64,000 nt of DNA. Origin: Actinomycetes bacterium (GTDB lineage Bacteria; Actinomycetota; Acidimicrobiia; Acidimicrobiales; Acidimicrobiaceae). This document shows positions 1 to 64,000 of this stretch, one piece after another; the first letter of the stretch is position 1; the number at the start of each line of letters is the position of its first letter. The notes beneath the pieces were generated by a model. It did no database searches. It was not told where the DNA came from and worked only from the letters and a program-made list of their open reading frames with translations. A program made the position numbers and the translations under genes. The DNA lies in the NCBI GenBank assembly GCA_021819725.1, contig JAKAQR010000010.1, positions 1 to 64,000 on the forward strand. Reading direction: 5' to 3'.

Positions 1-194
1 ACCAGAAGGTGCTCAAGCAGATCACCGCCGATGCGGTCAACGATTGGCTCTACATCGCACCCTTCATCACCGTCATCGACAAAAACATCGTAGGCATCCC
101 CACCAGCGCCTACACGGAGTCCTACAATCTCTCCTATGTTGGAATCGGTGGCACGATCCCCACTTCAGCCAAACAGCTTGGCTACCTCAGTTAA
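1..194 (+). CDS. ABC transporter solute-binding protein, C-terminal end (partial)
   Basis: The open frame enters from the left edge (first whole codon at base 3) and stops at 192-194, so only the last 64 or so residues are visible. They are rich in aromatic residues (Trp, Tyr, Phe) and contain no recognisable motif. The assignment as the extracytoplasmic solute-binding protein rests on position: two permease genes and two ATPase genes of a dipeptide/oligopeptide/nickel-type transporter follow on the same strand. In that family the binding protein is usually the first gene. A 73-base gap separates it from the first permease gene. The substrate cannot be told from this fragment. Confidence 0.6.
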   Translation, partial: QKVLKQITADAVNDWLYIAPFITVIDKNIVGIPTSAYTESYNLSYVGIGGTIPTSAKQLGYLS

Positions 195-267
195 CCACAT
201 GAAGCTGGGGCTGTCTGTCGCCAGAGGAAGAGGTCGATCGCGGGTCTATCGATGACAGGGGTCCACA

Positions 268-1281
268 TTGCTCATCGCTGAGCTGCCAAAGGCGGGCGAC
301 GTCGCCACGCGGCGTCGGGTACACGCTCACGAACTCCGAAGGTTCCTCATACGGCGTCTCGCCACACTCCTCATCACTCTGTTTCTCGCCTCGGTGCTCG
401 TCTTCTGGATCCTCAATATCCTGCCCGGTAAGCCTGCGCAGGTCATTCTCGGAACCCAGGCTACGCCGAGTGCCGTGGCGGCCCTCACCGCAAAATTGGG
501 ACTCAACCGCCCGCTAGTGGCGCAGTATTTTCACTGGATCCACGGACTTTTGACGTTGCACTTAGGAGACTCCTATATCTCCTCACAACCAATCGCCCCA
601 GTCATCGGAGCAGCCCTTGAGGTGACCGGTCCACTGATACTGGGTGGGCTCCTCGTGGGCCTCTTGATCGCCGTACCTCTTGGCATCGCCAGCGCAATTC
701 GCCACACGAAACGCTCAGGCGTCGTACTCTCCGGGCTCGCCCAAGTTGGCATCGCAATACCAAACTTTGTACTCGGAATCCTGTTGATCATCGTGTTCGC
801 CGTCGATCTCAAGGTGCTGCCAGCAAGTGGCTTCACCACCTGGTCTACCAGCGTAACGGGGGCGCTGCAGTCGTTGATTCTGCCAGCGATCTCGCTCGGA
901 CTCGTCGAGGGTGCGATTCTGGCGCGCTACATCCGCACCTCAGTGGTGGAGGTGTTAGGTGCCGACTTTCTTCGTACCGCTCGCGCGAAGGGGCTTCGCC
1001 CCAACCAGGCCCTCATTCGTCACGGGCTTCGCAATGCCAGCATCCCAGTGCTCACCGTCCTTGGCCTCGAACTCTCCGGGCTCATCATCGGAGCGGTCGT
1101 CATCGAAGCCGTCTTTACCCTCCCCGGCCTCGGAAGTCTCCTGCTCTCGAGTGTGGCGAATCGTGACCTCATCACCGTCCAAGACATCGTCATGCTCGTC
1201 GCAGCCACCGTCCTGGTCGTCAATCTTATCGTCGACCTGCTCTATCGGATCATCGATCCTCGCATGGGGCTACGTTCATGA
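268..1281 (+). CDS. peptide/nickel-type ABC transporter permease (DppB/OppB family)
   Basis: This is an inner-membrane permease of 337 residues, the usual length for the DppB family. The start is TTG. There are about six hydrophobic segments. The first lies near residues 30-50, preceded by an Arg-rich cytoplasmic stretch. The EAA loop that contacts the ATPase subunits is visible near residues 230-255, with the core RTARAKGL...HGLRNA. It partners with the next gene to form the heterodimeric channel. The stop codon overlaps the start of the next gene (ATGA), so translation is probably coupled. Substrate is not determinable; peptides, nickel and amides are all carried by this family. Confidence 0.9.
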   Translation: MLIAELPKAGDVATRRRVHAHELRRFLIRRLATLLITLFLASVLVFWILNILPGKPAQVILGTQATPSAVAALTAKLGLNRPLVAQYFHWIHGLLTLHLGDSYISSQPIAPVIGAALEVTGPLILGGLLVGLLIAVPLGIASAIRHTKRSGVVLSGLAQVGIAIPNFVLGILLIIVFAVDLKVLPASGFTTWSTSVTGALQSLILPAISLGLVEGAILARYIRTSVVEVLGADFLRTARAKGLRPNQALIRHGLRNASIPVLTVLGLELSGLIIGAVVIEAVFTLPGLGSLLLSSVANRDLITVQDIVMLVAATVLVVNLIVDLLYRIIDPRMGLRS

Positions 1282-2180
1282 ACGAACGCATCACCACCGC
1301 AACGACGGGCACCGATGAGCCGTCGCCACGCCCTGGTGTGACAAAACCTTCACGCCTACGGTTACTCCTATCGAGTCCGAGCGCAACCGCGGGTGCCATC
1401 ATCGTCGGCATCGCCATCATCGTCGCCATCGTCTCGATCTGGTGGACACCGTATGGTCCTCTGGCTGTGAACACAGCTGCAGAGTTTCTCCGTCCGAGTC
1501 TTGCGCATCCACTTGGTACCGATGAGTATGGCCGAGACGTACTCTCGCGGCTGATGACGGGGACGCAGATCACCCTGTTGTCGAGTCTGGGTGCGGTTGC
1601 CATCGCTCTGGTGATTGGGGTGCCGGCCGGTCTCGTCGCTGCCTTCCGGCGCGGAGCGACTGGCGAGATCATTATGCGAGGGGCCGACCTGCTCTACTCC
1701 TTTCCTGCCCTCCTGGCCGCTATCACGTTGGTGGCCGCACTCGGTGCGTCTACCCTCACAGCCACCCTGGCCATCGGGATCGCCTCGATTCCCGTCTTTG
1801 CGAGGGTCACTCGATCGACTGCACTGGGCATTCTCTCAACCGACTACGTGCTCGCTGCGCGGGCCTATGGGCGCTCGAACATCCAGATCGCCCGGCGACA
1901 TGTCCTGCCAAACATCATGCCAATTCTGGTAGCGCAGATCGCGCTCCTCCTTTCGGTGACCATTTTGGCGGTTGCCGCACTCTCGTACCTAGGCCTTGGC
2001 ACACCACCACCCGCCCCGACCTGGGGCGGCATGCTCGAAAGCGCGCAGAACTACCTCTATCAAGACCCACTCCTGGCCCTCTGGCCCGGTCTCGCTATCG
2101 CCGTGACGGTCTTCGGCCTCAATGCGCTTGGCGATGGGTTGCGCGATATTCTCGACCCCACCCTCAAGGGACGATCATGA
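1278..2180 (+). CDS. peptide/nickel-type ABC transporter permease (DppC/OppC family)
   Basis: Second inner-membrane permease, 300 residues. After a hydrophilic N-terminus it has a transmembrane helix near residues 35-58, then the motif HPLGTDEYGRDVLSRL typical of DppC proteins. The EAA loop lies near residues 190-213 (LAARAYGRSN...RRHVLPN). It overlaps its neighbours at both ends by ATGA-type overlaps, showing a tightly coupled operon. Together with DppB it forms the membrane channel. Confidence 0.9.
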   Translation: MNERITTATTGTDEPSPRPGVTKPSRLRLLLSSPSATAGAIIVGIAIIVAIVSIWWTPYGPLAVNTAAEFLRPSLAHPLGTDEYGRDVLSRLMTGTQITLLSSLGAVAIALVIGVPAGLVAAFRRGATGEIIMRGADLLYSFPALLAAITLVAALGASTLTATLAIGIASIPVFARVTRSTALGILSTDYVLAARAYGRSNIQIARRHVLPNIMPILVAQIALLLSVTILAVAALSYLGLGTPPPAPTWGGMLESAQNYLYQDPLLALWPGLAIAVTVFGLNALGDGLRDILDPTLKGRS

Positions 2181-3136
2181 GTCTGCTAGAGGTCGCCGAT
2201 CTTCGGCTCTCGATCGACGACACGGAACTGCTTCGCGGCATCAGCTTCCAGATGGCGCCCGCTGAACGCCTCGGTCTCATCGGGGAGTCTGGATCAGGAA
2301 AGTCGTTAACGGCATTGACCATCATGGGTCTTCTGCCCCCGCGAGGTCGTCGCTCGGGTTCGGTACGACTAGCAGATCAGGAACTCACTGACCTCAACGA
2401 ACGACGCTACTCTCGCTTGCGCGGTGATCGGATCGCTATGATCTTCCAGGAACCGATGACCAGCTTAAACCCACTGATGCGAGTCGGAAAGCAGGTCGGC
2501 GAGGTGCTCCGGATCCATCAGGGTCTTTCTCGCAAGGCGAGTATTGCCCAGGCCATCACACTCCTTGAACGGGTCGGCTTCGACACACCAGCACAGCAAG
2601 CCCGTGCCTTTCCACATCAGCTCTCAGGAGGACAGCGCCAACGGGTGATGATCGCCACCGCGATCGCTTGCAACCCTGATCTGATCTTGGCGGACGAGCC
2701 AACGACGGCCCTCGACGTAACCGTCCAGGCACAGGTTCTTAAACTCTTAGGAGAGCTGACCACAGAGCATGGGTGTGCCTTGATGCTGATCAGTCATGAT
2801 CTTGCCGTTGTCGCTAGTGTCTGCGAGCGCATCCAGGTCATGTACGGCGGCGTGATCGTAGAATCGGGCCCTACCCATGAGTTGCTGCGTGCACCACAGC
2901 ACCCCTACACTCGCGCCCTCTTGGCTACCTCGCGGGGGATTGAGGACCTTGACCAAGAACTATTCGGGCAACTTCCGACGATCCCAGGAGTCGTTGCAGA
3001 GGCCGGTCGATTCCCTCAGGGTTGTACCTTTCGCGGCCGATGCGAACGTGAATCGGAACGCTGTCGCTCTGCGCCGTCGGCTGAGGGCACCCAACACCAG
3101 GTACGGTGCTGGCATCCCTACGGGATAAAAAGTTAA
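2177..3136 (+). CDS. peptide/nickel-type ABC transporter ATPase (DppD/OppD family)
   Basis: This is a cytoplasmic ATPase subunit of 319 residues. Walker A (GESGSGKS) is near residue 36, the signature LSGGQRQRV near 150, and Walker B (LILADEPT) near 170, followed by the H-loop SHD. The C-terminal oligopeptide-transporter extension (HPYTRALL...) carries Cys residues in [18 protein letters not shown]. This matches the Cys-rich tail that binds an iron-sulfur cluster in some DppD proteins; cluster binding here is inference. It pairs with the following ATPase to energise the transporter. Confidence 0.9.
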
Positions 3137-3919
3137 GTGTCAAGCGCGCCCGCCACCCCATCAGCACTCTTCGCGCTTCATCAAGTCAGCCGGATCTACG
3201 GTGGAAGTCGCCGCAACGTTGTCGCTCTCGATGGCCTCAACCTAACCATCCACACGGGGGAACGTGTGGGAATCGTGGGTGAGTCCGGGTCAGGCAAAAC
3301 GACACTCGCGCGGCTCCTGGTAGCTCTCGATACGCCAAGCTCCGGTGAGCTCCTCTTCATGGGTCAACCACTCCCTGCAAAAGGAGAGCCGCTGCTCAAC
3401 TTCCGCCAACAGGTGCAGATCGTCTTCCAAGATCCTTTTGGTTCCCTGGATCCGCGCCTCTCTATCGGTGCTTCGATCGAGGAACCGCTGCGGGCTCTCC
3501 GTTTGGCTGGCGATCCGCACCTGCGAGTGCAAGAGCTCCTGCGGGCTGTTGGACTCACTCCCAATACCGAGACGCTCTATCCCCATCAGCTCTCCGGAGG
3601 ACAGCGCCAGCGGGTCGCCATCGCGCGGGCTCTCGCTCCACGACCATCGGTGCTCATCGCCGACGAAGCTGTCTCGGCCCTCGACGTCTCGGTTCGAGCT
3701 CAAGTTCTTAATCTCATCGCCAACCTCGTTGCTGAGCTCGGTTTGACGCTGGTATTCATCTCCCATGACCTAGCGGTCATTCGCCACATCTGTTCACGAG
3801 TAGTCGTCCTCTATCGGGGAAAACTGGTCGAAGAGAATACCACCGAGATGCTCTTCACACACCCACAGCACCCATATACCCGAGAGTTACTGGCGTCAAT
3901 ACCGCGATTGCCCGAATGA
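3137..3919 (+). CDS. peptide/nickel-type ABC transporter ATPase (DppF/OppF family)
   Basis: Second ATPase subunit, 260 residues, starting at a GTG directly after the stop of the previous gene. Walker A (GESGSGKT) is near residue 47, the signature LSGGQRQRV near 153, and Walker B (VLIADEAVSALD) near 172. The protein ends just after HPQHPYTRELL, so it lacks most of the Cys-containing C-terminal extension found in DppF proteins of about 320 residues. The short form is common in actinobacteria. It is the last gene of the transporter operon. Confidence 0.88.
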   Translation: MSSAPATPSALFALHQVSRIYGGSRRNVVALDGLNLTIHTGERVGIVGESGSGKTTLARLLVALDTPSSGELLFMGQPLPAKGEPLLNFRQQVQIVFQDPFGSLDPRLSIGASIEEPLRALRLAGDPHLRVQELLRAVGLTPNTETLYPHQLSGGQRQRVAIARALAPRPSVLIADEAVSALDVSVRAQVLNLIANLVAELGLTLVFISHDLAVIRHICSRVVVLYRGKLVEENTTEMLFTHPQHPYTRELLASIPRLPE

Positions 3920-3962
3920 TCGCACCTGCCTGGGATGCTCGAAGGCAGTAGACTGCCCAACA

Positions 3963-4886
3963 GTGTCGTATCTCCCCTTCAACAGTGCCACGTCTCCCAA
4001 GGTGGCACTCGTCACTGGTGCCAACGGTGGCTTAGGTCGGTGGTGTAGCCTTGGACTTGCCCAGCGCGGCTCCGTGGTGATCCTCGGCTGCCGGAGTGCT
4101 CAACGCGGACAAGCAGCTATCGATTGGATTCACCAACGAGTACCAGCGGCTCATCTCGAACTACTCACGATGGACCTAGCGAACCTTTCGTCAGTTCAAG
4201 AGGCGGCGCAGGAGCTCGCCGAACGTCACGACGTCCTTGACGTCCTCGTCAACAACGCAGGGGTCATGATGCTGCCTAGAGCGATGACGGTGGATGGATT
4301 TGAGCAACAGTTTGGAATCAACTACCTTGCCCACTACGCCCTGACTGCCCAACTGTTCGAGCGGCTGCTGGCAAGCGAGACCCCAAGGGTCGTCTCGGTC
4401 GCGAGTTTGGTAGCGAATCATGGGAGCGTTCAGCTCGACGATCTCCAAGGACTCACCCATTATGGGCGCTCTCGCGCCTATGCCCAGTCCAAGCTCGCCA
4501 ACCTGCTCTTTGGCAAGGAGCTCGCACGCAGGGCAGCGGCAAAGGGTCTCTCGCTCACCAGCGTGATCGCTCATCCCGGTTTTGCTAACACTGGCCTCCA
4601 ACGACGGACCGGCCGGGCCAATCTTGGTCGAGTGGGCGAGGTCGCTATGATCGGCGCCAATCTCCTCTTTGCACAGTCTGCCGAACGAGGCGCCATACCT
4701 CTCATTCGAGCGGCGACTGACTTCACTCTTGACAATGGGACCTATCTCGGACCCGATGGATTGAAAGAACTCTGGGGCAGAAAAGCGGCCCCTGCTCACG
4801 TACCAAAAGCCGCGCTCGATGAGGAGCTCGCACGCGAACTCTGGGAGATCTCCGCCACCCTCTCTGGCGTCAGTTTCCCACTCTAG
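3963..4886 (+). CDS. short-chain dehydrogenase/reductase, retinol-dehydrogenase-like
   Basis: NAD(P)-dependent oxidoreductase with a Rossmann fold, 307 residues, GTG start. The cofactor glycine motif TGANGGLG is at residues 18-25, NNAG at 97-100, a serine near 145-148, and the catalytic pair Tyr173 and Lys177 in YAQSK. A long C-terminal region with helices and an ending around KAALDEELARELWEIS is typical of the WWOX/retinol-dehydrogenase-like branch. An Arg just after the glycine motif and CRS after beta-2 suggest NADP preference. It is separated from the transporter by 43 bases and is convergent with the Fur-family gene. Substrate unknown. Confidence 0.85.
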   Translation: MSYLPFNSATSPKVALVTGANGGLGRWCSLGLAQRGSVVILGCRSAQRGQAAIDWIHQRVPAAHLELLTMDLANLSSVQEAAQELAERHDVLDVLVNNAGVMMLPRAMTVDGFEQQFGINYLAHYALTAQLFERLLASETPRVVSVASLVANHGSVQLDDLQGLTHYGRSRAYAQSKLANLLFGKELARRAAAKGLSLTSVIAHPGFANTGLQRRTGRANLGRVGEVAMIGANLLFAQSAERGAIPLIRAATDFTLDNGTYLGPDGLKELWGRKAAPAHVPKAALDEELARELWEISATLSGVSFPL

Positions 4887-4953
4887 CAGACCTGTACAGC
4901 TCGACTACGAAGCCGTAGTTTACACAACGGAAATTGGCAGGGCTAATCGCCCG

Positions 4954-5412
4954 TCACTCGTGATCCTGGATTCCAAGTACGAGCTGACACTCTGGGCAAA
5001 TGCCTTTGAAGACGATATCCATTCCAGTAAGTATGAAGCCGAAACGTTCAGCGTCAGGGAGTTCAACACCATCATCACCGCTTGGGTGCACGTCCTTAAA
5101 GGTTTGGCAATGGACACACAACAGATGATGATGCGCCACCGCAACATTTGGGTCATAGCGTTTTACCCCATCGTCAGCCAAGAGTACGCGGACCTCGCCC
5201 ATGCTGACAAGTTCACGTAGGGTGTTGTAAACGGTAGCCTGACTGATCTCCTCGAGCCGCTCGCGCGCAAGACTGTAGATCTCTTCAGCGCTCATATGGA
5301 CATGGTCGCCTTGGAGCGCCTCTGCCACCACACGACGCTGGGCACTGAGTCGCCAACCCCGACTGCGCAGGCGATCAATTAACTGTTCAGGGTTTGCTAC
5401 AGCCGACTCCAT
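4954..5412 (-). CDS. Fur-family transcriptional regulator, PerR-like
   Basis: This is a metal-dependent repressor of 152 residues. The open frame extends 55 codons further upstream, but the ATG at 5412 gives the normal family length and leaves room for an operator. The winged helix includes SQATVYNTLREL near residues 57-68. Structural zinc is bound by two CxxC pairs, C99/C102 (LCVHC) and C139/C142 (CPEC). The regulatory-site residues include H39, H94 and H96, and the residue five after C102 is Asp (D107). That position is Asp in peroxide-sensing PerR and usually Glu in Fur, so a PerR-like role is inferred. A palindromic operator lies 53 bases upstream. Confidence 0.88.
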   Translation of the reverse strand: MESAVANPEQLIDRLRSRGWRLSAQRRVVAEALQGDHVHMSAEEIYSLARERLEEISQATVYNTLRELVSMGEVRVLLADDGVKRYDPNVAVAHHHLLCVHCQTFKDVHPSGDDGVELPDAERFGFILTGMDIVFKGICPECQLVLGIQDHE

Positions 5413-5464
5413 GCCTCCAGTATAGAGACTTGTCGAAAAACAGAAGTTCTGCCGTACTTCTAGT

Positions 5465-5481
5465 TTTAGAATCGTTCTAAA
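5465..5481. promoter_or_regulatory. Fur/PerR-box palindrome upstream of the Fur-family gene
   Basis: The bases TTTAGAATCGTTCTAAA form an inverted repeat with 7-bp arms around a 3-base centre. The layout fits the family consensus of two inverted repeats (TTATAATNATTATAA for PerR). It lies 53-69 bases before the ATG at 5412, as expected for autoregulation. Confidence 0.7.
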
Positions 5482-5830
5482 CCCACCCCGGAACCCGCTC
5501 GTGAACTCATTGCCTTTCACAACGTTGTGCCGGACAAAAACTGACCGCCAATCCTCCGATAGAACCCATCTCGCCAATCATCAACGTGGCCGTCGTCGGT
5601 AGCATACGGATCTCATGTCCAAAGAGCAAGACTATAGCTGAGCCTGCTCAGTCGCGGTTCGGCTGTTGGGGAGTACGCCTTTGAAAGGCGTGCCGGAAAC
5701 GTGTTGGAAGGAGACCGAACCGATGTGCGAGGATGATAGATCCGCGAACTACAACCGGACGATCGGCCCCTCCACCCTGGCAATGCATTCCTCTGCGTGA
5801 TCTTTGCAACCCTGCGATCTTTGCAGCGTC

Positions 5831-6277
5831 CTAGCTCTTGGCGGTCGCCACAAAGACAGGAATGTGGCGGGTCGTCTTGGTCTGATATTCCGCATAGGGC
5901 GGGAAGGCGGCAACCGCACGCTCCCACCACAACACCCGCTCCTGACCCTCAACCTGGCGAACCGTCGCATCCATGAGAAGCTCCCTATCATGGATGGTTA
6001 CTTTGTTGGGATGGGCGATGAGATTGTAGAACCAGAACGGATGTTCAGGTGCGCCGCCCTTTGAGGCGACAAGTGCATACTCGCCTTCATGCTCCACCCT
6101 CATGAGCGGCGTTTTGCGCAACTTACCGGTCTTTGCCCCTAGGGTCCAGAGAATAATCACTGGGAGTCCGGTATCGGCTAGTGTCCCGCCTTCACGCCCA
6201 TTCGTGCGCTCATAACGTTCTACTTGATCGCGAACCCACTCTTGGGTACTCGGCTCGTACTCACCTAACAGCGCCAT
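5831..6277 (-). CDS. deazaflavin-dependent nitroreductase family protein (Ddn-like)
   Basis: Small oxidoreductase of 148 residues, matching the length of the mycobacterial Ddn/Rv3547 family that uses coenzyme F420. Family hallmarks are visible: a helical N-terminus (ERYERTNGREGG), the core LWTLGAKTGKLRKTPLMRV, the segment ALVASKGGAPEHPFWFYNL and a C-terminal FPPYAEYQTKTTRHIPVFV. The split-barrel fold binds F420H2 and reduces quinones or nitro compounds at the membrane face; those activities are family knowledge and unproven here. The gene stands alone, with no partner in an operon. Confidence 0.88.
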   Translation of the reverse strand: MALLGEYEPSTQEWVRDQVERYERTNGREGGTLADTGLPVIILWTLGAKTGKLRKTPLMRVEHEGEYALVASKGGAPEHPFWFYNLIAHPNKVTIHDRELLMDATVRQVEGQERVLWWERAVAAFPPYAEYQTKTTRHIPVFVATAKS

Positions 6278-7062
6278 ATCGCCAGTTTAGGAGATGGACC
6301 GCAAAAGGTCACCATCATCGATCGCTCTCGAGCCAGGAAACTTGACGATCTTGCCCTCACGAAGGTCCTGCCTCTTTCAACATCCGATCACCCTCCCACA
6401 AGTTTTGCAAAGACTCGACCTCGGATTTGTAACTTGACCAAACAGCAGCGTCGTCTCGCATCTGTCCTCGTTGTTTCTGTCAATCAGAGGTGTGTCGTGT
6501 ACGAGGGGCCGTCCATTGTCAATTTGACCCTGGAGAATGGAGTACACGGTAGTGTGGTTATTCTTTCATGACTAGCCGACTGTCCTGATTGCACATTCCA
6601 TAGCCCTGAAATGGTACTTCCCGTAAGAATTTGGAACGAGTTTCCAAAATCTCCGGGGATAGTGGACAGCGTAGCTCATGAGGGTGCCTCGAGATCGTTG
6701 CAAGAGCAAGCATCTCCCCATCAACACATACCGGTCGAGACACGTATTAGGTGAACTAGGTGCGAGTGGCCTTTCAACGGCCCTCTCTGAAGCGATTCCG
6801 CATCCTCCGAGATGATCACCGGAGAGGCAATTGGCATCTTGCGATGATCGCGCAAAAAGTAGACGACTTGACCTGGCACTTGTAGCTTGGGTACGTAGAC
6901 GCATCGCTAGATCCGGTCGAGACACTGAACGATCGAGAATCACATGGTTATCGAGGAGATCATGCACGTTTGCAATGTCGCCCACATTCGACCTTTACCA
7001 GGGTAAGGTCAGTTCTTGGTGAGTTTCGCAAACGTGGATGGGGCAATTTCGCAAACAGCCCT
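6278..7062. other. 785-bp stretch without a confident gene
   Basis: No intact gene is recognisable. On the minus strand around 6781-6906 one frame reads with good codon usage (RCVYVPKLQVPGQVVYFLRD and onward) but is bounded by stops, so a degraded gene is possible. Near 7024-7056 a short direct repeat resembles an insertion-sequence end. The right border is the left attachment repeat of the integrated element. Confidence 0.4.
7024..7056. repeat. tandem 10-bp direct repeat, possible insertion-sequence end remnant
   Basis: TTTCGCAAAC occurs at 7024-7033 and again at 7047-7056, a period of 23 bases, with GGATGGGGCAA between. Repeats of this size and spacing are typical of IS21-family ends, but no transposase is attached here. 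It lies just outside the left attachment repeat. Confidence 0.3.
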
Positions 7063-7107
7063 TGGTGGAGACGAGGGGACTCGAACCCCTGACCTCCTGC
7101 GTGCAAA
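7063..7107. repeat. attL: 45-bp copy of the tRNA-Ala 3' half
   Basis: Identical to 13965-14009. It corresponds to the tRNA from the anticodon loop through the T arm and acceptor strand to the encoded CCA. The match breaks at the base after it (T here, G in the intact tRNA), which places the left end of the element here. It is the displaced original 3' end of the gene. Confidence 0.92.
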
Positions 7108-7215
7108 TCAGGGATACCCTGTCTTAGGGTGTCTTATGCAGTCTAACCGGGTGTATGCAAACTACCGTAACGCCAAGATATGAGCCGTTCTCCCAGTTCA
7201 AAGGTGATGACACCT

Positions 7216-7399
7216 TAGGGGCCACGGTAGGGGCCATGGAGCTTGATTTAGGTCATCGTCCATGGTTGAAAAGGTATAGGGGCCAGCGTAGGGGCCACGG
7301 TAAGGGCCACGGATTCTATGCAACGACTTGTAAACTCCCTGTTTAACGCACTGATTAGCTCGTCATCGAACCCGACCGAACTACACGTAGGGGCCACGG
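7216..7399. repeat. left arm-type direct repeats (TAGGGGCCACGG family)
   Basis: Six copies of a 12-base unit lie just inside attL: 7216-7227 and 7228-7239 in tandem; 7277-7288, 7289-7300 and 7301-7312 in tandem; and 7388-7399 alone. Variation is confined to one or two bases. Two more copies lie inside the other end at 13887-13910. All are in the same orientation. Such repeats next to both attachment sites are the expected arm-type binding sites of a heterobivalent tyrosine integrase. Confidence 0.8.
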
Positions 7400-7431
7400 A
7401 GCTACTGTCGTAGGAGCTACGCAATTGTTTG

Positions 7432-7444
7432 CAGTTATGCGTAT
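7432..7444. repeat. 13-bp sequence shared with the right end of the element
   Basis: CAGTTATGCGTAT occurs here and, in the same orientation, at 13930-13942. Both copies lie inside the element next to the arm repeats. A role as an excisionase, accessory-protein or additional integrase site is inferred from position only. Confidence 0.5.
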
Positions 7445-7515
7445 GATCGCCAGAGCTAAGCTCCCCCCAGCTCATGGCCTATATTGTGGTGTGAGGGTCG
7501 AGAGTCTTTCTGTTG

Positions 7516-8037
7516 TCAGTCCTGTGACGTTGGCGGCAAGCCAAGCTCAGAGCGCACTATGTTCGCGTCGTTGTTAGTGACCGAGGCCGCTTGCTCTAGC
7601 TGAGTAACCCACGATGAAAGACTAAAGACGTTAGCGCTTGTCACTGAGTTCAGTACTCCATCCATCGAACTAGCCGCGGTCGTCAGGTTGTGGAGCGCTG
7701 TCGCCGCCTTGGGGTACTTGACCGCAAGTGCATTCAACTCGTTCTCGCCTTTGGTAAGCGCTGAGTTAACAGGTGCGAGGGCCGCCGTAACCGTGCTTGT
7801 CGGCGTACTGTTCGTCCAACCGTTCGCCTGCTTGCCGAGTGCGGTGAGCGCCGAGTTCATCGGACCTATTGCAGCGGTGTAGACCTTGGCCGCCTGTGCC
7901 TCAGTCATCGCAACGGGTGCCGCGCTTGGGGTCGTTGTCTTCTTTGTTGTTGTCGTCGTAGCGCTTGATTTCGCAGCCGTTGATCCGCACGCTGCGAGCA
8001 CAAGCGCACTCGCCCCGATCATCAACAGTTTTCTCAT
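7516..8037 (-). CDS. small lipoprotein of the integrated element
   Basis: Predicted lipoprotein of 173 residues. The ATG at 8037 is chosen because GGGAAGG lies 9 bases upstream and the signal peptide then begins at the first residue (MRKLLMIGASALVLAACGS). The lipobox LAAC gives a mature N-terminal Cys near residue 17. A Thr/Lys/Ser-rich linker follows, then an Ala-rich, mostly helical domain with no Cys and no recognised family. It is the last minus-strand gene before attL. Phages and satellites often carry surface lipoproteins that block superinfection; that role is only a guess here. Confidence 0.75.
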   Translation of the reverse strand: MRKLLMIGASALVLAACGSTAAKSSATTTTTKKTTTPSAAPVAMTEAQAAKVYTAAIGPMNSALTALGKQANGWTNSTPTSTVTAALAPVNSALTKGENELNALAVKYPKAATALHNLTTAASSMDGVLNSVTSANVFSLSSWVTQLEQAASVTNNDANIVRSELGLPPTSQD

Positions 8038-8114
8038 TGTTTCCATCCTTCCCAGAGCGAGCAGACCCGCTCGACCGTCTCCAAGCATACTCTCAGGTGC
8101 CCGGGCGTGTATGT

Positions 8115-8552
8115 TCACCGCTTGTTGCGCCAAGTGCCTTCCTCAAGTTCCCTAAGTTTGCGCTCTGCATCGGCGATAAGCTCATCGACCAATTCCTCGG
8201 TGATCAACATCGGTGGCTTCGGCGGCACCACATCAAGCGCGTAGAGCTTGGCCTGGCGCTCTAATAGTCTCGCCGCGACCTCGATTGCCCGCGGTTCGCC
8301 TCGCTCTATTCTCGGCCAGAGCTTGGACAAGAGTAACCGGATCGTCGCACCTTGCTCAGTCCGCAGTAGCTCCACGTCTTTCGCTGGGATCTCTCGCAGC
8401 GCAGACGTGACCAACTCGTGAGCTGTGCTGTCCGCGCACCCCATCGCATCCGCGATATCTCGATACGTCATCCCTGTCAAGCGCAGTTCAAGCGCGCGTG
8501 CCCTTCTCTGCGCTACTTCAAACTTGGCAGCGTCTCGCTTCCCGGTGCTCAT
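8115..8552 (-). CDS. HTH protein resembling phage small terminase (TerS-like)
   Basis: Protein of 145 residues. The start ATG at 8552 has GGGAGGG 6 bases upstream and overlaps the stop of the preceding gene (ATGA). An N-terminal helix-turn-helix is visible (LTGMTYRDIADAMGCADSTA), followed by a long helical segment. The part RIERGEPRAIEVAARLLERQAKLYALD matches the pattern common in small terminase-like proteins of actinobacteriophages (WP..RGD..A...VLRI.ERRA.LLGLD). The small terminase recognises packaging sites on DNA. No large terminase is present, as in satellites that redirect a helper's packaging motor. A plain DNA-binding regulator is the alternative. Confidence 0.65.
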   Translation of the reverse strand: MSTGKRDAAKFEVAQRRARALELRLTGMTYRDIADAMGCADSTAHELVTSALREIPAKDVELLRTEQGATIRLLLSKLWPRIERGEPRAIEVAARLLERQAKLYALDVVPPKPPMLITEELVDELIADAERKLRELEEGTWRNKR

Positions 8553-8710
8553 TGTTCGCCCTCCCACTGTTCGGCTTCGCCACGCTCAGCATCCCGTTCC
8601 AAGCCATCGAGGAACTGCGCCCAGATCCGCTTGTGAATCGCGTCGAGCCGCTCTTGATCGCTACCGCTTGACTGGCCCCTATCTACTGGCTGGCTATCCC
8701 TATCCTTCAT
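8549..8710 (-). CDS. small element protein, 53 residues, unknown function
   Basis: The start ATG at 8710 is preceded by GGAGG at 6 bases, a strong ribosome binding site. The stop overlaps the start of the TerS-like gene by an ATGA, so the two are translationally coupled. The product is highly charged (Lys/Asp/Arg at the start, Glu/Asp-rich end) with a helical middle around RLDAIHKRIWAQFLDGLERD. No family recognised. Confidence 0.7.
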   Translation of the reverse strand: MKDRDSQPVDRGQSSGSDQERLDAIHKRIWAQFLDGLERDAERGEAEQWEGEQ

Positions 8711-8891
8711 TTTCGACCTCCAATCGTGCACCTCTGAGTGCCTCCCAGGCCGCCGCTATCTCCGTGAACTTCTCGACAAGTTCGTAGAACTCCGCAAAGT
8801 TCACCGACTCATCAAACCGCGCTTTCTTGACTTCCACGATTGCCCGATGCGCCGCTATCTCAGCTTCCAAAATCTCCAGCTCGCTAGCCAT
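8700..8891 (-). CDS. small element protein, 63 residues, coiled-coil-like
   Basis: The ATG at 8891 has GGAGG 5 bases upstream and is preferred over the upstream ATG at 8903. The product is almost wholly helical and charged, with heptad-like repeats of Leu, Ile and Ala (SELEILEAEIAAHRAIVEVK), suggesting a coiled coil. It overlaps the neighbours on both sides. Function unknown. Confidence 0.65.
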   Translation of the reverse strand: MASELEILEAEIAAHRAIVEVKKARFDESVNFAEFYELVEKFTEIAAAWEALRGARLEVENEG

Positions 8892-9030
8892 TTCGGCCTC
8901 CATACACGATCCGTAATACTTCGCGGTACAACTCGTCACGTACTTCCTTCGGCGCGGCTTGCGCTGCTCGCCAGCTGTTTAACGCTTCGCAGAACTCGCG
9001 CAACTCCGTCTCTCCGTTTGTCGTTCTCAT
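8884..9030 (-). CDS. tiny element protein, 48 residues, unknown
   Basis: An open frame starts at ATG 9030 with GGAGGG 4 bases upstream and ends at a TAG at 8884-8886. The start overlaps the stop of the preceding gene (ATGA), and the end overlaps the start of the next gene, so it fills exactly the gap in a chain of coupled genes. The product is charged and helical (NGETELREFCEALNSWRAAQ, then PKEVRDELYREVLRIVYGG). No family recognised; the gapless tiling is the main evidence that it is real. Confidence 0.65.
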   Translation of the reverse strand: MRTTNGETELREFCEALNSWRAAQAAPKEVRDELYREVLRIVYGGRNG

Positions 9031-9383
9031 TGATCCCTCCGTGCCCTCGGTGGCCGTCCCAGCGCGCCTCTTAGGCGACTCAAATCGCCACTCGGAGCAA
9101 GTTGGGGTTTCGGTAGATTGTCCTCTTCTTCATGCACCCACACCTCGATCAGCGCATCCCACAACCACGTAGCATCGACCGGCTCAGGCAGCCCGAAAAG
9201 ATCGCGGTGATAGTTCAACACATGCGCCCACGAGTCAACCACGCTTCTCGCGAGATCAAGCGCCAGGGCTGCGATGCTGTAGAGCGTTCCCGAGGTTCCG
9301 GTTAACTTTGCCCCATGGATGGTGATGAGTTGGTACTTCTCGCATCCATTCGTGTCTTTGTCCGGATCGTAGTCAGCTTGCAT
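9027..9383 (-). CDS. element protein, 118 residues, unknown
   Basis: The ATG start at 9383 lies inside the end of the primase gene (11-base overlap), and the stop overlaps the start of the next small gene by ATGA. The product begins with an acidic stretch (DYDPDKDTNG), has a central Ala/Leu-rich helix (LYSIAALALDLARSVVDSWA), a Trp-rich segment (DATWLWDALIEVWVHEEE) and a basic C-terminus. No domain recognised. It is probably in one transcript with the replication gene. Confidence 0.65.
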   Translation of the reverse strand: MQADYDPDKDTNGCEKYQLITIHGAKLTGTSGTLYSIAALALDLARSVVDSWAHVLNYHRDLFGLPEPVDATWLWDALIEVWVHEEEDNLPKPQLAPSGDLSRLRGALGRPPRARRDQ

Positions 9384-11958
9384 CGGCCAACCTCCTAGCG
9401 GCGCATGGCTTGCACAACGTGCCGGTTGAGTTGACTAGTCGCCGCCCACACTCCGCGCAATCACGCGGCTCAGGCTTTGGTTCCTTCTTGAGTTGTTCCC
9501 GTACTCTGTCTACTTGCGTTAGCTCGGTCATCTGTGCTGTCTCCTTCGTTACGTAATGGTTCATCGCTACTACTTCCTCCGTTGCTTGCTCGTTTCCGCT
9601 TTCCTCTGCAGATGTGTTGACAAACGTTGACAATGTTGACAAAGGCCTCTGACCTGCGGTTATGTCCCCATTCGGTGTTGACAAAGGTGTTGACACTGTC
9701 AACAGTTGCTCGCCACCGCGCCAATTCGAGCCGCGCGAATCCAGGCGCTCGATGAGGCCTAATTTCTCAAGTTGCTCAGCCGCCACGTCAAAGCGAGCGC
9801 GCAGACCTCGAAACACCGACCGGTACGCATCGCGTGCGGTGAACTCTTGGCGATGCTTCGCCCACTCCCATAATCTCGTAGCGTCTCCTGAGAGCGCTGG
9901 CGCTACGTCCTCGCCGCCATACTCACGTCTGGCATGCCATGCGAGCCACTCACCAATCGCAAGCGCCGCGCCAATTTCATCGGCTGTAATGCGGCCTGCG
10001 AGGTTGCCGGTGGCCATGGCGTGGATAGTTGCCGCAATGCGCACGATACGCCCAGCCTGCTTGCCTGCCCAACCGTTCAGAATGTCACCCGAGTAGAGCG
10101 CGGTCATCTCGGACTCTATCTCATCCTTCATGGCCACGAAGAGCTGGAATGCCGCCGCGTCGAGTCTCATCGGCTCTGGCTGCTCATCTGCATAGGCTTC
10201 GCTGAATAGCGCAGTCAACCGCTCACACCAAGCGCGGCTAAGTGACTCTGGCATCTGCTCACCAAAGCCAAAGCGAACGCCAACCAATGACTCAGGACGA
10301 ACCGGACAGAGCCTCGCGAGCAACCCTCGACCTCCTGCTTCCGCGTCTCCTGCCACTTGTGCCCAAGCGCTCGGCTGGCCCATGAGCAAGAGCGGAACCC
10401 GCAGCTCAGTAACCCGAATCTCGCCCCGAGTGACACGGTGCGATGTATAGTGGCCAGCGTCGTAACCTGCGAGCAACACCTCGTAATTTGTCCCTGCCTT
10501 GTTGTAGCGTCCAAGATCACCGAAAACGCCCCCCGCCTCATCCGATACGACCGCGATGCGTGCGATGTCCTCCCCTTGCGCCGCTGCTAGCGTTTCCAAC
10601 GCTTCTGCCGTAGCCTTGCTCGCCACTGCCGAGAAGCGCGCGGGCACTTGGTGCGACTCCAATCGCGCCAGTGCCTCTGCGAATGCTGTGCCACCATCTT
10701 TGCGAGCTTGATCACGCGCGAGCGCTAGTAGCTCGTGTTCAGCTTTGGTCTTGGCGATCTCATCATCTCGACCTTGGCGAGCTGCCTTCTCAGCGTCCCA
10801 TATCGGCCCCATTGCCGCGCTTAAGACTGGTGTTTTCCGCTCCGCTGGCGGTGCGATGACCAAGAGGTGAAGCACCCCAGGCTCGCGCCAATCCTGCGTA
10901 ATCTCCACCGTCGCGCCGAGTCCGACGGGTATACCGGCCACGCCCAAAGCGGTTGCGAAGGCGAAGCCTGGCGAGACCTGGTAAGCACTCGCCAGAGCTT
11001 TAGAGTATTGACCAAGTAGGCCGGTGCTCCGCAGAATCTCGCTCAGATCTGGCTCAGGATCGTATTTGTCAACAGGTGCAGTGTCCGTGTCAACACTTTT
11101 GTCAACACCGATTTGCACTGTTTCCCCTGGTAGATCGGTTTTGTCAACGTTGTCAACGTTTGTCAACACGTCTAGCCCGCCGAGCATATCCTGCCAATTC
11201 TGAGGATGATGAGCTATCGCATCGCTCGCATCTTTGCAACCATCAGGACAGTGCAGCTCTCGCAACGTAAGCGCTCCCAAGTACCCCTGTTCCCTCAAGG
11301 ATTCAGCCACGGCCTTAGCGTGATTGCGGCCTGGTTCGTCTCGATCAGCCCAGATTACGATATCTTTGAACCCCGCTACGATGATCACACGAGAGTGGCC
11401 AGGTCGCCACTTCCCAGCGCCCGCCGCATTGCAAGTCGCCGCCGTGCCCTGCGACCAAAGAGCGAGTGCATCCTTCTCGCCTTCGACGATCACCAACGGC
11501 AACTCTGGATTGTTTTTGATCGCCTCGGTCAGTTCCGGCAAGATGAAAGGTAGGGAGCGATCCTCGGGTGCGAGATCTTTCAAAGACCAAGCCCAGCCAC
11601 CGTTGCCGTCTGGCCTGCGCTGACTGAACCCCTTCGGTTGATACCGCACCGCTTGAAACGCGAGTGAGCCGTCAGCTCTCCGGTAGTCGTAAGTCGCTAC
11701 GATTCTCTTCTCTGGCCTCGGTTTCTCCTGCTCATTGAACAAATCGCGAGCTTCCAGATCAAGAGCAGAGAGGATCGCGTCAGTACTGCATAACGCAAAG
11801 CAATTGAGCAAGACCCGACCATCTGCGCCCACCGAGACGCTGAGCGATGGGTTGTTGTCCTGGTGAGCCGGACACGTAACCAAATATCCCTCGTGGTTTG
11901 AGTTGATCTTTGAACCGTGCGCCGAGAGTGCGCCGAGAACACGGTTGAGGGCCGTCAC
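9373..11958 (-). CDS. primase/TOPRIM and DUF3987 helicase-like replication protein
   Basis: Large protein of 861 residues with a GTG start overlapping the excisionase stop. A CHC2-type zinc site is formed by C29, H32, C53 and C57. A TOPRIM domain follows near residues 150-230, with VIVEGEKDA and WADRDEPG giving the acidic metal-binding residues. The DUF3987 helicase-like region begins near residue 310, with a degenerate nucleotide-binding loop APPAERKT. The C-terminus carries a CxxC...CxxC zinc ribbon (CAECGRR...CKPC). Such proteins prime and unwind DNA for phages, satellites and plasmids. Two low-complexity linkers, Val-Asp-rich and Leu-Ser-Thr-rich, are encoded by DNA iterons (see separate entries), suggesting that the origin lies inside the gene. 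Confidence 0.85.
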   Translation of the reverse strand: MTALNRVLGALSAHGSKINSNHEGYLVTCPAHQDNNPSLSVSVGADGRVLLNCFALCSTDAILSALDLEARDLFNEQEKPRPEKRIVATYDYRRADGSLAFQAVRYQPKGFSQRRPDGNGGWAWSLKDLAPEDRSLPFILPELTEAIKNNPELPLVIVEGEKDALALWSQGTAATCNAAGAGKWRPGHSRVIIVAGFKDIVIWADRDEPGRNHAKAVAESLREQGYLGALTLRELHCPDGCKDASDAIAHHPQNWQDMLGGLDVLTNVDNVDKTDLPGETVQIGVDKSVDTDTAPVDKYDPEPDLSEILRSTGLLGQYSKALASAYQVSPGFAFATALGVAGIPVGLGATVEITQDWREPGVLHLLVIAPPAERKTPVLSAAMGPIWDAEKAARQGRDDEIAKTKAEHELLALARDQARKDGGTAFAEALARLESHQVPARFSAVASKATAEALETLAAAQGEDIARIAVVSDEAGGVFGDLGRYNKAGTNYEVLLAGYDAGHYTSHRVTRGEIRVTELRVPLLLMGQPSAWAQVAGDAEAGGRGLLARLCPVRPESLVGVRFGFGEQMPESLSRAWCERLTALFSEAYADEQPEPMRLDAAAFQLFVAMKDEIESEMTALYSGDILNGWAGKQAGRIVRIAATIHAMATGNLAGRITADEIGAALAIGEWLAWHARREYGGEDVAPALSGDATRLWEWAKHRQEFTARDAYRSVFRGLRARFDVAAEQLEKLGLIERLDSRGSNWRGGEQLLTVSTPLSTPNGDITAGQRPLSTLSTFVNTSAEESGNEQATEEVVAMNHYVTKETAQMTELTQVDRVREQLKKEPKPEPRDCAECGRRLVNSTGTLCKPCAARRLADAS
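9616..9703. repeat. iteron cluster A (GTTGACA) inside the primase gene
   Basis: GTTGACA begins at 9616, 9626, 9635, 9677 and 9689 on the plus strand. An inverted copy at 9697-9703 makes a perfect palindrome, GTTGACACTGTCAAC, at 9689-9703. The spacing of about 10 bases in the first three copies puts them on one face of the helix. In the protein they encode repeated Leu-Ser-Thr. Confidence 0.75.
11067..11167. repeat. iteron cluster B (TTGTCAAC) inside the primase gene
   Basis: TTGTCAAC or GTGTCAAC occurs at 11067, 11088, 11099, 11141, 11150 and 11160 (start positions), inverted relative to most of cluster A. In the protein these encode repeated Val-Asp in different contexts. Conservation of the octamer while the reading frame differs between clusters argues that the DNA word is selected, as for replication-protein binding sites. 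Confidence 0.75.
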
Positions 11959-12158
11959 GGCTGCGCCTCGCTACTGAGATTCGCAATGAAGGCCGCAAGG
12001 TCTGAGGACCTGATAAGTCTGCGGCTCCCAATGTAGACCGAGCGCAAATCTCCGCGGCTCAGAATGCCGTATAGAGTGGCGCGTGACAAGCGCAGAGCCT
12101 GGGCGGTTTCGGAGACGGTTAGCAGCTGATCGAATGGTTGATATTCGTTTTCGGACAT
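11955..12158 (-). CDS. excisionase-type HTH protein of the integrated element
   Basis: Small DNA-binding protein of 67 residues with a MerR-like/HTH_17 fold: LLTVSETAQALRLSRATLYG, then a wing and recognition part RGDLRSVYIGSRRLIRSSDL. This is the common excisionase family that bends DNA and drives element excision with the integrase. The ATG at 12158 is chosen because AGGG lies 6 bases upstream; an in-frame GTG lies at 12176. Its stop overlaps the GTG of the primase gene, so it heads the leftward operon and may also act as its regulator. Confidence 0.82.
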   Translation of the reverse strand: MSENEYQPFDQLLTVSETAQALRLSRATLYGILSRGDLRSVYIGSRRLIRSSDLAAFIANLSSEAQP

Positions 12159-12176
12159 GAGGTTCCCTATGCCCAC

Positions 12177-12290
12177 CTCCTAGCCAAAGCCAATCGGTCG
12201 AGCGATAGGGTCCTTTTGGGGCCCGCAAACTTTCGTTGTCTATATAATAGCATCCCAACTAGATCATTTGTACGCGATTAGACTATAGGG
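12177..12290. promoter_or_regulatory. divergent promoter region of the element
   Basis: This gap lies between the leftward excisionase operon and the rightward zinc-ribbon gene. A TATAAT-like hexamer is at 12243-12248 and its complement reads TATTAT nearby on the other strand. No convincing -35 hexamer was found for either direction. Confidence 0.35.
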
Positions 12291-12752
12291 ATGAGCCTCA
12301 AGTGCCCGAAGTGCAGCACCACGTTAGCGAGGGTGCGACCGATCAAAGACGGAATAGTCGAGGTGCGAACGAAGCGCATGCAGCGCCGTCCAGCCGATAC
12401 GTACCGCGCTGAGGGTCTGCTCGTATTTGACAATGAGGCATCACGTACTCAATGGCAAGCGATCACTGAACCGACGCGCGTCGAGTGCTGTGGCATCGTT
12501 CAGACCGCATCGCCCGCAGCGCTCCTAAAGCGCGCGGCTTTGGCTCCCTACGTCAAACCTCGATGGATGACCAAGATTGAAGCACTAATAGCCGCCGCCG
12601 ATGGTGAGCTGGTTCACGTGAGCATCAACGAGTCAACAGGTGATCAGCGAACCCTGAGCGCCGGGATCGTCGACCGCGAAGAGTCCGCCAAAACTTATCG
12701 GGACGGGGCCGCGGCCCCGCTGTTCATGCCCTCAGCTTCCCAAGAGCCTTGA
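12291..12752 (+). CDS. element protein with N-terminal zinc ribbon, unknown function
   Basis: Protein of 153 residues, the only plus-strand gene of the element. The N-terminus has a CxxC pair (LKCPKCSTTLARV) and a second Cys pair near residues 66-67 (VECCGI), which could bind zinc. The rest is a mixed alpha/beta stretch without a known motif. It is divergent from the excisionase operon and its last 21 bases overlap the 3' end of the convergent integrase gene. Position between xis and int suggests a regulatory role, but nothing in the sequence proves this. Confidence 0.65.
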   Translation: MSLKCPKCSTTLARVRPIKDGIVEVRTKRMQRRPADTYRAEGLLVFDNEASRTQWQAITEPTRVECCGIVQTASPAALLKRAALAPYVKPRWMTKIEALIAAADGELVHVSINESTGDQRTLSAGIVDREESAKTYRDGAAAPLFMPSASQEP

Positions 12753-13868
12753 GCTAGAGTCGATCGCCACTCGCAAATCCTCAACTGCCAAATGAGCGTA
12801 GATGGTGTCGGTGACCGCGGTCGAACTGTGACCCAGCACCCGAGAGATTACTGGCATCGGGACACCTTGACTCAACAACAACGACGCGGCCAAATGCCGC
12901 AACTCGTGTAGGTGTCGCTCTCCAAGGTCTGCACTTCGAGCGAGACGCGCGAACTTATGGCTCACCGTATCTGGGTCGAGCGCCTTGCCAAAATCACTCA
13001 AGAACATATAGCCGGACTCCGCGCGAATCCCTAAGCTGAGCAGGCGTTCTACCTCTGCCCTCTGTGTGACCCTGTGAGCCTCTAGGACCGCCGCCAGCGG
13101 CTCCGGGACAGGTATAACCCTCTGACTTCTTGCAGTCTTGGTGGGTCCTTCTACGACGCTATCCCACGCCTTCGAGCGAGACTTGTTGATCGTGAGGGTG
13201 CGTGTGGTGGGGTCGTAATCGTCCCAACGCAGAGCCAGCGCCTCACCTCGCCGAAGCCCGAGAGTAGCCAACGTAAGGTACAAAGGCCCGAGGCGTTCTG
13301 TCTCGCAAAGCCTCTTGAATCTCTCGATCTGAGCTGGTGTCCATGCGGTTAGCTCCTTGCGTTCCTGCTTGATCGCCCGCGTGCCCTTTGCAGGATCAGT
13401 TACGAGCAGTCCTTGGCTCACTCCCCAGGCGCAAGCGGCCCTGAGCACGGTGCGCGCAATCTGGCGCGAGCGCGCCGAGCCCTCAACCTCCCCGATAGCA
13501 CGATCAAGAGTCGCTGAGCGAAGCTCCGTTAGCTTTGCCCCTGAGATAGGTGTAAGCTTTTCCACCGCCCATTTGTATTGACCTTGCGTAGCTTGTGCCA
13601 CGTCAGGTAGTTTCACCTCAAGCCACGTGGCCAAGAGATCGCCCAACGTCGCGGGTCGAGACTTAGCTAGTCCTTTGTCCCTCTCAGCGCGAAACTCCTT
13701 GAGCGCTTGCTCGGCTTCTTGCTTGGTGGTGCATACGCGCGTCCGCGTCCTCGACTTGCCAAGCTCATCTGTCCATCGGAGCACGGCTCGATACTCGGTC
13801 GGCGAGTAATACTTGACCGATCCCATCCCTCTAGCCCTGCGCGTCTCTGGCTGTCTCATGCTGTCCAT
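12732..13868 (-). CDS. tyrosine site-specific integrase
   Basis: Phage-type tyrosine recombinase of 378 residues. An N-terminal arm-binding domain (SVKYYSPTEYRAVLRW near residues 17-32) and a SAM-like core-binding domain (about 75-160) precede the catalytic domain. The catalytic set is complete: R206 (LGLRRGEAL), K244 (PTKTARS), H321 and R324 (HELRH), H347 (LGHSS) and nucleophile Y357 (TIYAHL). The gene starts 97 bases from the right attachment repeat. Two arm-type repeats lie between the start codon and that site, so integrase binding probably represses its own promoter. It inserts the element into tRNA-Ala. Confidence 0.93.
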   Translation of the reverse strand: MDSMRQPETRRARGMGSVKYYSPTEYRAVLRWTDELGKSRTRTRVCTTKQEAEQALKEFRAERDKGLAKSRPATLGDLLATWLEVKLPDVAQATQGQYKWAVEKLTPISGAKLTELRSATLDRAIGEVEGSARSRQIARTVLRAACAWGVSQGLLVTDPAKGTRAIKQERKELTAWTPAQIERFKRLCETERLGPLYLTLATLGLRRGEALALRWDDYDPTTRTLTINKSRSKAWDSVVEGPTKTARSQRVIPVPEPLAAVLEAHRVTQRAEVERLLSLGIRAESGYMFLSDFGKALDPDTVSHKFARLARSADLGERHLHELRHLAASLLLSQGVPMPVISRVLGHSSTAVTDTIYAHLAVEDLRVAIDSSSRLLGS

Positions 13869-13886
13869 TGTACCCCAGGAATTCGT

Positions 13887-13910
13887 TAGGGGCCAGCGTA
13901 GGGGCCACGA
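13887..13910. repeat. right arm-type direct repeats
   Basis: Two tandem 12-base units, TAGGGGCCAGCG and TAGGGGCCACGA, match the six units near the left end. They lie between the integrase start codon and attR. Confidence 0.8.
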
Positions 13911-13929
13911 AGCCTCAGATTCTCCTATC

Positions 13930-13942
13930 CAGTTATGCGTAT
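13930..13942. repeat. 13-bp sequence shared with the left end of the element
   Basis: CAGTTATGCGTAT, identical and in the same orientation as 7432-7444, located 22 bases inside attR. Confidence 0.5.
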
Positions 13943-13964
13943 AGCGCTCTGAACTGGGGTTATA

Positions 13965-14009
13965 TGGTGGAGACGAGGGGACTCGAACCCCTGACCTCCT
14001 GCGTGCAAA
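13965..14009. repeat. attR: 45-bp repeat within tRNA-Ala
   Basis: Identical to 7063-7107 over 45 bases. It marks the right end of the integrated element; the tRNA stays intact after integration. Confidence 0.92.
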
Positions 14010-14040
14010 GCAGGCGCTCTTCCAGCTGAGCTACGCCCCC
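13965..14040 (-). tRNA. tRNA-Ala(UGC)
   Basis: Full cloverleaf of 76 nt including an encoded CCA. The anticodon loop TTTGCAC carries TGC, and the acceptor stem has the G3-U70 wobble pair that identifies tRNA-Ala. The 3' half (13965-14009) is also the right attachment site of the integrated element, so the functional 3' half is now element-derived. It probably once followed gyrA together with the tRNA-Ile at 19835. Confidence 0.95.
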
Positions 14041-14308
14041 TTAATCCGACCATGATGATTTGAGTGGACCTCAAGAGTCTAACCGTCTCTCAGAAAGTGC
14101 CGACTGATCTTAGCCGCTTAGATCGAATGAATCATTATCGCTCAGCACTCCGCCTCAACTATCGTACTTGGATACCGCCGCTGGCGCCTTGAAGCAGAAA
14201 CGTAAAGAGACTCATCTGTAATAAAATTTTCATAAAATCTGCCTCTAGTGCCTTCTGGTTCAGATAGTATCGACCCAACATTGGTCGCAGTGAAGCCAAG
14301 GGGGGCAA

Positions 14309-15781
14309 ATGTCAGCAACATCAGATTCTGGTCGGCTAAAAGCTGGTGCGATTGGGCGCCGCGAGGTGCTCTTCCAAAGCATCACCGCGATGGCTCCAGG
14401 AGCAGCAATTGCAGCGTCGATTCCCGCAGGAGCAGGATTTGCCGGCGGCGCACTCACGTTGGCGGTGATCGTTGCGCTCATCGGTAGCCTGCTCACCGCC
14501 TACTCCATCAGCGAACTCGCTTCCCGAATTCCATCAGCAGGTTCATTTGCGACCTACGCTTCGCAGGCTCTCCACCCAATCGTTGGATTTTTTGTCGGTT
14601 GGGGATACGTATTCGTCTACGCGTTAGTACCGGCTCTCCTCTTTCTGCAGCTCGGTTTCACCATCGCCGGTACCTTCAATTCTGAGTTCGGTTATCCGAG
14701 CAGTCTTTGGTGGCCATGGTCACTCGTCGGAATCGCCCTCGTCGGAGCTCTCGCGCTTCTCGGCATCACGACCTCGGCCAAAACAGGCACGATCCTTGGG
14801 AGTATCGAGATTGTCATCTTTCTCGCCGCGGGTATCCTCTTCGTAGTGCACGCGGGCTCGCACAACACACTCTCCGTCTTCACCACTAAATACACCCCGA
14901 AGGGATTCCACGGGCTCTCGGGTGTCTTCGCTGGCTCGGTTTACAGCCTCCTCGCCTTCGCAGGATTTGAAGCGGCAGCACCGCTCGCAGAAGAAGCGAA
15001 GGATCCCAAACGAACGATCCGCTTTGCCATTCTCGGATCCACCTTGGCGATTGGCTTAATCTATGTCTTCACCACCTATGCAGCCTCGGTCGCCTATGGT
15101 CCAGCTCGCTTTAGCTCCTTTGCAGGCGCTGGGGCAGCGTCCTGGGTTGGCCTGAGCCGAGACTTCTATGGCCTCTTCTGGATCTTGATCTTCTTGGCGA
15201 TCATTAATTCGACCATTGGTAATGCAAATGCTGGCACCTCTGTATCCACCCGTATGGCCTTTGCCTTAGGGCGAATAGGAGTCTTCCCGGGTGTGCTTGG
15301 CAAGGTTCACGCCAAAACCAAGGTTCCTCAGTTCGCTGTCTACTCGCAGATCATCGTCTCGGCAGCGGCAACGCTGCTTCTTGGACTAGCCTTCGGACCA
15401 GAGAACGGATTCGCACTCGATGGCACCCTCATCACGATTGTCGTCGTCGCGGTTTACATCCTGATGAATCTCTCTTCAATGGTCTACTTCGCGAGGTCAA
15501 TCTCCGAAGATCGCTTCAACTTCTTCTCTCACGGTATAGTGCCGTTGCTTGCCATCGCCTTTCTTTTCCCTGCCCTCCTTGCTGGAGCTGGGATCGCGGC
15601 ATTCTCGTTTATCTCCCCTCTTACCGCACCCGCATCCTATGCCGGACCCATCGTCGCGGTCTGGTTGATCCTTGGTGTGATAGTATTTCTACGTCTTCGA
15701 TCAGCCTCTCCAGGTGCAGTGAACCGCATCTCCGAAGTCTTCCTCGAAGAGATTGTCGATGAGTCTGGAGCACCATCATGA
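14309..15781 (+). CDS. APC-family amino-acid/amine permease
   Basis: Membrane transporter of 490 residues with about twelve hydrophobic segments. The start ATG follows AGGGGGG at a good distance. The N-terminus carries the family motif region REVLFQSITAMAPGAAIAAS, where helix 1 is unwound for substrate binding. Near residue 215-230 the conserved FAGFEAAAPLAEEAKDPKRTI loop follows helix 6. It overlaps the formamidase gene by ATGA, so uptake and amide hydrolysis are coupled. The substrate may be an amide or a nitrogenous compound. Confidence 0.87.
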   Translation: MSATSDSGRLKAGAIGRREVLFQSITAMAPGAAIAASIPAGAGFAGGALTLAVIVALIGSLLTAYSISELASRIPSAGSFATYASQALHPIVGFFVGWGYVFVYALVPALLFLQLGFTIAGTFNSEFGYPSSLWWPWSLVGIALVGALALLGITTSAKTGTILGSIEIVIFLAAGILFVVHAGSHNTLSVFTTKYTPKGFHGLSGVFAGSVYSLLAFAGFEAAAPLAEEAKDPKRTIRFAILGSTLAIGLIYVFTTYAASVAYGPARFSSFAGAGAASWVGLSRDFYGLFWILIFLAIINSTIGNANAGTSVSTRMAFALGRIGVFPGVLGKVHAKTKVPQFAVYSQIIVSAAATLLLGLAFGPENGFALDGTLITIVVVAVYILMNLSSMVYFARSISEDRFNFFSHGIVPLLAIAFLFPALLAGAGIAAFSFISPLTAPASYAGPIVAVWLILGVIVFLRLRSASPGAVNRISEVFLEEIVDESGAPS

Positions 15782-16803
15782 AGAACCCTGTGATCACCTT
15801 TACTCCTACTGAAGAACAGCTTTGCTGGACGTTTGGTGGTCGAGAACCCGTCATGGAGATCGACCCGGGGACGATCTTGGAGGTCTTCACCGAGGATTGC
15901 TTTGCTGGCAAAGTTCGGGCCAAAACTGACCTTGTCTCGGAGGTTTGTGAGTTCCCGTTCCTCAATCCACAGACTGGACCTTTTTACCTCAAGGGCGCCG
16001 AGGTTGGCGATACCGTCGTAGCCCACTTCATCGAGATCGAGCCAGCCCGGGATTGGGCGGTGTCCACTACCGTCCCGCTCTTTGGTGCACTCACCTCGAC
16101 CCACCTCACGGCAACGTTGCAGGACCCCCTCCCCGAGATCGTCTGGATCTGGGAACTTGATCGACAAACTCGACAATGCCGATTTCGTTCCGATGTTGGT
16201 GAATTCTCAGTCGAGCTCCCCATGGATCCGATGCACGGAACCGTTGGCGTCGCGCCGGCCAATCTCGAGGTACGCTCTGCGCTGGTACCTGATGCACACG
16301 GTGGTAATATGGACACTCCTGAACTACGTGCTGGTGTCACCTGCTACTTCGGGGTCAACGTCGAGGGAGCACTCTTCTCTCTCGGTGACGGACACGCACG
16401 GCAAGGCGAGGGAGAAAGTTGTGGTGTAGCCGTTGAATGCGCGATGAACACCGTCGTCTATCTTGACCTCATCAAAGGCACTCCCACGCCTTGGCCCAAA
16501 TTGGAGTCTGACAAGTACCTGATGACCACCGGATCAGCCCGTCCGCTTGAGGATGCCTTTAGGATCGCTCAGGTGGAGATGGTGGACTGGGTCGCATCCC
16601 TCTGTGGGATAGGGCGCATGGACTCCTATCAGCTGGTCTCACAGCTTGTTGAGTCTCCGTTAGCAAACGTCTGTGACACCAACTACACCTCAGTTGCCAA
16701 GGTCGATCGCCACTACCTTGGCGACATCACCGCACCATACCAGAACGCACATCATCTCGCGAGACAGGTAGGGCTCGAGTACCTGACAGCTCGTTCATCG
16801 TAA
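15778..16803 (+). CDS. acetamidase/formamidase family protein
   Basis: Cytoplasmic hydrolase of 341 residues of the FmdA/AmdA family, which releases ammonia from formamide or acetamide. Hallmarks include the metal-site region MDPMHGTVGVAP, the NMDTPELRAGV segment with conserved Asn/Met/Asp, and LGDGHARQGEGESCG with the conserved His and acidic residues. Length is slightly above the 310-330 of short family members. It is translated together with the upstream APC permease. The pair probably supplies nitrogen from a small amide. Confidence 0.9.
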   Translation: MKNPVITFTPTEEQLCWTFGGREPVMEIDPGTILEVFTEDCFAGKVRAKTDLVSEVCEFPFLNPQTGPFYLKGAEVGDTVVAHFIEIEPARDWAVSTTVPLFGALTSTHLTATLQDPLPEIVWIWELDRQTRQCRFRSDVGEFSVELPMDPMHGTVGVAPANLEVRSALVPDAHGGNMDTPELRAGVTCYFGVNVEGALFSLGDGHARQGEGESCGVAVECAMNTVVYLDLIKGTPTPWPKLESDKYLMTTGSARPLEDAFRIAQVEMVDWVASLCGIGRMDSYQLVSQLVESPLANVCDTNYTSVAKVDRHYLGDITAPYQNAHHLARQVGLEYLTARSS

Positions 16804-16852
16804 CTATCGCTCCAAAAGACACGAACTTCTCACCCGGCTAGGCTCTGGGCCA

Positions 16853-17359
16853 ATGGATGACGCGACCATCGAGAAGATTTCAATTTCCATTCTGACTGAG
16901 ACGGACTGGCAGCTATGGAGGTCTCTCCGTCTGCAAGCGCTTGCCGACGCCCCCAACGCTTTTGGATCCACCCTTGAACAATGGAGTGGGAAATCCGATC
17001 AAGAATCACGGTGGCGGGACCGCTTGCGTAACTCTGCTCTCGCCTTGGTCTGTCTCTTTGACCACCAACCCGCCGGGATGGTGGCGACAACGACGCCGAC
17101 CGCTGGCGAGACAGAACTGGTGTCCCTATGGGTCTCTCCCGAATTCCGGGGTCGAGGAGTCGGTGATCGGCTGATTGGTGAGGTATTGCGCTGGGCGAGC
17201 GAACGAGATCTCGCCCAAGTGCGTCTCTACGTCCGCGAGATGAACCGGGCGGCCATTGCGCTCTATGAACGACATGGATTCGTTGACACCGGTGAGCGAT
17301 GCGACGAGATGGATGGCATGTGCGAAGTGAGCATGCTCCGGGCTCTGCGCCAATCATAA
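16853..17359 (+). CDS. GNAT-family N-acetyltransferase
   Basis: Acetyl-CoA-dependent acetyltransferase of 168 residues. The acetyl-CoA loop SPEFRGRGVGDRLI lies near residues 97-110, and the late core motif MNRAAIALYERHGFVDTGE near residues 128-146 is typical. The N-terminal WQLWRSLRLQALADAPNAFGSTL is characteristic of a common subgroup. It is 49 bases downstream of the formamidase gene. Substrate unknown. Confidence 0.85.
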   Translation: MDDATIEKISISILTETDWQLWRSLRLQALADAPNAFGSTLEQWSGKSDQESRWRDRLRNSALALVCLFDHQPAGMVATTTPTAGETELVSLWVSPEFRGRGVGDRLIGEVLRWASERDLAQVRLYVREMNRAAIALYERHGFVDTGERCDEMDGMCEVSMLRALRQS

Positions 17360-17760
17360 CCCGGTGCAGGTGAGTCAGTACTGAGCTACCCGTAGGAACG
17401 AGCCCGAGGGCACGAACCAGATGGTCATCGAACGCCACAAAGAAGAAGTGTTCCACGAGAACCGGGATACTCCTGTTGACAACTGGAGCCGTACTACTCG
17501 CCAACCAAAACCTTTCCATCCGATCAATCGTGCACAACACCCACTACTGCTCCAGATCACCGGTTTGGAATCCTCGTGAAGATCCTGCATCGTAGGCACC
17601 AGCCTCTCAACGAACCCTCCTTCCTCCCAAGCGTTTTGTTTACCTTTCGTTCACAGTTCCATTACCTACACGCAACCTTTTGTTTTCTTTATGCTCGCAA
17701 TCGGTTGCTAGCTTGAGAGTCGAAGAGTGCATTACCTTCGCGGTCAGGAGGGTCCCGATA
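17360..17760. other. 400-bp intergenic stretch
   Basis: No gene is supported. A short minus-strand frame around 17400-17510 reads like a protein fragment but has no recognised family and overlaps the 3' end of the GNAT gene on the other strand. The last 100 bases are AT-rich and probably hold the promoter of the MFS transporter gene. Confidence 0.35.
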
Positions 17761-19203
17761 ATGGAAGATTCAGAGGCGTCGATTAGCAACCTCTACCACT
17801 CGCTCGACGAGGCGAAGGTTGGACGCAAGCACTGGGTGACGGTGTTTACCTCGGGAATGGGGTTCTTCACCGACGCGTATGATCTCTTCATCATCGGTAC
17901 GGTGACGGTCCTCCTTACACCAATCTTTCACCTCAACACCGACCAGATCTCGTTGTTGAACTCCATATCTCTCCTGGCATCGGTGGCTGGTGCGCTTACT
18001 TTCGGCCGATTGATGGACAAACTCGGTCGCAAGCGCATGTATGGGGTCGAAGTGGCCATTTTGGTCGTTGGCGCGATCCTGAGCGCCTTCGCTTGGAACT
18101 TCACTTCCCTGCTGATCTTTCGAATCATCGTTGGATATGGTGTCGGTGGCGATTACGCGACCTCTGCAGTTATCACCTCTGAATATTCGAACCGTCAATC
18201 TCGAGGCAAATTAATCGGCACCGTCTTCTCGATGCAAGCTCTTGGCCTCGTTGCTGGTCCAGCAATCGCGACCATTTTCCTCAGCAGTGGCGTTCCCTCA
18301 GATCTTTCCTGGCGGATCATGCTCGCCATCGGAGCGATTCCAGCCGCCTCGGTGATCTACCTTCGCCGCAAAATCCGTGAGACCCCCCGTTATACCCTGG
18401 GAATCAAGGGCGATCTCGCAGCAACGGCGCAAACCGTCGAATGGGTCACAGGTGTACACACCTCCGTCACACCGGATGAACAAAGTGTCACCTCCGCAAA
18501 GATGCGCCCTCGCCCGATTGCCAAGCTGACCCAGAAACCCTTCTTGCTCAGACTCATAGGGACCGCGGGTGGTTGGTTCTTGCTCGACATCGCCTTCTAT
18601 GGCAACTCGGTCTCATCACCATTGATTTTGAAGTTGCTCCAGCCAAAGGGGTCGTTGCTCTCCCATACATTACTCTCTCTCTTGATCTTCGCTGTGGCCG
18701 CCTTCCCTGGCTACTGGCTGGCGGTCTTCCTGATGGATCGAATTGGTCGCCGACGTATTCAGTGGCAAGGCTTTGCCGTCATGGCCGCAGCCTTCGCCCT
18801 GATCTGGTTGATCCCGGATGGTGCGAGTTCGGTGGCAATCTTCCTACCACTCTTTGCGATCAGCTATTTCTTCACCGAGTTCGGTCCAAACGTCACCACT
18901 TTTGTCTACCCAGCTGAAGTCTTCCCAACGTCAATACGTGGTACTGGCGACGGTATCTCGGCAGGAATGGGGAAGTTTGGTGGTTTCCTTGGTGCGCTAC
19001 TCGTCCCTCATCTGCTCCAGTCGGTGGGGATCAGTGGCGTCATGGGAATCATGGCTGGCGTGTCTGTTATTGGGGTTCTGCTCACCATCGTTGCACTCCC
19101 TGAGCCGCGCGGACGTTCGCTCGAAGACGCTTCGCATGAGACGCCGGTACTCTTTGAGCACGAATCGACTACCAGCTCATCCCCCACCGCGAGTGCCAGT
19201 TAG
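17761..19203 (+). CDS. MFS transporter, phosphate:H+ symporter (PHS)-like
   Basis: Twelve-helix membrane transporter of 480 residues. The frame is open 27 codons further upstream, but the ATG at 17761 has AGGAGGG before it and starts at the usual place relative to helix 1. The helix-1 sequence GMGFFTDAYDLFIIGTV matches the PHS family of phosphate and organic-anion symporters. The MFS loop GRLMDKLGRKRMYG follows helix 2, and the second-half motif MDRIGRRRIQ is near residue 330. A hydrophilic loop of about 60 residues separates the halves. Substrate could be phosphate or an aromatic acid. Confidence 0.82.
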   Translation: MEDSEASISNLYHSLDEAKVGRKHWVTVFTSGMGFFTDAYDLFIIGTVTVLLTPIFHLNTDQISLLNSISLLASVAGALTFGRLMDKLGRKRMYGVEVAILVVGAILSAFAWNFTSLLIFRIIVGYGVGGDYATSAVITSEYSNRQSRGKLIGTVFSMQALGLVAGPAIATIFLSSGVPSDLSWRIMLAIGAIPAASVIYLRRKIRETPRYTLGIKGDLAATAQTVEWVTGVHTSVTPDEQSVTSAKMRPRPIAKLTQKPFLLRLIGTAGGWFLLDIAFYGNSVSSPLILKLLQPKGSLLSHTLLSLLIFAVAAFPGYWLAVFLMDRIGRRRIQWQGFAVMAAAFALIWLIPDGASSVAIFLPLFAISYFFTEFGPNVTTFVYPAEVFPTSIRGTGDGISAGMGKFGGFLGALLVPHLLQSVGISGVMGIMAGVSVIGVLLTIVALPEPRGRSLEDASHETPVLFEHESTTSSSPTASAS

Positions 19204-19834
19204 CTAATTACCGCAGATACCTCGTGGCGTCACGCACGTCACGACAGTGGTAAGTTTGTGCTCACTCGCAAATAGAACAAGTCCGTTTCCCACAGAAGAG
19301 GCACGCGAGCGAGCAGCACTTCCTTGACGGACTCGAGCATTCAGCCGTTGGTGCCCTTGAGGCAGCATTTAGGTGATGGGCATTGTGGCATCAGAGGATC
19401 GCCATCGTTATGGCCTTGCACAGCAGTCCTTGCGATTTCCCTTTGGTTCGGACGGAGAACGATCCGCGCTGCATTGCGGAGCTCTTGTCACCGCAGAGTA
19501 CGACCGACTCCACAGCTGCGATCCGCTCGGACCGGTCTGATCACCATTCATCACACGAGCGATTCCGACTGGGACAGCAGCACGGGAATCGCGATAGAGA
19601 GATGATCAAGTCGGAAGATGACTGCGGTCGACGGTGCTCGCCGATGTCAACACCAACGCGGCCAGCAAGCAGATCAAAGCCATCCACGACGCCGGGCCAC
19701 CTCACCCCACAAGCGCTAGCCCGATCTTGGAGTAGCTTCGCAATCGAACTCCTGCCATCTCTTACGAATAGGCATTGTTCATAGCTGAAACCGAAGGCGC
19801 ACACCGTGCTCACAACACAGCTCTGGCAAGGGAG
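19204..19834. other. 630-bp intergenic stretch before tRNA-Ile
   Basis: No intact gene is recognisable. A short plus-strand stretch near 19640-19740 reads STVLADVNTNAASKQIKAIH and onward, recalling the C-terminal end of metal-binding ABC solute-binding proteins, but it is only about 35 codons between stops. It may be a gene remnant. Confidence 0.3.
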
Positions 19835-19908
19835 TGGGGCTACCTGGACTCGAACCAGGGACCTCAGCATTATCAGTGCTGCGCTCTAACCAACTGAGCT
19901 ATAGCCCC
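19835..19908 (-). tRNA. tRNA-Ile(GAU)
   Basis: Cloverleaf of 74 nt with anticodon GAT in the loop CTGATAA, a seven-pair acceptor stem (GGGGCTA/TAGCCCC) and a standard T loop GTTCGAGTC. CCA is not encoded. Same strand as tRNA-Ala(UGC) and gyrA. Confidence 0.95.
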
Positions 19909-19988
19909 AGAAACATCCACTTTAACAGCCGCATGGGTCGGCGTCCGCCGGTTTATCTCCTGGAACCGAGATTGTGATCTCCGCTCGA

Positions 19989-20900
19989 CTACGGAAGCTT
20001 CGCTGGCACACCTGCTGAAACGATCCCGCCTCCCCCATCGTTCTGTCCAGAGCCAGACGCGCCCGATCCTGCTCCAGCGGGTTGGTCACCCGTATTGGAG
20101 TTTGATCCCGAAGTATTGCCATCCCCGGTAGAAGAGGTGGGATTCAAGCCAAACCCTGGAACACTCGGATTCGGTATCTTTGTGCCGAGAATCGCTGAAC
20201 AAAACTCAGGGACAGTCAACCCACGATTCAGTGCACTCTCTGCCAATCGTAGAAACTGTTTTGACGACTGTAGCTTCGAAACTTTGGTTGTCACGGCAGA
20301 GGAACTTTGTACTTCACTGAGCGCTTTGCTGTAGGACATACACAGACCGTGATAACTCGCGGGCACCGCGCTACCCACCTGGCCTGGTGCGACAAGTGTG
20401 CCCTGCCCGTTTTGCTTCCCTTGGCCGTTTTGCTTCCCTTGCTCCTTAGTCTGGCCAGACTCCGCCACCTTTGTTGAATGCTCCGATCCAGATGGTGTCT
20501 TCTTGCCGTTTTGACCGTTGTCCTCCTTCGACGGAGCGACCTGCTGGTGCGAAGGACTCACTTGTACTTTCGATTGCGTTGCTTGTGTGGCCGATGGCGT
20601 TGTAGTTGCTGCTGGATGCGTAAACGCATGCGTCAACGCGGCAGTGAATCCGCCTCCCACCACCACGAACGCAGCAGCCGCGGCCGCTACCTTGAGCGGG
20701 GTAAAACGTGAGAACGCTCGTCGCCGTTGTGCTGACCCAACCACCACCGACCGTCGGAACGCGGCAACGGCCACATCCTCGGCGACTAACTCGTGGGTGG
20801 TCGCTGGAGCTTGGGCAGTGCGGACTAGCCGTGCGAGATGACCATTGGAACTCGTAGCGCCACGACCACCCAAAATGTCTTCGATCTCGTCCGGATCCAA
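19989..20900 (-). CDS. membrane-anchored putative anti-sigma factor
   Basis: Protein of 303 residues starting at TTG, 52 bases after the ECF sigma gene and probably in the same operon. A cytoplasmic N-terminus of about 68 residues precedes one transmembrane helix (LKVAAAAAAFVVVGGGFTAAL). The outer part is low-complexity: Thr/Ser/Gln-rich, with a repeated KQNGQG unit, then a short ordered segment around YHGLCMSYSKALSEVQ with two Cys, and a Gly/Asn/Ser-rich tail. No zinc anti-sigma motif (HxxxCxxC) is visible, so the role rests on topology and the neighbour. Confidence 0.65.
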   Translation of the reverse strand: MDPDEIEDILGGRGATSSNGHLARLVRTAQAPATTHELVAEDVAVAAFRRSVVVGSAQRRRAFSRFTPLKVAAAAAAFVVVGGGFTAALTHAFTHPAATTTPSATQATQSKVQVSPSHQQVAPSKEDNGQNGKKTPSGSEHSTKVAESGQTKEQGKQNGQGKQNGQGTLVAPGQVGSAVPASYHGLCMSYSKALSEVQSSSAVTTKVSKLQSSKQFLRLAESALNRGLTVPEFCSAILGTKIPNPSVPGFGLNPTSSTGDGNTSGSNSNTGDQPAGAGSGASGSGQNDGGGGIVSAGVPAKLP

Positions 20901-20952
20901 CGCTCTTCCACTCCTTACCTTGTCAGAATAAACGCAGCGAAGGCTGCTTACG

Positions 20953-21492
20953 TTACGCCTTATCCTTCAGATGTTCAGCGAGTTTTGCGAGCGCTCGGTG
21001 TTGCGCGACGCGTACCGATGCCTCGCTCTTACCTAAGAGGTCGCCCACCTCCTTCGCACTAAATCCTCCAAGCACCCTTAATAGCACGATTTCGGCTTGC
21101 TCGTCATTCAGCCCCTCCACCAGAGCAGCGACTGCCTCGTCGATCTCTAATTGCTCAGGCGGAGCAACCTCCGACAGCTCGTGCACGTCAGAGTCTCGTG
21201 CGATTTGTGGTCGAACAGCCCGGCGTCGGTAGAGGTCGATCATTCGACGTCGCGCGGTAGCAAAGATCCAGGCACGAAAGGCGAGCTCGTCACCAACAAA
21301 CTTGGACAATCCTTTGGTGACCGAGATCCAGACCTCGGCAGCGACGTCTTCGGCATCACCTCCAAGGCGACCTCGCAAGAACCGCAGCAGGCCAGGGTGA
21401 TAGGTTCGATAGATAACCCGAAAAGCTACCTCATCACCCCGTTGCGCCTGTTGGAGAACCTCTGGGAAGTCTTCAATACCAAATTGACTCAA
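20953..21492 (-). CDS. ECF-type RNA polymerase sigma factor
   Basis: Sigma factor of 179 residues. The frame is open to an ATG at 21630, but the TTG at 21492 has GAGGAG 4 bases upstream and gives the usual ECF length. Region 2 is clear: FRVIYRTYHPGLLRFLRGRL, GDAEDVAAEVWISV and FRAWIFATARRRMIDLYRR. Region 4 has the HTH LRVLGGFSAKEVGDLLGKSE followed by ASVRVAQHRALAKLAEHL. The next gene encodes a single-pass membrane protein that probably inhibits it. The signal sensed is unknown. Confidence 0.87.
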   Translation of the reverse strand: MSQFGIEDFPEVLQQAQRGDEVAFRVIYRTYHPGLLRFLRGRLGGDAEDVAAEVWISVTKGLSKFVGDELAFRAWIFATARRRMIDLYRRRAVRPQIARDSDVHELSEVAPPEQLEIDEAVAALVEGLNDEQAEIVLLRVLGGFSAKEVGDLLGKSEASVRVAQHRALAKLAEHLKDKA

Positions 21493-21822
21493 CCGGCTCC
21501 TCGATATGTGTATGCGCAAAATGCGGCTATCTCGGCAATAGTCTTGGAACGACTCTACAGCCCTACCCAAGAACTCACGCACGGATCCGGATGAAGGTAA
21601 GTCCGAATCTTCCTGCCAGGTATGCATCACCCCAAAGCATCTGGGTCACGTGTTCAAAATGTCGCTCCTGTACGCCCTGTCAGCGTTTTGGGCGAACCAT
21701 GTCAACAGTTCTTGATACCTCTCTTGCCCCGCGTCAACAGACTCTCAACGTTGCGGCCAATCTCCAAGCCGGACCGGTGCTCGAACATAGGATGAGCCCA
21801 TGTTCTGGAACTGGGAGTCTAC
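21493..21822. other. 330-bp divergent region between sigma factor and kdpA
   Basis: It holds the promoters of both neighbours and no gene. No small KdpF-like membrane peptide is encoded before kdpA, and no known riboswitch pattern was seen. Confidence 0.4.
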
Positions 21823-23511
21823 ATGGCGTTTGTAATCGAAATCATTGTCCTACTGGTCGTGCTCGGCCTGATCTGGCGATATCTGGGTTCATATCTGACG
21901 GCAGTGTTCACTGGGCGAGTCCATTTTCTGGACTGGATCGAGTTACCTCTCCTTCGTCTCCTCGGTATCCAACCGGGCGCGGAGCAGAGCTGGCGTCGGT
22001 ATCTCCGGTCCTTGCTCGTCTTCTCTCTCGTCTCCTTGGTGATCACCTACCTACTGCTGGCTCTCCAGGGACATCTCCCGCTCAACCCCGAGCATCTTGG
22101 TGACGTGACACCAGCACTGGCCTTCAACACAGCGGTGTCGTTTCTCACCAACACCAACTGGCAAAACTACGCTGGCGGGACGACGATGTCCTATCTCTCA
22201 CAGATGGTCGCCCTGGCGACGCAAAACTTCGTCTCAGCCGCCGTTGGTCTTGCCGTCGCGATCGCGGTGATCCGCGGCTTTTCCCGGAAGCGATCGAGTA
22301 CCCTTGGCAACTTCTGGATCGACACCATTCGTGGAGTGTTCTACGTTCTTCTCCCAATCTCGATCGTCATGACGCTCGTCTTCGTCTGGCAAGGAGCTCC
22401 CCAGACGCTCCTTGGCCCAGCGCACATTCATGATGTCTTGAACGGCGTCCACCAGACCATCCTGCGAGGACCGGTGGCCTCCCAAGAGGTGATCAAGCAG
22501 CTCGGCACCAACGGTGGCGGTTTCTTTAACGCCAACTCTGCACACCCCTTTGAAAACCCGACCGGATTCACGAACTTCCTGGAGATCGTTCTGATCCTCT
22601 GCATCCCTGTTGCCCTGACCTACACCTTTGGCAAGATGGTCGGCAACATCAAGGAGGGCGTTGCGGTGCTCATGGCGATGATTATCCTCTTCGCTGGCAC
22701 CTTCGCCTTCACGCTCGCAGCGGAAAAAGGCGGCAATCCCGCCGTACACGCAGCTGGCATCACCAGTACCCGCGGCAATATGGTCGGCAAAGAATCACGA
22801 TTCGGTGTCGACAATTCGGTACTCTTTAACGTAACATCAACACAGACCTCGACCGGATCGGTAAACTCCTCCGCGGACTCCTACACCCCGATCGGTGGGC
22901 TTGGCATGCTAGCAGGCATGATGTACGGTGAGGTCTCCCCCGGCGGTATTGGCAGCGGCATCTACACCATCTTGATCTTCGCTATCCTCACCGTCTTTAT
23001 CGCCGGTCTGATGGTAGGGAGAACACCTGAGTACGTGAGGAAGAAGATCCAGAAAACCGAGATTATCTGGGCGTCGATCGGAGTGCTGGTGATGCCGATC
23101 ACCGTCCTGATCTTGACCGCGATTACCGTTGCCCTCCCTGATGGACGAGCGGCCATCTTGAACCACGGACCTCACGGATTCTCCGAGATCCTCTATGCCT
23201 TTACCTCGCAGGGCAACAACAATGGCTCGGCCTTTGCCGGCCTCTCGAGCAACACCGCGTACTTCAACATCACCGGTGCTATCGCCATGCTGATTGGAAG
23301 ATTCGGCGTCATCGTACCGGTGATGGCACTCGCCGGCTCGTTGGCGGCCAAAGAGGAGGTACCGGTAACCGCCGGGACGTTCCTGACTGCAACCCCGATG
23401 TTCACCGGTCTACTGGTCGGAGTGATTTTACTGGTTGGTGCTCTTAATTTCTTTCCGGCGGTGGCTCTTGGACCCATCGCGGAAGCGGTCTCACATGGGA
23501 GGTTTTTCTAA
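21823..23511 (+). CDS. kdpA: potassium-transporting ATPase subunit A
   Basis: KdpA is the potassium-selective channel-like subunit of the KdpFABC high-affinity pump. The protein has 562 residues, the usual length, and about ten membrane helices. Selectivity-filter loops are visible: TNTNWQNYAGG near residue 108, and KQLGTNGGGFFNANSAHPFE near residues 225-244. The start ATG has GGGAG 5 bases upstream. kdpB follows directly with no gap. No KdpF peptide is seen upstream. Confidence 0.96.
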   Translation: MAFVIEIIVLLVVLGLIWRYLGSYLTAVFTGRVHFLDWIELPLLRLLGIQPGAEQSWRRYLRSLLVFSLVSLVITYLLLALQGHLPLNPEHLGDVTPALAFNTAVSFLTNTNWQNYAGGTTMSYLSQMVALATQNFVSAAVGLAVAIAVIRGFSRKRSSTLGNFWIDTIRGVFYVLLPISIVMTLVFVWQGAPQTLLGPAHIHDVLNGVHQTILRGPVASQEVIKQLGTNGGGFFNANSAHPFENPTGFTNFLEIVLILCIPVALTYTFGKMVGNIKEGVAVLMAMIILFAGTFAFTLAAEKGGNPAVHAAGITSTRGNMVGKESRFGVDNSVLFNVTSTQTSTGSVNSSADSYTPIGGLGMLAGMMYGEVSPGGIGSGIYTILIFAILTVFIAGLMVGRTPEYVRKKIQKTEIIWASIGVLVMPITVLILTAITVALPDGRAAILNHGPHGFSEILYAFTSQGNNNGSAFAGLSSNTAYFNITGAIAMLIGRFGVIVPVMALAGSLAAKEEVPVTAGTFLTATPMFTGLLVGVILLVGALNFFPAVALGPIAEAVSHGRFF

Positions 23512-25551
23512 ATGGCTACCAGCGTTCGAACCAAGGGAGTCGCGGGGTCGAAGTCCCTCTTTGACCGCGACATCCTCACCGCTGCCATCAAGGCGTCATT
23601 CATCAAACTCGACCCTCGGGTCCAGGTGCGCAACCCTGTTATGTTCGTGGTCTACCTCGGGACCGTGGTGACCCTCATCGCATCGATTGTCCACACCTCA
23701 CTCTTTTCGTGGATGGTCACGATCGTCCTCGCCTTTACTGTGTTGTTTGCCAACTTTGCAGAGGCGATGGCCGAGGGTCGAGGCAAGGCCCAGGCTGATA
23801 CCCTTCGTCGAACCCGAACCGAGACTGAGGCACGAAGGCTTAACTCCGATGGATCCGAGGAGGTCGTGCCAGCCAATCAACTCCAGACCGGCGACCTCGT
23901 CGTCTGTGAAGCCAACGACGTCATTCCCTCCGATGGAGAGATCGTCGACGGCGTTGCATCCGTCGACGAGTCCGCCATCACGGGGGAGTCGGCACCAGTC
24001 ATCCGCGAAGCTGGGGGTGATCGGTCGTCGGTGACGGGTGGCACCATGGTGCTTTCGGATCGCATCGTGATCAAAATCACCGCGACGCCGGGCAACTCGT
24101 TCCTCGATCGAATGATCTCGCTAGTCGAGGGTGCGAACCGCAAAAAAACGCCCAACGAGGTCGCACTCTCCATTCTCCTGATCGCATTGACCGTGATCTT
24201 TGTTCCCGTGGTGGTGAGCTTGGAGTACTTCGCCCACTTTTCGCATACAGGAATCGCGATCGTTACCCTTGTCGCCCTTCTCGTCTGTCTCATCCCGACG
24301 ACGATCGGTGCCCTCCTCTCGGCGATCGGGATCGCCGGAATGGACCGAATGGTTCAAAAGAACGTGCTGGCCATGTCAGGCCGAGCCGTTGAGGCCGCCG
24401 GCGACGTTTCGACCCTGTTGCTCGACAAGACCGGAACGATCACCTTTGGCAACCGAATGGCGTCGCGCTTTGTCGGCGTCGGCGGCACCTCCAATGAAGA
24501 GATGGCTCGAGTAGCTCGACTCGCCTCGATGGCTGATGAGACACCCGAGGGTCGTTCCATCGTGGTACTGGCGAAAAACGAGTACGGCATCCGTGACAAC
24601 GAAGTCGGTACCGATTACGAGTTCGTTCCCTTCTCAGCTACCACCCGTATGTCTGGCGTGAACATCAATGACACCCAGATTCGCAAGGGGGCAACCGAAG
24701 CGGTTAAACGGTGGGTGATCGACCAGGGTGGAGAGGTTCCCAGTGAAGTTGACGATCTCACCAAGGAGATCGCCAACGCTGGCTCGACCCCACTGGTGGT
24801 CGCTGAGAACAAGAGAGTGCTCGGCGTCGTCGAACTCAAGGACGTCGTGAAGCCTGGTATCAAGGAACGCTTCGCCCAGCTGCGTAAGATGGGCATCCGC
24901 ACCGTGATGATCACCGGAGATAACCCTCTTACGGCAGCCGCGATCGCCTCAGAGGCTGGCGTCGATGACTATCTCGCTGAGGCGACACCAGAGCGCAAAC
25001 TCGAACTCATCAAGGAGGAGCAGGAGGGGGGCAAACTCGTTGCGATGACCGGTGACGGTACCAACGACGCCCCAGCGCTCGCCCAGGCAGACGTCGGGGT
25101 TGCGATGAACTCAGGCACGGTCGCTGCCAAGGAGGCAGGGAACATGGTCGATCTCGATTCAAGTCCCACCAAACTGATCGAGATCGTCGAGGTGGGCAAG
25201 CAACTCCTCATCACCCGAGGGGCGCTCACCACCTTCTCGATCGCCAATGACCTCGCGAAGTACTTCGCCATTATCCCCGCACTCTTCATTGCGGCCTACC
25301 CACAGTTGAAGGTGCTCAACGTCATGCACCTTCACTCCCCGATCACCGCGATCCTCTCGGCAGTGATCTTCAACGCACTGATCATCATCGTTCTGATCCC
25401 GCTGGCGCTGCGAGGGGTGAAGTTTCGACCCGCCGCTGCCGGTGAGATCATCCGAAGAAACGTATTCATCTATGGAGTGGGTGGGGTGATCCTCCCCTTC
25501 ATCGGCATCAAACTTATCGATATTCTTCTCACGGTCACGAGGTTGTACTAA
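23512..25551 (+). CDS. kdpB: potassium-transporting P-type ATPase subunit B
   Basis: Catalytic P-type ATPase subunit of the Kdp pump, 679 residues. The actuator-domain motif TGES is near residue 157, the phosphorylated aspartate is D305 in DKTGTITFG, and the hinge motif [20 protein letters not shown] is near residue 513. Membrane helices frame these domains as in other KdpB proteins. The gene begins directly after kdpA and its stop overlaps the kdpC start by one base (TAATG). Confidence 0.97.
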
Positions 25552-26087
25552 TGCTGACTCAAATCCGCCGCTCAATCGTTCTCGCCCTCTTCTTCGCTAT
25601 CATCCTCGGTCTTGCCTATCCACTTGTTGAGACTGGGCTGGCCAATGTCCTCTTTCCCACCCAGGCAAAAGGTTCACTCACCCCGTACGGCTCCACCGAG
25701 ATAGGCCAGCACTGGAGTGGAGACCGTTGGTTCCACGGTCGGCCAGATCTCGACAATGACACCGAGACGGGAGGCACCAATCTTGGCCCTCGGTCAAAGC
25801 AACTGCTCGATAACACCAAAGCACTCGTGGCGTTCTGGCATGCCCAAGGTGTCGACCCCACCCAAGAACTGGTCACCACATCAGGAAGCGAGGTCGACCC
25901 CGACATCTCCCAAAAGAGCGCTCTTGTCCAGATCCCAATGATCCACCGATCAACCGGCATCTCGGTTAGCCGCCTACGCCAGCTCATCGACGCACAGACC
26001 ACCGGGCCTGAATACGGCATCTTTGGCGATGGCTACGTGAACGTACTGAGCCTGAATCGTGCACTCGCGGCGATCGAAGGGCGCTAG
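25551..26087 (+). CDS. kdpC: potassium-transporting ATPase subunit C
   Basis: KdpC, 178 residues, has one N-terminal transmembrane helix (SIVLALFFAIILGLAYPLVE) and an extracytoplasmic domain with conserved elements ENxxW-type (HWSGDRWFHGRPD), GGTNLGPRS, the LVTTSGSEVDPDIS segment and the C-terminal YVNVLSLNRAL. It raises potassium affinity of the complex. It ends the kdpABC operon and is convergent with the KdpD N-terminal gene; a hairpin lies between them. Confidence 0.95.
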   Translation: MLTQIRRSIVLALFFAIILGLAYPLVETGLANVLFPTQAKGSLTPYGSTEIGQHWSGDRWFHGRPDLDNDTETGGTNLGPRSKQLLDNTKALVAFWHAQGVDPTQELVTTSGSEVDPDISQKSALVQIPMIHRSTGISVSRLRQLIDAQTTGPEYGIFGDGYVNVLSLNRALAAIEGR

Positions 26088-26140
26088 CTGGCTCGCGTCA
26101 CGGTGGGTGGAAACAGACAGCGAGCAATGCGTGATCCACG

Positions 26141-26174
26141 GACGACAACTAGGCGACCCCGCCTAGTTGTCGTC
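26141..26174. terminator. hairpin between kdpC and the convergent kdpD N-terminal gene
   Basis: Perfect 15-bp arms (26141-26155 and 26160-26174) enclose a 4-base loop. The right arm includes the last codons and stop of the minus-strand gene. Its place between convergent genes suggests a bidirectional terminator, though no long U-tract follows on either side. Confidence 0.6.
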
Positions 26175-27314
26175 AATCTCAGCAAGTCCTGGGTCATAGT
26201 CGCGGATCCCGATCACATGGACATCAATGCCCAGCGGACCGACTTTACGAAGGACCTGATTGACGATAGAACCCTTCAACAGTTCATCGCGCCGAGAACG
26301 CTTTGAGGCACCGATGACAATCTGGGTGATCTGATGCTCGAGCGCGGTCTCAACCATGACATCGGCCACCTTGGTACCGTACTTCTCCAAGAAGACAACC
26401 CCAAGATCATGGCTCAACTTCCTGAGCGCCTCGATCTCCCGGGAAGCCGACTCCGATATGTCGGTGTCGGGCATGATCAACAACGAGCGCAGGTCCGCCT
26501 TAGATCGAGCCGCCATCCTCGCCGCCCGACGAAGAACCCGTGGAGTCTCCGGCGAGAGGCTCAATCCCACCAAGTAACGCTCTCTCGTCTCAAAAACTCT
26601 CCGACCCTGTCGGTTTGCGAACGACAAGAGCAGATCTTCGTCCGCTTCGTCAGCCACAAAACGCAGGGCCAACTCTCGCAGGGCGGTCAGATTCTGCGTG
26701 GTGAAGAAGTTGTCAAGTGCCGACTGGATCTTCGACTCGGGGTAGATGTTGCCGTGAAGCATTCGCCGCCGCAGTTGCTGTGGGGAGGAGTCGATCAGCT
26801 CGAGCTGATCGGCTTGGCGTACCACCCAGTCCGGTACCCGCTCGGAGATTCGGACTCCGAGCATCTCCTCAACCGCACCGGCGATGCTCTCGATATGTTG
26901 CACGTTCAGAGTTGCGATGACATCGATTCCCGCATTCAGCAGATCAAGCACATCCTCATAACGCTTTTCATGTGGTCCGGATCCTGGAATATTGGTATGT
27001 GCGAGCTCATCCACCAGCACCACATCAGGATGACGAGCCACAACCGCCGCGGTGTCCATCTCCATGAATTGACGCCCTTGGTAGGTCACCACCCGTTGGG
27101 GAATCACAGGAATCTCGCGGATCAGCTCCTGGGTGTGGACCCGCCCATGGGTCTCAACCAACCCGATCACCACATCGGCACCGCGTTGCATCCGCCGCCA
27201 ACCCTCGTCCAACATGGCGCAGGTCTTACCCACCCCCGCCATCGCCCCCAGATAGATACGAAATCGACCGGCAGCCTCGACCTCATTGCTTGCGGATTGT
27301 TCCACGCTCGACAT
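26163..27314 (-). CDS. kdpD: KdpD N-terminal sensory half (KdpD domain plus USP domain), separate gene
   Basis: Protein of 383 residues matching only the cytoplasmic N-terminal half of KdpD. The ATG at 27314 is preferred to an in-frame TTG at 27332. The KdpD domain has Walker A (GAMAGVGKT) near residue 22 and a Walker B-like DELAHTNIPGS near residue 115. A universal-stress-protein domain follows from about residue 240, with the end motif GASKRSRRDELLKGSIVNQV. In most bacteria this part is fused to the membrane sensor and kinase. Here those lie in a separate divergent gene (27377-28852). It probably binds the kinase in trans and tunes its response to potassium or cyclic di-AMP. Confidence 0.92.
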   Translation of the reverse strand: MSSVEQSASNEVEAAGRFRIYLGAMAGVGKTCAMLDEGWRRMQRGADVVIGLVETHGRVHTQELIREIPVIPQRVVTYQGRQFMEMDTAAVVARHPDVVLVDELAHTNIPGSGPHEKRYEDVLDLLNAGIDVIATLNVQHIESIAGAVEEMLGVRISERVPDWVVRQADQLELIDSSPQQLRRRMLHGNIYPESKIQSALDNFFTTQNLTALRELALRFVADEADEDLLLSFANRQGRRVFETRERYLVGLSLSPETPRVLRRAARMAARSKADLRSLLIMPDTDISESASREIEALRKLSHDLGVVFLEKYGTKVADVMVETALEHQITQIVIGASKRSRRDELLKGSIVNQVLRKVGPLGIDVHVIGIRDYDPGLAEIDDN

Positions 27315-27376
27315 ACCTCGGTCTATCTCCAAGTCGACAATGATACGATCTCTATACTAGGGGCGGTGGACAGAAT

Positions 27377-28852
27377 ATGATGGGTAGAGCGATCACAGCA
27401 CACGACCGATCAGCGTTGCTTGGATCGGGTCTCAGTATTTTCATGATCGGTGTGTTTTCGGCGCTGCTGGTACCATTGCGCACGCATCTCCCACCCGCAT
27501 CCATCGCGCTCATTCTTGTCGTCCCTCTGGTGGCCAGCATCGCCGTTGGCGGCATCTCGGCCGGAGTAGTCGCCACCCTTGCTGGTTTTGGCGCCTACGA
27601 TCTCTTTTTTATCCCTCCTTATGGCACCCTCGCTGTAGGGGTAGCGTCAAATTGGATACCCCTTGGTGTCTATGCTTTGGTCGGTCTCGTCACTGTCCTG
27701 ATTGACCGTCGCTTCCGACTCCAAAGAGAGCGCGCCCTCTACCAGGCGCATATTCTCGAACAACTGGCCAATCTTCCCGCTACGCTCATCAGTGAGCGCT
27801 CCCTTGAGGGTGTGTGGCGAAGCGCCACTGAACAGATCGTTCAGCTCCTGGATCTCCAAGGGGCGATGGCGTTGCGCCCAACAGACAACCTGCTCCGACC
27901 GGCGAACATCGTCGGCGACCACCAGATGGCCACCTCGATAGCCAGCGCCTTTGTTGGATCAAACGGCATGGCTCGGAGTGGGGAGATCACCATTGAGGGA
28001 ATACGAGTCCGCTCCTTTGCCTTATCGACGCTCAGCGACAACTTCGGGTTCCTGGTGATCTGGAGCGATGACCTGCCTGATAGCCTCGTGCAGGCACTGA
28101 ATGTGGTAGCCAACCAGATATCTGCCGCCCTTGAGCGAACACAGCTCCATGAGACGCGCCTCAAACTCGATACGCTCCAACAGATCGACGGTTGGCGCGC
28201 CTCCCTCCTGAGAACGGTGTCCCATGACCTGTTGACACCACTTGCTGGCATCAAGACCGCCACCACCGCGCTCAACGAATTCGGTGATGGCCTCGAACCA
28301 CACGAGCGCGAACAGCTCCTGGATACCGCACTCAGCCAAATCGACCGATCTATTCAGTTGGTCAGTGATCTACTCAATGTCACGCGAATCGAGGCCGGCG
28401 CCTTTCATCTCCAGTATCGGTCGGTGAACCTGATCGAGTTAATCCAAGAGGTAGCAATGGGTATCGATTTTCTCTCGGTCGAATCAAAGCTCGACCTCTC
28501 TGCACCGCCTGAACTACCCCTGGCTCGGGTTGACGTTGGGTTGGTACGCGAGGTGATCTGGAATCTGCTCGATAATGCTGTCCGTCACTCGCCAATCGGT
28601 GACGTGGTCCAGGTAGCGATCGAACTCGACAAGGCGTTCTTTGTCGTCCACATCCACGATACCGGCCGACTCGTCGAGGGTGCAGATCAGATACGGCTCT
28701 TTGAGTGGTTCCATGCCGTAGGCAAGAGTGGGCGCAGTGGATTAGGCCTTGCAATTGCACGATCCTTCATCGAGGCCCACCATGGTCAGCTCTCAGTGCA
28801 TACGACAGAGAGCGGAACGACCTTCACCTTCACGCTCCCAAGGCAACCATGA
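27377..28852 (+). CDS. kdpD: KdpD C-terminal half: DUF4118 membrane sensor histidine kinase
   Basis: Protein of 491 residues. Four membrane helices of the DUF4118 module occupy about residues 15-115, followed by a GAF-like domain (about 130-265). The HisKA helix carries the phosphorylated His in RTVSHDLLTPLAG near residue 282. The HATPase domain has the N box WNLLDNAVRH and G2 box GRSGLGLAIA. The G1 box reads HDTGRL where DxGxG is usual. The KdpD/USP half is absent and is encoded on the other strand. The stop overlaps the kdpE start (ATGA), so kinase and regulator are coupled. Confidence 0.92.
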   Translation: MMGRAITAHDRSALLGSGLSIFMIGVFSALLVPLRTHLPPASIALILVVPLVASIAVGGISAGVVATLAGFGAYDLFFIPPYGTLAVGVASNWIPLGVYALVGLVTVLIDRRFRLQRERALYQAHILEQLANLPATLISERSLEGVWRSATEQIVQLLDLQGAMALRPTDNLLRPANIVGDHQMATSIASAFVGSNGMARSGEITIEGIRVRSFALSTLSDNFGFLVIWSDDLPDSLVQALNVVANQISAALERTQLHETRLKLDTLQQIDGWRASLLRTVSHDLLTPLAGIKTATTALNEFGDGLEPHEREQLLDTALSQIDRSIQLVSDLLNVTRIEAGAFHLQYRSVNLIELIQEVAMGIDFLSVESKLDLSAPPELPLARVDVGLVREVIWNLLDNAVRHSPIGDVVQVAIELDKAFFVVHIHDTGRLVEGADQIRLFEWFHAVGKSGRSGLGLAIARSFIEAHHGQLSVHTTESGTTFTFTLPRQP

Positions 28853-29529
28853 CCTCCGTTCTTATCATCGACGATGACCCAGCACTCAGTAGAGTGCTCC
28901 GCATTGGATTGAGCGCCGCGGGCTATGACGTCACCGTTGCCCTGCGGGGTCTGGATGGACTGGCTCGGGCCATCCAGGATCATCCTGATCTTTTGGTCGT
29001 CGACCTTGGTCTACCGGACATCGATGGCGTGACCCTCGTTGCAGAGCTACGTCGCTATCACAAGAAGGGCCTTGTCGTCCTCTCAGCGGCAGGCGATGAA
29101 CACACCAAAGTCAAAGCCCTCGACCGTGGTGCCGATGACTATGTCACCAAGCCCTTCGGGTTGAGCGAGTTCGAAGCTCGACTACGCGCACTGGAGCGCC
29201 GCATGGACCTAGCCGCTCCGATGGTCACCGAGATAACCGCTGCGCCAGGATTGGTGATCGACCTCGCAAAACGTCGCGTGATCGACGATGTCCAAGGTGA
29301 GATCCGACTCACGCCGCGAGAATTTGATCTCCTACGGTTCTTGGTTGAAAATCAACGGCGTCTCTGCACGCATCAGCTCCTCCTGACGACCCTCTGGGGA
29401 GAGGGCTACGACGACCCGCACCATGTACGTGTGTACGTCAATCGACTGCGAACCAAGTTGGGTCCATCCAGCCAATACCTCCGGTCCAGAGCTGGACTGG
29501 GCTACCTCTGGGAGAGCGAGGCTCCGTGA
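28849..29529 (+). CDS. kdpE: OmpR-family response regulator
   Basis: Response regulator of 226 residues. The receiver domain has the acidic pocket DDD at residues 8-10, phosphorylated D52 (VVDLGLPDIDG) and the conserved Lys in VTKPFG near residue 102. The C-terminal winged helix reads LTPREFDLLRFLVENQRR then HHVRVYVNRLRTKLG. A longer open frame begins at 28705, but the ATG at 28849 overlaps the kinase stop and gives the family length. It is expected to activate kdpABC on potassium limitation. Confidence 0.93.
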   Translation: MTSVLIIDDDPALSRVLRIGLSAAGYDVTVALRGLDGLARAIQDHPDLLVVDLGLPDIDGVTLVAELRRYHKKGLVVLSAAGDEHTKVKALDRGADDYVTKPFGLSEFEARLRALERRMDLAAPMVTEITAAPGLVIDLAKRRVIDDVQGEIRLTPREFDLLRFLVENQRRLCTHQLLLTTLWGEGYDDPHHVRVYVNRLRTKLGPSSQYLRSRAGLGYLWESEAP

Positions 29530-30149
29530 CAACCGTTACCCATGGATACCCTCTCGGTCACTACCAACACGCTCTACGACCCATGCGATACCTTCGCTGC
29601 GGCCGTTCGCTCCATCTGGGAGAGCTATCTCTGTCTTCTCCTGATCTCCAAGGGGGCCTTCCTGATCGCGTAGTCTGCCAAGGCAATCGCCGATGCGAGC
29701 ACCATGGTGCTAATCGGATTGACACCCAAGATCGTCAGCTCGACCGCCATCGCCGCGATCACGACGCTCAAGAGTAGGCGGGGAACGTCCCTTCCAGAGC
29801 GTCCAGCCGCAGACCAATCACCGCAACCTCTACCCCATGCGAGCGCTCGAATCTCTGCCGAGAGATACTAGAGTTTTCGCGAACGCTCACACGTGGCGCG
29901 TGGGAAGCTTCACGAACCCGGCATGCTGGTCCTAGCGATACAGGCGCAAGTCGCGCGATTCATAAGAGGGTGCATCGATAGTACTACTTTGTGTCTGCGC
30001 ATTCACGCCTCGCGGAGTCGTATCGATTCGCACCTCCAATGGTCGTTTGACCAGTCAGGTAGGTGCGAATTGTCACTGGTGAACCTTTCGCAGCCCGGTG
30101 GAGATCAGGAAGCCTCTCGTCAGATCCAATCACCGTTTCCGCAGAAGCC
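29530..30149. other. 620-bp stretch after kdpE, mostly without genes
   Basis: The first part holds a hydrophobic minus-strand fragment (listed separately). From 29870 to 30149 nothing convincing is visible; open frames there have no family resemblance. Confidence 0.35.
29628..29867 (-). pseudogene. possible membrane-protein gene remnant (C-terminal fragment)
   Basis: Open frame of 80 codons between two stops, lacking a good start at its upstream end. It encodes a hydrophobic pair of segments (LLLSVVIAAMAVELTILGVN, PISTMVLASAIALADYAIR) followed by a basic tail and a stop at 29625-29627. The sequence looks like the C-terminal end of a transporter. No family can be named with confidence. Confidence 0.3.
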
Positions 30150-30953
30150 TCACTGGCGGAGAGCTGCTGCTTTGCCGCCACGGCGCGCCGCGGTCTCGAG
30201 CAAGGTGAGCCCGTCAAGACCCGGTAGTCGCGAAAATTTCCGGTCGACCCTTTGTGCGGCTACCAGACCCTCTTCATCGGCGAATAGATAGGATGCCATA
30301 TGAGCGACTTCGCTATTGGAGACAACTCCACTACCCACTGGGGCCCAGAACTTGGTGAGGGCGAATCGAGCCAGACGCTGCGCACGTCTGCTCTTCAAGA
30401 GACGTTTCCGAGCCTCACCCTCATAGAAGTCAAGGTGTCTACCCTCCTGTTTCATGATCCGACGAACGAGTTCAGAGAGCTCCGGGTGTTGGGCTTTGGC
30501 GATCATTCTTGCGTACGCCGCCTGGGCAGTCAACTCGTTGATCGCACCCCAACACATCTGGATTGCAACAAAATCGTCTGCGATCAACGACCCAATATTG
30601 AAGGTCAATAGTCGTAGTTCATCAAGCCATTTTCGCTCACGACGAAGGTCTTGTGCTGACTCTTTAGCTCCCGGTAATCGGTGCAGTTCGAGCACCTGAC
30701 CAAGTGCTTCTCCATGCCAAAATTCCTCGTAGTTCCAGCAAGCGAGGAACGCGGTGATATCTGGATCGCGATGCGCGCTCGTGGCCAAGATCTCTCGAAG
30801 ATAGCAGATTGTATGACTCTCAACATCGCACATGTAACGGAGGCAACGGAGCGTTTCCACTGCTAACGGTTGCGTCTCGAAGGAGTTAAAATCGATCCCT
30901 TCAAGATCTACTCGAGCCGAACGCCCGATAATAGAACGACTAGATACAGGCAT
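30150..30953 (-). CDS. ferritin-like diiron-fold protein
   Basis: Protein of 267 residues from ATG 30953 (an in-frame GTG lies at 30971; neither start has a strong ribosome binding site). It is helical, with two acidic/His helices typical of the ferritin-like diiron fold: ACWNYEEFWHGEALGQVLE near residues 73-91 and KQEGRHLDFYEGEARKRL near residues 164-181. An ELTAQAAY segment lies between. This resembles acyl-ACP desaturase-like and other ferritin-like proteins of actinobacteria. The reaction is unknown; an oxygen-dependent oxidase or desaturase role is possible. Confidence 0.7.
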   Translation of the reverse strand: MPVSSRSIIGRSARVDLEGIDFNSFETQPLAVETLRCLRYMCDVESHTICYLREILATSAHRDPDITAFLACWNYEEFWHGEALGQVLELHRLPGAKESAQDLRRERKWLDELRLLTFNIGSLIADDFVAIQMCWGAINELTAQAAYARMIAKAQHPELSELVRRIMKQEGRHLDFYEGEARKRLLKSRRAQRLARFALTKFWAPVGSGVVSNSEVAHMASYLFADEEGLVAAQRVDRKFSRLPGLDGLTLLETAARRGGKAAALRQ

Positions 30954-31134
30954 ATCATTTCTTCGTTCCACGAGCGGTCTCTGGATGTTCGGTTCACCGA
31001 CAACTGTTGTTCGTTAGCTCGCATCCAGAGAACAACCAATAAACAGGCCGGAGTTCCTCACCCTATCTACGATGTCGTCAATGCCCTATCGAGCTTGCTG
31101 ATCGATCGCAGTCGAAGAGATTGATGGTAAGCCA

Positions 31135-31911
31135 TCAACAATAAGGTTGCTTCTCTTGCTCAGTCAACAGTAGATTGCGAATCGAATCAATCTCATCATC
31201 AGCGATGCCCTGCGCCCGCAACCACTCCTCGATTGATCCAGCTGAACTTCGAATCCGCTCCAGTACTGCGAGGATCGTCTCCGGATTGGAGGAGAACAAC
31301 ACTGCAGGGATCTGCTGTATGACCTCAAGCTCTTGCGGTTGTGTACTTCGCATGCGATCAAACCATGCCTTGGTCGCCCTATCCGTCAACTGATAGTCCC
31401 GTGCGATACTCTCATCTGGTACGCCAAGGAGGTCGAGCAGCAAGGCGGCAATCAATCCCGTCCGATCCTTGCCGGCAACGCAGTGGAAGACGAGCGGGTA
31501 GCTCGTGGGAAGCGCAAAGAGGTGGAAACTCGCTACGATAGCATCCGCGCCGCGTTCCAACAGATGCAGATAGCGGGTATTGATGTACGTTTGGTCATCC
31601 ACGCCGGGACTGTGCACACCAACCACGTCTTCCACCAACGAGAGATGGGCATAGGTCAATGGTGATGGATACTCGTCAACGGGAAAACGACCGAGTCGAT
31701 CAACCTCCTCACTACTGCGCAGGTCGATCACGGTACGGAGACCGAGCCCTCCAAGACGATCGATGTCAGAGCTTGTCAACTGCGCTAAGTTATCCGCACG
31801 ATACACCAGACCCAGGCGAACACGTCGCTCGGTAATGGTTGGGTAACCGCCAAGGTCGCGAAAGTTCAATGGACCTTGTAACTGGATCCGAGGATCGAGT
31901 TCTCCCATCAT
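31135..31911 (-). CDS. tyrosine-protein phosphatase (Y_phosphatase3 family)
   Basis: Protein of 258 residues. The N-terminal motif LNFRDLGGYPT is a hallmark of the PtpB-like family, and the CX5R catalytic loop is HCVAGKDRTGL with nucleophile C144 and R150. A C-terminal helical part with LGVPDESIARDYQLT follows, as in relatives that act on phosphotyrosine and phosphoinositides. It lies downstream of gyrA on the same strand but with a 98-base gap. No signal peptide is visible. Confidence 0.87.
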   Translation of the reverse strand: MMGELDPRIQLQGPLNFRDLGGYPTITERRVRLGLVYRADNLAQLTSSDIDRLGGLGLRTVIDLRSSEEVDRLGRFPVDEYPSPLTYAHLSLVEDVVGVHSPGVDDQTYINTRYLHLLERGADAIVASFHLFALPTSYPLVFHCVAGKDRTGLIAALLLDLLGVPDESIARDYQLTDRATKAWFDRMRSTQPQELEVIQQIPAVLFSSNPETILAVLERIRSSAGSIEEWLRAQGIADDEIDSIRNLLLTEQEKQPYC

Positions 31912-32009
31912 TTTCGTTCCTTGTGCCTCTCTATCGCCATCCTCGCCTCGTTGCCGCTACCTCTATGTGCCCTCAGCCTCGCCAGGAACCCAGTAGGAAG
32001 TCCAAGAAC

Positions 32010-34469
32010 CTAGGTCTCATCCTCTATCTCTGAATCCTGCACGACCCCTACCGAAGAGATCACCTCGGAACCCTGGAGGGTCATCAACTTGACCCCGGTA
32101 GCGATTTTTCCTTGCGCAGAGATCGACTTCGCCCGTACGCGAATTGTTTGTCCATTGGAGCTCACGATAATCAGCTGCTCGTCCTTGGATACGAACTCCG
32201 CTGCGACGAGATGGCCTTTTTGAGCCGTCAGCTTCATCCCGTGGACACCAGCGCCACCACGCTTCTGTGCTGAGAAATAGTGCGGGCTGATGCGTTTGCC
32301 ATAGCCGTTGGAGGTGACCAAGACTACTTCACGATCGTCATCAATCATGTCTCCCCCGATAACCCGATCATTAGGTCGCATGCGCATCGCCTTAACCCCA
32401 GCCGTTGCGCGTCCTGTTGATCGCACCTCTTCAATGGAGAAGCGGATCACCATCCCGTCCTTCGAGAAGATCATGGCCTCCTGTTCGGCGTGGGCCGTCA
32501 TCACCTTGACGAGGCTATCGCCTTCACGTAGATCGATCGCTATCAATCCATCGCGTCGCGACCGAGCATACTCGGGCATCGGTGTTCGCTTGATCATCCC
32601 CTGTTCGGTAATGAACACAAGGTCGGTCATCTCCGGAAAATCCTTTGTCCCCATCACCGCAGCGATAGACTCCCCATCCTGAAGAGGGATCAGGTTCACC
32701 ATGGCTGTACCACGAGCGCTACGCTCGAGCCTTGGAAGCTCGTAGCCACGGAGCTGATAGACCTTGCCTCTCGACGAAAAGATAAGAATCTTCGAGAGCA
32801 TGGAGGAAGGAATGAGATGGCTAATACCATCCTCCTCCTTAACCTTGGCACCAACCACTCCTCGGCCCCCACGGTTTTGCGCACGAAACGACGCCTCTGG
32901 CACCGCCTTGATGTACCCCGATCGAGAGATCATCACCACCAAGTTCTCATCTTCGATCAGGTCCTCTGCTGAGAACTCGCCTGGATCGATGACAAACTGC
33001 GATCGCCGCGGCTGTTCGTAGGGTTGCGACGCCTCGACCAACTCCTCCTTGACGATCGTGTCAAGACGTACCCGATCACCAAGGATGGCCTCTAGATCAG
33101 CGATCGACAGATGGAGCTGTACCGACTCCTCCTCAAGTTCGGACCGACCCAGGCGTGTCAATCGCCCGAGTGTCATGTCGAGAATGTGGTTGGCCTGTAA
33201 CTCCGAGAAGTCGAATGGGCTCGCCATCAACACCTCGCGTGCCTCCCGCCGGTCCGCTGACCCTCGAATCGCTTGAATCACAGCGTCGAGCTGATCGATG
33301 CAGCGTAACAAGCCATCGACGATGTGCAGCCGTTCACGTGCCTTTCGCAGTCGATACTCCGACCGGCGTGTCACTACCTCACGCTGATGGTCGATGTACA
33401 CCTGGATCGCTTGGAGCAGGTTGAGAGTCCGCGGGACGCCATCGACAATGGCGAGCATGTTGATCGCAAAACTCGATTGCAACGGGGTGAGCTTATAGAG
33501 ATTATTCAGGACAACATTTGGGTTCGCGTCGCGCTTGAGCTCAATCACAAAACGACTCTCTCGCCCGGAGGAGTAGTTCTGAACATCAGAGATACCATCG
33601 ATCAACTTGTCCTCGACAAGCTTCTTAATGCGCTCAGCAATCTGCTCAAAGGAGGTCTGGAATGGAATATCGGTTACGACAATCTGCGAACGATTCTTTA
33701 CTTCCTCAATCTCAGCAACTGCTCGGAGGCGAACCGACCCTCTCCCTGTTCGATAGGCTGCCACAATACCCTCGCGTCCGAGTATCTGACCACCCGTAGG
33801 AAAGTCAGGTCCCGGAACGATGCTCAAAAGATCGTCAACCACCGCATCTGGGTGGTCGATCACATAGATCACCGCCTGCACGACTTCGGCCAAGTTGTGC
33901 GACGGAATCTGTGTCGCCATTCCAACCGCGATCCCTTGTGACCCATTCACGAGGAGGTTGGGGAACCTCGCTGGAAGCACGGAGGGCTCAACGGATTGAG
34001 AATCATAGTTCGGTACGAAGTCAACCGTCTCCTCGTCGATGCTAGCGAGCATCTGGAGAGCGATTGGAGCCAATCGACACTCGGTATAGCGAGAAGCGGC
34101 AGGTCCTGTCGAGGGATCAGGAGCTCCAAAATTACCATGCCCGTCGATCAGGGGATGGAGTAGCGAGAAGTCCTGCACCATACGAGCCAAGGCGTCGTAG
34201 ATAGCCGCGTCACCGTGAGGGTGAAATTTACCCATCACATCACCAACGACCTTGGCACACTTGACGTGGGGTCGATCAGGTCGATAACCGTTATCGAACA
34301 TCGAGTAAAGGATCCGTCGGTGAACCGGCTTCAAACCGTCACGGGCATCGGGCAAGGCACGCGAAATGATGACCGACATGGAGTATTCAAGGAAGGAACG
34401 CTCCATCTCCTCCTGTAACTCTACTAACTGAACTTGGGTGGGTTCGAAACCCTCTGGATCGTCTGGCAT
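32010..34469 (-). CDS. gyrA: DNA gyrase subunit A
   Basis: Subunit A of the type II topoisomerase, 819 residues. It cuts and rejoins DNA with catalytic Tyr128 in ASRYTECRLAP. The quinolone region reads HPHGDAAIYDALARM: the position of E. coli Ser83 is Ala88 and the position of Asp87 is retained as Asp92. The C-terminal beta-pinwheel contains the GyrA-box-like QKRGGAGVHGMK. It lies 8 bases after gyrB and is transcribed away from oriC. Confidence 0.97.
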   Translation of the reverse strand: MPDDPEGFEPTQVQLVELQEEMERSFLEYSMSVIISRALPDARDGLKPVHRRILYSMFDNGYRPDRPHVKCAKVVGDVMGKFHPHGDAAIYDALARMVQDFSLLHPLIDGHGNFGAPDPSTGPAASRYTECRLAPIALQMLASIDEETVDFVPNYDSQSVEPSVLPARFPNLLVNGSQGIAVGMATQIPSHNLAEVVQAVIYVIDHPDAVVDDLLSIVPGPDFPTGGQILGREGIVAAYRTGRGSVRLRAVAEIEEVKNRSQIVVTDIPFQTSFEQIAERIKKLVEDKLIDGISDVQNYSSGRESRFVIELKRDANPNVVLNNLYKLTPLQSSFAINMLAIVDGVPRTLNLLQAIQVYIDHQREVVTRRSEYRLRKARERLHIVDGLLRCIDQLDAVIQAIRGSADRREAREVLMASPFDFSELQANHILDMTLGRLTRLGRSELEEESVQLHLSIADLEAILGDRVRLDTIVKEELVEASQPYEQPRRSQFVIDPGEFSAEDLIEDENLVVMISRSGYIKAVPEASFRAQNRGGRGVVGAKVKEEDGISHLIPSSMLSKILIFSSRGKVYQLRGYELPRLERSARGTAMVNLIPLQDGESIAAVMGTKDFPEMTDLVFITEQGMIKRTPMPEYARSRRDGLIAIDLREGDSLVKVMTAHAEQEAMIFSKDGMVIRFSIEEVRSTGRATAGVKAMRMRPNDRVIGGDMIDDDREVVLVTSNGYGKRISPHYFSAQKRGGAGVHGMKLTAQKGHLVAAEFVSKDEQLIIVSSNGQTIRVRAKSISAQGKIATGVKLMTLQGSEVISSVGVVQDSEIEDET

Positions 34470-34477
34470 ACCGCTCC

Positions 34478-36415
<1,938 letters not shown>

Positions 36416-36486
36416 TCACTCCTTCATCTTGCACGACTGTCTAGTCAAGAAAAATCGCTTGGATTCATTCTACTAGGTGAGGGGCG

Positions 36487-36807
36487 TCAAGGTGCCTTTT
36501 GAACAGCAACGATACGCACTTGTCCACTGAAACCAAGGCTCTCTAGTTGTGTCGCTAACTGCGAGGATCGCAGTTTCACTAGTGGTACTATTTCTCTTGT
36601 TGTCGTGACTACAATATCTCCCTTTCTTCCTAGGTCGATGGCGATACCCTGAGCCACATCGATGCCGAATAAACCATCAAGAACACCCTGAACTTCGACC
36701 AACTTAGCATGATCGATAAGTTGTAAGTCGTCCACTACTGCCAGAAGAACAGCTCGAATTGAAGCAGGGTTCTTTGACCGACTTTGGTTAGTGTGCGTTA
36801 GATACAA
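36487..36807 (-). CDS. DUF721/DciA-like protein
   Basis: Protein of 106 residues between recF and gyrB, the place of the DUF721 gene (Rv0004) in actinobacteria. DUF721/DciA proteins help load the replicative helicase. The frame extends far upstream inside recF, but the TTG at 36807 has AAGGAGG 5 bases before it, so the real overlap with recF is 20 bases. A short basic N-terminus leads to SIRAVLLAVVDDLQL, then an alpha/beta core ending in LESLGFSGQVRIVAVQ. The usual W-x-x-x-V-G helix motif is weak here, so identity rests partly on position. Confidence 0.7.
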   Translation of the reverse strand: MYLTHTNQSRSKNPASIRAVLLAVVDDLQLIDHAKLVEVQGVLDGLFGIDVAQGIAIDLGRKGDIVVTTTREIVPLVKLRSSQLATQLESLGFSGQVRIVAVQKAP

Positions 36808-37849
36808 CGCGCCCTCCTTGTACGTCAAAGACGGTCCATCCATCAGCATCGACCAACCGGTCAGTGGTTGTAGCAAACGTCTGATAGTGCCCAACCAGGT
36901 CGAGCAACCTCGCTGCTCTTTGCTGATCAAACTCGGCGAAGACGTCATCGAGTATGAGAATTGGCGACTCACCAATCTCTTGTTCTAACAACTGGGCACT
37001 CCCTATCCGTAGCGCGATAGCGAGCGAGCGAATCTGACCCTGAGATGCCGTTGATTTCGCCTGAAGTCCATTGAGTTCGATCGAGAAGTCATCACGATGG
37101 AAGCCAACACTTGTTGTTCCCTTTCGAAGATCTTCCGATCGAGCTCCAATGAGATCCTCAAGGGGATCCTTCTTCCAACTCCTTACATATTGAAAATCAA
37201 GATCCTCATGAGCACCCGATATATTGGTATTAAAACCCGCTACCATCGTGCATAGAAAACCCAACATCCGTTCTCGTTCATCTGCGATTATTGTTGACGA
37301 TTTTGCCAGTTCTTGATCGAAGAAATCGAGGCTTACCATGTCCGGTCTACTCGACCGAATAAGATTCTGTCGTTGCTTCAGTATCTTATTCGCTCTCGAT
37401 AGTGTCCGTTGCATCGCTTGACTCGATCGCGCCAGAATACTATCTAAATACTCTCGCCGTACCGTCGGGAGACCGACGACCAGATCGCGGTCCTCGGGTA
37501 CGAAACTAACCACTGGAAACATCGCTCCGAGCTGAGCGATCCTCACCCGTTGATCATCGAGCAGAATGCGCTCGCGTTGTTGGGAACTGCCAACCATAGT
37601 GACTAGGTGAGGTAGGTGGTCTGCGACCTCTACTTGGGCGCGCGTTCGCCAATACTCGCTGCCTCGTTGGAGGAAGGTTTGATTATCAAAGGTGCGAAAG
37701 GAACGACCGTTGAGCGCCACGACGACCGCCTCAGCAACACTCGTCTTACCTGCTCCGTTCGGCCCAACTAGTAAGTTCCTCTGGGCGAAGTCGAGTTCAG
37801 TTAAGGAGAGGTTACGAAAGTGCTCGATCGCTACACTCAGTACCTTCAC
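36788..37849 (-). CDS. recF: DNA replication and repair protein RecF
   Basis: SMC-like ATPase of 353 residues that helps load RecA at gaps. Walker A is GPNGAGKT at residues 29-36, the signature region ASQGQIRSLAIALR is near residues 270-283, and Walker B is ILILDDVFAEFD near residue 305. It begins 3 bases after dnaN and overlaps the DUF721 gene. Confidence 0.95.
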   Translation of the reverse strand: MKVLSVAIEHFRNLSLTELDFAQRNLLVGPNGAGKTSVAEAVVVALNGRSFRTFDNQTFLQRGSEYWRTRAQVEVADHLPHLVTMVGSSQQRERILLDDQRVRIAQLGAMFPVVSFVPEDRDLVVGLPTVRREYLDSILARSSQAMQRTLSRANKILKQRQNLIRSSRPDMVSLDFFDQELAKSSTIIADERERMLGFLCTMVAGFNTNISGAHEDLDFQYVRSWKKDPLEDLIGARSEDLRKGTTSVGFHRDDFSIELNGLQAKSTASQGQIRSLAIALRIGSAQLLEQEIGESPILILDDVFAEFDQQRAARLLDLVGHYQTFATTTDRLVDADGWTVFDVQGGRVVSNAH

Positions 37850-37852
37850 GAC

Positions 37853-38959
37853 TTACTTTTGTACGATAGGCATTAAAAGGTAAATGAATGATCGGGAATC
37901 TGAGTTGGTGATGCTAGCGGCTCGATTCGACTCGAGAAACTCGAAACGGACCACCTCCGACTCGACTCCATCGATACCCTCTGCGAGAAGGTCTGGATCA
38001 AAACTGATCGTGAACTCCTCGTCTGAGAAGTTCACATCGATGACCTCATGGACCTGACCGATTTGAGGAATCTTCACACTCAGCTCACACGAAGTTCCGG
38101 TGATGGTCATCCTGAGCATCGACGAGTTGCGTGCCTCCTTCGCCATTCGACGTAAGGTCCGCAGCGCAGAGATGAGTTGTGATCGATCAGCGAGCATGAC
38201 CCGTGAGTAGGAAACATCGACTAGTCGTCGATAGTCACGAAATGGTTCATCGATGAGGCGGGTAGCAAGTGTCGTTGCCCCAACTGAGAAGACCGCCTCT
38301 CGTGCTCCGATCTTGACGTTGAGTAGTTGATCGGATGCCGAGCTCGAGAGGATGCGTTCAAGCTCGCGCACTGCTCTGGTGGGGATAACCACCTCGCCAT
38401 TGTCGGAGTCACTCAACATATTGATGCCGGCGATATCCCGAAGTGCGAGTCGAATCCCATCTGTTGCTACTAACCGCAGGCCCTCTGGTGATGAAGCAAA
38501 CAACATGCCTGAATAGATCAGATCTCTGGTGTCGTCACGACTGGCAGCGATCGCCACCTGTGAGATACCGCTTGCCAACTCAGCGGAGGGTACGGTAACG
38601 CCCGCATGATCCTCAACTCCAAGCGGGGGGACCTCAAACTCATTGAGCAGGTTCAACGATACCTCAGCCCGACCTGAGCGGAAAGAGACGGTAGCGTCCT
38701 CCACCACAATCTCCACGCGATCACCCGGTAAGGACTTCATGAGATCAACGGCAAGTGACGCTGGGGTAGTGAAACGGGTATCGCCCCCATCAACTGGCAC
38801 AGTTGCCCGAATCGAAAGATCGCTCTCACGCCCTTCGATCTCTAGTAGACCAGCTGCAACTGTCCATCGCAGACCAGTTATCGACCCTCGAGAACTCAAC
38901 GCTCTCGAGGCATTTGCGAGGGCCTCGGTGAGTGGCTCACGGTCGGAGATGAATTGCAC
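37853..38959 (-). CDS. dnaN: DNA polymerase III beta subunit (sliding clamp)
   Basis: Ring-forming clamp of 368 residues that tethers the replicative polymerase. Three repeated domains of about 120 residues are visible, with the first starting MQFISDREPLTEALANASRA and the C-terminus ending in IYLLMPIVQK, close to the conserved YLIMPVR end. The gene follows oriC directly; the unwinding region lies just upstream of its ATG. Confidence 0.96.
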   Translation of the reverse strand: MQFISDREPLTEALANASRALSSRGSITGLRWTVAAGLLEIEGRESDLSIRATVPVDGGDTRFTTPASLAVDLMKSLPGDRVEIVVEDATVSFRSGRAEVSLNLLNEFEVPPLGVEDHAGVTVPSAELASGISQVAIAASRDDTRDLIYSGMLFASSPEGLRLVATDGIRLALRDIAGINMLSDSDNGEVVIPTRAVRELERILSSSASDQLLNVKIGAREAVFSVGATTLATRLIDEPFRDYRRLVDVSYSRVMLADRSQLISALRTLRRMAKEARNSSMLRMTITGTSCELSVKIPQIGQVHEVIDVNFSDEEFTISFDPDLLAEGIDGVESEVVRFEFLESNRAASITNSDSRSFIYLLMPIVQK

Positions 38960-39190
38960 AGGCCATCCTTTCTAGTTGATATCAAGGTAATAGTAGTAAT
39001 AGGGGTTCTGGATTGTGGATGAAACTCAATTACACCTGATGAAAGGCGGTTTTGTTATACACAGGTTCTCGTGTGTCATCCACAGCAATGTGGAGAATCC
39101 TAGTGCGTCTCCCTTTATGGTGAAGTCCGCCCTGGTGGGATGTTGAAAACTTCTGGGTTGTGCACACGAGATCCACATAGTTATCCACGT
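38960..39190. other. oriC between dnaA and dnaN
   Basis: This non-coding region of about 220 bases holds a cluster of DnaA-box-like 9-mers (consensus TTATCCACA): 39014-39022 (minus, TCATCCACA), 39055-39063 (TTATACACA), 39076-39084 (TCATCCACA), 39089-39097 (minus, TTCTCCACA), 39158-39166 (TTGTGCACA), 39169-39177 (AGATCCACA) and 39181-39189 (TTATCCACG, at the dnaA stop). An AT-rich stretch next to dnaN carries the unwinding motif listed separately. The position between dnaA and dnaN is the standard origin in actinobacteria. Confidence 0.9.
38988..39002 (+). other. DnaA-trio-like unwinding motif
   Basis: Five consecutive triplets, TAA TAG TAG TAA TAG, fit the DnaA-trio rule (3'-[G/A]A[T/A]-5' read away from the box). 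A short G-run (39002-39005) separates them from the DnaA box at 39014-39022, as in Bacillus-type basal origin elements. It lies on the dnaN side of oriC. Confidence 0.7.
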
Positions 39191-40581
39191 TGCCGAGAGG
39201 GATCGCGAAGAAGTTTGAAAAGTTGATCTACCTGTTCAAAAGTCTCGATGGAGGTCTGCATGACACTCTGCACTTTTTGAACAGCATGGATGACGGTGGT
39301 ATGGTCACGCCCTCCGAACTCTCTACCGATCTCGGGATAGCTCAACTCAGTGAGTTCGCGCATGATGTACATCGCGATCTGGCGAGCCATCGCGATGGGT
39401 CGCTTGCGGGATTGTCCGAGCAGTTCCATAGGGGTGGTATTGAAGAAGGTCGCGGTAACGGTGATGATCTCTCGGGGGTCGCGTGGTTGCAGACGCTGGG
39501 AGCTGGTGATGAGATCAGAGAGGACGATCTGGGCGAGATCGAGGGTGACAGGGACCTGATTCAGGCTTGAGTAAGCGGAGAGGCGAGTAAGAGCCCCCTC
39601 GAGTTCCCGAATGTTGTCGGTGATATTGGTGGCGATGAGCTCGATCACGGAAGGGTCGAGGCGGAATCCAGAGTCTTCAGCCTTACGTTGGAGAATTGCG
39701 GATCGCGTCTCAAGGTCAGGTGGTTGGACATCAGTGATGAGCCCCATCGCAAATCGACTACGTAGACGCTCTTCGAGGGTGGCGATGGCTTTGGGTGATC
39801 GATCAGAGGTGAGGACGATCTGTTTCTGCGCGCCGTACAGGTAATTGAAGGTATGGAAGAACTCCTCCTGAATCGCCTCTTTGTTCTGAAGGAACTGGAT
39901 GTCATCCACAAGGAGGACATCACACTCGCGGTAGCGCGCCTTGAAGTCGGAGGTTTTGTTGCGTTGAATGGCATCGACGAACTCATTGAGAAAGGTCTCA
40001 GTGGAGACATATTTCACGTACTTATCGCGGTAGTTGTGTCGAAGGTAGTTACCAATGGCATGGAGAAGGTGCGTCTTGCCAAGACCAGCACCACCATGAA
40101 TGAAGAGCGGGTTGTAGGAGGCGGCCGGTGTCTCGGCTACGGCAAGTGATGCGGCATGGGCGAATCGGTTGGAGGATCCGATCACAAAAGCTTCAAAGGT
40201 GTAACGGGGGTCAAAAGCGCTTGAGAGGCGAGCCTTAGAGTTTGTCTGTCGTACGGGAGCTCGGTTCTGCCCGAAGAGGTCCTCCTCGACGATGCTGGGG
40301 TCTGTGCGGTCAGCGCGATAAGCGAGATTTTCATTTGCTCGAACTTGGATCTTCACCGGAACGTGATGGCCGATCGCCTCTGAGAAGAGGGTTCCAAGGA
40401 CTTCGCGGTACTTGGTCTCAAGTCGCTCCTTGGCCAATGGCGAAGGAGTCGCCAACACGACCTCCTCGGTCGTGATCATCACAGGCGTGATGGAGATAAA
40501 CCATGTCTTCCAAGCCGCCTCACCAACGTGGTCACGGAAGCGTTCTGAGATGCTGTTCCATAGATCCTCATGCTCTGGCAA
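39181..40581 (-). CDS. dnaA: chromosomal replication initiator protein DnaA
   Basis: AAA+ initiator of 466 residues. The frame is open to a TTG at 40614, but the TTG at 40581 has GAGGAGG 5 bases upstream and starts directly at domain I (PEHEDLWNSISERFRDHVGE). Walker A is GGAGLGKTHL, Walker B LLVDDIQFL, and the domain IV DNA-binding motif GGRDHTTVIHAV is near the C-terminus. It melts oriC and loads the helicase. DnaA-box-like sites in the upstream region (40596-40639) suggest autoregulation. Confidence 0.97.
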   Translation of the reverse strand: MPEHEDLWNSISERFRDHVGEAAWKTWFISITPVMITTEEVVLATPSPLAKERLETKYREVLGTLFSEAIGHHVPVKIQVRANENLAYRADRTDPSIVEEDLFGQNRAPVRQTNSKARLSSAFDPRYTFEAFVIGSSNRFAHAASLAVAETPAASYNPLFIHGGAGLGKTHLLHAIGNYLRHNYRDKYVKYVSTETFLNEFVDAIQRNKTSDFKARYRECDVLLVDDIQFLQNKEAIQEEFFHTFNYLYGAQKQIVLTSDRSPKAIATLEERLRSRFAMGLITDVQPPDLETRSAILQRKAEDSGFRLDPSVIELIATNITDNIRELEGALTRLSAYSSLNQVPVTLDLAQIVLSDLITSSQRLQPRDPREIITVTATFFNTTPMELLGQSRKRPIAMARQIAMYIMRELTELSYPEIGREFGGRDHTTVIHAVQKVQSVMQTSIETFEQVDQLFKLLRDPSRQRG

Positions 40582-40595
40582 GAGGCCCTCCTCTC

Positions 40596-40639
40596 TTATC
40601 CACAGAGTTGTCAACCTGTGGATATGAACCTGTGGAAAA
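40596..40639. promoter_or_regulatory. DnaA-box cluster upstream of dnaA
   Basis: A perfect TTATCCACA is at 40596-40604; single-mismatch boxes on the other strand lie at 40617-40625 and 40631-40639. They sit just before the dnaA start codon, suited to autorepression or to a second origin cluster. Confidence 0.75.
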
Positions 40640-40823
40640 CTGTTGCTGTCCAGAGTAACGCACCATCATAGATGAGTTTTGTAGGGTTGTTGGGCACTTC
40701 GCGGTATTTCATTGACTCACGATGGCCGATGAGGGGCATCGACCACCACCGTGTTGGGTGAGAGCAGCTATGCTGTACGGGTTGAGTACCCGTCTGGAGT
40801 AGGACGGCGGTAAGGGAGTTAGT
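40640..40823. promoter_or_regulatory. divergent dnaA/rpmH promoter region
   Basis: Gap of 184 bases between divergent operons. A TATGAT-like hexamer (on the minus strand, 40667-40672) could serve dnaA and a TATGCT near 40769-40774 could serve rpmH, but matching -35 hexamers are weak. Confidence 0.35.
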
Positions 40824-40958
40824 GTGAAGAGGACATTTCAGCCGAACAATCGTCGGCGATCGCGAAAGCATGGTTTCCGTCATCGAATGGCGACGAGAGC
40901 TGGTCGAGCCATCATTAAGGCCCGTCGTGTTAAGGGAAGAGCGCGTCTCTCCGCATAG
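40824..40958 (+). CDS. rpmH: 50S ribosomal protein L34
   Basis: Ribosomal protein of 44 residues with a GTG start. The sequence begins [20 protein letters not shown] and continues [20 protein letters not shown], the invariant L34 pattern, with a basic composition. AAGGGAG precedes the start. It is the first gene of the rightward operon rpmH-rnpA-yidD-yidC-jag-rsmG opposite dnaA. Confidence 0.97.
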
Positions 40959-40961
40959 TGG

Positions 40962-41336
40962 GTGGTTGAACTCGAGTCATTGCGGACCCGCGCAGAGTTC
41001 GATAGCGTCTTCGCCCAGGGCAAGAGGTGGCGCGGTCGTTATATCAATGTGGTCTTCCTCGTCGACACTTGCATCGACACTGACCAAAATGTCCCACGAA
41101 CTCCTCGGCTAGGTATAGCGGTGGCGCGTCGCTTTGGCAATGCGGTAGAACGGAATCGATTCCGTCGTAGGGTTCGAGAGGTGCTGCGGAGTTTAGATCT
41201 TCCATCCGGAAGCTACTTCGTTAGCCCGCGCTTGCCTTGTGATGCTGTGTCGTTTGCAGGTTTGAGAGACGACTTCACTAGGCTGTGTGTCGAAGGACTC
41301 GGCTGCCGTACGAAGAAGGTGACGAATGAGCGCTAA
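40962..41336 (+). CDS. rnpA: ribonuclease P protein component
   Basis: Protein subunit of RNase P, 124 residues, starting at GTG three bases after the rpmH stop. The RNR motif is visible in [20 protein letters not shown], near residues 48-67, and the N-terminal [20 protein letters not shown] is typical. It helps the RNA subunit mature tRNA 5' ends. Confidence 0.95.
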
Positions 41337-41610
41337 GAAGCTCTCACCCCTACAGGTCCTCATGGTGAAGGTAATTGATGGGTATCAGTTTGTTCGACGT
41401 GGTCGTCCTTCCCCCTGCCGGTACCTACCAAGTTGTTCCGAGTATACCAAAGAGGCGATCCAAGAATACGGCGGTCTACAAGGGATGTGGCTCGGTGTTC
41501 GCAGAGTTGCCCGATGTAATCCGTTTGGATCAAGTGGCTATGACCCTGTTCCTCCAAAGACGCATGTCGCAAAGCATGGGAGAAAATTGAATCATGAACA
41601 TACTCGGTGA
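41326..41610 (+). CDS. yidD: membrane protein insertion efficiency factor YidD
   Basis: Protein of 94 residues with the YidD signature: [12 protein letters not shown], then [20 protein letters not shown] and [17 protein letters not shown]. The conserved Cys residues of the family (CRYxPSCSxY, RCNP) are all present. It overlaps rnpA by 11 bases and yidC by 17 bases, in the usual order. Confidence 0.96.
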
Positions 41611-42589
41611 TATTCTACGCCCGATCTTTGACCTGCTCGCAGGCATTATCACGTTCTGGTATGCACTGATACCGAGCTATGGCATCGCGATATCACTCTT
41701 AACCATCACGGTCATGGTGGCGATCTCCCCGTTGACTATCAAGAGTACGAAATCAATGCTCCAGATGCAGGCGATCCAGCCAAAAATCAAGGAACTGCAG
41801 AAGCAGTTCAAGGGCGATCGCCAGGGTCTAGCCGAGGCCCAGCAAGCCCTTTTTAAGGAGAACAAAGTCTCCCCTGCCGGTGGCTGTCTGCCGATGTTGC
41901 TCCAGTTTCCGTTGTTGATCGTGATGTATGACGTCATCCGAGGGCTCACCAACACCGTGAAGACCGCTCACGGGATCGTCGCCTCACCGAAGTACATCAT
42001 CCATTCCAGCTTGCTGTACAAACATTTGGTGCTTGACCACGGCGTGATGAAGTTTTTGGGGCTGAACCTCACACTGACCGCGTTGCATCTGCACCTCGGT
42101 TTTCTCGACTCATTGCCCTATTATCTCTTGGTCATTATCTCTGTCGGTCTGCAGTACCTGCAGATCAAACAGATCACCGGCAAGAACCCGGCGGCGGCAG
42201 CGGCAAACCCGATGGCGTCGAAGACCCAGCAGATCTCGACATTGGTGTTTGGCTTTATCTATCTAGACATCCCAGCTGGTGTCGTTGTCTACTTCCTCGT
42301 CTCTGGTATTTTCCGAGTCGTGCAGCAAGAGTTGATGTGGCGACACGACCCCACGCTCCGATCGCATTCAATAGAGGCACGGAGGAAGGCGTCCGAGGCC
42401 AAGCAAAACCAAGTGATCGAAGCGAGGGAGATTGTTCGCAGACCATCACCGCAACGAAATATCCTGCGCAGATTACTGCCTGGCGCTACCCCGGCGCTAT
42501 CGACGGATAACAACGCAAGCCCAGTCGATCCACCAAAGCCGCGAGCGCCTCGGGATAATCGTTCCAATAAGAAGAAAAAGCGTCGCTAG
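41594..42589 (+). CDS. yidC: membrane protein insertase YidC/OxaA
   Basis: Insertase of 331 residues of the short form without the large periplasmic domain. Five membrane helices are expected; the second begins in [20 protein letters not shown]. The loop [40 protein letters not shown] is typical of cytoplasmic loop C1. A basic C-terminal tail ([12 protein letters not shown]) probably binds ribosomes. It inserts proteins alone or with Sec. Confidence 0.95.
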
Positions 42590-42654
42590 TCTATCTTCTA
42601 GCTGATGGGGCTGTGATGGCCAAAAAATAGAGAGACAAGGAGCTAACTGCTGCA

Positions 42655-43554
42655 ATGGAGTGGATTGAAACCACTGGTAAGGATCTCGATGAGGCGAAGG
42701 AACTCGCCCTCGAGCACTTAGGTGTCGAGGAGAGTGAAATCGAGTTTGAGGTCTTGGATGAAGGACGCTCTAGTTTTCTAGGGTTTGGTAGGAAGTCGGC
42801 GCGTATTCGAGCCCGACTCCGCCCGTCGTTCCCCAATCCAAAACGTGAGCGCAAGCCGAGGAAACCACGGCAACAGAGCGCAGGCACGACCTCGTCACTA
42901 TCGCCTGTATCAAACAGCGAGGCTTCGAGCGATAAAATCGAAAAGCCCAGGGCTGAGAGGCCACGAACCGAGAGACCAAAGGAGTCAAAGAAAGTGGAAT
43001 CAGAGGAGAATGCCGCGCCGCGAGCTGAGCGTGAGGAAGTCAGTAGGGTCGAGCTCGCCAATGCAGCTCAAGAGTTTCTTGCCGGTCTCATGCATGAGTT
43101 CGGGCTTTCTGGCGAGGTGACGGTAACGCATCTCGACGATGAGTCTATGGAGCTTGAGATCAACGGTGAAGGGCTCGGTTCGCTTGTTGGCCCACGCGGC
43201 AGTGTATTGACCGCCGTACAAGAGGTGACGCGGTCGGTGGTGCAGACACGGGCTGGTGAGGGAGCTGGCCGTGTCGGCGTGGATATCGCTGGCTACCGCC
43301 AGAAGCGGCGTGAGGCTCTCGAGAAGTTCGCACGAGATCAGGCCGCGAAGGTTCGTGAGACCGGTGAAGAGTTGGTCTTTGAAGAGATGTCCGCCCCGGA
43401 TCGCAAGATTATTCATGACACGGTTGCCGAGATCGCGGAGGTCGCTACCCGTTCCGAGGGTGACGAGCCGCATCGCTACGTCGTGATGTTCCGCGAGGGG
43501 CCAATGAGTCAGGAATCCGATGATGATGGAGCGACTGCAAGAGTCGATTCATAA
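42655..43554 (+). CDS. jag: Jag/KhpB-family RNA-binding protein
   Basis: Protein of 299 residues. The Jag-N domain (MEWIETTGKDLDEAKELALE to FLGFGRKSARIRARL) covers the first 60 residues. A charged, disordered linker with repeated RPRTERPK-type segments follows. A KH domain with VGPRGSVLTAVQEVTR is near residues 182-197, and an R3H domain occupies the C-terminal part (EKFARDQAAKV, then APDRKIIHDTVAEI). KhpB proteins bind RNA and affect cell division and envelope in Gram-positives. It overlaps rsmG by 35 bases. Confidence 0.92.
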   Translation: MEWIETTGKDLDEAKELALEHLGVEESEIEFEVLDEGRSSFLGFGRKSARIRARLRPSFPNPKRERKPRKPRQQSAGTTSSLSPVSNSEASSDKIEKPRAERPRTERPKESKKVESEENAAPRAEREEVSRVELANAAQEFLAGLMHEFGLSGEVTVTHLDDESMELEINGEGLGSLVGPRGSVLTAVQEVTRSVVQTRAGEGAGRVGVDIAGYRQKRREALEKFARDQAAKVRETGEELVFEEMSAPDRKIIHDTVAEIAEVATRSEGDEPHRYVVMFREGPMSQESDDDGATARVDS

Positions 43555-44137
43555 GGCACAGGCGTGGGGTTTTATAGGTGGAGATATTGATCTCCACCTT
43601 GACCACTCCCACGCTTTTGTCGAAGTTCTCCAGAGCTTGGGGTTCGCCGAAGAGTCAGGAGTGGATCTTGGTAGCGGAGGTGGACTACCGAGTCTTATTC
43701 TCCTTTCTGAGCTTCCATCCATTCGTTTGACCTTGGTGGAAGTGATGATCAAGAGAGCGAACTTTCTAGAGACTACCATCGATGAGGCGGGCTTCGGGGA
43801 ACGGGCTCACGTCGTCATACGTCGAGCAGAGGAGCTGGCACACGACGCTGAGCATCGCGAGCGATACGGATTCGTGACCGCGCGCAGTTTTGCGAGCCCA
43901 GCGGTCACCGCCGAAGTCGCCACCGGGTTTTTGCGGCCTGGTGGTAAGGTTATCGTCTCTGAACCGCCGGAGTCGACGGGCGAGCGGTGGCCAGCAGACG
44001 GACTTGCACTCCTCGGGTTGAGCTTATCCCAGGTCTATCAAGGACGTTATAGTTTTGCGGTGCTCGCGAAGTCCCACGCATGTGATCGTCGGTATCCGCG
44101 ACGATCCGGTAAGGCTTGGAAGCAGCCGTTGTTTTAA
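43520..44137 (+). CDS. rsmG: 16S rRNA (guanine-N7)-methyltransferase G
   Basis: SAM-dependent methyltransferase of 205 residues that makes m7G527 in 16S rRNA. The SAM motif VDLGSGGGLPSLIL is near residues 48-61, and EVMIKRANFLETT follows as motif II. RSFASPAVTAEVATGFLRPGG and the C-terminal RRYPRRSGKAWKQPLF are hallmarks of the family. The start is the first of three consecutive ATG codons, with AGGA just upstream. It closes the rpmH operon. Confidence 0.94.
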   Translation: MMMERLQESIHKAQAWGFIGGDIDLHLDHSHAFVEVLQSLGFAEESGVDLGSGGGLPSLILLSELPSIRLTLVEVMIKRANFLETTIDEAGFGERAHVVIRRAEELAHDAEHRERYGFVTARSFASPAVTAEVATGFLRPGGKVIVSEPPESTGERWPADGLALLGLSLSQVYQGRYSFAVLAKSHACDRRYPRRSGKAWKQPLF

Positions 44138-45265
44138 GGCTCAGATGAGCTGAGGCTTGACTCCCCCACTCTGGGGATCGATGAGCACCAGCAGCCCGGA
44201 CCGGTTGGCTCCCGGATCGCAGAGATTGCGCGTTTCGGGGCACATGGTGAGCCGGGTTTGCGAAAAATGCCCGTCACCCAAGCTGATCCAGCACCAGCTG
44301 GATGTGCGATGGAAGATTCCAGCGGACGTTATGGGTACTTTGAGGTTGGTCCCGTATGTCCCTCCTGCGACTCTTTGGTAACTGGGTGCGCCTCCTCAGC
44401 AAGGCTACTATCCCGGCAGAGGACCATCGACTGCGCTCCCCTACCCTCTACCCTAGGCGAGGAAGTCTTGGTGAGTGCGACGGGAGCACGCCAAAGGGAG
44501 ATCTCCGACGCACCGCCGTTCTTAGGGCGTGGTTTGCAAGGAATGGAGAAGCGATCCGGGCCCTTCTGGGTACGTCTGAGTGGGTACACTGCACCATTGT
44601 TGCTAGCACTGCCAGATGCGCTCGTTGAGAACGTTGTCCCGATAGGAGGTTTGCGGGGGGAACGGGCTTGCGCGTGATGAGGGGGCGTAGGTTCTCATCA
44701 GGACTGCTGTGACTGATCTCGATGGTGATGGTAGGCGTGGGGATCGAGTCTCTTCACGCGTCGACATCCGCGGGCATCCGGTACGGAGAGGGGTCCACTG
44801 GCGGCTTTAGGGCAGTCCTGTAGGTCGCTATATGTCCCCTGCAGGATGGGTGGTTTGCCCAGGCTGTGGGCAGGGCATCGGGATGTTCGAGCCTGTACAA
44901 CGGTGCACGGTGAGGTCATGGGTTTGCTGTCAAGGTGAAATGGGGTTCGCGACTGAGGCAGGTTGGCAGCGTACCGACTGCAGTTACGTCGCATCCGTAG
45001 AACGATCTTATTGCGGCTGTTCGGCGGGGATAAGGGTGATCTATGGGTGTTGAGGATCCGTAATGGTGGGACGAGCGAGACCACCGCACCAGGGTGACGG
45101 GCCAGCTCCGTGTTCGCGGAGAGGGGTATTCTTGTGAGCGAGGTACTAAGGTAGGTCAATGGTTTTCTTTCGATCGGTGCCACGTGGGACAGGATCGGTG
45201 AGAGGTCATGGTGGGTTTCACGTGAAACAGACCGAACGGTGTAGTGATAGAGTGAGGGAGGTTGC
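44138..45265. other. 1.1-kb stretch between rsmG and parA
   Basis: No gene can be supported. After the rsmG stop the same frame stays open for 180 codons to 44677, with VCPSCDSLVTGC in the middle, but it lacks a convincing start and any family resemblance. Other frames are no better. The stretch contains the parS site near its right end. Confidence 0.4.
45214..45229. other. parS centromere site
   Basis: GGTTTCACGTGAAACA matches the universal ParB-binding palindrome TGTTTCACGTGAAACA at 15 of 16 bases. It lies 36 bases before parA and about 5-6 kb from oriC, the usual place for nucleating the ParB complex. Confidence 0.93.
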
Positions 45266-46036
45266 GTGGTGAGCGAGGGAGCAAGAGTGATTGCGCTGGC
45301 GAACCAAAAGGGTGGGGTTGGGAAGACAACGACGGCGGTAAATCTCTCAGCTGCACTCGCAGAGCTTGGCCATCGAGTGCTCGTGCTCGACCTCGATCCG
45401 CAGGGTAACGCGACCACTGGATTGGGTGTGAGCCCCAGGGAGCTCGAATACTCTGTCTACGACGTGCTGATGAAGGACGAGCCGATGGAGAATGTGGTAG
45501 AGGCCACGATGGTGGCAAACCTCTTCCTTTGCCCTGCCACCATCGATCTAGCTGGTGCGGAGATAGAGCTGGTGTCGGCGTTCTCTCGTGAGCTACGGCT
45601 TCGCAGGGCACTAGATGCGGTGCGCGAGGACTTTGACTATGTGGTGATTGACTGTCCCCCATCGTTGGGCTTGCTCACCATCAATGCACTGTCAGCGGCA
45701 GACACAGTGATGGTTCCGATTCAGTGTGAATATTATGCGCTAGAGGGGCTTTCGCAACTGTTTCGGAACGTGGGGCTGATCCAGGCGTCACTCAATCCTT
45801 CCCTCACAATTGATTACGTGGTAATGACGATGTATGACGCGCGTACGAATCTTGCTGAGCAAGTGGTACGCGAGGTGCGCGAGTACTGTGGTGATAAAGT
45901 CTGTAGCACGATCATTCCACGCACTGTTCGTCTCTCCGAGGCACCCTCCTTCGGTAAGCCAATCACGGTGTTCGATCCTGGGTCTCGAGGGGCGATTGCC
46001 TACCGACATCTCGCGAAGGAAGTGACCCATGGCTAG
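45266..46036 (+). CDS. parA: chromosome-partitioning ATPase ParA (Soj)
   Basis: Deviant Walker-type ATPase of 256 residues. KGGVGKTTTAVNLSAAL near residues 14-30 is the P-loop, VLVLDLDPQGNATTGLG follows, and DYVVIDCPPSLGLLTINAL carries Walker B. Start codons are GTG at 45266 or 45269; GGGAGG favours either. It drives segregation of the origin with ParB and parS. Confidence 0.95.
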   Translation: MVSEGARVIALANQKGGVGKTTTAVNLSAALAELGHRVLVLDLDPQGNATTGLGVSPRELEYSVYDVLMKDEPMENVVEATMVANLFLCPATIDLAGAEIELVSAFSRELRLRRALDAVREDFDYVVIDCPPSLGLLTINALSAADTVMVPIQCEYYALEGLSQLFRNVGLIQASLNPSLTIDYVVMTMYDARTNLAEQVVREVREYCGDKVCSTIIPRTVRLSEAPSFGKPITVFDPGSRGAIAYRHLAKEVTHG

Positions 46037-46937
46037 GCAATCAGGGTTGGGTAAGGGGCTTGGAGCGCTAATCCCGGTGCCAAGCGAGCGTTTTGCTGAG
46101 GGTATGCAAGAGATTCCCATCGGCATGGTTCGCCCCAATCGTTTCCAGCCGCGCAAGGCCTTTTCCGATGAGGGGTTAGCGGCGCTTGCTCTCTCGATCG
46201 CCGAGTTGGGAGTCTTGCAACCGATTCTGGTGCGACGGCACGATGATGGGTTTGAATTGGTAGCGGGGGAGCGGCGCTGGCAGGCAGCGCAGCGCGCGGG
46301 CTTGACGACGATTCCAGCAGTGATTCAGGACCGGGATGATCTTTCTTCGCTTCAGGCAGCGGTGGTGGAGAATTTACATCGTGAGGATCTGAACGCTTTG
46401 GAGGAGGCTGCTGCATATCGACAGTTGATCGATGACTTTGGTCTCACCCATGAAGTAGTTGCACAACGTGTGGGTAAGAGTAGGTCTGCGGTATCGAACG
46501 CTCTGCGTCTTTTGCAACTACCATCGAGCGTACAACGCCGTCTGGTTGACGGTTCCCTCTCGGCAGGCCATGCGCGGGCATTGCTCGGTTCGCCAGACCG
46601 CAAGCTCCAAGAGCAGTTGGCGGATACCATTGTCGATGGTGCTCTGAGTGTTCGTGAAGCTGAGGAGCTCGTCCGACGTAGCACTGGTGAGGTTCAGCCA
46701 GGTACGGGAGCCAGCGTGCTCCAAGAGAGCTCTCGTGGGGATCGAGGCATGCCTGTAGGCAATGTCCGCCCTGCGGTGGTGGTAGAGGTAGAACGATTGC
46801 TCTCTGAGACGTTGTTGACTTCGGTGGCGATTGAGGTCAAAAAGACGGGTTCAGGGGTGGTGAGGATCGATTTTGCTGATCTGTCTGACCTGCATCGGAT
46901 CGCCTCCGCGATCGTGGACCCAGGGTTTGAGTCTTAA
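46029..46937 (+). CDS. parB: chromosome-partitioning protein ParB
   Basis: CTP-dependent DNA clamp of 302 residues. The N-terminal ParB/Srx domain has PNRFQPRKAF, LAESIAELGVLQPILV-type (ALSIAELGVLQPILVRR) and GERRWQAAQRAGL, the C-P-P-type nucleotide motifs. The HTH region LTHEVVAQRVGKSRSAVSNAL recognises parS. The C-terminal dimerisation domain is near residues 245-302. It overlaps parA by 8 bases. Confidence 0.95.
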   Translation: MARQSGLGKGLGALIPVPSERFAEGMQEIPIGMVRPNRFQPRKAFSDEGLAALALSIAELGVLQPILVRRHDDGFELVAGERRWQAAQRAGLTTIPAVIQDRDDLSSLQAAVVENLHREDLNALEEAAAYRQLIDDFGLTHEVVAQRVGKSRSAVSNALRLLQLPSSVQRRLVDGSLSAGHARALLGSPDRKLQEQLADTIVDGALSVREAEELVRRSTGEVQPGTGASVLQESSRGDRGMPVGNVRPAVVVEVERLLSETLLTSVAIEVKKTGSGVVRIDFADLSDLHRIASAIVDPGFES

Positions 46938-46968
46938 TTGAGGGTTTGATCGAGGTTCAAGATGAGGG

Positions 46969-47000
46969 TTGTACACAGCTGTGCATAAGGTTGTGGATGA
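46969..47000. other. cluster of DnaA-box-like sites between parB and cca
   Basis: Three 9-mers lie within 32 bases: TTGTACACA at 46969-46977, TGTGCATAA at 46980-46988 (minus: TTATGCACA, one mismatch) and TGTGGATGA at 46992-47000 (minus: TCATCCACA, as in the oriC box at 39014). They sit between convergent genes. Confidence 0.5.
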
Positions 47001-47028
47001 AGCACCCGTAGTCTGTGCGTAACCTGAG

Positions 47029-48417
47029 TTAGGCGTCGTGAGACTGCTGCTGCCACCAGGCAAGGAGGCGCTCGATGGCTTGGTCTCGCTGAAGTGGACC
47101 CTCGTCCAGTTCGGTCTCGAGGAGAAAGGCCAAGGCCTTTCCGACGGCCGGTGATGGTGGGATCTGGAGCAGCTCCATGATGGCTAGTCCGTCCAAAGGG
47201 GGGCGCAACGAGGCAAGGGCCTCTGCTTCCTGAAGGCGCATCACCCGTTGTTTGAACTCTTCCATTCGCCTCGTCATCGCTTGAAGCTTGTGTTGATTGC
47301 GAGTCGTGGCGTCACACACGGTGAGCTCGTTGAGGTCGTCGTAGAGCTCGCCGGCGTCGCGGACGTAGCGACGGACGGCGGAGTCGGTCCAGCCATTCTC
47401 ATAACCATGGAAACGAAGATGGAGAGCGACGAGTTTGGCGACCTCCTGGGTGAGGTCTTTCGGGTAGCGGAGGTCTGTCATGATGGCGGTCGTCATTCTC
47501 GCACCGACGACGTCGTGAAAATGAAAGGTGACACCGTCGGGGCCGATCGCCCGGGTCTTGGGTTTGGCGATATCATGGAGGAGAGCGGCCAGGCGGAGGC
47601 GGAGGCGGGGTGAGCATTTCTGCACCACGGCGATGGTGTGGGCAAGAACGTCTTTATGGTGATGCACTGGGTCCTGCTCGAGGCGGAGGTTGGCGAGCGC
47701 CGGCAAAAAGTTGCTGGCAAGCGGAGTGTTGACGAGGAATTGAAGACCGCGGGTGGGGTTGGGTATAGTCAGCAGACGGTTCAGCTCATCGCGGATTCTT
47801 TCACGCGAAAGAATGTCGAGACGAGGCGCGAGTAGTTCGATAGTTTCGAGCATCTCTGGTTCCGGCACGAGATCAAAGCGTGCGATGAAACGAGCAGCCC
47901 GCAGCATACGGAGTGGGTCCTCGCTAAAAGAGGTGGTAGGGGATACCGGTGTGCGCAAACGGTGGGCAAGGAGGTCTTCAAGACCGTGATAGGGGTCGAT
48001 CAAGCGTGGTTCCTTCGCGGTTAGCTCGAGAGCCATAGCGTTGATGGTGAAGTCGCGACGTGCGAGGTCGTCCTGGAGTGAGGTCGAAAAAGTCACGTGG
48101 GGTTTGCGACTCGTATCGACGTAGGCTTCCGCTCGGTGGGTCGTGATCTCTAACCGCAAGTCCTGCAGTGAACAGGCGATTGTCCCGAAGCGCTCACCGG
48201 CTCGATTGACTGAGTGTACCAGCCCCGCCAGATTTGAACGTATCTCGTCGGGTTCAGCGTCGGTGGTGAGGTCGACGTCGGTGAAGGCATCGACGTCGCC
48301 AAGAAGCAGATCACGGATGATGCCGCCGACAAGGTAGAGCCGAAAGCCACGCTCCGAAAATCGTGCCGCAATGGGTTCAAGTGTGTGAATAACAGGTTCG
48401 AAGCGGTTAGGGATCAC
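47029..48417 (-). CDS. CCA tRNA nucleotidyltransferase
   Basis: Protein of 462 residues with GTG start. The nucleotidyltransferase head has LYLVGGIIRDLLLG and the metal-binding DVDLTTDA, then RRDFTINAMALEL and the LIDPYHGLEDL segment. The neck follows with DPLRMLRAARFIARF. A C-terminal HD domain carries HHHKDVLAHTIAVV and LAALLHDIAKP. It matches the mycobacterial PcnA (Rv3907c) type, which adds CCA to tRNA; tRNA-Ile in this window lacks an encoded CCA. It is transcribed toward parB. Confidence 0.9.
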   Translation of the reverse strand: MIPNRFEPVIHTLEPIAARFSERGFRLYLVGGIIRDLLLGDVDAFTDVDLTTDAEPDEIRSNLAGLVHSVNRAGERFGTIACSLQDLRLEITTHRAEAYVDTSRKPHVTFSTSLQDDLARRDFTINAMALELTAKEPRLIDPYHGLEDLLAHRLRTPVSPTTSFSEDPLRMLRAARFIARFDLVPEPEMLETIELLAPRLDILSRERIRDELNRLLTIPNPTRGLQFLVNTPLASNFLPALANLRLEQDPVHHHKDVLAHTIAVVQKCSPRLRLRLAALLHDIAKPKTRAIGPDGVTFHFHDVVGARMTTAIMTDLRYPKDLTQEVAKLVALHLRFHGYENGWTDSAVRRYVRDAGELYDDLNELTVCDATTRNQHKLQAMTRRMEEFKQRVMRLQEAEALASLRPPLDGLAIMELLQIPPSPAVGKALAFLLETELDEGPLQRDQAIERLLAWWQQQSHDA

Positions 48418-48473
48418 TCAGCGGACATTCCTATCGTTGGTCTATGGGTTCGTCTGATCGGAGAGATGGCGCA

Positions 48474-49511
48474 TCAACGCGGTGGCACGTCATCGCCACG
48501 GGCCAGGAGCGTCTCTTGACGCATCCTTGCCAGGGTTGAGACGATCTCGTCCTCAACGACTCCCGGTGGGTCGGCTGGATCAAGGCGTCTCGAGACACCA
48601 AGTAACGCTTCGATGGATGCCTCCGTCGATTCCGCCAAGGCAGCGAGATTGTAACCACCCTCAAGAAAAGCCACCGTTTTCCCGTGCGGTACGAACTGGA
48701 GAGCCCACTGAGTCAGATGGTAGTAGTCGTTCGCTCCGTAACCGAGATCGGTGAGCGGATCATCGCGGTGGCCATCAAAACCTGCTGAGATCAGCAGCCA
48801 GGTTGGAGCAAAAGTAGTGATCACTGGCGCAGCGATCGTGTCGAGGGCAGCGAGAGCCGTTGCTCCGGTGGTGCGCGGTGGTAACGGGATGTTGATGGTA
48901 GTCCCGATCGCTGCGCCCTCTCCGACCTCGAATACCTTGCCGGTACCAGGATACAGAGGGTACTGGTGGATCGATACATAGAGGACAGAGGGCTGCGAGT
49001 AGAAAATGTCTTGCGTGCCATTGCCATGATGGGCATCGATATCCACGATGAGTACCTTCTCACCCTGGTCAACGAGTCGCTGAGCCGCTACGGCAATGTT
49101 GTTAAAGAGGCAGAACCCCATGGACGTATCAGTGGTTGCATGGTGTCCTGGAGGCCGCACCGCGACAAAGGCTGCGTCACCCTCTCCTTGCTGGAGACGT
49201 GTGATAGCGTCGAGGCCAGCGCCAGCGGCCAGCAGGGCGATATCGTAGGATTGATAACCCACTTGGGTGTCGGCATCGATCGGCCCGCCACCCATGAGGC
49301 AGAGTTGGCGAATCTCGGCGACGTGCGCGCTATCGTGCACACGAGTAACCGAGGCGGTGGCTGCTGGTGTGGGTTTGAAGGTGACGATATCATCGCGAAA
49401 ACGGTCAAGCACCGTAGCGATGACCTCAAGTCGGCTTGCTGACTCTGGATGGAAGAGACCGGTATCGTGTTCTAGGTATTCGGGATGTGTTCCGAACAGT
49501 ACGGTCATCAT
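48474..49511 (-). CDS. histone-deacetylase-family deacetylase
   Basis: Zinc-dependent amidohydrolase of about 345 residues of the HDAC/AcuC/APAH fold. The His-His pair is in RPPGHHATTDTSMGFCLFNN, the zinc ligands in VDIDAHHGNGTQDIF, and a third in ISAGFDGHRDDPLTDL. The frame is open upstream to 49955, but homology begins at MTVLFGTHPEYLEHDTGLFH, so the ATG pair at 49508-49511 is used. Substrates of bacterial members include acetylated polyamines and acetylated proteins; not determinable here. Confidence 0.9.
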   Translation of the reverse strand: MMTVLFGTHPEYLEHDTGLFHPESASRLEVIATVLDRFRDDIVTFKPTPAATASVTRVHDSAHVAEIRQLCLMGGGPIDADTQVGYQSYDIALLAAGAGLDAITRLQQGEGDAAFVAVRPPGHHATTDTSMGFCLFNNIAVAAQRLVDQGEKVLIVDIDAHHGNGTQDIFYSQPSVLYVSIHQYPLYPGTGKVFEVGEGAAIGTTINIPLPPRTTGATALAALDTIAAPVITTFAPTWLLISAGFDGHRDDPLTDLGYGANDYYHLTQWALQFVPHGKTVAFLEGGYNLAALAESTEASIEALLGVSRRLDPADPPGVVEDEIVSTLARMRQETLLARGDDVPPR

Positions 49512-49628
49512 CCCATGATACCGGGTTGGTCCAGCGAGTTTGCAGGCAGGGCTACGTCGGCAACTAAGGTTTGGATGAGTGATCCTTCGCGGATGGAGGG
49601 CAACTGAAGAAAGGACCGTTGACGCTAG

Positions 49629-50348
49629 TTGGCTGCGCTGAGAAGTGTCGGTGGTATCCAAGTTCGATATTCGCCGTGGTATGGGAATTTGCAGGCGGTG
49701 CTTGTGGCGGCACCCACGCAGGTGTGGATGCGCGATCCGGAGATCCTGATGCGCGCGATAGCCGTAGGTCGGCAGATGGGTTACTCTCATTTTTTGGTGC
49801 AGGCGACAGGAGCGACACAGAAACAGGTCTTGCTCAATGCTGGATTCCGGGAGTTGGATCGACTGCATGTGCTCTTCCGAAGATGTGCGCTTCCGCTCCC
49901 TAAGGTACCGGATTCTGCCAGTATCGGCAGGCTTCATCGAGCCAGTCCACTCCACATTGAGGAGGTGATTCGGGTTGACAACGCTTGCTTTGAGCCGTTT
50001 TGGGCGATGAATCAGCTCGCACTCTCTGAGGCGGTAGCCGCAACACCAAGAAGTCGGTTTAGGGTGATGACAGTAGGCGACTCCGATGTTCTCGCGGGCT
50101 ACGCTATCTTTGGCTTAGGTGGTGGAGAAGGTTACCTGCAGAGGATCGCGGTTGATCCTCAATGGCAGGGGCGCGGCTTTGCTACTCGACTTATCGTCGA
50201 CGGACTACGGTGGGCCAAGAGGTGGAGAACACGGCGAGTTGGAGTCAATACACAACAACGTAACGAGAACGCCCTCAGACTCTACCTCAAGCTCGGTTTC
50301 GAGCAACAGGCGGAGGGTATCTCGATTTTTGAGCCTGCTTCTCCGTAG
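49629..50348 (+). CDS. GNAT-family acetyltransferase (two-domain)
   Basis: Protein of 239 residues with TTG start. The C-terminal half is a full GNAT domain: acetyl-CoA loop AVDPQWQGRGFATRLI near residues 171-186 and NENALRLYLKLGFEQQAEG near residues 212-230, as in RimI-like enzymes. The N-terminal half has a degenerate GNAT-like pattern without the acetyl-CoA loop. It overlaps the next gene by 20 bases. Confidence 0.82.
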   Translation: MAALRSVGGIQVRYSPWYGNLQAVLVAAPTQVWMRDPEILMRAIAVGRQMGYSHFLVQATGATQKQVLLNAGFRELDRLHVLFRRCALPLPKVPDSASIGRLHRASPLHIEEVIRVDNACFEPFWAMNQLALSEAVAATPRSRFRVMTVGDSDVLAGYAIFGLGGGEGYLQRIAVDPQWQGRGFATRLIVDGLRWAKRWRTRRVGVNTQQRNENALRLYLKLGFEQQAEGISIFEPASP

Positions 50349-52158
50349 CAGCTTCGTATTCATCCTGATTTTGTTGGCCTTTCCGCTGCGAAGCGGATCG
50401 GACCTGACGGCTGCAAGAGCGAAGGTAACCCTAACCCAGGATGTGGGTATCCTGGTGAACCCGCAACCACTCTCACTGCACTTCACCTGGACTGGTCCCT
50501 CCTCGAATGTGGAGGCGTTTCTTGTCGTCTATCCGAGCACATCCTCACGTTTTCAGCTGCGCCAGACCCTCAAACTCGGTCCGAGTGGCTCGCCTTTGGC
50601 CTTGTCGAGGCCCCGTGCGCTCTCGTCGTTGGGCTCGTCCCGTGGTTATGACTTGACGTCGCGGATCTTTGCCGACCTCTCCTGTGGTACGAACTGTGCA
50701 GGGGTCTATCCGGTTGAACTTCGACTCGCTAACAGCCAAACAGGGGTCACCCTCGATCAGCTGATTTTGGGGATCCCGTTCCTTCCGTCAAGCACCGCGG
50801 TCACGGCACCGCTTGGGGTAGCGCCAGTCCTCCATTTCGAGCTATCGACTACCGCAAAGCGTGTTGATGCGGCCCTCTCGCGTCTGTCGAGTTCACCAGT
50901 GGCCGCATCGATCTCATTGGGTGGCGCAATCGGCACTTCCGTTGCGCTCCAGAAAAAATATGCCAGTCTGATTGGCCCGTCGAACCTCCATCAGCGCATC
51001 GTTTCGCCGTACGCTGCCGCGGCTACCAGCTGTCCTCGTTCGCCATTCTCCTCGTTTATTGGTCTAAGGGCACGACTTCGACTCTCTGGTCTAATTAACG
51101 GGACGGGATCCAAGACGGCGGTCCTCTATCAGCACCCTACCCGTCATACCCTCAGTGTGCTGGGCCAACAACGGATCGATTCGGTCGTCGTCCCCGATGG
51201 GGTATTGAGCCAACTCGCCTCGGTGCTCTCGGTGTCCGACCCAGCTTACATCCGCAGCGATGGGCTTACGATTTTGGGCGCGAGTGGACAGCTCGGTAAC
51301 GAATTCGCCAACGCGGATACACCGCTGGGTTATCAACGGCTGGTAGCAGATCTCGCCCAGTTTTATTTTCAAGCACCGGCGCAGAGTGGAAGGGTGGCAG
51401 TGATGGAGGTTAACCTCACGACACCTGGACAGATCGAGGACATTACCACGGTGCTTGACCATCTTGGGGCCAACCCATTACTCAAAAGCATGACGATCCA
51501 AACCGCAGCCGCCCTGCCAAGCAGTCAGATCTCGCTCGCGAATCTTTCGCTAGCTCCCACTCCAAAGCATTGCAGCGCGCTAACCAAAGAACAGCGTCAC
51601 CGATTGGCTCGGTTAAGCGCCCTTGCGTCAGCTGATAGTGGATCGCGAGATGGCTTAGTCGGGATCATCGGCTTGGCTCAACTCGCCACCTCAAGCGACT
51701 CGCATGCGGCCACACAGGCGCTGCCCTTGCTTGGGCAACAAGAGCAGGAGCTGCTCGATGATGTACAGTTGGTTGGTTCCAAGACCATCACTCTCACCTC
51801 TCATAGCGTGTCGGTACCGCTCACTCTCTCCTCGCGGTTACCCTTTCCTATCCGTGTTCAGCTCTCGATCCGGTCATCGGAGATCTCGTTCCCTAAGGGG
51901 TCGAAGCGTAATATGGACTTAACAAAGGGGACGGCTACCGTGGGACTGCCGGTCGTGGTGAAAGCGCTAGGAACCTTCGCGGTAACCGCGGTGGTATCGG
52001 CTCCCAACGGACAGGTGCTTATCACGGATGTCCTCACGGTCCACTCCACTGGATTCTCCACGGTCGGCATCGTGTTGACGGTCGGAGCTGCACTGGTCTT
52101 GGTCTCATGGTGGGTACGCACTGCTCGTCGCCACCATAAGAAGACGAGCACCGAGTGA
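50329..52158 (+). CDS. secreted/membrane-anchored DUF6049-type protein (Rv3909-like position)
   Basis: Protein of 609 residues. The frame is open from 50119, but that part overlaps the GNAT gene; the TTG at 50329 starts exactly at a signal sequence (MSLLLRSSFVFILILLAFPL) after GGAGGG. A long extracytoplasmic region of beta-rich, Ser/Thr/Leu-rich sequence follows, and one C-terminal membrane helix (VGIVLTVGAALVLVSWWV) with a basic cytoplasmic tail ends the protein. It sits immediately before murJ and overlaps it (GTGA), the position of Rv3909 in mycobacteria. A role with MurJ in wall precursor export is inferred from this linkage. Confidence 0.75.
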   Translation: MSLLLRSSFVFILILLAFPLRSGSDLTAARAKVTLTQDVGILVNPQPLSLHFTWTGPSSNVEAFLVVYPSTSSRFQLRQTLKLGPSGSPLALSRPRALSSLGSSRGYDLTSRIFADLSCGTNCAGVYPVELRLANSQTGVTLDQLILGIPFLPSSTAVTAPLGVAPVLHFELSTTAKRVDAALSRLSSSPVAASISLGGAIGTSVALQKKYASLIGPSNLHQRIVSPYAAAATSCPRSPFSSFIGLRARLRLSGLINGTGSKTAVLYQHPTRHTLSVLGQQRIDSVVVPDGVLSQLASVLSVSDPAYIRSDGLTILGASGQLGNEFANADTPLGYQRLVADLAQFYFQAPAQSGRVAVMEVNLTTPGQIEDITTVLDHLGANPLLKSMTIQTAAALPSSQISLANLSLAPTPKHCSALTKEQRHRLARLSALASADSGSRDGLVGIIGLAQLATSSDSHAATQALPLLGQQEQELLDDVQLVGSKTITLTSHSVSVPLTLSSRLPFPIRVQLSIRSSEISFPKGSKRNMDLTKGTATVGLPVVVKALGTFAVTAVVSAPNGQVLITDVLTVHSTGFSTVGIVLTVGAALVLVSWWVRTARRHHKKTSTE

Positions 52159-53756
52159 TCGCACAACTCAAGCGTCTTCTCTTTGGGACGCGGGAATCGG
52201 CTAGTCAAAATGCGGCCTTGCTGGCGGCCGGAACACTGACCTCTCGCCTGACCGGATTGGCGCGTCTTATCGTGCTCGCCGTCGTGCTCGGCGTACGTCC
52301 GCTCGCTGATGCCTATAACCTTGGCAACAATACCCCAAATATGCTCTATGACCTCCTCTTGGGAGGGGTCATCTCAGCAACCCTGTTACCGGTACTCTCG
52401 GCGCGTTTTAGCGTCGCGGGGCGTCGGTTGGGCACGAGGTCACAAGCTACGATCTTGACTCTTGGGATCGTCGGTCTGCTAGTGGCGACGATGATTTTCG
52501 AACTACTGGCACCGGCGATCATCGGTCTCTACACAATCGCGAACCATCACGCCTATGCACTAGCGCAACGGGAACTAGCCACCGAGTTGCTGCGTCTCTT
52601 TGCGCCACAGCTCTTTTTTTATGGCGCCATCTCGCTGTTCACCGCCGTCTTGAACCTTCGAGGCAACTTCGCCTCGGCGGCGTTCGCTCCGATCGCGAAC
52701 AACATCGTCTCGGTCGCCTCACTCGTGACCTTCGCCACGCTCTATCCGGGTGCAAATCTTAGCGTGGTGTTAGCCCACTCGGATGCCGTGTTGATTCTGG
52801 GTCTCGGTTCGACCGCGGGTGTAGCGGCGCAGATGCTCGTTCTGTTACCGGTCATGTTGCGGCTCGGGATTGAGTTCCGTCCATCCTTTGCTCTTCGAGA
52901 CCCCGCGGTTCGTGAGATGTTCTCCCTTTCATCGTGGACCATTGGCTTTGTGATCGCCAACCAGATCGCCGTCTTCGTGATCCAGGCTATCGCTGACCCT
53001 CGACCTGGGTTTATCAGTGCGTACAACTATGCCTATCTGTTTTTCCAATTGCCTTATGCGATCGTCTCGCTCTCGATTATGACGGCGCTCCAACCCCGGC
53101 TGGCTCGACTGTGGGCCACGAGTGATCGGCAAGGCTTTGCTACCAACCTTACCCGCGCGCTTCGGGCGAGTGTGGCGATCACACTACCGCTCGCGGCAGT
53201 CATGTTGGTTGGTGCTCCAGTGGGACTCGATCTGGTGCTTCGCTATGGAGCGGTAGGCATGGCCGGCGTCAAGCTGACCGCCATGGCGCTGCAGGGATTC
53301 GCGGTGGGCTTGCCAGGATTCGCTCTTTTCCTCTCGATTGTGCAGGGTCTTCAGGCGACCCGCAATGCCCGAGTCGTCTTCGTCCTCTACCTTGTAGAGA
53401 ATGGGCTCAACATCGTGCTCGCCTTTGCGTTGGTCAACCGATATGGAATCGTCGGGTTGACGACATCCTTGTCCATTGCCTACACAGTGGCGGCGCTGCT
53501 GGGTCTCTTCGTGTTGATGAGAATGCACGCGCTTCGCGCACCGGGGCAACTCGTACGGGTGTGGTTGCAGCTTGGGGTGATTGGTGCCATCGCAGCCCTG
53601 GTGCTGTGGAGGACCTTGCCTTCGATCACTGCGTCAAGGAGTGTTGGTTTTTTCCTTCAGACCCTGGGAGCACTCCTGATTTGTGCAGGCGTCTTCGTGG
53701 TTCTCAATGCGCTCGCAACTAGACTTGGCCGCCAAGGAAGGGAGATCCATCGATGA
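52155..53756 (+). CDS. murJ: lipid II flippase MurJ (MviN)
   Basis: Multidrug/oligosaccharide-lipid/polysaccharide-type flippase of 533 residues with about fourteen membrane helices and a GTG start. The N-terminal LLAAGTLTSRLTGLARLIVLA and DAYNLGNNTPNMLYDLLLGG are typical of MurJ, with conserved Arg and Asn-Tyr-Ala/Asp elements in helix 1-2. No C-terminal pseudokinase domain is fused, unlike mycobacterial MurJ. It flips lipid II for peptidoglycan synthesis. Overlapped by DUF6049 and DegV genes. Confidence 0.94.
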   Translation: MIAQLKRLLFGTRESASQNAALLAAGTLTSRLTGLARLIVLAVVLGVRPLADAYNLGNNTPNMLYDLLLGGVISATLLPVLSARFSVAGRRLGTRSQATILTLGIVGLLVATMIFELLAPAIIGLYTIANHHAYALAQRELATELLRLFAPQLFFYGAISLFTAVLNLRGNFASAAFAPIANNIVSVASLVTFATLYPGANLSVVLAHSDAVLILGLGSTAGVAAQMLVLLPVMLRLGIEFRPSFALRDPAVREMFSLSSWTIGFVIANQIAVFVIQAIADPRPGFISAYNYAYLFFQLPYAIVSLSIMTALQPRLARLWATSDRQGFATNLTRALRASVAITLPLAAVMLVGAPVGLDLVLRYGAVGMAGVKLTAMALQGFAVGLPGFALFLSIVQGLQATRNARVVFVLYLVENGLNIVLAFALVNRYGIVGLTTSLSIAYTVAALLGLFVLMRMHALRAPGQLVRVWLQLGVIGAIAALVLWRTLPSITASRSVGFFLQTLGALLICAGVFVVLNALATRLGRQGREIHR

Positions 53757-54592
53757 GTGTCGCCGTAGTGGTCGATTCGGCGTCCGACCTGCCGAACGAA
53801 TTGGCTGATGCCCTAGGGATCCGTCGTGTACCATTAACGATTAGCCTGGATGGGGTTGACTACAAAGACGGAACCGAGCTTTCGCGGGAACGGTTTTGGG
53901 AACTCGCTCAGCGAGCGAGCGATCTGCCGAAGACAGCAGCCCCATCGCCAGCAGAGTTTGACGCCGCCTTCAGTAGCGAACTTGACGCCGGTGCGAACCA
54001 CGTCATCTGCCTCACCATGACCAAGGATCTGTCGGCGACGTATCAAGCGGCACTGGCTGCAGCGAGCGCCTACTCAGGCCGCGTCTCAGTTTTTGATACC
54101 CGGAGCTTGACGGTTGGCGAGGGGTTGGTGGCGGTGAGTGCAGCAACCGCCGCGCAGGCTGGGGCGGATACCGAGCAGTGCCAGCGGATCGTGCGCGCGG
54201 CGATCGAGCGAGTGGTCACCTTCGGTATGCTCGACACCCTTGAGAACCTTCGCCGGGGCGGAAGAATCGGTGCAGCGAGCGCCCTGTTGGGTACCGTCAT
54301 GTCCTTCAAACCGCTGATCGAGGTGCGTGATGGTGCGATCGAGGCGGCGGGGCGGGTGCGCACTCGCAAGAGCGCCATTACTTCGCTGTTGGAGAAGTTC
54401 GCTGGTGGTGGACCCTATGAGCGGGTTGGTCTCGTCCACGCGATGGCGAACGACCTCGATGCCGTGCTAGCGCGTGTACGTGAGGTGACCGGTGTGGATG
54501 AGGTGGTGGTCTCGGTCATGGGCGCCACCATTGGGACCCACGCTGGCCCAGGTGCCCTTGGTATCTCGGTGCTCAAGCACGAACCCAAGTAG
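53753..54592 (+). CDS. DegV family fatty-acid-binding protein
   Basis: Protein of 279 residues. The N-terminal VVVDSASDLPNELADALGIR and VPLTISLDGVDYKDGTELS are hallmarks. The SxxSxTY-type element appears as LTMTKDLSATYQAALAA, and the second half has FGMLDTLENLRRGGRIGAAS. DegV proteins bind fatty acids and present them for phosphorylation (FakB-like). The ATGA overlap couples it to murJ. Confidence 0.93.
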   Translation: MSVAVVVDSASDLPNELADALGIRRVPLTISLDGVDYKDGTELSRERFWELAQRASDLPKTAAPSPAEFDAAFSSELDAGANHVICLTMTKDLSATYQAALAAASAYSGRVSVFDTRSLTVGEGLVAVSAATAAQAGADTEQCQRIVRAAIERVVTFGMLDTLENLRRGGRIGAASALLGTVMSFKPLIEVRDGAIEAAGRVRTRKSAITSLLEKFAGGGPYERVGLVHAMANDLDAVLARVREVTGVDEVVVSVMGATIGTHAGPGALGISVLKHEPK

Positions 54593-54617
54593 GATGGTAG
54601 GCAAGGAGGTAGGGTAC

Positions 54618-54953
54618 GTGGCTGATTATCACGGCGAAACAGAGGGTCAGCGTGACCTAGCCGCTCGCGCGGCGGAGTGGGTTGACGAGATCGCTAAGTT
54701 TCTACAGAGCAAAGCGGTGTCGCCGTTGTTTTGGGTCGCACGCGCTATCATCTTTGGCCTACTGGGTTTGGCGCTGGCGGTGGTCGCCGGCGTGTTGACC
54801 GTCGACGCCTTGGTCAAGCTGCTCGATGCCTATCTCTTCGCAGGACGGGTATGGATCACGTACTTTGTGATCGGTGGGCTCGCCCTGTTGCTATCGCTGT
54901 ATGCCTGGCGCAAGATGGGCAAGTATCGCCTTGTCACCGGCGCTTCGGCGTGA
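54618..54953 (+). CDS. small membrane protein, unknown function
   Basis: Protein of 111 residues with two membrane helices (ARAIIFGLLGLALAVVAGVL near residues 47-66 and VWITYFVIGGLALLLSLYA near residues 82-100) after an amphipathic, acidic N-terminus (GQRDLAARAAEWVDEIAKFL). AAGGAGG lies before the GTG at 54618, which fixes the start; the open frame extends further upstream inside degV. No named family recognised. It is in line with degV and the thioredoxin genes. Confidence 0.75.
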   Translation: MADYHGETEGQRDLAARAAEWVDEIAKFLQSKAVSPLFWVARAIIFGLLGLALAVVAGVLTVDALVKLLDAYLFAGRVWITYFVIGGLALLLSLYAWRKMGKYRLVTGASA

Positions 54954-55105
54954 TGGGGCGCGCGTGGGCTTACGCAGGACCCAGGGGGCGATAGCGACTG
55001 CTGCCGGTAATAGGGCAGCTCCTGTCGTGGTGCGAACCTTGAGCACACGAACTGCGTCGACGAAGTGAGCCGGACGAACACGGTGGTGAAGGAGAAAGGA
55101 CTCTA

Positions 55106-56071
55106 ATGACAGAGCATGTGAAGGTAGTAATTATTGGTTCGGGGCCAGCTGGCCTCACGGCGGCCATCTATGCGGCCCGAGCCGACTTCAGCCCAGTCAT
55201 ACTCGAAGGCGAGCCATCGTCAACCTCTGATCAGCCTGGTGGCCAGCTGATGCTAACAACGGAGATCGAAAATTTCCCAGGTTTTGTCGACGGCATCCTC
55301 GGCCCAGAGCTCATGGGTAACTTCCGAAGTCAAGCGGAACGCTTTGGTGCAAGAATGCATGGGGCCAAGGCTGCTCGAGTCGACCTATCTGGTCAACACG
55401 CCGCTATTTGGGCATCTGATGCGACCCCTGACGAGCCGACCTACACCGCTGACGCCGTGATCGTAGCGACCGGCGCCCGTTCATTGATGCTCGGACTCGA
55501 TAACGAACTACGGCTGGTCGGTCACGGCGTCTCAACGTGTGCAACCTGTGACGGCTTTTTCTTTCGCGGCCACCGTATCGCGGTCGTTGGTGGTGGTGAC
55601 TCTGCGTTGGAGGAGGCGTTATTCCTCACCAAGTTCGCCGAGTCAGTGACGATTATTCACCGTCGCGATGCGCTGCGGGCCTCGAAGATCATGCAGGACC
55701 GGGCCTTTGCCAACCCGAAGATCTCCTTCCTATGGAATCGTCAGGTGACGGCATTGCACGAAGAGGGTGGTTCGCTCGCCGGCGTGACCGTGCAGGACCC
55801 AGCGGGTGGACCCGAAGAGCGCCATGACTTCACCGGTCTCTTTGTGGCGATTGGCCATGCACCCAACACCGATGTCTTCAAAGGACAACTCGAGATGGAT
55901 GACCTTGGCTACCTCGCGACGCAGCCGGGTTCTACCGCAACCAGCGTCAGGGGGGTATTTGCCGCAGGCGACGTACAGGATCATATCTATCGCCAGGCGA
56001 TCACGGCGGCTGGTTCTGGTTGTCAAGCGGCGCTCGATGTTGAGCACTACCTTGCTGCGCAAGAGGCCTGA
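55106..56071 (+). CDS. trxB: thioredoxin-disulfide reductase
   Basis: Flavoprotein of 321 residues that passes electrons from NADPH to thioredoxin. The FAD motif GSGPAGLTAAIYAARA is near residues 11-26, the redox-active CATC is in STCATCDGFFFRG near residues 146-149, and the NADPH motif GGGDSALEEALFL follows. AAGGAG precedes the ATG. The order trxB-trxA-cwlM equals that of mycobacteria (Rv3913-Rv3915). Confidence 0.97.
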   Translation: MTEHVKVVIIGSGPAGLTAAIYAARADFSPVILEGEPSSTSDQPGGQLMLTTEIENFPGFVDGILGPELMGNFRSQAERFGARMHGAKAARVDLSGQHAAIWASDATPDEPTYTADAVIVATGARSLMLGLDNELRLVGHGVSTCATCDGFFFRGHRIAVVGGGDSALEEALFLTKFAESVTIIHRRDALRASKIMQDRAFANPKISFLWNRQVTALHEEGGSLAGVTVQDPAGGPEERHDFTGLFVAIGHAPNTDVFKGQLEMDDLGYLATQPGSTATSVRGVFAAGDVQDHIYRQAITAAGSGCQAALDVEHYLAAQEA

Positions 56072-56132
56072 GGAATACTTCGGTGATGACGATGTTGATA
56101 GTTGCACGTGCAAGTACTGTCACGGCGAGTGA
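56037..56132 (+). CDS. possible 31-residue Cys-rich peptide between trxB and trxA
   Basis: Open frame from an ATG inside the end of trxB (+1 frame) to a TGA next to trxA. The end reads DDDVDSCTCKYCHGE with a CxCxxC triplet. No strong ribosome binding site is seen, so it may not be translated; the local composition and position in a thiol-redox operon make it worth noting. Confidence 0.25.
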   Translation: MLSTTLLRKRPEEYFGDDDVDSCTCKYCHGE

Positions 56133-56144
56133 ATGGAGAAGAAG

Positions 56145-56477
56145 ATGAGTGTACAGATTATTGAACTCAATGATCAGAATTTTGATGAGCGTATCAAGGC
56201 GTCGCAGACACCGGTACTAGTAGACTTCTGGGCAGAGTGGTGTGGACCGTGCAAGATGATTGCTCCGATTCTCGAGGAGATAGCCCAGGACAAGAATGGT
56301 CAGCTGGTGATCGGGAAGTTGAATGTGGACAACGCATTGCAGGTGGCACGGAAGTTCGAGATCATGAGTATCCCGACGCTGATGCTGTTTCGAGACGGCG
56401 AACCGGTGAAGCGTATCGTAGGAGCGATGTCCAAGAAGGCACTGTTGAAGGAGCTGGACCCAGCGCTAGCGGGGTGA
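56145..56477 (+). CDS. trxA: thioredoxin
   Basis: Thioredoxin of 110 residues with the active site WCGPCK in VDFWAEWCGPCKMIAPILEE near residues 25-44. The cis-Pro segment SIPTLMLFRDGEPVKRIVGA is also present. ATG at 56145 has GGAG 6 bases upstream and is preferred to the ATG at 56133. The stop overlaps the GTG of the next gene. Confidence 0.96.
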   Translation: MSVQIIELNDQNFDERIKASQTPVLVDFWAEWCGPCKMIAPILEEIAQDKNGQLVIGKLNVDNALQVARKFEIMSIPTLMLFRDGEPVKRIVGAMSKKALLKELDPALAG

Positions 56478-57454
56478 GTGCTGAGGGAACCGCGGCACTG
56501 ATCCCTCATTCTGAGGCGAGCTTGGCGGATGTCGAGATGCGTCTGGTTCGGCTTGGTTTTCTGTCTCCCGATGTAGGGTTGGTGGGCCTATCCGATGCGC
56601 TTGTCGCTTTCCAGTCCTCTCGTGGAATTCCTGAGACAGGGGATTGCGATCGTATCACCTGGAGGAGTTTGGTTGAGGCTGGATTTGCCTTTGGGGATCG
56701 AGTTCTGTATCTGCGAAATCCCAGTTTCCGTGGTGAGGATGTGGCCTGGTTGCAGGAGCGACTCGGTAACTTAGGGTTCGATCCGGGGAGAGTCGACGGT
56801 ATCTTTGGTACGAGAACGCGAGATGCCCTGCAGGATTTTCAATCGAATGTAGCGCTTCCTGCCGATGGAATCTGTGGAGGAGCAACCGTCGACGAGTTGC
56901 GTCGTGTCTTTGGACGCAGCACTGAGCATATCCATGGAGTTCGTGAGCGACAGCGCCTTCGCATCCGGACAAAGCCGTTGTCAGAGGCCTCTGTGGCGAT
57001 CCTTGCTGCCCTTCCGCTGGAACAGCAGGCAGATCTGCTTGCCCAGCGTCTGCGTGCAAGGGGAGCCAAGGCGGTGGCGCTCACCGACGCCGATCAATCA
57101 CACCTCGCCACCATCGTGAACACGCGGGAACTCGATCTCGTGACCTATTTCGACTTCTCGACCTCGGGGTTGCAGGTCGCGTACTACTCCGGTTTTCGTT
57201 ACACCTCGCCCGCGGGCATGTTGCTAGCCCAGATGGTCGCTGATGGTCTCTCACGTCTCGAACTGCCGGTGATGATCAGCCTTCGTGGGATGACCTTGCC
57301 GATCCTTCGTGAGACGAGGATGCCTGCGGTTTCGATCGCTATCGACCACCCCCACCGTTGGCTCATCTTGGGCCCTGAGGTGGTGGAGGCGGTCGCAGCT
57401 TCCATTGAGGAGTTTCTGGTGAACCCCGAGTCTGGCACTCCTGGAGTCGGCTAG
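56474..57454 (+). CDS. CwlM-like peptidoglycan-binding protein with degenerate amidase domain
   Basis: Protein of 326 residues with a GTG start overlapping the trxA stop. Two peptidoglycan-binding-1 repeats cover residues 12-75 (SLADVEMRLVRLGFLSPDVG) and 85-155 (GEDVAWLQERLGNLGFDPG, then VDGIFGTRTRDALQDFQ). The C-terminal 165 residues follow the Amidase_3 pattern, but the zinc-binding His after the first strand and the catalytic Glu after LRETRMPAVSIAI are absent. No signal peptide is present. Gene order matches mycobacterial cwlM (Rv3915), whose product is a cytoplasmic regulator of MurA rather than an amidase; a similar role is inferred. Confidence 0.82.
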   Translation: MSAEGTAALIPHSEASLADVEMRLVRLGFLSPDVGLVGLSDALVAFQSSRGIPETGDCDRITWRSLVEAGFAFGDRVLYLRNPSFRGEDVAWLQERLGNLGFDPGRVDGIFGTRTRDALQDFQSNVALPADGICGGATVDELRRVFGRSTEHIHGVRERQRLRIRTKPLSEASVAILAALPLEQQADLLAQRLRARGAKAVALTDADQSHLATIVNTRELDLVTYFDFSTSGLQVAYYSGFRYTSPAGMLLAQMVADGLSRLELPVMISLRGMTLPILRETRMPAVSIAIDHPHRWLILGPEVVEAVAASIEEFLVNPESGTPGVG

Positions 57455-57465
57455 CCGACGGTTAG

Positions 57466-58539
57466 CTAAGAGCGGGAGCGTGCATACTCATTGACCATCT
57501 CTTGCGCGACTCCATCACGGAACTGCTGAGGTGGTGACTTCATGAAATAGGCAGATGGCCCGAGAAGTGGCCCGCCCTCGCCGCGGTCAAGGGCGATCTT
57601 GGCACAACGAACGGCGTCGATGATGACGCCTGCGCTGTTGGGGGAGTCCCACACCTCAAGTTTGAGCTCGATGTTTAAGGGAACATCACCAAAGTTGCGA
57701 CCCTCAAGCCGAATGTAGGCCCATTTACGATCCTCAAGCCACGGCACGTGATCTGAGGGGCCGATGTGGACATCGTCGGCTTCGATGCCGTTGTCGATCT
57801 GGCTGGTGACGGACTGCGTCTTCGAGATCTTTTTCGACTCCAGTCGCTCGCGCTCAAGCATGTTCTTAAAGTCCATGTTCCCACCGACGTTGAGCTGGTA
57901 GGTGCGGTCGATCACAAGCCCACGGTCCTCGAAGAGGCGAGCGAGCGTGCGGTGCACGATCGTGGCGCCAACCTGGCTCTTGATATCATCGCCAACGATA
58001 GGAACGCCAGCGGCGGTGAACTTGGCTGCCCACTCTGGATCAGAGGCGATGAAGACCGGGATGGCATTGACAAAGGCCACCTTGGCATCGATGCAGGCCT
58101 GAGCATAGAACTTCTGTGCCTGCTCGGAGCCGACCGGCAGGTACGCGACCAGCACGTCTGCTTGTACAGCTCGGAGCGTCTCCACGATGTCGACTGGTTC
58201 GACCGGAGACTCTTCGATAGATTCCCGGTAGTACTTGCCAAGGCCATCGAGTGTTGGTCCTCGCTGGACCGTCACCTGACTCTCAGGAACATCGGCAAAC
58301 TTGATGGTGTTATTGCGACCGGCAAAGATCGCCTTGGAGAGTGGGACACCAACCTTGGTGGCGTCGACGTCGAAGGCAGCGACGAACTCCAGATCGCTGA
58401 CGTGGTAGTCGCCGAGCTGGACATGCATAAGACCAGGGACTTCGTCCTCTGGGTTCGCTCCTCGATAGTAATGCACCCCTTGGATGAGTGAGCTAGCGCA
58501 GTTTCCCACGCCGGCGATTGCTACGCGTACTTTTGACAT
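57466..58539 (-). CDS. ino1: inositol-3-phosphate synthase
   Basis: NAD-dependent enzyme of 357 residues that converts glucose 6-phosphate to inositol 3-phosphate, first step toward mycothiol and phosphatidylinositol. The NAD motif is [18 protein letters not shown] near residues 8-25; the [19 protein letters not shown] and [12 protein letters not shown] segments form the active site. Length fits the actinobacterial type. It is followed upstream by a PadR gene as in mycobacteria (Rv0046c/Rv0047c). Confidence 0.96.
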
Positions 58540-58565
58540 CGGTTTCCCCGTTTCCTTTCTTCTGC

Positions 58566-59183
58566 TTACCGCGAGAGCGTAGGTTGCTCTCGAAGATCCT
58601 TGAGTTCACGCTCGATCCACTGGAGTTCAGCGTCGAGACGATACTCGAGACCATGCTTGACCTGGCCGAGACCGTTAGAACGTGCCGACAGTTCACCAAG
58701 GGCACGCATGCGTTCATTGATGAGGCCAACCCGTCGCTCGAAGAGGCGGATGCGTTCAGCCTCGGTGAGATGGTCCGAAAACGCTAATGCGAACCAGAAG
58801 GTGCGATCGTCGTCAAGGGCGATGCCACGCAAGAGCTCGAGTAGCGCGGTCTGGCCGGCGGTGGTGATGGTGTAGACCTTCCGATTGCGACGCCCATTGG
58901 CGGGTTGTTCGCCACGCTGGAGCAATGCGAGTTCTGCTGCGAGAGCCCCAGAGAGTTGACGCGAATCGAATGCAGGAGTGTTGGTTGTCTCCGAGCGAAT
59001 GAGCCCGCGACGCTCCAACTTGGCCAGTGCCGGATACAGCGATCCCCAGGACATAGTCATCAGGGCGCCAAAAGCGGTGTCGATGCGCCGTTTGAGTTCG
59101 TAACCGTGCATACCTTCGTCCGCGAGAAGGCCGAGTAGGAGCAGCTCTGTGGCTGAGCCACTGGAATGAGTACTCGTGCGCAT
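58566..59183 (-). CDS. PadR-family transcriptional regulator
   Basis: Repressor of 205 residues. The winged-helix domain includes [21 protein letters not shown] near residues 11-31 and [21 protein letters not shown]-terminal helical Vir_act_alpha_C domain reads [22 protein letters not shown]. The frame extends upstream, but the ATG at 59183 lies 7 bases after a -10-like TATACT, suggesting a leaderless mRNA. The neighbour ino1 is the likely target, by analogy with the mycobacterial pair. Confidence 0.87.
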
Positions 59184-59190
59184 AAGAGGT

Positions 59191-59218
59191 AGTATAGCCG
59201 GTCGTAGTACCAATGCAA
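59191..59218 (-). promoter_or_regulatory. putative promoter of the padR-ino1 unit
   Basis: On the minus strand TTGCAT (59213-59218) and TATACT (59191-59196) are 16 bases apart, and the start codon lies 7 bases after the -10 box. This suits a leaderless transcript. Confidence 0.5.
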
Positions 59219-59612
59219 TATAGCGAAGTGTTATATCACCGCGCGAACAATCTCGTCAGCTGGTCTCCTTGATTGGAGCGATCGCCAGCGCACAACGTCA
59301 AACCGTCTTGGAAGGTGGAACTCTGGGCCCACCGAGCTCGGTTGTCCAATAGCGTGGGACACCGCTGACCATGGTGTGGTCGCGGTTGGAGCAGGTTCTT
59401 CGTCGCAGTGGGGGTGCGCCGCTGCAAGGTTCTTGGTGACAAGGTGCGACGGTGTATCATCATGGGGCCCACCGATACCCTCTGGCGAACACGATCTCGA
59501 CGGTGAACGATCTTTGGCACGAATGTCGTCGTGTGTCGGGAGCACCCGTCAACGTGAGGCTGTGCTTGGCGGGTGTCCTGTTGGCTGGTGTGCCAAGTGG
59601 TAGCCTTGGTGC
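59219..59612. other. 390-bp divergent intergenic stretch
   Basis: Lies between the PadR gene and the amidase gene; no gene or known RNA motif recognised. It must hold the promoter of the amidase gene. Confidence 0.35.
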
Positions 59613-61049
59613 ATGCCCGAACTCTTCAATCAGATGCCGACGGCCATCGAACTTGCAGGGTTGATCCGGTCGCGCCAGATCAGCCCAGTGGAGGTGTTGA
59701 CCTATACCGCCGAACGGATTCACGCGCTCAACCCACAGGTGAATGCTATTGTCTGGTCCGATGACGAGGAGGCGAAACGGCGCGCATCGGCGATGACGGA
59801 TGTGCTCGTTCATACGAGTGATGAGGAACTCCCGCCCTTTTTTGGGGTGCCACTCCCGATCAAGGATCTCACCGAGGTGGCGGGTTGGCCGGCGACCTAC
59901 GGGTCCCTAGCGGTCTCAGACGAGCCCAAACTCGAGAGCGAGTTGGTGGTGCGCGCCTTCGAACGGGCGGGGTTTCTGCTCTTTGGACGCACCAACGCTC
60001 CTGAGTTTGGCCCGATCCCAGTGACGGAGAATCTCCGTTATGGGGTCACTCGAAACCCATGGGATCTTGATCGCACGCCCGGGGGATCGAGCGGAGGGGC
60101 GGCTGCGGCAGTAGCGGCCGGGATGTTCTCCATCGCCCACGGCAATGACGGTGGAGGTTCGATCCGGATTCCCGCCTCCTGTTGTGGACTTGTAGGTCTG
60201 AAGGTGGCTCGCGGAAGGGTCCCGTCCCGTAACTTCTCGTGGGAGGGTGGCTCGGTCGAGGGTGTCCTCGGTCGCGACGTCGCGGACGTGGCGACGGTGC
60301 TCGATCAGATTGCCGGACCCGATCCGCTGCAGTGGTACAACGCTCCTGCGCCTGAACAACCCTTTGCGAACGCCCTTGCTGGGGAGCCAGCACGACTACG
60401 AATCGGCATGGTGACGACCGCTCCCTTTGGCCTGCCAGTCGATCCCGCATGTCTAGGGGCTGTCGAGGCTACGGCTCAGACACTTGAATCCCTCGGCCAC
60501 GTAATCGAGTCGTTCGAACTGCCCAATATCGATGACTTCCTGGGTCCATTTCTGAACATCGTGAACACAGGCCTCGCGGGCTATCGCGATGTGGATTGGA
60601 CAAAGACGGATCTGCACATCCAGCGGAACCGCGAGGCCGCCCTAGGGGTCTCGAGCCTTGACTACGTGCAATCCGTCGCCGATCTCCAGCGCTGGACGCG
60701 CGGATTCCTCAGTCGATGGGGGAGTGACTTCGATATCCTGCTCAGCCCGACGATGGCGATTCTTCCTCCTCGCGCTGGTGCGGTACTCGAGGAGCTGCAC
60801 GCATCTGGTGAGACGTCGAGCTCTTCGCTCACCGTTCTGCAGATGGCGGTATTCACCTCTGCGTTCAACATGACGGGACAGCCCGCAATCTCATTGCCGG
60901 TTCACGTGACTGCGACTGGCATACCTGTGGGTATCCAGTTGGTGGCGGGTCCTTGGGATGAGTACACGTTGCTCGGTTTAGCGGCGCAACTCGAGCGGGC
61001 ATTTGGCTGGCGTGAACGTCGACTCCCGTTCCCTGCATCGCAGGAGTAA
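59613..61049 (+). CDS. amidase-signature family amidase
   Basis: Hydrolase of 478 residues. The Ser-cisSer-Lys triad is visible: Lys in GVPLPIKDLTEVAGWP near residue 87, cis-Ser in TPGGSSGGAAAAVAAG near residue 160, and nucleophilic Ser in GNDGGGSIRIPASCCGLVG near residue 184. The latter serine lies in a GGGS motif. It is not next to the GatB or GatC genes, so it is a stand-alone amidase. Substrate unknown; it may add to the amide metabolism suggested at 14309-16803. Confidence 0.9.
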   Translation: MPELFNQMPTAIELAGLIRSRQISPVEVLTYTAERIHALNPQVNAIVWSDDEEAKRRASAMTDVLVHTSDEELPPFFGVPLPIKDLTEVAGWPATYGSLAVSDEPKLESELVVRAFERAGFLLFGRTNAPEFGPIPVTENLRYGVTRNPWDLDRTPGGSSGGAAAAVAAGMFSIAHGNDGGGSIRIPASCCGLVGLKVARGRVPSRNFSWEGGSVEGVLGRDVADVATVLDQIAGPDPLQWYNAPAPEQPFANALAGEPARLRIGMVTTAPFGLPVDPACLGAVEATAQTLESLGHVIESFELPNIDDFLGPFLNIVNTGLAGYRDVDWTKTDLHIQRNREAALGVSSLDYVQSVADLQRWTRGFLSRWGSDFDILLSPTMAILPPRAGAVLEELHASGETSSSSLTVLQMAVFTSAFNMTGQPAISLPVHVTATGIPVGIQLVAGPWDEYTLLGLAAQLERAFGWRERRLPFPASQE

Positions 61050-61177
61050 CGACTCACGTAGATCTGGTGTCCAGATGTCGTTTTGCAAATCTGAGGCTGG
61101 TCATAAGCCAGAGCTTTGATCGGTCAGGGGCACCCTGATCGACTCTTGAGGTGGACTGCGTCGGGGATCTGAACGTC

Positions 61178-61393
61178 TCAACGAGAGAGGTGACGAGAAC
61201 CAGATGTTTCAGGTTCAAAGAGAGATGATCGTGGTTCACGCTCACCCCGCATTGCCAAGGTCCCCTCCCGCCTTGCGGCGACGAGGGAACGCACGGTATT
61301 GGGAGAGCAGTGACACTCTCTGGCTGCTTGATTGTAGGACTGGTAGAGGTCATAGGCCTCGAGTATGTTCATGGCTTGGTTACTATCCGTCAT
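61178..61393 (-). pseudogene. truncated IS21-like transposase (N-terminal HTH only)
   Basis: Fragment of 71 codons starting at ATG 61393. It carries an HTH typical of actinobacterial IS21-family IstA: MNILEAYDLYQSYNQAAREC then HCSPNTVRSLVAARREG. The catalytic DDE domain is missing and the partner istB is absent, so it is not functional. The upstream side has the repeats expected of an IS21 end. Confidence 0.6.
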
Positions 61394-61400
61394 GGTTGAG

Positions 61401-61454
61401 GGCTCCCTATGGGTTTGGCGACTACAACTATCACCAGTATGCCCATAGGGAGCC
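61401..61454. repeat. 13-bp inverted repeat before the transposase remnant
   Basis: GGCTCCCTATGGG (61401-61413) and its perfect complement CCCATAGGGAGCC (61442-61454) flank a 28-base loop, immediately upstream of the minus-strand transposase start. It may form a hairpin that protects the transposase from read-in transcription. Confidence 0.6.
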
Positions 61455-61516
61455 TGCCTTGTTGTTGTAGATGTGCACCCGCCTGTACCTAGGCCTCTAG
61501 GTCCCCTCCAATGCCA

Positions 61517-61582
61517 TGCAGTTTTGGTGTCCGCCAGCGTGCAATTATTTGGCCGTCACTGTGCAGTTTTGGATGTCCGCCA
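61517..61582. repeat. direct repeats of an IS21-like terminal end
   Basis: TGCAGTTTTGGTGTCCGCCA at 61517-61536 recurs with one extra base at 61562-61582, and a diverged copy lies between at 61540-61559. A period of about 22-23 bases is characteristic of the multiple transposase-binding repeats at IS21-family ends. Confidence 0.6.
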
Positions 61583-61758
61583 ATGCCTTATGGGAGGTGT
61601 AACGGGTCCCAACGAAGCAGTGGATGAAGGGCAAATCTGCGCGAGTCGTTTTCTAGAAGCTTCACGCAATGTAAGCAGGGTAACGTCGTGGGAATCATCA
61701 GGGATGATATGCCGCGCTACTCGCAACACGTACGCAGATCTTTGGTAGCGTGAATGAG

Positions 61759-64000
61759 ATGGAGTTTGATGATGAATTGCTGAACGCCGTCCATGAGGAA
61801 CTTGGTCGCGATGCGCTGCCCATCGGGATCCTCGCCACTCGCCTGCGTGAACGAGAGGATCTCACCTCGCTGGTAGGGGTCCCTAGTGAAGAGCTTGCAG
61901 AGATACTCCGAGAGGAACTTCCCTCAACGGGCGAGTTCTGGCTGACCCGGAACGAGATGGTGATCGCAATCGACAACATGCTCGATGGTGTCAAGCTCGC
62001 TCATTGGGTGACGTCATTCGAGCTTGAGCATGAGGTGCTCGAAGCCTTCCCTGATTTAGCTCTCATTGACTGCGATTTAGTCGAGGCCATCCCATTAGCT
62101 GATGGCGGTGAGCTTGCCTTCGAGGTTGGCTCTGATCTTGGCTTCGCGGAACAAGAGGATGCAGAATCAAAGTTCTTCTACAAAGGAAGTCGGGATTGGT
62201 TGCGAAGTATCGAGGAACCCTCGTTGGCGGTGCTAGCGCGCCGTGATGGCGTGATCGCTGTGGAGTTAGGTGAACACATCGGCGACGGTGTCCGCGAGGA
62301 GGAGGCGATCCGGGAGGCATTCGATGAGCTCAGTGAAGCTGGAGAGCCACTCGACGCCATCGAGCTGCTCCTTGAGGTGCTGGCTCGTGACGCAACTCTT
62401 TTTCGCAGTCCGGTGCCACCCTTCACCGATCTGTGCGAACGTGTCGGCTTGAAGGCGGTCGGTTCAGTTGTCTATGTTGCTGGCGATGAGCTCAGCGCGG
62501 GCGGGATGGTCAGGGATGCCATCGCAAAGCAGTTTGGTTTTGACCGTTGTTGTGAGACAGCCTTTACTGAGGTGCTCGTCTACTTGCTGGGAGCGTTGAG
62601 TGATGACGACCCTGTTGATGACGATGATGAAGAGCAGCTGGGCCGGGTTATCTTGGGGCATCTTGCTCATGGTAGTGTGACACCAGCACTGGGCGAAACC
62701 ATTCTCGAGGACAGTGGTGAACCCAGTACCGTTCTAGACGCATTTCTTGCAAGGCTGAGCGCTGCTGGGCTTGAGTCGGCGCAAACCCACTACTTGCAGG
62801 CGTTGAATCTAGAGCGTGATGGTGCAGTGGTAGAGGCCAAACAAGAGCTTGAGTTGGCAATCAGGTTGGACCCTTGGTATCGTCCAGCCTTGGAGGAGTT
62901 GGCCTGGTATGTGAGCGATAGTGGCGACCTACGACGTGCTGATGGACTCTACGCAAGGGCCGGGGTCGATGAGGACGAGCCCGAGCGTGCCTACCTGCAG
63001 GATCTTTTGTCCCAGCCAGCACCAGGGGTCGGACGCAATGACCCATGTCCTTGCGGATCAGGTCGTAAATACAAACTCTGTTGTCTGGGCGACAGGACTC
63101 GACCGATCGAGAGGCGAATTGGCCTGCTCTACCAAAAGATCGTCACCTTTGCGCTCCGGTCCCAAAATCAAGATCTCGTGCGGCCCATCATGGAGACCAT
63201 GGAAGATAGCGAGGTGGAGGCGCTCCAAGGTGCAACGCTCCCATTCCTTATCGATCTCATAGCAATGAGCCGTGAGATGTTGGAACGTTTTCTCAACGTC
63301 CGGGGCACGCTTTTGCCAGCTGACGAGCTCCAATTGGTCCGCGAGTGGGTCGATCTTGGTCCATCACTGTGGCAAGTCGTTGCGATCGATCCTGGCACCT
63401 CCATCACGATGTTCGATACCATCGGTGGTCTCTCGCGAGTGGTGCAAGAGCGGTCGATGGCGAGTGAGATCAGTGTGGGTGACTACCTCTATGTCCGCGT
63501 GGTTCCGGCGGGGACAGGGTTTCAGGTCATCGGCATTCCGCTACGGTTGTCAGCGGTACAGAGAGAGACTCTGTTGGTTACCCTTAGCGCAGGGGGTGGT
63601 CCGACTGAACTCGCTGCTTGGATCAGGTCGATGTCGACTCCTGTCGAGATGAGGACTTTTGATGATGAGGAAGTCGTGTTCTGCGAGAGCGTGCTTGTCT
63701 CGCAGACCACCAGTTGGGAAGAGATGACGCCAGTCCTCGACAAGCTGTTCGAGCGTGACCAGGGAGAGCGTTGGAAGGTCATCGATCGAAGCGCGTCACA
63801 CGGGATGGTGCGTGGTTGGCTAGAGCGTGTTGATGACCAGTTGGTGGTCACGACGAATGCCGTGGAACGTGAGGAGAGTATCTTAGGAATGCTAATGGGA
63901 GCCATCGACGACCTTGAGATCGTTGAGGCAACACGAAGGGATTTTGAGGAGGTACAAGAGGACCGAGAGGACGTGTCTTTGTCACCGACTTCGAGAAGCC
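61759..64000 (+). CDS. large TPR and SEC-C domain protein (partial, runs off the window)
   Basis: Open frame of 747 codons with no stop before the right edge. It starts at ATG 61759 (an in-frame GTG lies at 61750). The N-terminal 350 residues are acidic and of unknown fold. A TPR-like stretch (HYLQALNLERDGAVVEAKQE, then LAIRLDPWYRPALEELAWY) lies near residues 335-385. The SEC-C zinc motif GRNDPCPCGSGRKYKLCC is near residues 425-442, with all Cys present. A further mixed alpha/beta region follows. SEC-C motifs bind zinc and contact SecB or ribosomes in SecA; here they are in a protein of unknown role. Confidence 0.85.
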   Translation, partial: MEFDDELLNAVHEELGRDALPIGILATRLREREDLTSLVGVPSEELAEILREELPSTGEFWLTRNEMVIAIDNMLDGVKLAHWVTSFELEHEVLEAFPDLALIDCDLVEAIPLADGGELAFEVGSDLGFAEQEDAESKFFYKGSRDWLRSIEEPSLAVLARRDGVIAVELGEHIGDGVREEEAIREAFDELSEAGEPLDAIELLLEVLARDATLFRSPVPPFTDLCERVGLKAVGSVVYVAGDELSAGGMVRDAIAKQFGFDRCCETAFTEVLVYLLGALSDDDPVDDDDEEQLGRVILGHLAHGSVTPALGETILEDSGEPSTVLDAFLARLSAAGLESAQTHYLQALNLERDGAVVEAKQELELAIRLDPWYRPALEELAWYVSDSGDLRRADGLYARAGVDEDEPERAYLQDLLSQPAPGVGRNDPCPCGSGRKYKLCCLGDRTRPIERRIGLLYQKIVTFALRSQNQDLVRPIMETMEDSEVEALQGATLPFLIDLIAMSREMLERFLNVRGTLLPADELQLVREWVDLGPSLWQVVAIDPGTSITMFDTIGGLSRVVQERSMASEISVGDYLYVRVVPAGTGFQVIGIPLRLSAVQRETLLVTLSAGGGPTELAAWIRSMSTPVEMRTFDDEEVVFCESVLVSQTTSWEEMTPVLDKLFERDQGERWKVIDRSASHGMVRGWLERVDDQLVVTTNAVEREESILGMLMGAIDDLEIVEATRRDFEEVQEDREDVSLSPTSRS

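Follow-up and report, generated by a model that had tools for sequence, protein, structure and literature searches.

Why does a replication gene contain the same short DNA word a dozen times, in two clusters that lie 1.36 kb apart and face opposite ways? The question arises in the gene of an 861-aa primase-helicase (9373..11958, minus strand; identified using Pfam, PHROGs, AlphaFold and Foldseek) from an Acidimicrobiaceae genome, of which we analysed a stretch of 64,000 nucleotides, hereafter the window. The original prediction saw in these clusters an origin of replication inside the initiator gene, as in lambda O. Our analysis retains intragenic iterons acting at the DNA level and, as their most likely role, an origin, but moves the closest analogue from lambda to the rep-ori regions of SaPIs and PICIs. 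With a probability of roughly two in three, the clusters would be iterons bound by the element's own initiator, arranged as the inverted arms of a SaPI/PICI-like rep-ori cassette.

The word is GTTGACA, which occurs 20 times in the window as against 7.51 times (sd 2.73) in shuffled sequences, where the maximum was 14 (100 shuffles). Twelve of the 20 copies make up the two clusters, and the mobile element described below contains none outside them. Cluster A, the downstream arm (9616..9703, plus strand), has five forward copies, at 9616, 9626, 9635, 9677 and 9689, and one reverse copy at 9697; cluster B, the upstream arm (11067..11167, minus strand), has six reverse copies, at 11067, 11088, 11100, 11142, 11151 and 11161. 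In nine of the twelve the full octamer TTGTCAAC is present, and the other three deviate in the first base. Across the 2.88-Mb genome, there is little enrichment of TTGTCAAC (103 occurrences, and 81 of a reversed-word control), 9 of the 103 lying within the clusters' 1.55 kb, which shows that the density is local. Start-to-start steps are 10, 9, 42, 12 and 8 in A and 21, 12, 42, 9 and 10 in B, a mirror image that adds to what had been noticed before, and the two clusters together form one long inverted repeat, in which one arm measures 34 nt (complementarity, 94%) and the other 30 nt (90%). The twelve words in one gene, their frequent spacing of about 10 bp and the perfect 15-bp palindrome formed by two of them (GTTGACACTGTCAAC, 9689..9703) are thus as originally described, and so is the opposite orientation of the clusters, except for the one turned copy in A. 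The clusters are also read in different frames, as had been claimed: the words of B encode five VD and one LT, those of A four ST, one VN and one LT. When the protein was held fixed, none of 1000 synonymous-codon shuffles of the gene had any heptamer 12 times (maximum 8). Short repeats about one helical turn apart, a hallmark of iteron origins, are present, with steps of 8-12 bp within groups. An AT-rich unwinding region adjoining the iterons was found neither between the arms nor in their cores: the best AT window at a cluster reaches 57% (11063), and the 60-bp segment with the highest AT content in the element (63%) begins at 12233, near neither cluster (AT-richest stretch, 12213-12302).

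The protein consists of a DnaG-type primase with Toprim, a DUF3987 helicase domain (aa 327-678; 9925..10980, minus strand; Pfam PF13148, 3.4e-67), a winged-helix segment that is the putative iteron-binding domain (9745..9891, minus strand) and a C-terminal tail. The winged helix is placed at about aa 690-738 because of the succession of helices and strands in an AlphaFold model (mean pLDDT 60, 9 sequences); among the Foldseek matches of the model are several winged-helix proteins of probability 0.99-1.00, but with E values of about 0.2-0.6 and no aligned range given. The N terminus of the model resembles DnaG and T7 gp4 primase by Foldseek. Cluster B falls in the linker between primase and helicase (aa 264-297), and cluster A in the linker behind the winged helix (aa 752-780). 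Both iteron-bearing linkers are probably disordered in view of their pLDDT below 50 (aa 261-300 and 754-830), although such low values are not special to them, being found also at aa 442-565 inside the helicase. A sequence search of solved structures with this protein gave no match, and a viral search with it as the sole query gave no relative.

The gene belongs to an integrative mobile element of 6947 bp (7063..14009), which is bounded by a 45-bp exact direct repeat (attL, 7063-7107; attR, 13965-14009). In the sister genome G004 the site is empty: on its contig C17, sequence matching window positions of about 7005-7112 on the left overlaps with that matching the right side from 13965 on. Integration is at a tRNA-Ala (TGC) gene (13965..14040, minus strand, ARAGORN; Rfam tRNA at 13968-14040), and the element encodes a 378-aa tyrosine recombinase integrase (12732..13868, minus strand; Pfam Phage_integrase, 2.8e-20; phrog_1, 1.7e-63). 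A 67-aa small helix-turn-helix protein, recognised from its translation (11955..12158, minus strand), has a stop codon that overlaps the start of the replication gene; we take it to be excisionase/AlpA-like, and its counterpart in the related genome G001 matches HTH_17 (1.8e-12). Another helix-turn-helix protein, of 150 aa (8115..8567, minus strand; HTH_23, 9.8e-07; phrog_645, 4.4e-23, labelled 'Rnase E' in PHROGs), is presumably small-terminase-like. Since the att repeats are at 7063 and 13965, we rejected the idea that the clusters are an attachment site.

Two relatives of the gene are informative about what is conserved, G001 from the same genus (57% identical) and G019 (43% identical). The genus is probably Ferrimicrobium, as the product of the G001 gene, the 876-aa P0003, is assigned by NCBI to Ferrimicrobium sp. 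GTTGACA is absent from both genes. The G001 gene has instead CATCGCT, at steps of 9, 9, 42, 12, 19 and 9, 11, 12, 43, 9, 9, and the G019 gene ATTGACA, at steps of 9, 9, 42, 11, 20 and 20, 12, 43, 9, 9, 12; the latter word is one base away from GTTGACA, while the former differs throughout. In each, there are two inverted clusters, at linkers homologous to those of the window gene. Clusters of this kind arise in shuffles at 0.03 per locus, and with the proteins fixed none of 1000 synonymous shuffles attains the observed copy number in any of the three genes. Orientation within an arm is not invariant: the upstream arm of G019 has both orientations, its inner triplet being reversed with respect to the downstream arm, and single turned iterons occur in G001, in G951b (see below) and in the window.

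Between the triplet and the remaining iterons of each arm lies a core. Core B, CTACCAGGGGAAACAG (11118..11133, minus strand), is common to the window and G001 in 16 of 16 nt and is their longest identical run, but is not an identical run with G019. Core A, containing CATAACCGCAGGT (9650..9667, minus strand), is the longest run shared with G019 (18 nt) and the third longest shared with G001 (13 nt); between G001 and G019 the longest run, of 14 nt, is not a core, and core A (13 nt) comes second. For comparison, codons at conserved residues are identical in 42% (window/G001), 40% (window/G019) and 37% (G001/G019) of cases. The presence of the core runs among the longest identical ones indicates that the cores, core A above all, persist while the iterons change. 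A fuzzy search for core B gave mainly chance-like matches among those listed. The cores of the two arms differ, and arm alignments show no identical crossover cores at inverted sites as in site-specific inversion, which is why we judged an invertible switch unlikely. The relatives keep position, spacing, inverted pairing and a core, whereas both clusters exchange their word together. The proposal that the DNA word and not the protein is conserved therefore stands for iterons at the DNA level and falls for the word itself, which homologues do not keep. Conserved linkers with lost words had been named as the refuting outcome; we found a third one, in which the word is lost and yet another common word is there instead.

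How general this layout is was addressed by a survey of DUF3987 genes, in which inverted and direct word sharing was compared between about 600 nt before and about 600 nt after the domain. Among 32 genes, inverted clusters were attained in 0/200 shuffles for five (window, G001, G019, L394 and L390), and direct clusters for one (G019). A larger test started from 47 genes, three of which were left out for short flanks, and found inverted clusters at 0/300 shuffles in 7 of 44 distinct genes and direct clusters in two (G019 and L498), the other 37 being without paired arms. L394 has no row of its own in this test because the duplicate filter used a stretch identical in L394 and L475. L390 (G859), significant in the smaller test, is absent from the seven and is not counted, its first cluster lying inside the helicase domain. 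Eight DUF3987 genes with seven words thus have inverted clusters around the segment encoding helicase and winged helix: the window (GTTGACA), G001 (CATCGCT), G019 (ATTGACA), G839 (L394; TGACAC, 0/200 shuffles), G951a (L475; also TGACAC), G951b (L480; TGACGC), G955 (L476; CGTTAC) and G962 (L486; TACGAC). The most telling are G955 and G962, with three words each at -60, -52 and -44 from the domain and downstream words at +304, +312 and +320 or +303, +311 and +319, although the words differ. The domain partners are diverse, namely a DnaG-type primase in the window, RepB_primase and HBD in G839, DUF3854 in G951b, HBD alone in G955 and none recognised in G962. The downstream arms of four genes (G839, G951a, G955 and G962) run across the end of the coding sequence and include the stop codon. 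Paired arms are a feature of a subset of DUF3987 genes, as is clear from the 37 genes without them and from a strict count of heptamers (clusters of 3 or more copies, separated by 300-4000 bp) in which 143 loci yielded 4 inverted and 5 direct pairs. Direct pairs are as frequent by this measure, but they are smaller, with a total of 6-10 copies as against 8-12 in inverted pairs, all of which are in DUF3987 genes. The best-word synonymous test was negative for the G839 gene (241/1000).

The two arms of a gene resemble each other beyond their words. In an 8 x 8 matrix of arms, the inverted score within a gene averages 66.5 (lowest 46) as against 21.6 off the diagonal and 22.6 for the direct score within a gene; in the pair with the same word, the upstream arm of G951a matches the downstream arm of G839 better than its own. 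Gapless complementarity between arms extends up to 36 nt, spacers included. Over four arm pairs, 48 of 54 spacer positions are alike (11/13, 13/16, 9/10 and 15/15), a figure favoured by the choice of arm ends by similarity. This agreement exceeds what binding of a 7-mer alone would demand and points, at the sequence level, to arm-to-arm copying besides selection on the word. Moreover, G839 and G951a have in common a 1051-nt identical block, which starts 8 nt after the last upstream iteron and reaches neither the winged helix nor the downstream arm. Identity of the two genes is 67-89% ahead of the block (from about aa 124) and 82-96% behind it. As both assemblies are incomplete and in fragments, the block may be an assembly artefact.

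Similar words are found near replication genes of phages and plasmids. Triples of GTTGACA occur at at least 120 loci in viral contigs, a number that proves nothing because the reversed control word likewise has at least 120. Among the matches listed, both orientations are present at 60 of 120 GTTGACA loci vs 11 of 120 control loci, and 78 distinct phage arrays are phased at 10.5-10.75 bp in the same and in opposite orientation (R·sqrt(n) 5.05 and 4.33). For the control word, same-orientation spacings are phased at 12 bp, and the opposite pairs, of which there are just 37, likewise peak near 11 bp. Nor can the GTTGACA loci be treated as independent, as up to 41 of the 120 listed have one ORF family near the array. 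Ten large ORFs, out of 100 near 26 two-orientation arrays, were scanned: three were VapE, two DUF5906, two DUF3987, one an SNF2 helicase and one a weak AAA, and one had no match. Six of the ten lie within about 0.35 kb of the array, all of them VapE, DUF5906 or DUF3987, and one DUF3987 ORF is 1.9 kb from its array. Relatives of VapE, fetched from one VapE protein without use of the word, have an array (at least 5 copies of a heptamer) at 25 of 63 loci, several of them near-duplicates, and the other 38 have none at this threshold; all 25 arrays are at the gene's 3' end. They use eleven words (twelve with the weak L340), e.g., GTTGACA, GTAACTT, TGATACA, GTAGACA, GTTTACA and GCCTACA, and the word switches between relatives. 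Word and VapE protein covary weakly (10/500 permutations attain the observed value; one of the 20 sequences, mistranslated, has only 2 residues), and the best window is the C-terminal end adjoining the array. Among named records, an array confined to the 3' end is seen in two YfjI (DUF3987) entries, one from a Streptomyces plasmid (GTTCTGT) and one from a Tsukamurella plasmid (CTGTCCC); in three more, the arrays are only weak or distant.

In phage lambda, the origin inside gene O is one cluster in one orientation with an AT-rich side, and O is without a helicase domain. The window gene resembles it in having iterons within the initiator coding sequence, but differs in its two inverted clusters, the missing AT-rich side and the helicase domain in the initiator. 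Phage P4, which replicates with the alpha primase-helicase, has two separate initiator-bound iteron regions, ori and crr, in one satellite genome. The window element likewise has two separate regions, to which initiator binding is predicted; we know of no inverted arms inside the initiator gene of P4.

The closest parallel is with SaPIs and PICIs. According to two reports, SaPI Rep helicases recognise iterons by their C-terminal domain and have the origin just downstream of the gene, while in PICIs two short iteron sets 3' of rep flank an AT-rich region and the iteron sequence varies between elements (PMC6092414, PMC7581432). The window element is similar in being an integrated satellite-like element with integrase, small helix-turn-helix protein and primase-helicase, in its specific att site (tRNA-Ala, 45-bp repeats, empty site in G004), in an initiator helicase that would read iterons by its C-terminal domain and in two short-iteron sets whose sequence differs between elements. 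Unlike in PICIs, its sets are intragenic and do not lie 3' of rep around an AT-rich region: they flank the coding segment for helicase and winged helix, are 1.4 kb apart and inverted, and have no AT-rich core. PICIs are also induced and packaged by a helper phage, a trait to which only the presumed small-terminase-like protein of the window element might relate. A further possible likeness is to the PICMI model of Vibrionaceae, described as integrase, AlpA, DUF3987/DUF5906 primase and Fis regulator (PMC10803314). The window element is also small and has an integrase, a small helix-turn-helix protein that may be an AlpA-like regulator and a DUF3987 primase, without a Fis match among the ten proteins scanned, and the word 'iteron' is absent from the main text of that paper. 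The open-licence literature, to the extent that its text was available and with most subscription papers outside it, yielded no description of a DUF3987 origin or iterons, and no paired intragenic arms are described in the available parts of PMC7145576, PMC6092414, PMC9942202 and PMC7581432 or more widely in that literature. A literal search for the word gave no phage-origin paper among the matches listed. What appears to be new is that iterons stand as an inverted pair on either side of the helicase segment, partly or wholly intragenic, and that their word switches in concert.

In the mechanism that we infer, the initiator's winged helix would bind the iterons of each arm (triplet, core, iterons), as fits the reading of SaPI Rep, in which the C-terminal domain recognises the iterons. 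Helicase complexes might then be loaded facing each other, or the two arms held together by looping, and binding at the arms would start, and probably limit, replication of the excised element at this presumed origin. With the binding domain and its sites in one 1.5-kb block, the two would be inherited together, which could explain wholesale word change with position, spacing and inverted pairing kept.

The clusters might alternatively bind the initiator as control sites, for copy number, handcuffing or autoregulation, with the origin elsewhere, e.g., in the AT-richer promoter region near 12.2 kb. That region does include the AT-richest stretch of the element, and the need of P4 for two initiator-bound regions can be counted in favour of this reading. 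However, the stretch is without iterons, there being no GTTGACA outside the clusters, and the arrays of the VapE relatives and of the two YfjI records are 3'-terminal in the gene, as PICI origins are; we regard a pure control function as unlikely. Somewhat less probable still is that the arms are mainly borders for swapping the DUF3987 module, like the terminal repeats of a mobile cassette. The same module is indeed flanked by arms beside different N-terminal partners, spacers and not only words are alike between arms, and the block identical in G839 and G951a begins next to the upstream arm. Yet it stops before the winged helix and the downstream arm and may stem from assembly, the differing cores leave no common crossover region, and no dedicated recombinase was seen.

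Pairing of the arms as RNA or single-stranded DNA, with selection on a long-range stem and not on protein binding, would account for the gapless complementarity that includes the spacers. We would be surprised if this were the explanation, since pairing requires no repeated word within an arm, the turned triplet of G019 and the single turned iterons do not suit a stem, and the phage arrays are phased to the helical turn. As for repetitive linker peptides without a function in DNA, the repeats do sit in low-confidence, probably disordered linkers, but this reading, to which we give almost no credence, is already contradicted by the use of one word in different frames and on both strands, by the synonymous shuffles of three genes and by the four downstream arms that cross a stop codon.

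We tentatively suggest, at somewhat below even odds, a broader view: DUF3987 helicase and winged helix might be a self-addressed replicon cassette whose coding DNA is enclosed by its recognition sites in the form of two inverted arms. Copying would homogenise the arms and the address word would switch wholesale from one relative to another, which could let the cassette join different primases and bring its origin along. Helicases of the DUF3987 type are found in phages, satellites and plasmids alike; for some of these the arms are a concrete, testable origin candidate. They also give a rule based on position (about 20-150 nt before and 215-430 nt after the domain) by which such origins could be sought in related elements even when the word is not known, and the natural series of word changes may reveal how the specificity of an initiator shifts along with that of a dozen sites.

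Sequence identities of the winged helix and the DUF3987 domain bear on the proposed binding of the words by the winged helix, which is favoured by window/G001, G955/G962 and window/P0002 and not by the other three pairs. Between genes with unlike words, the winged helix is less conserved in window/G001 (0.47 vs 0.62) and G955/G962 (0.44 vs 0.61), with little difference in window/G019 (0.47 vs 0.50) and the opposite trend in G951a/G951b (0.45 vs 0.40), whose words are one base apart. For the same word, the values are 0.86 vs 0.88 in window/P0002, where the word of P0002 is deduced from the protein, and 0.88 vs 1.00 in G951a/G839, two genes whose DUF3987 block may have been exchanged.

The DUF3987 domain is covered by a block of 1051 nt that is letter-identical in two genes whose inverted arms carry the word TGACAC, namely L394 in genome G839 (gene nt 1397-2447) and L475 (gene G951a) in genome G951. 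Outside this block, which starts 8 nt past the last upstream iteron, identity between the two genes is 67-89% just 5' and 82-96% on the 3' side. The block may represent either a domain exchange or an assembly artefact.

The integration site seems to be common to the elements of the window and of G001, a genome of the same genus, because the latter element also lies between two tRNA-Ala(TGC) matches, one on each side (5235-5305 and 11442-11517 in its locus, L508). To the left of the window element, a segment of ~210 bp (6776-6986) has five matching places in the sister genome G003, at 86-87% identity, and is probably a dispersed repeat.

Among the loci of VapE relatives (L312-L374), the iteron arrays at the 3' end of the gene change their word from one relative to another, and most of the words have a TGT or ACA end; spacing is partly retained between relatives.

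Among the matches listed, four phage contigs (L016, L014, L069 and L105) have two inverted GTTGACA clusters separated by a gap of 54-144 bp, which is the window's arrangement in compact form, and no ORF of at least 60 aa spans both clusters in any of the four. Among the viral-contig loci listed (L009-L128), many of those with ORF families in common show a lone short GTTGACA triple with steps of 8,10 (or 10,8), and these triples frequently lie within a small open frame.
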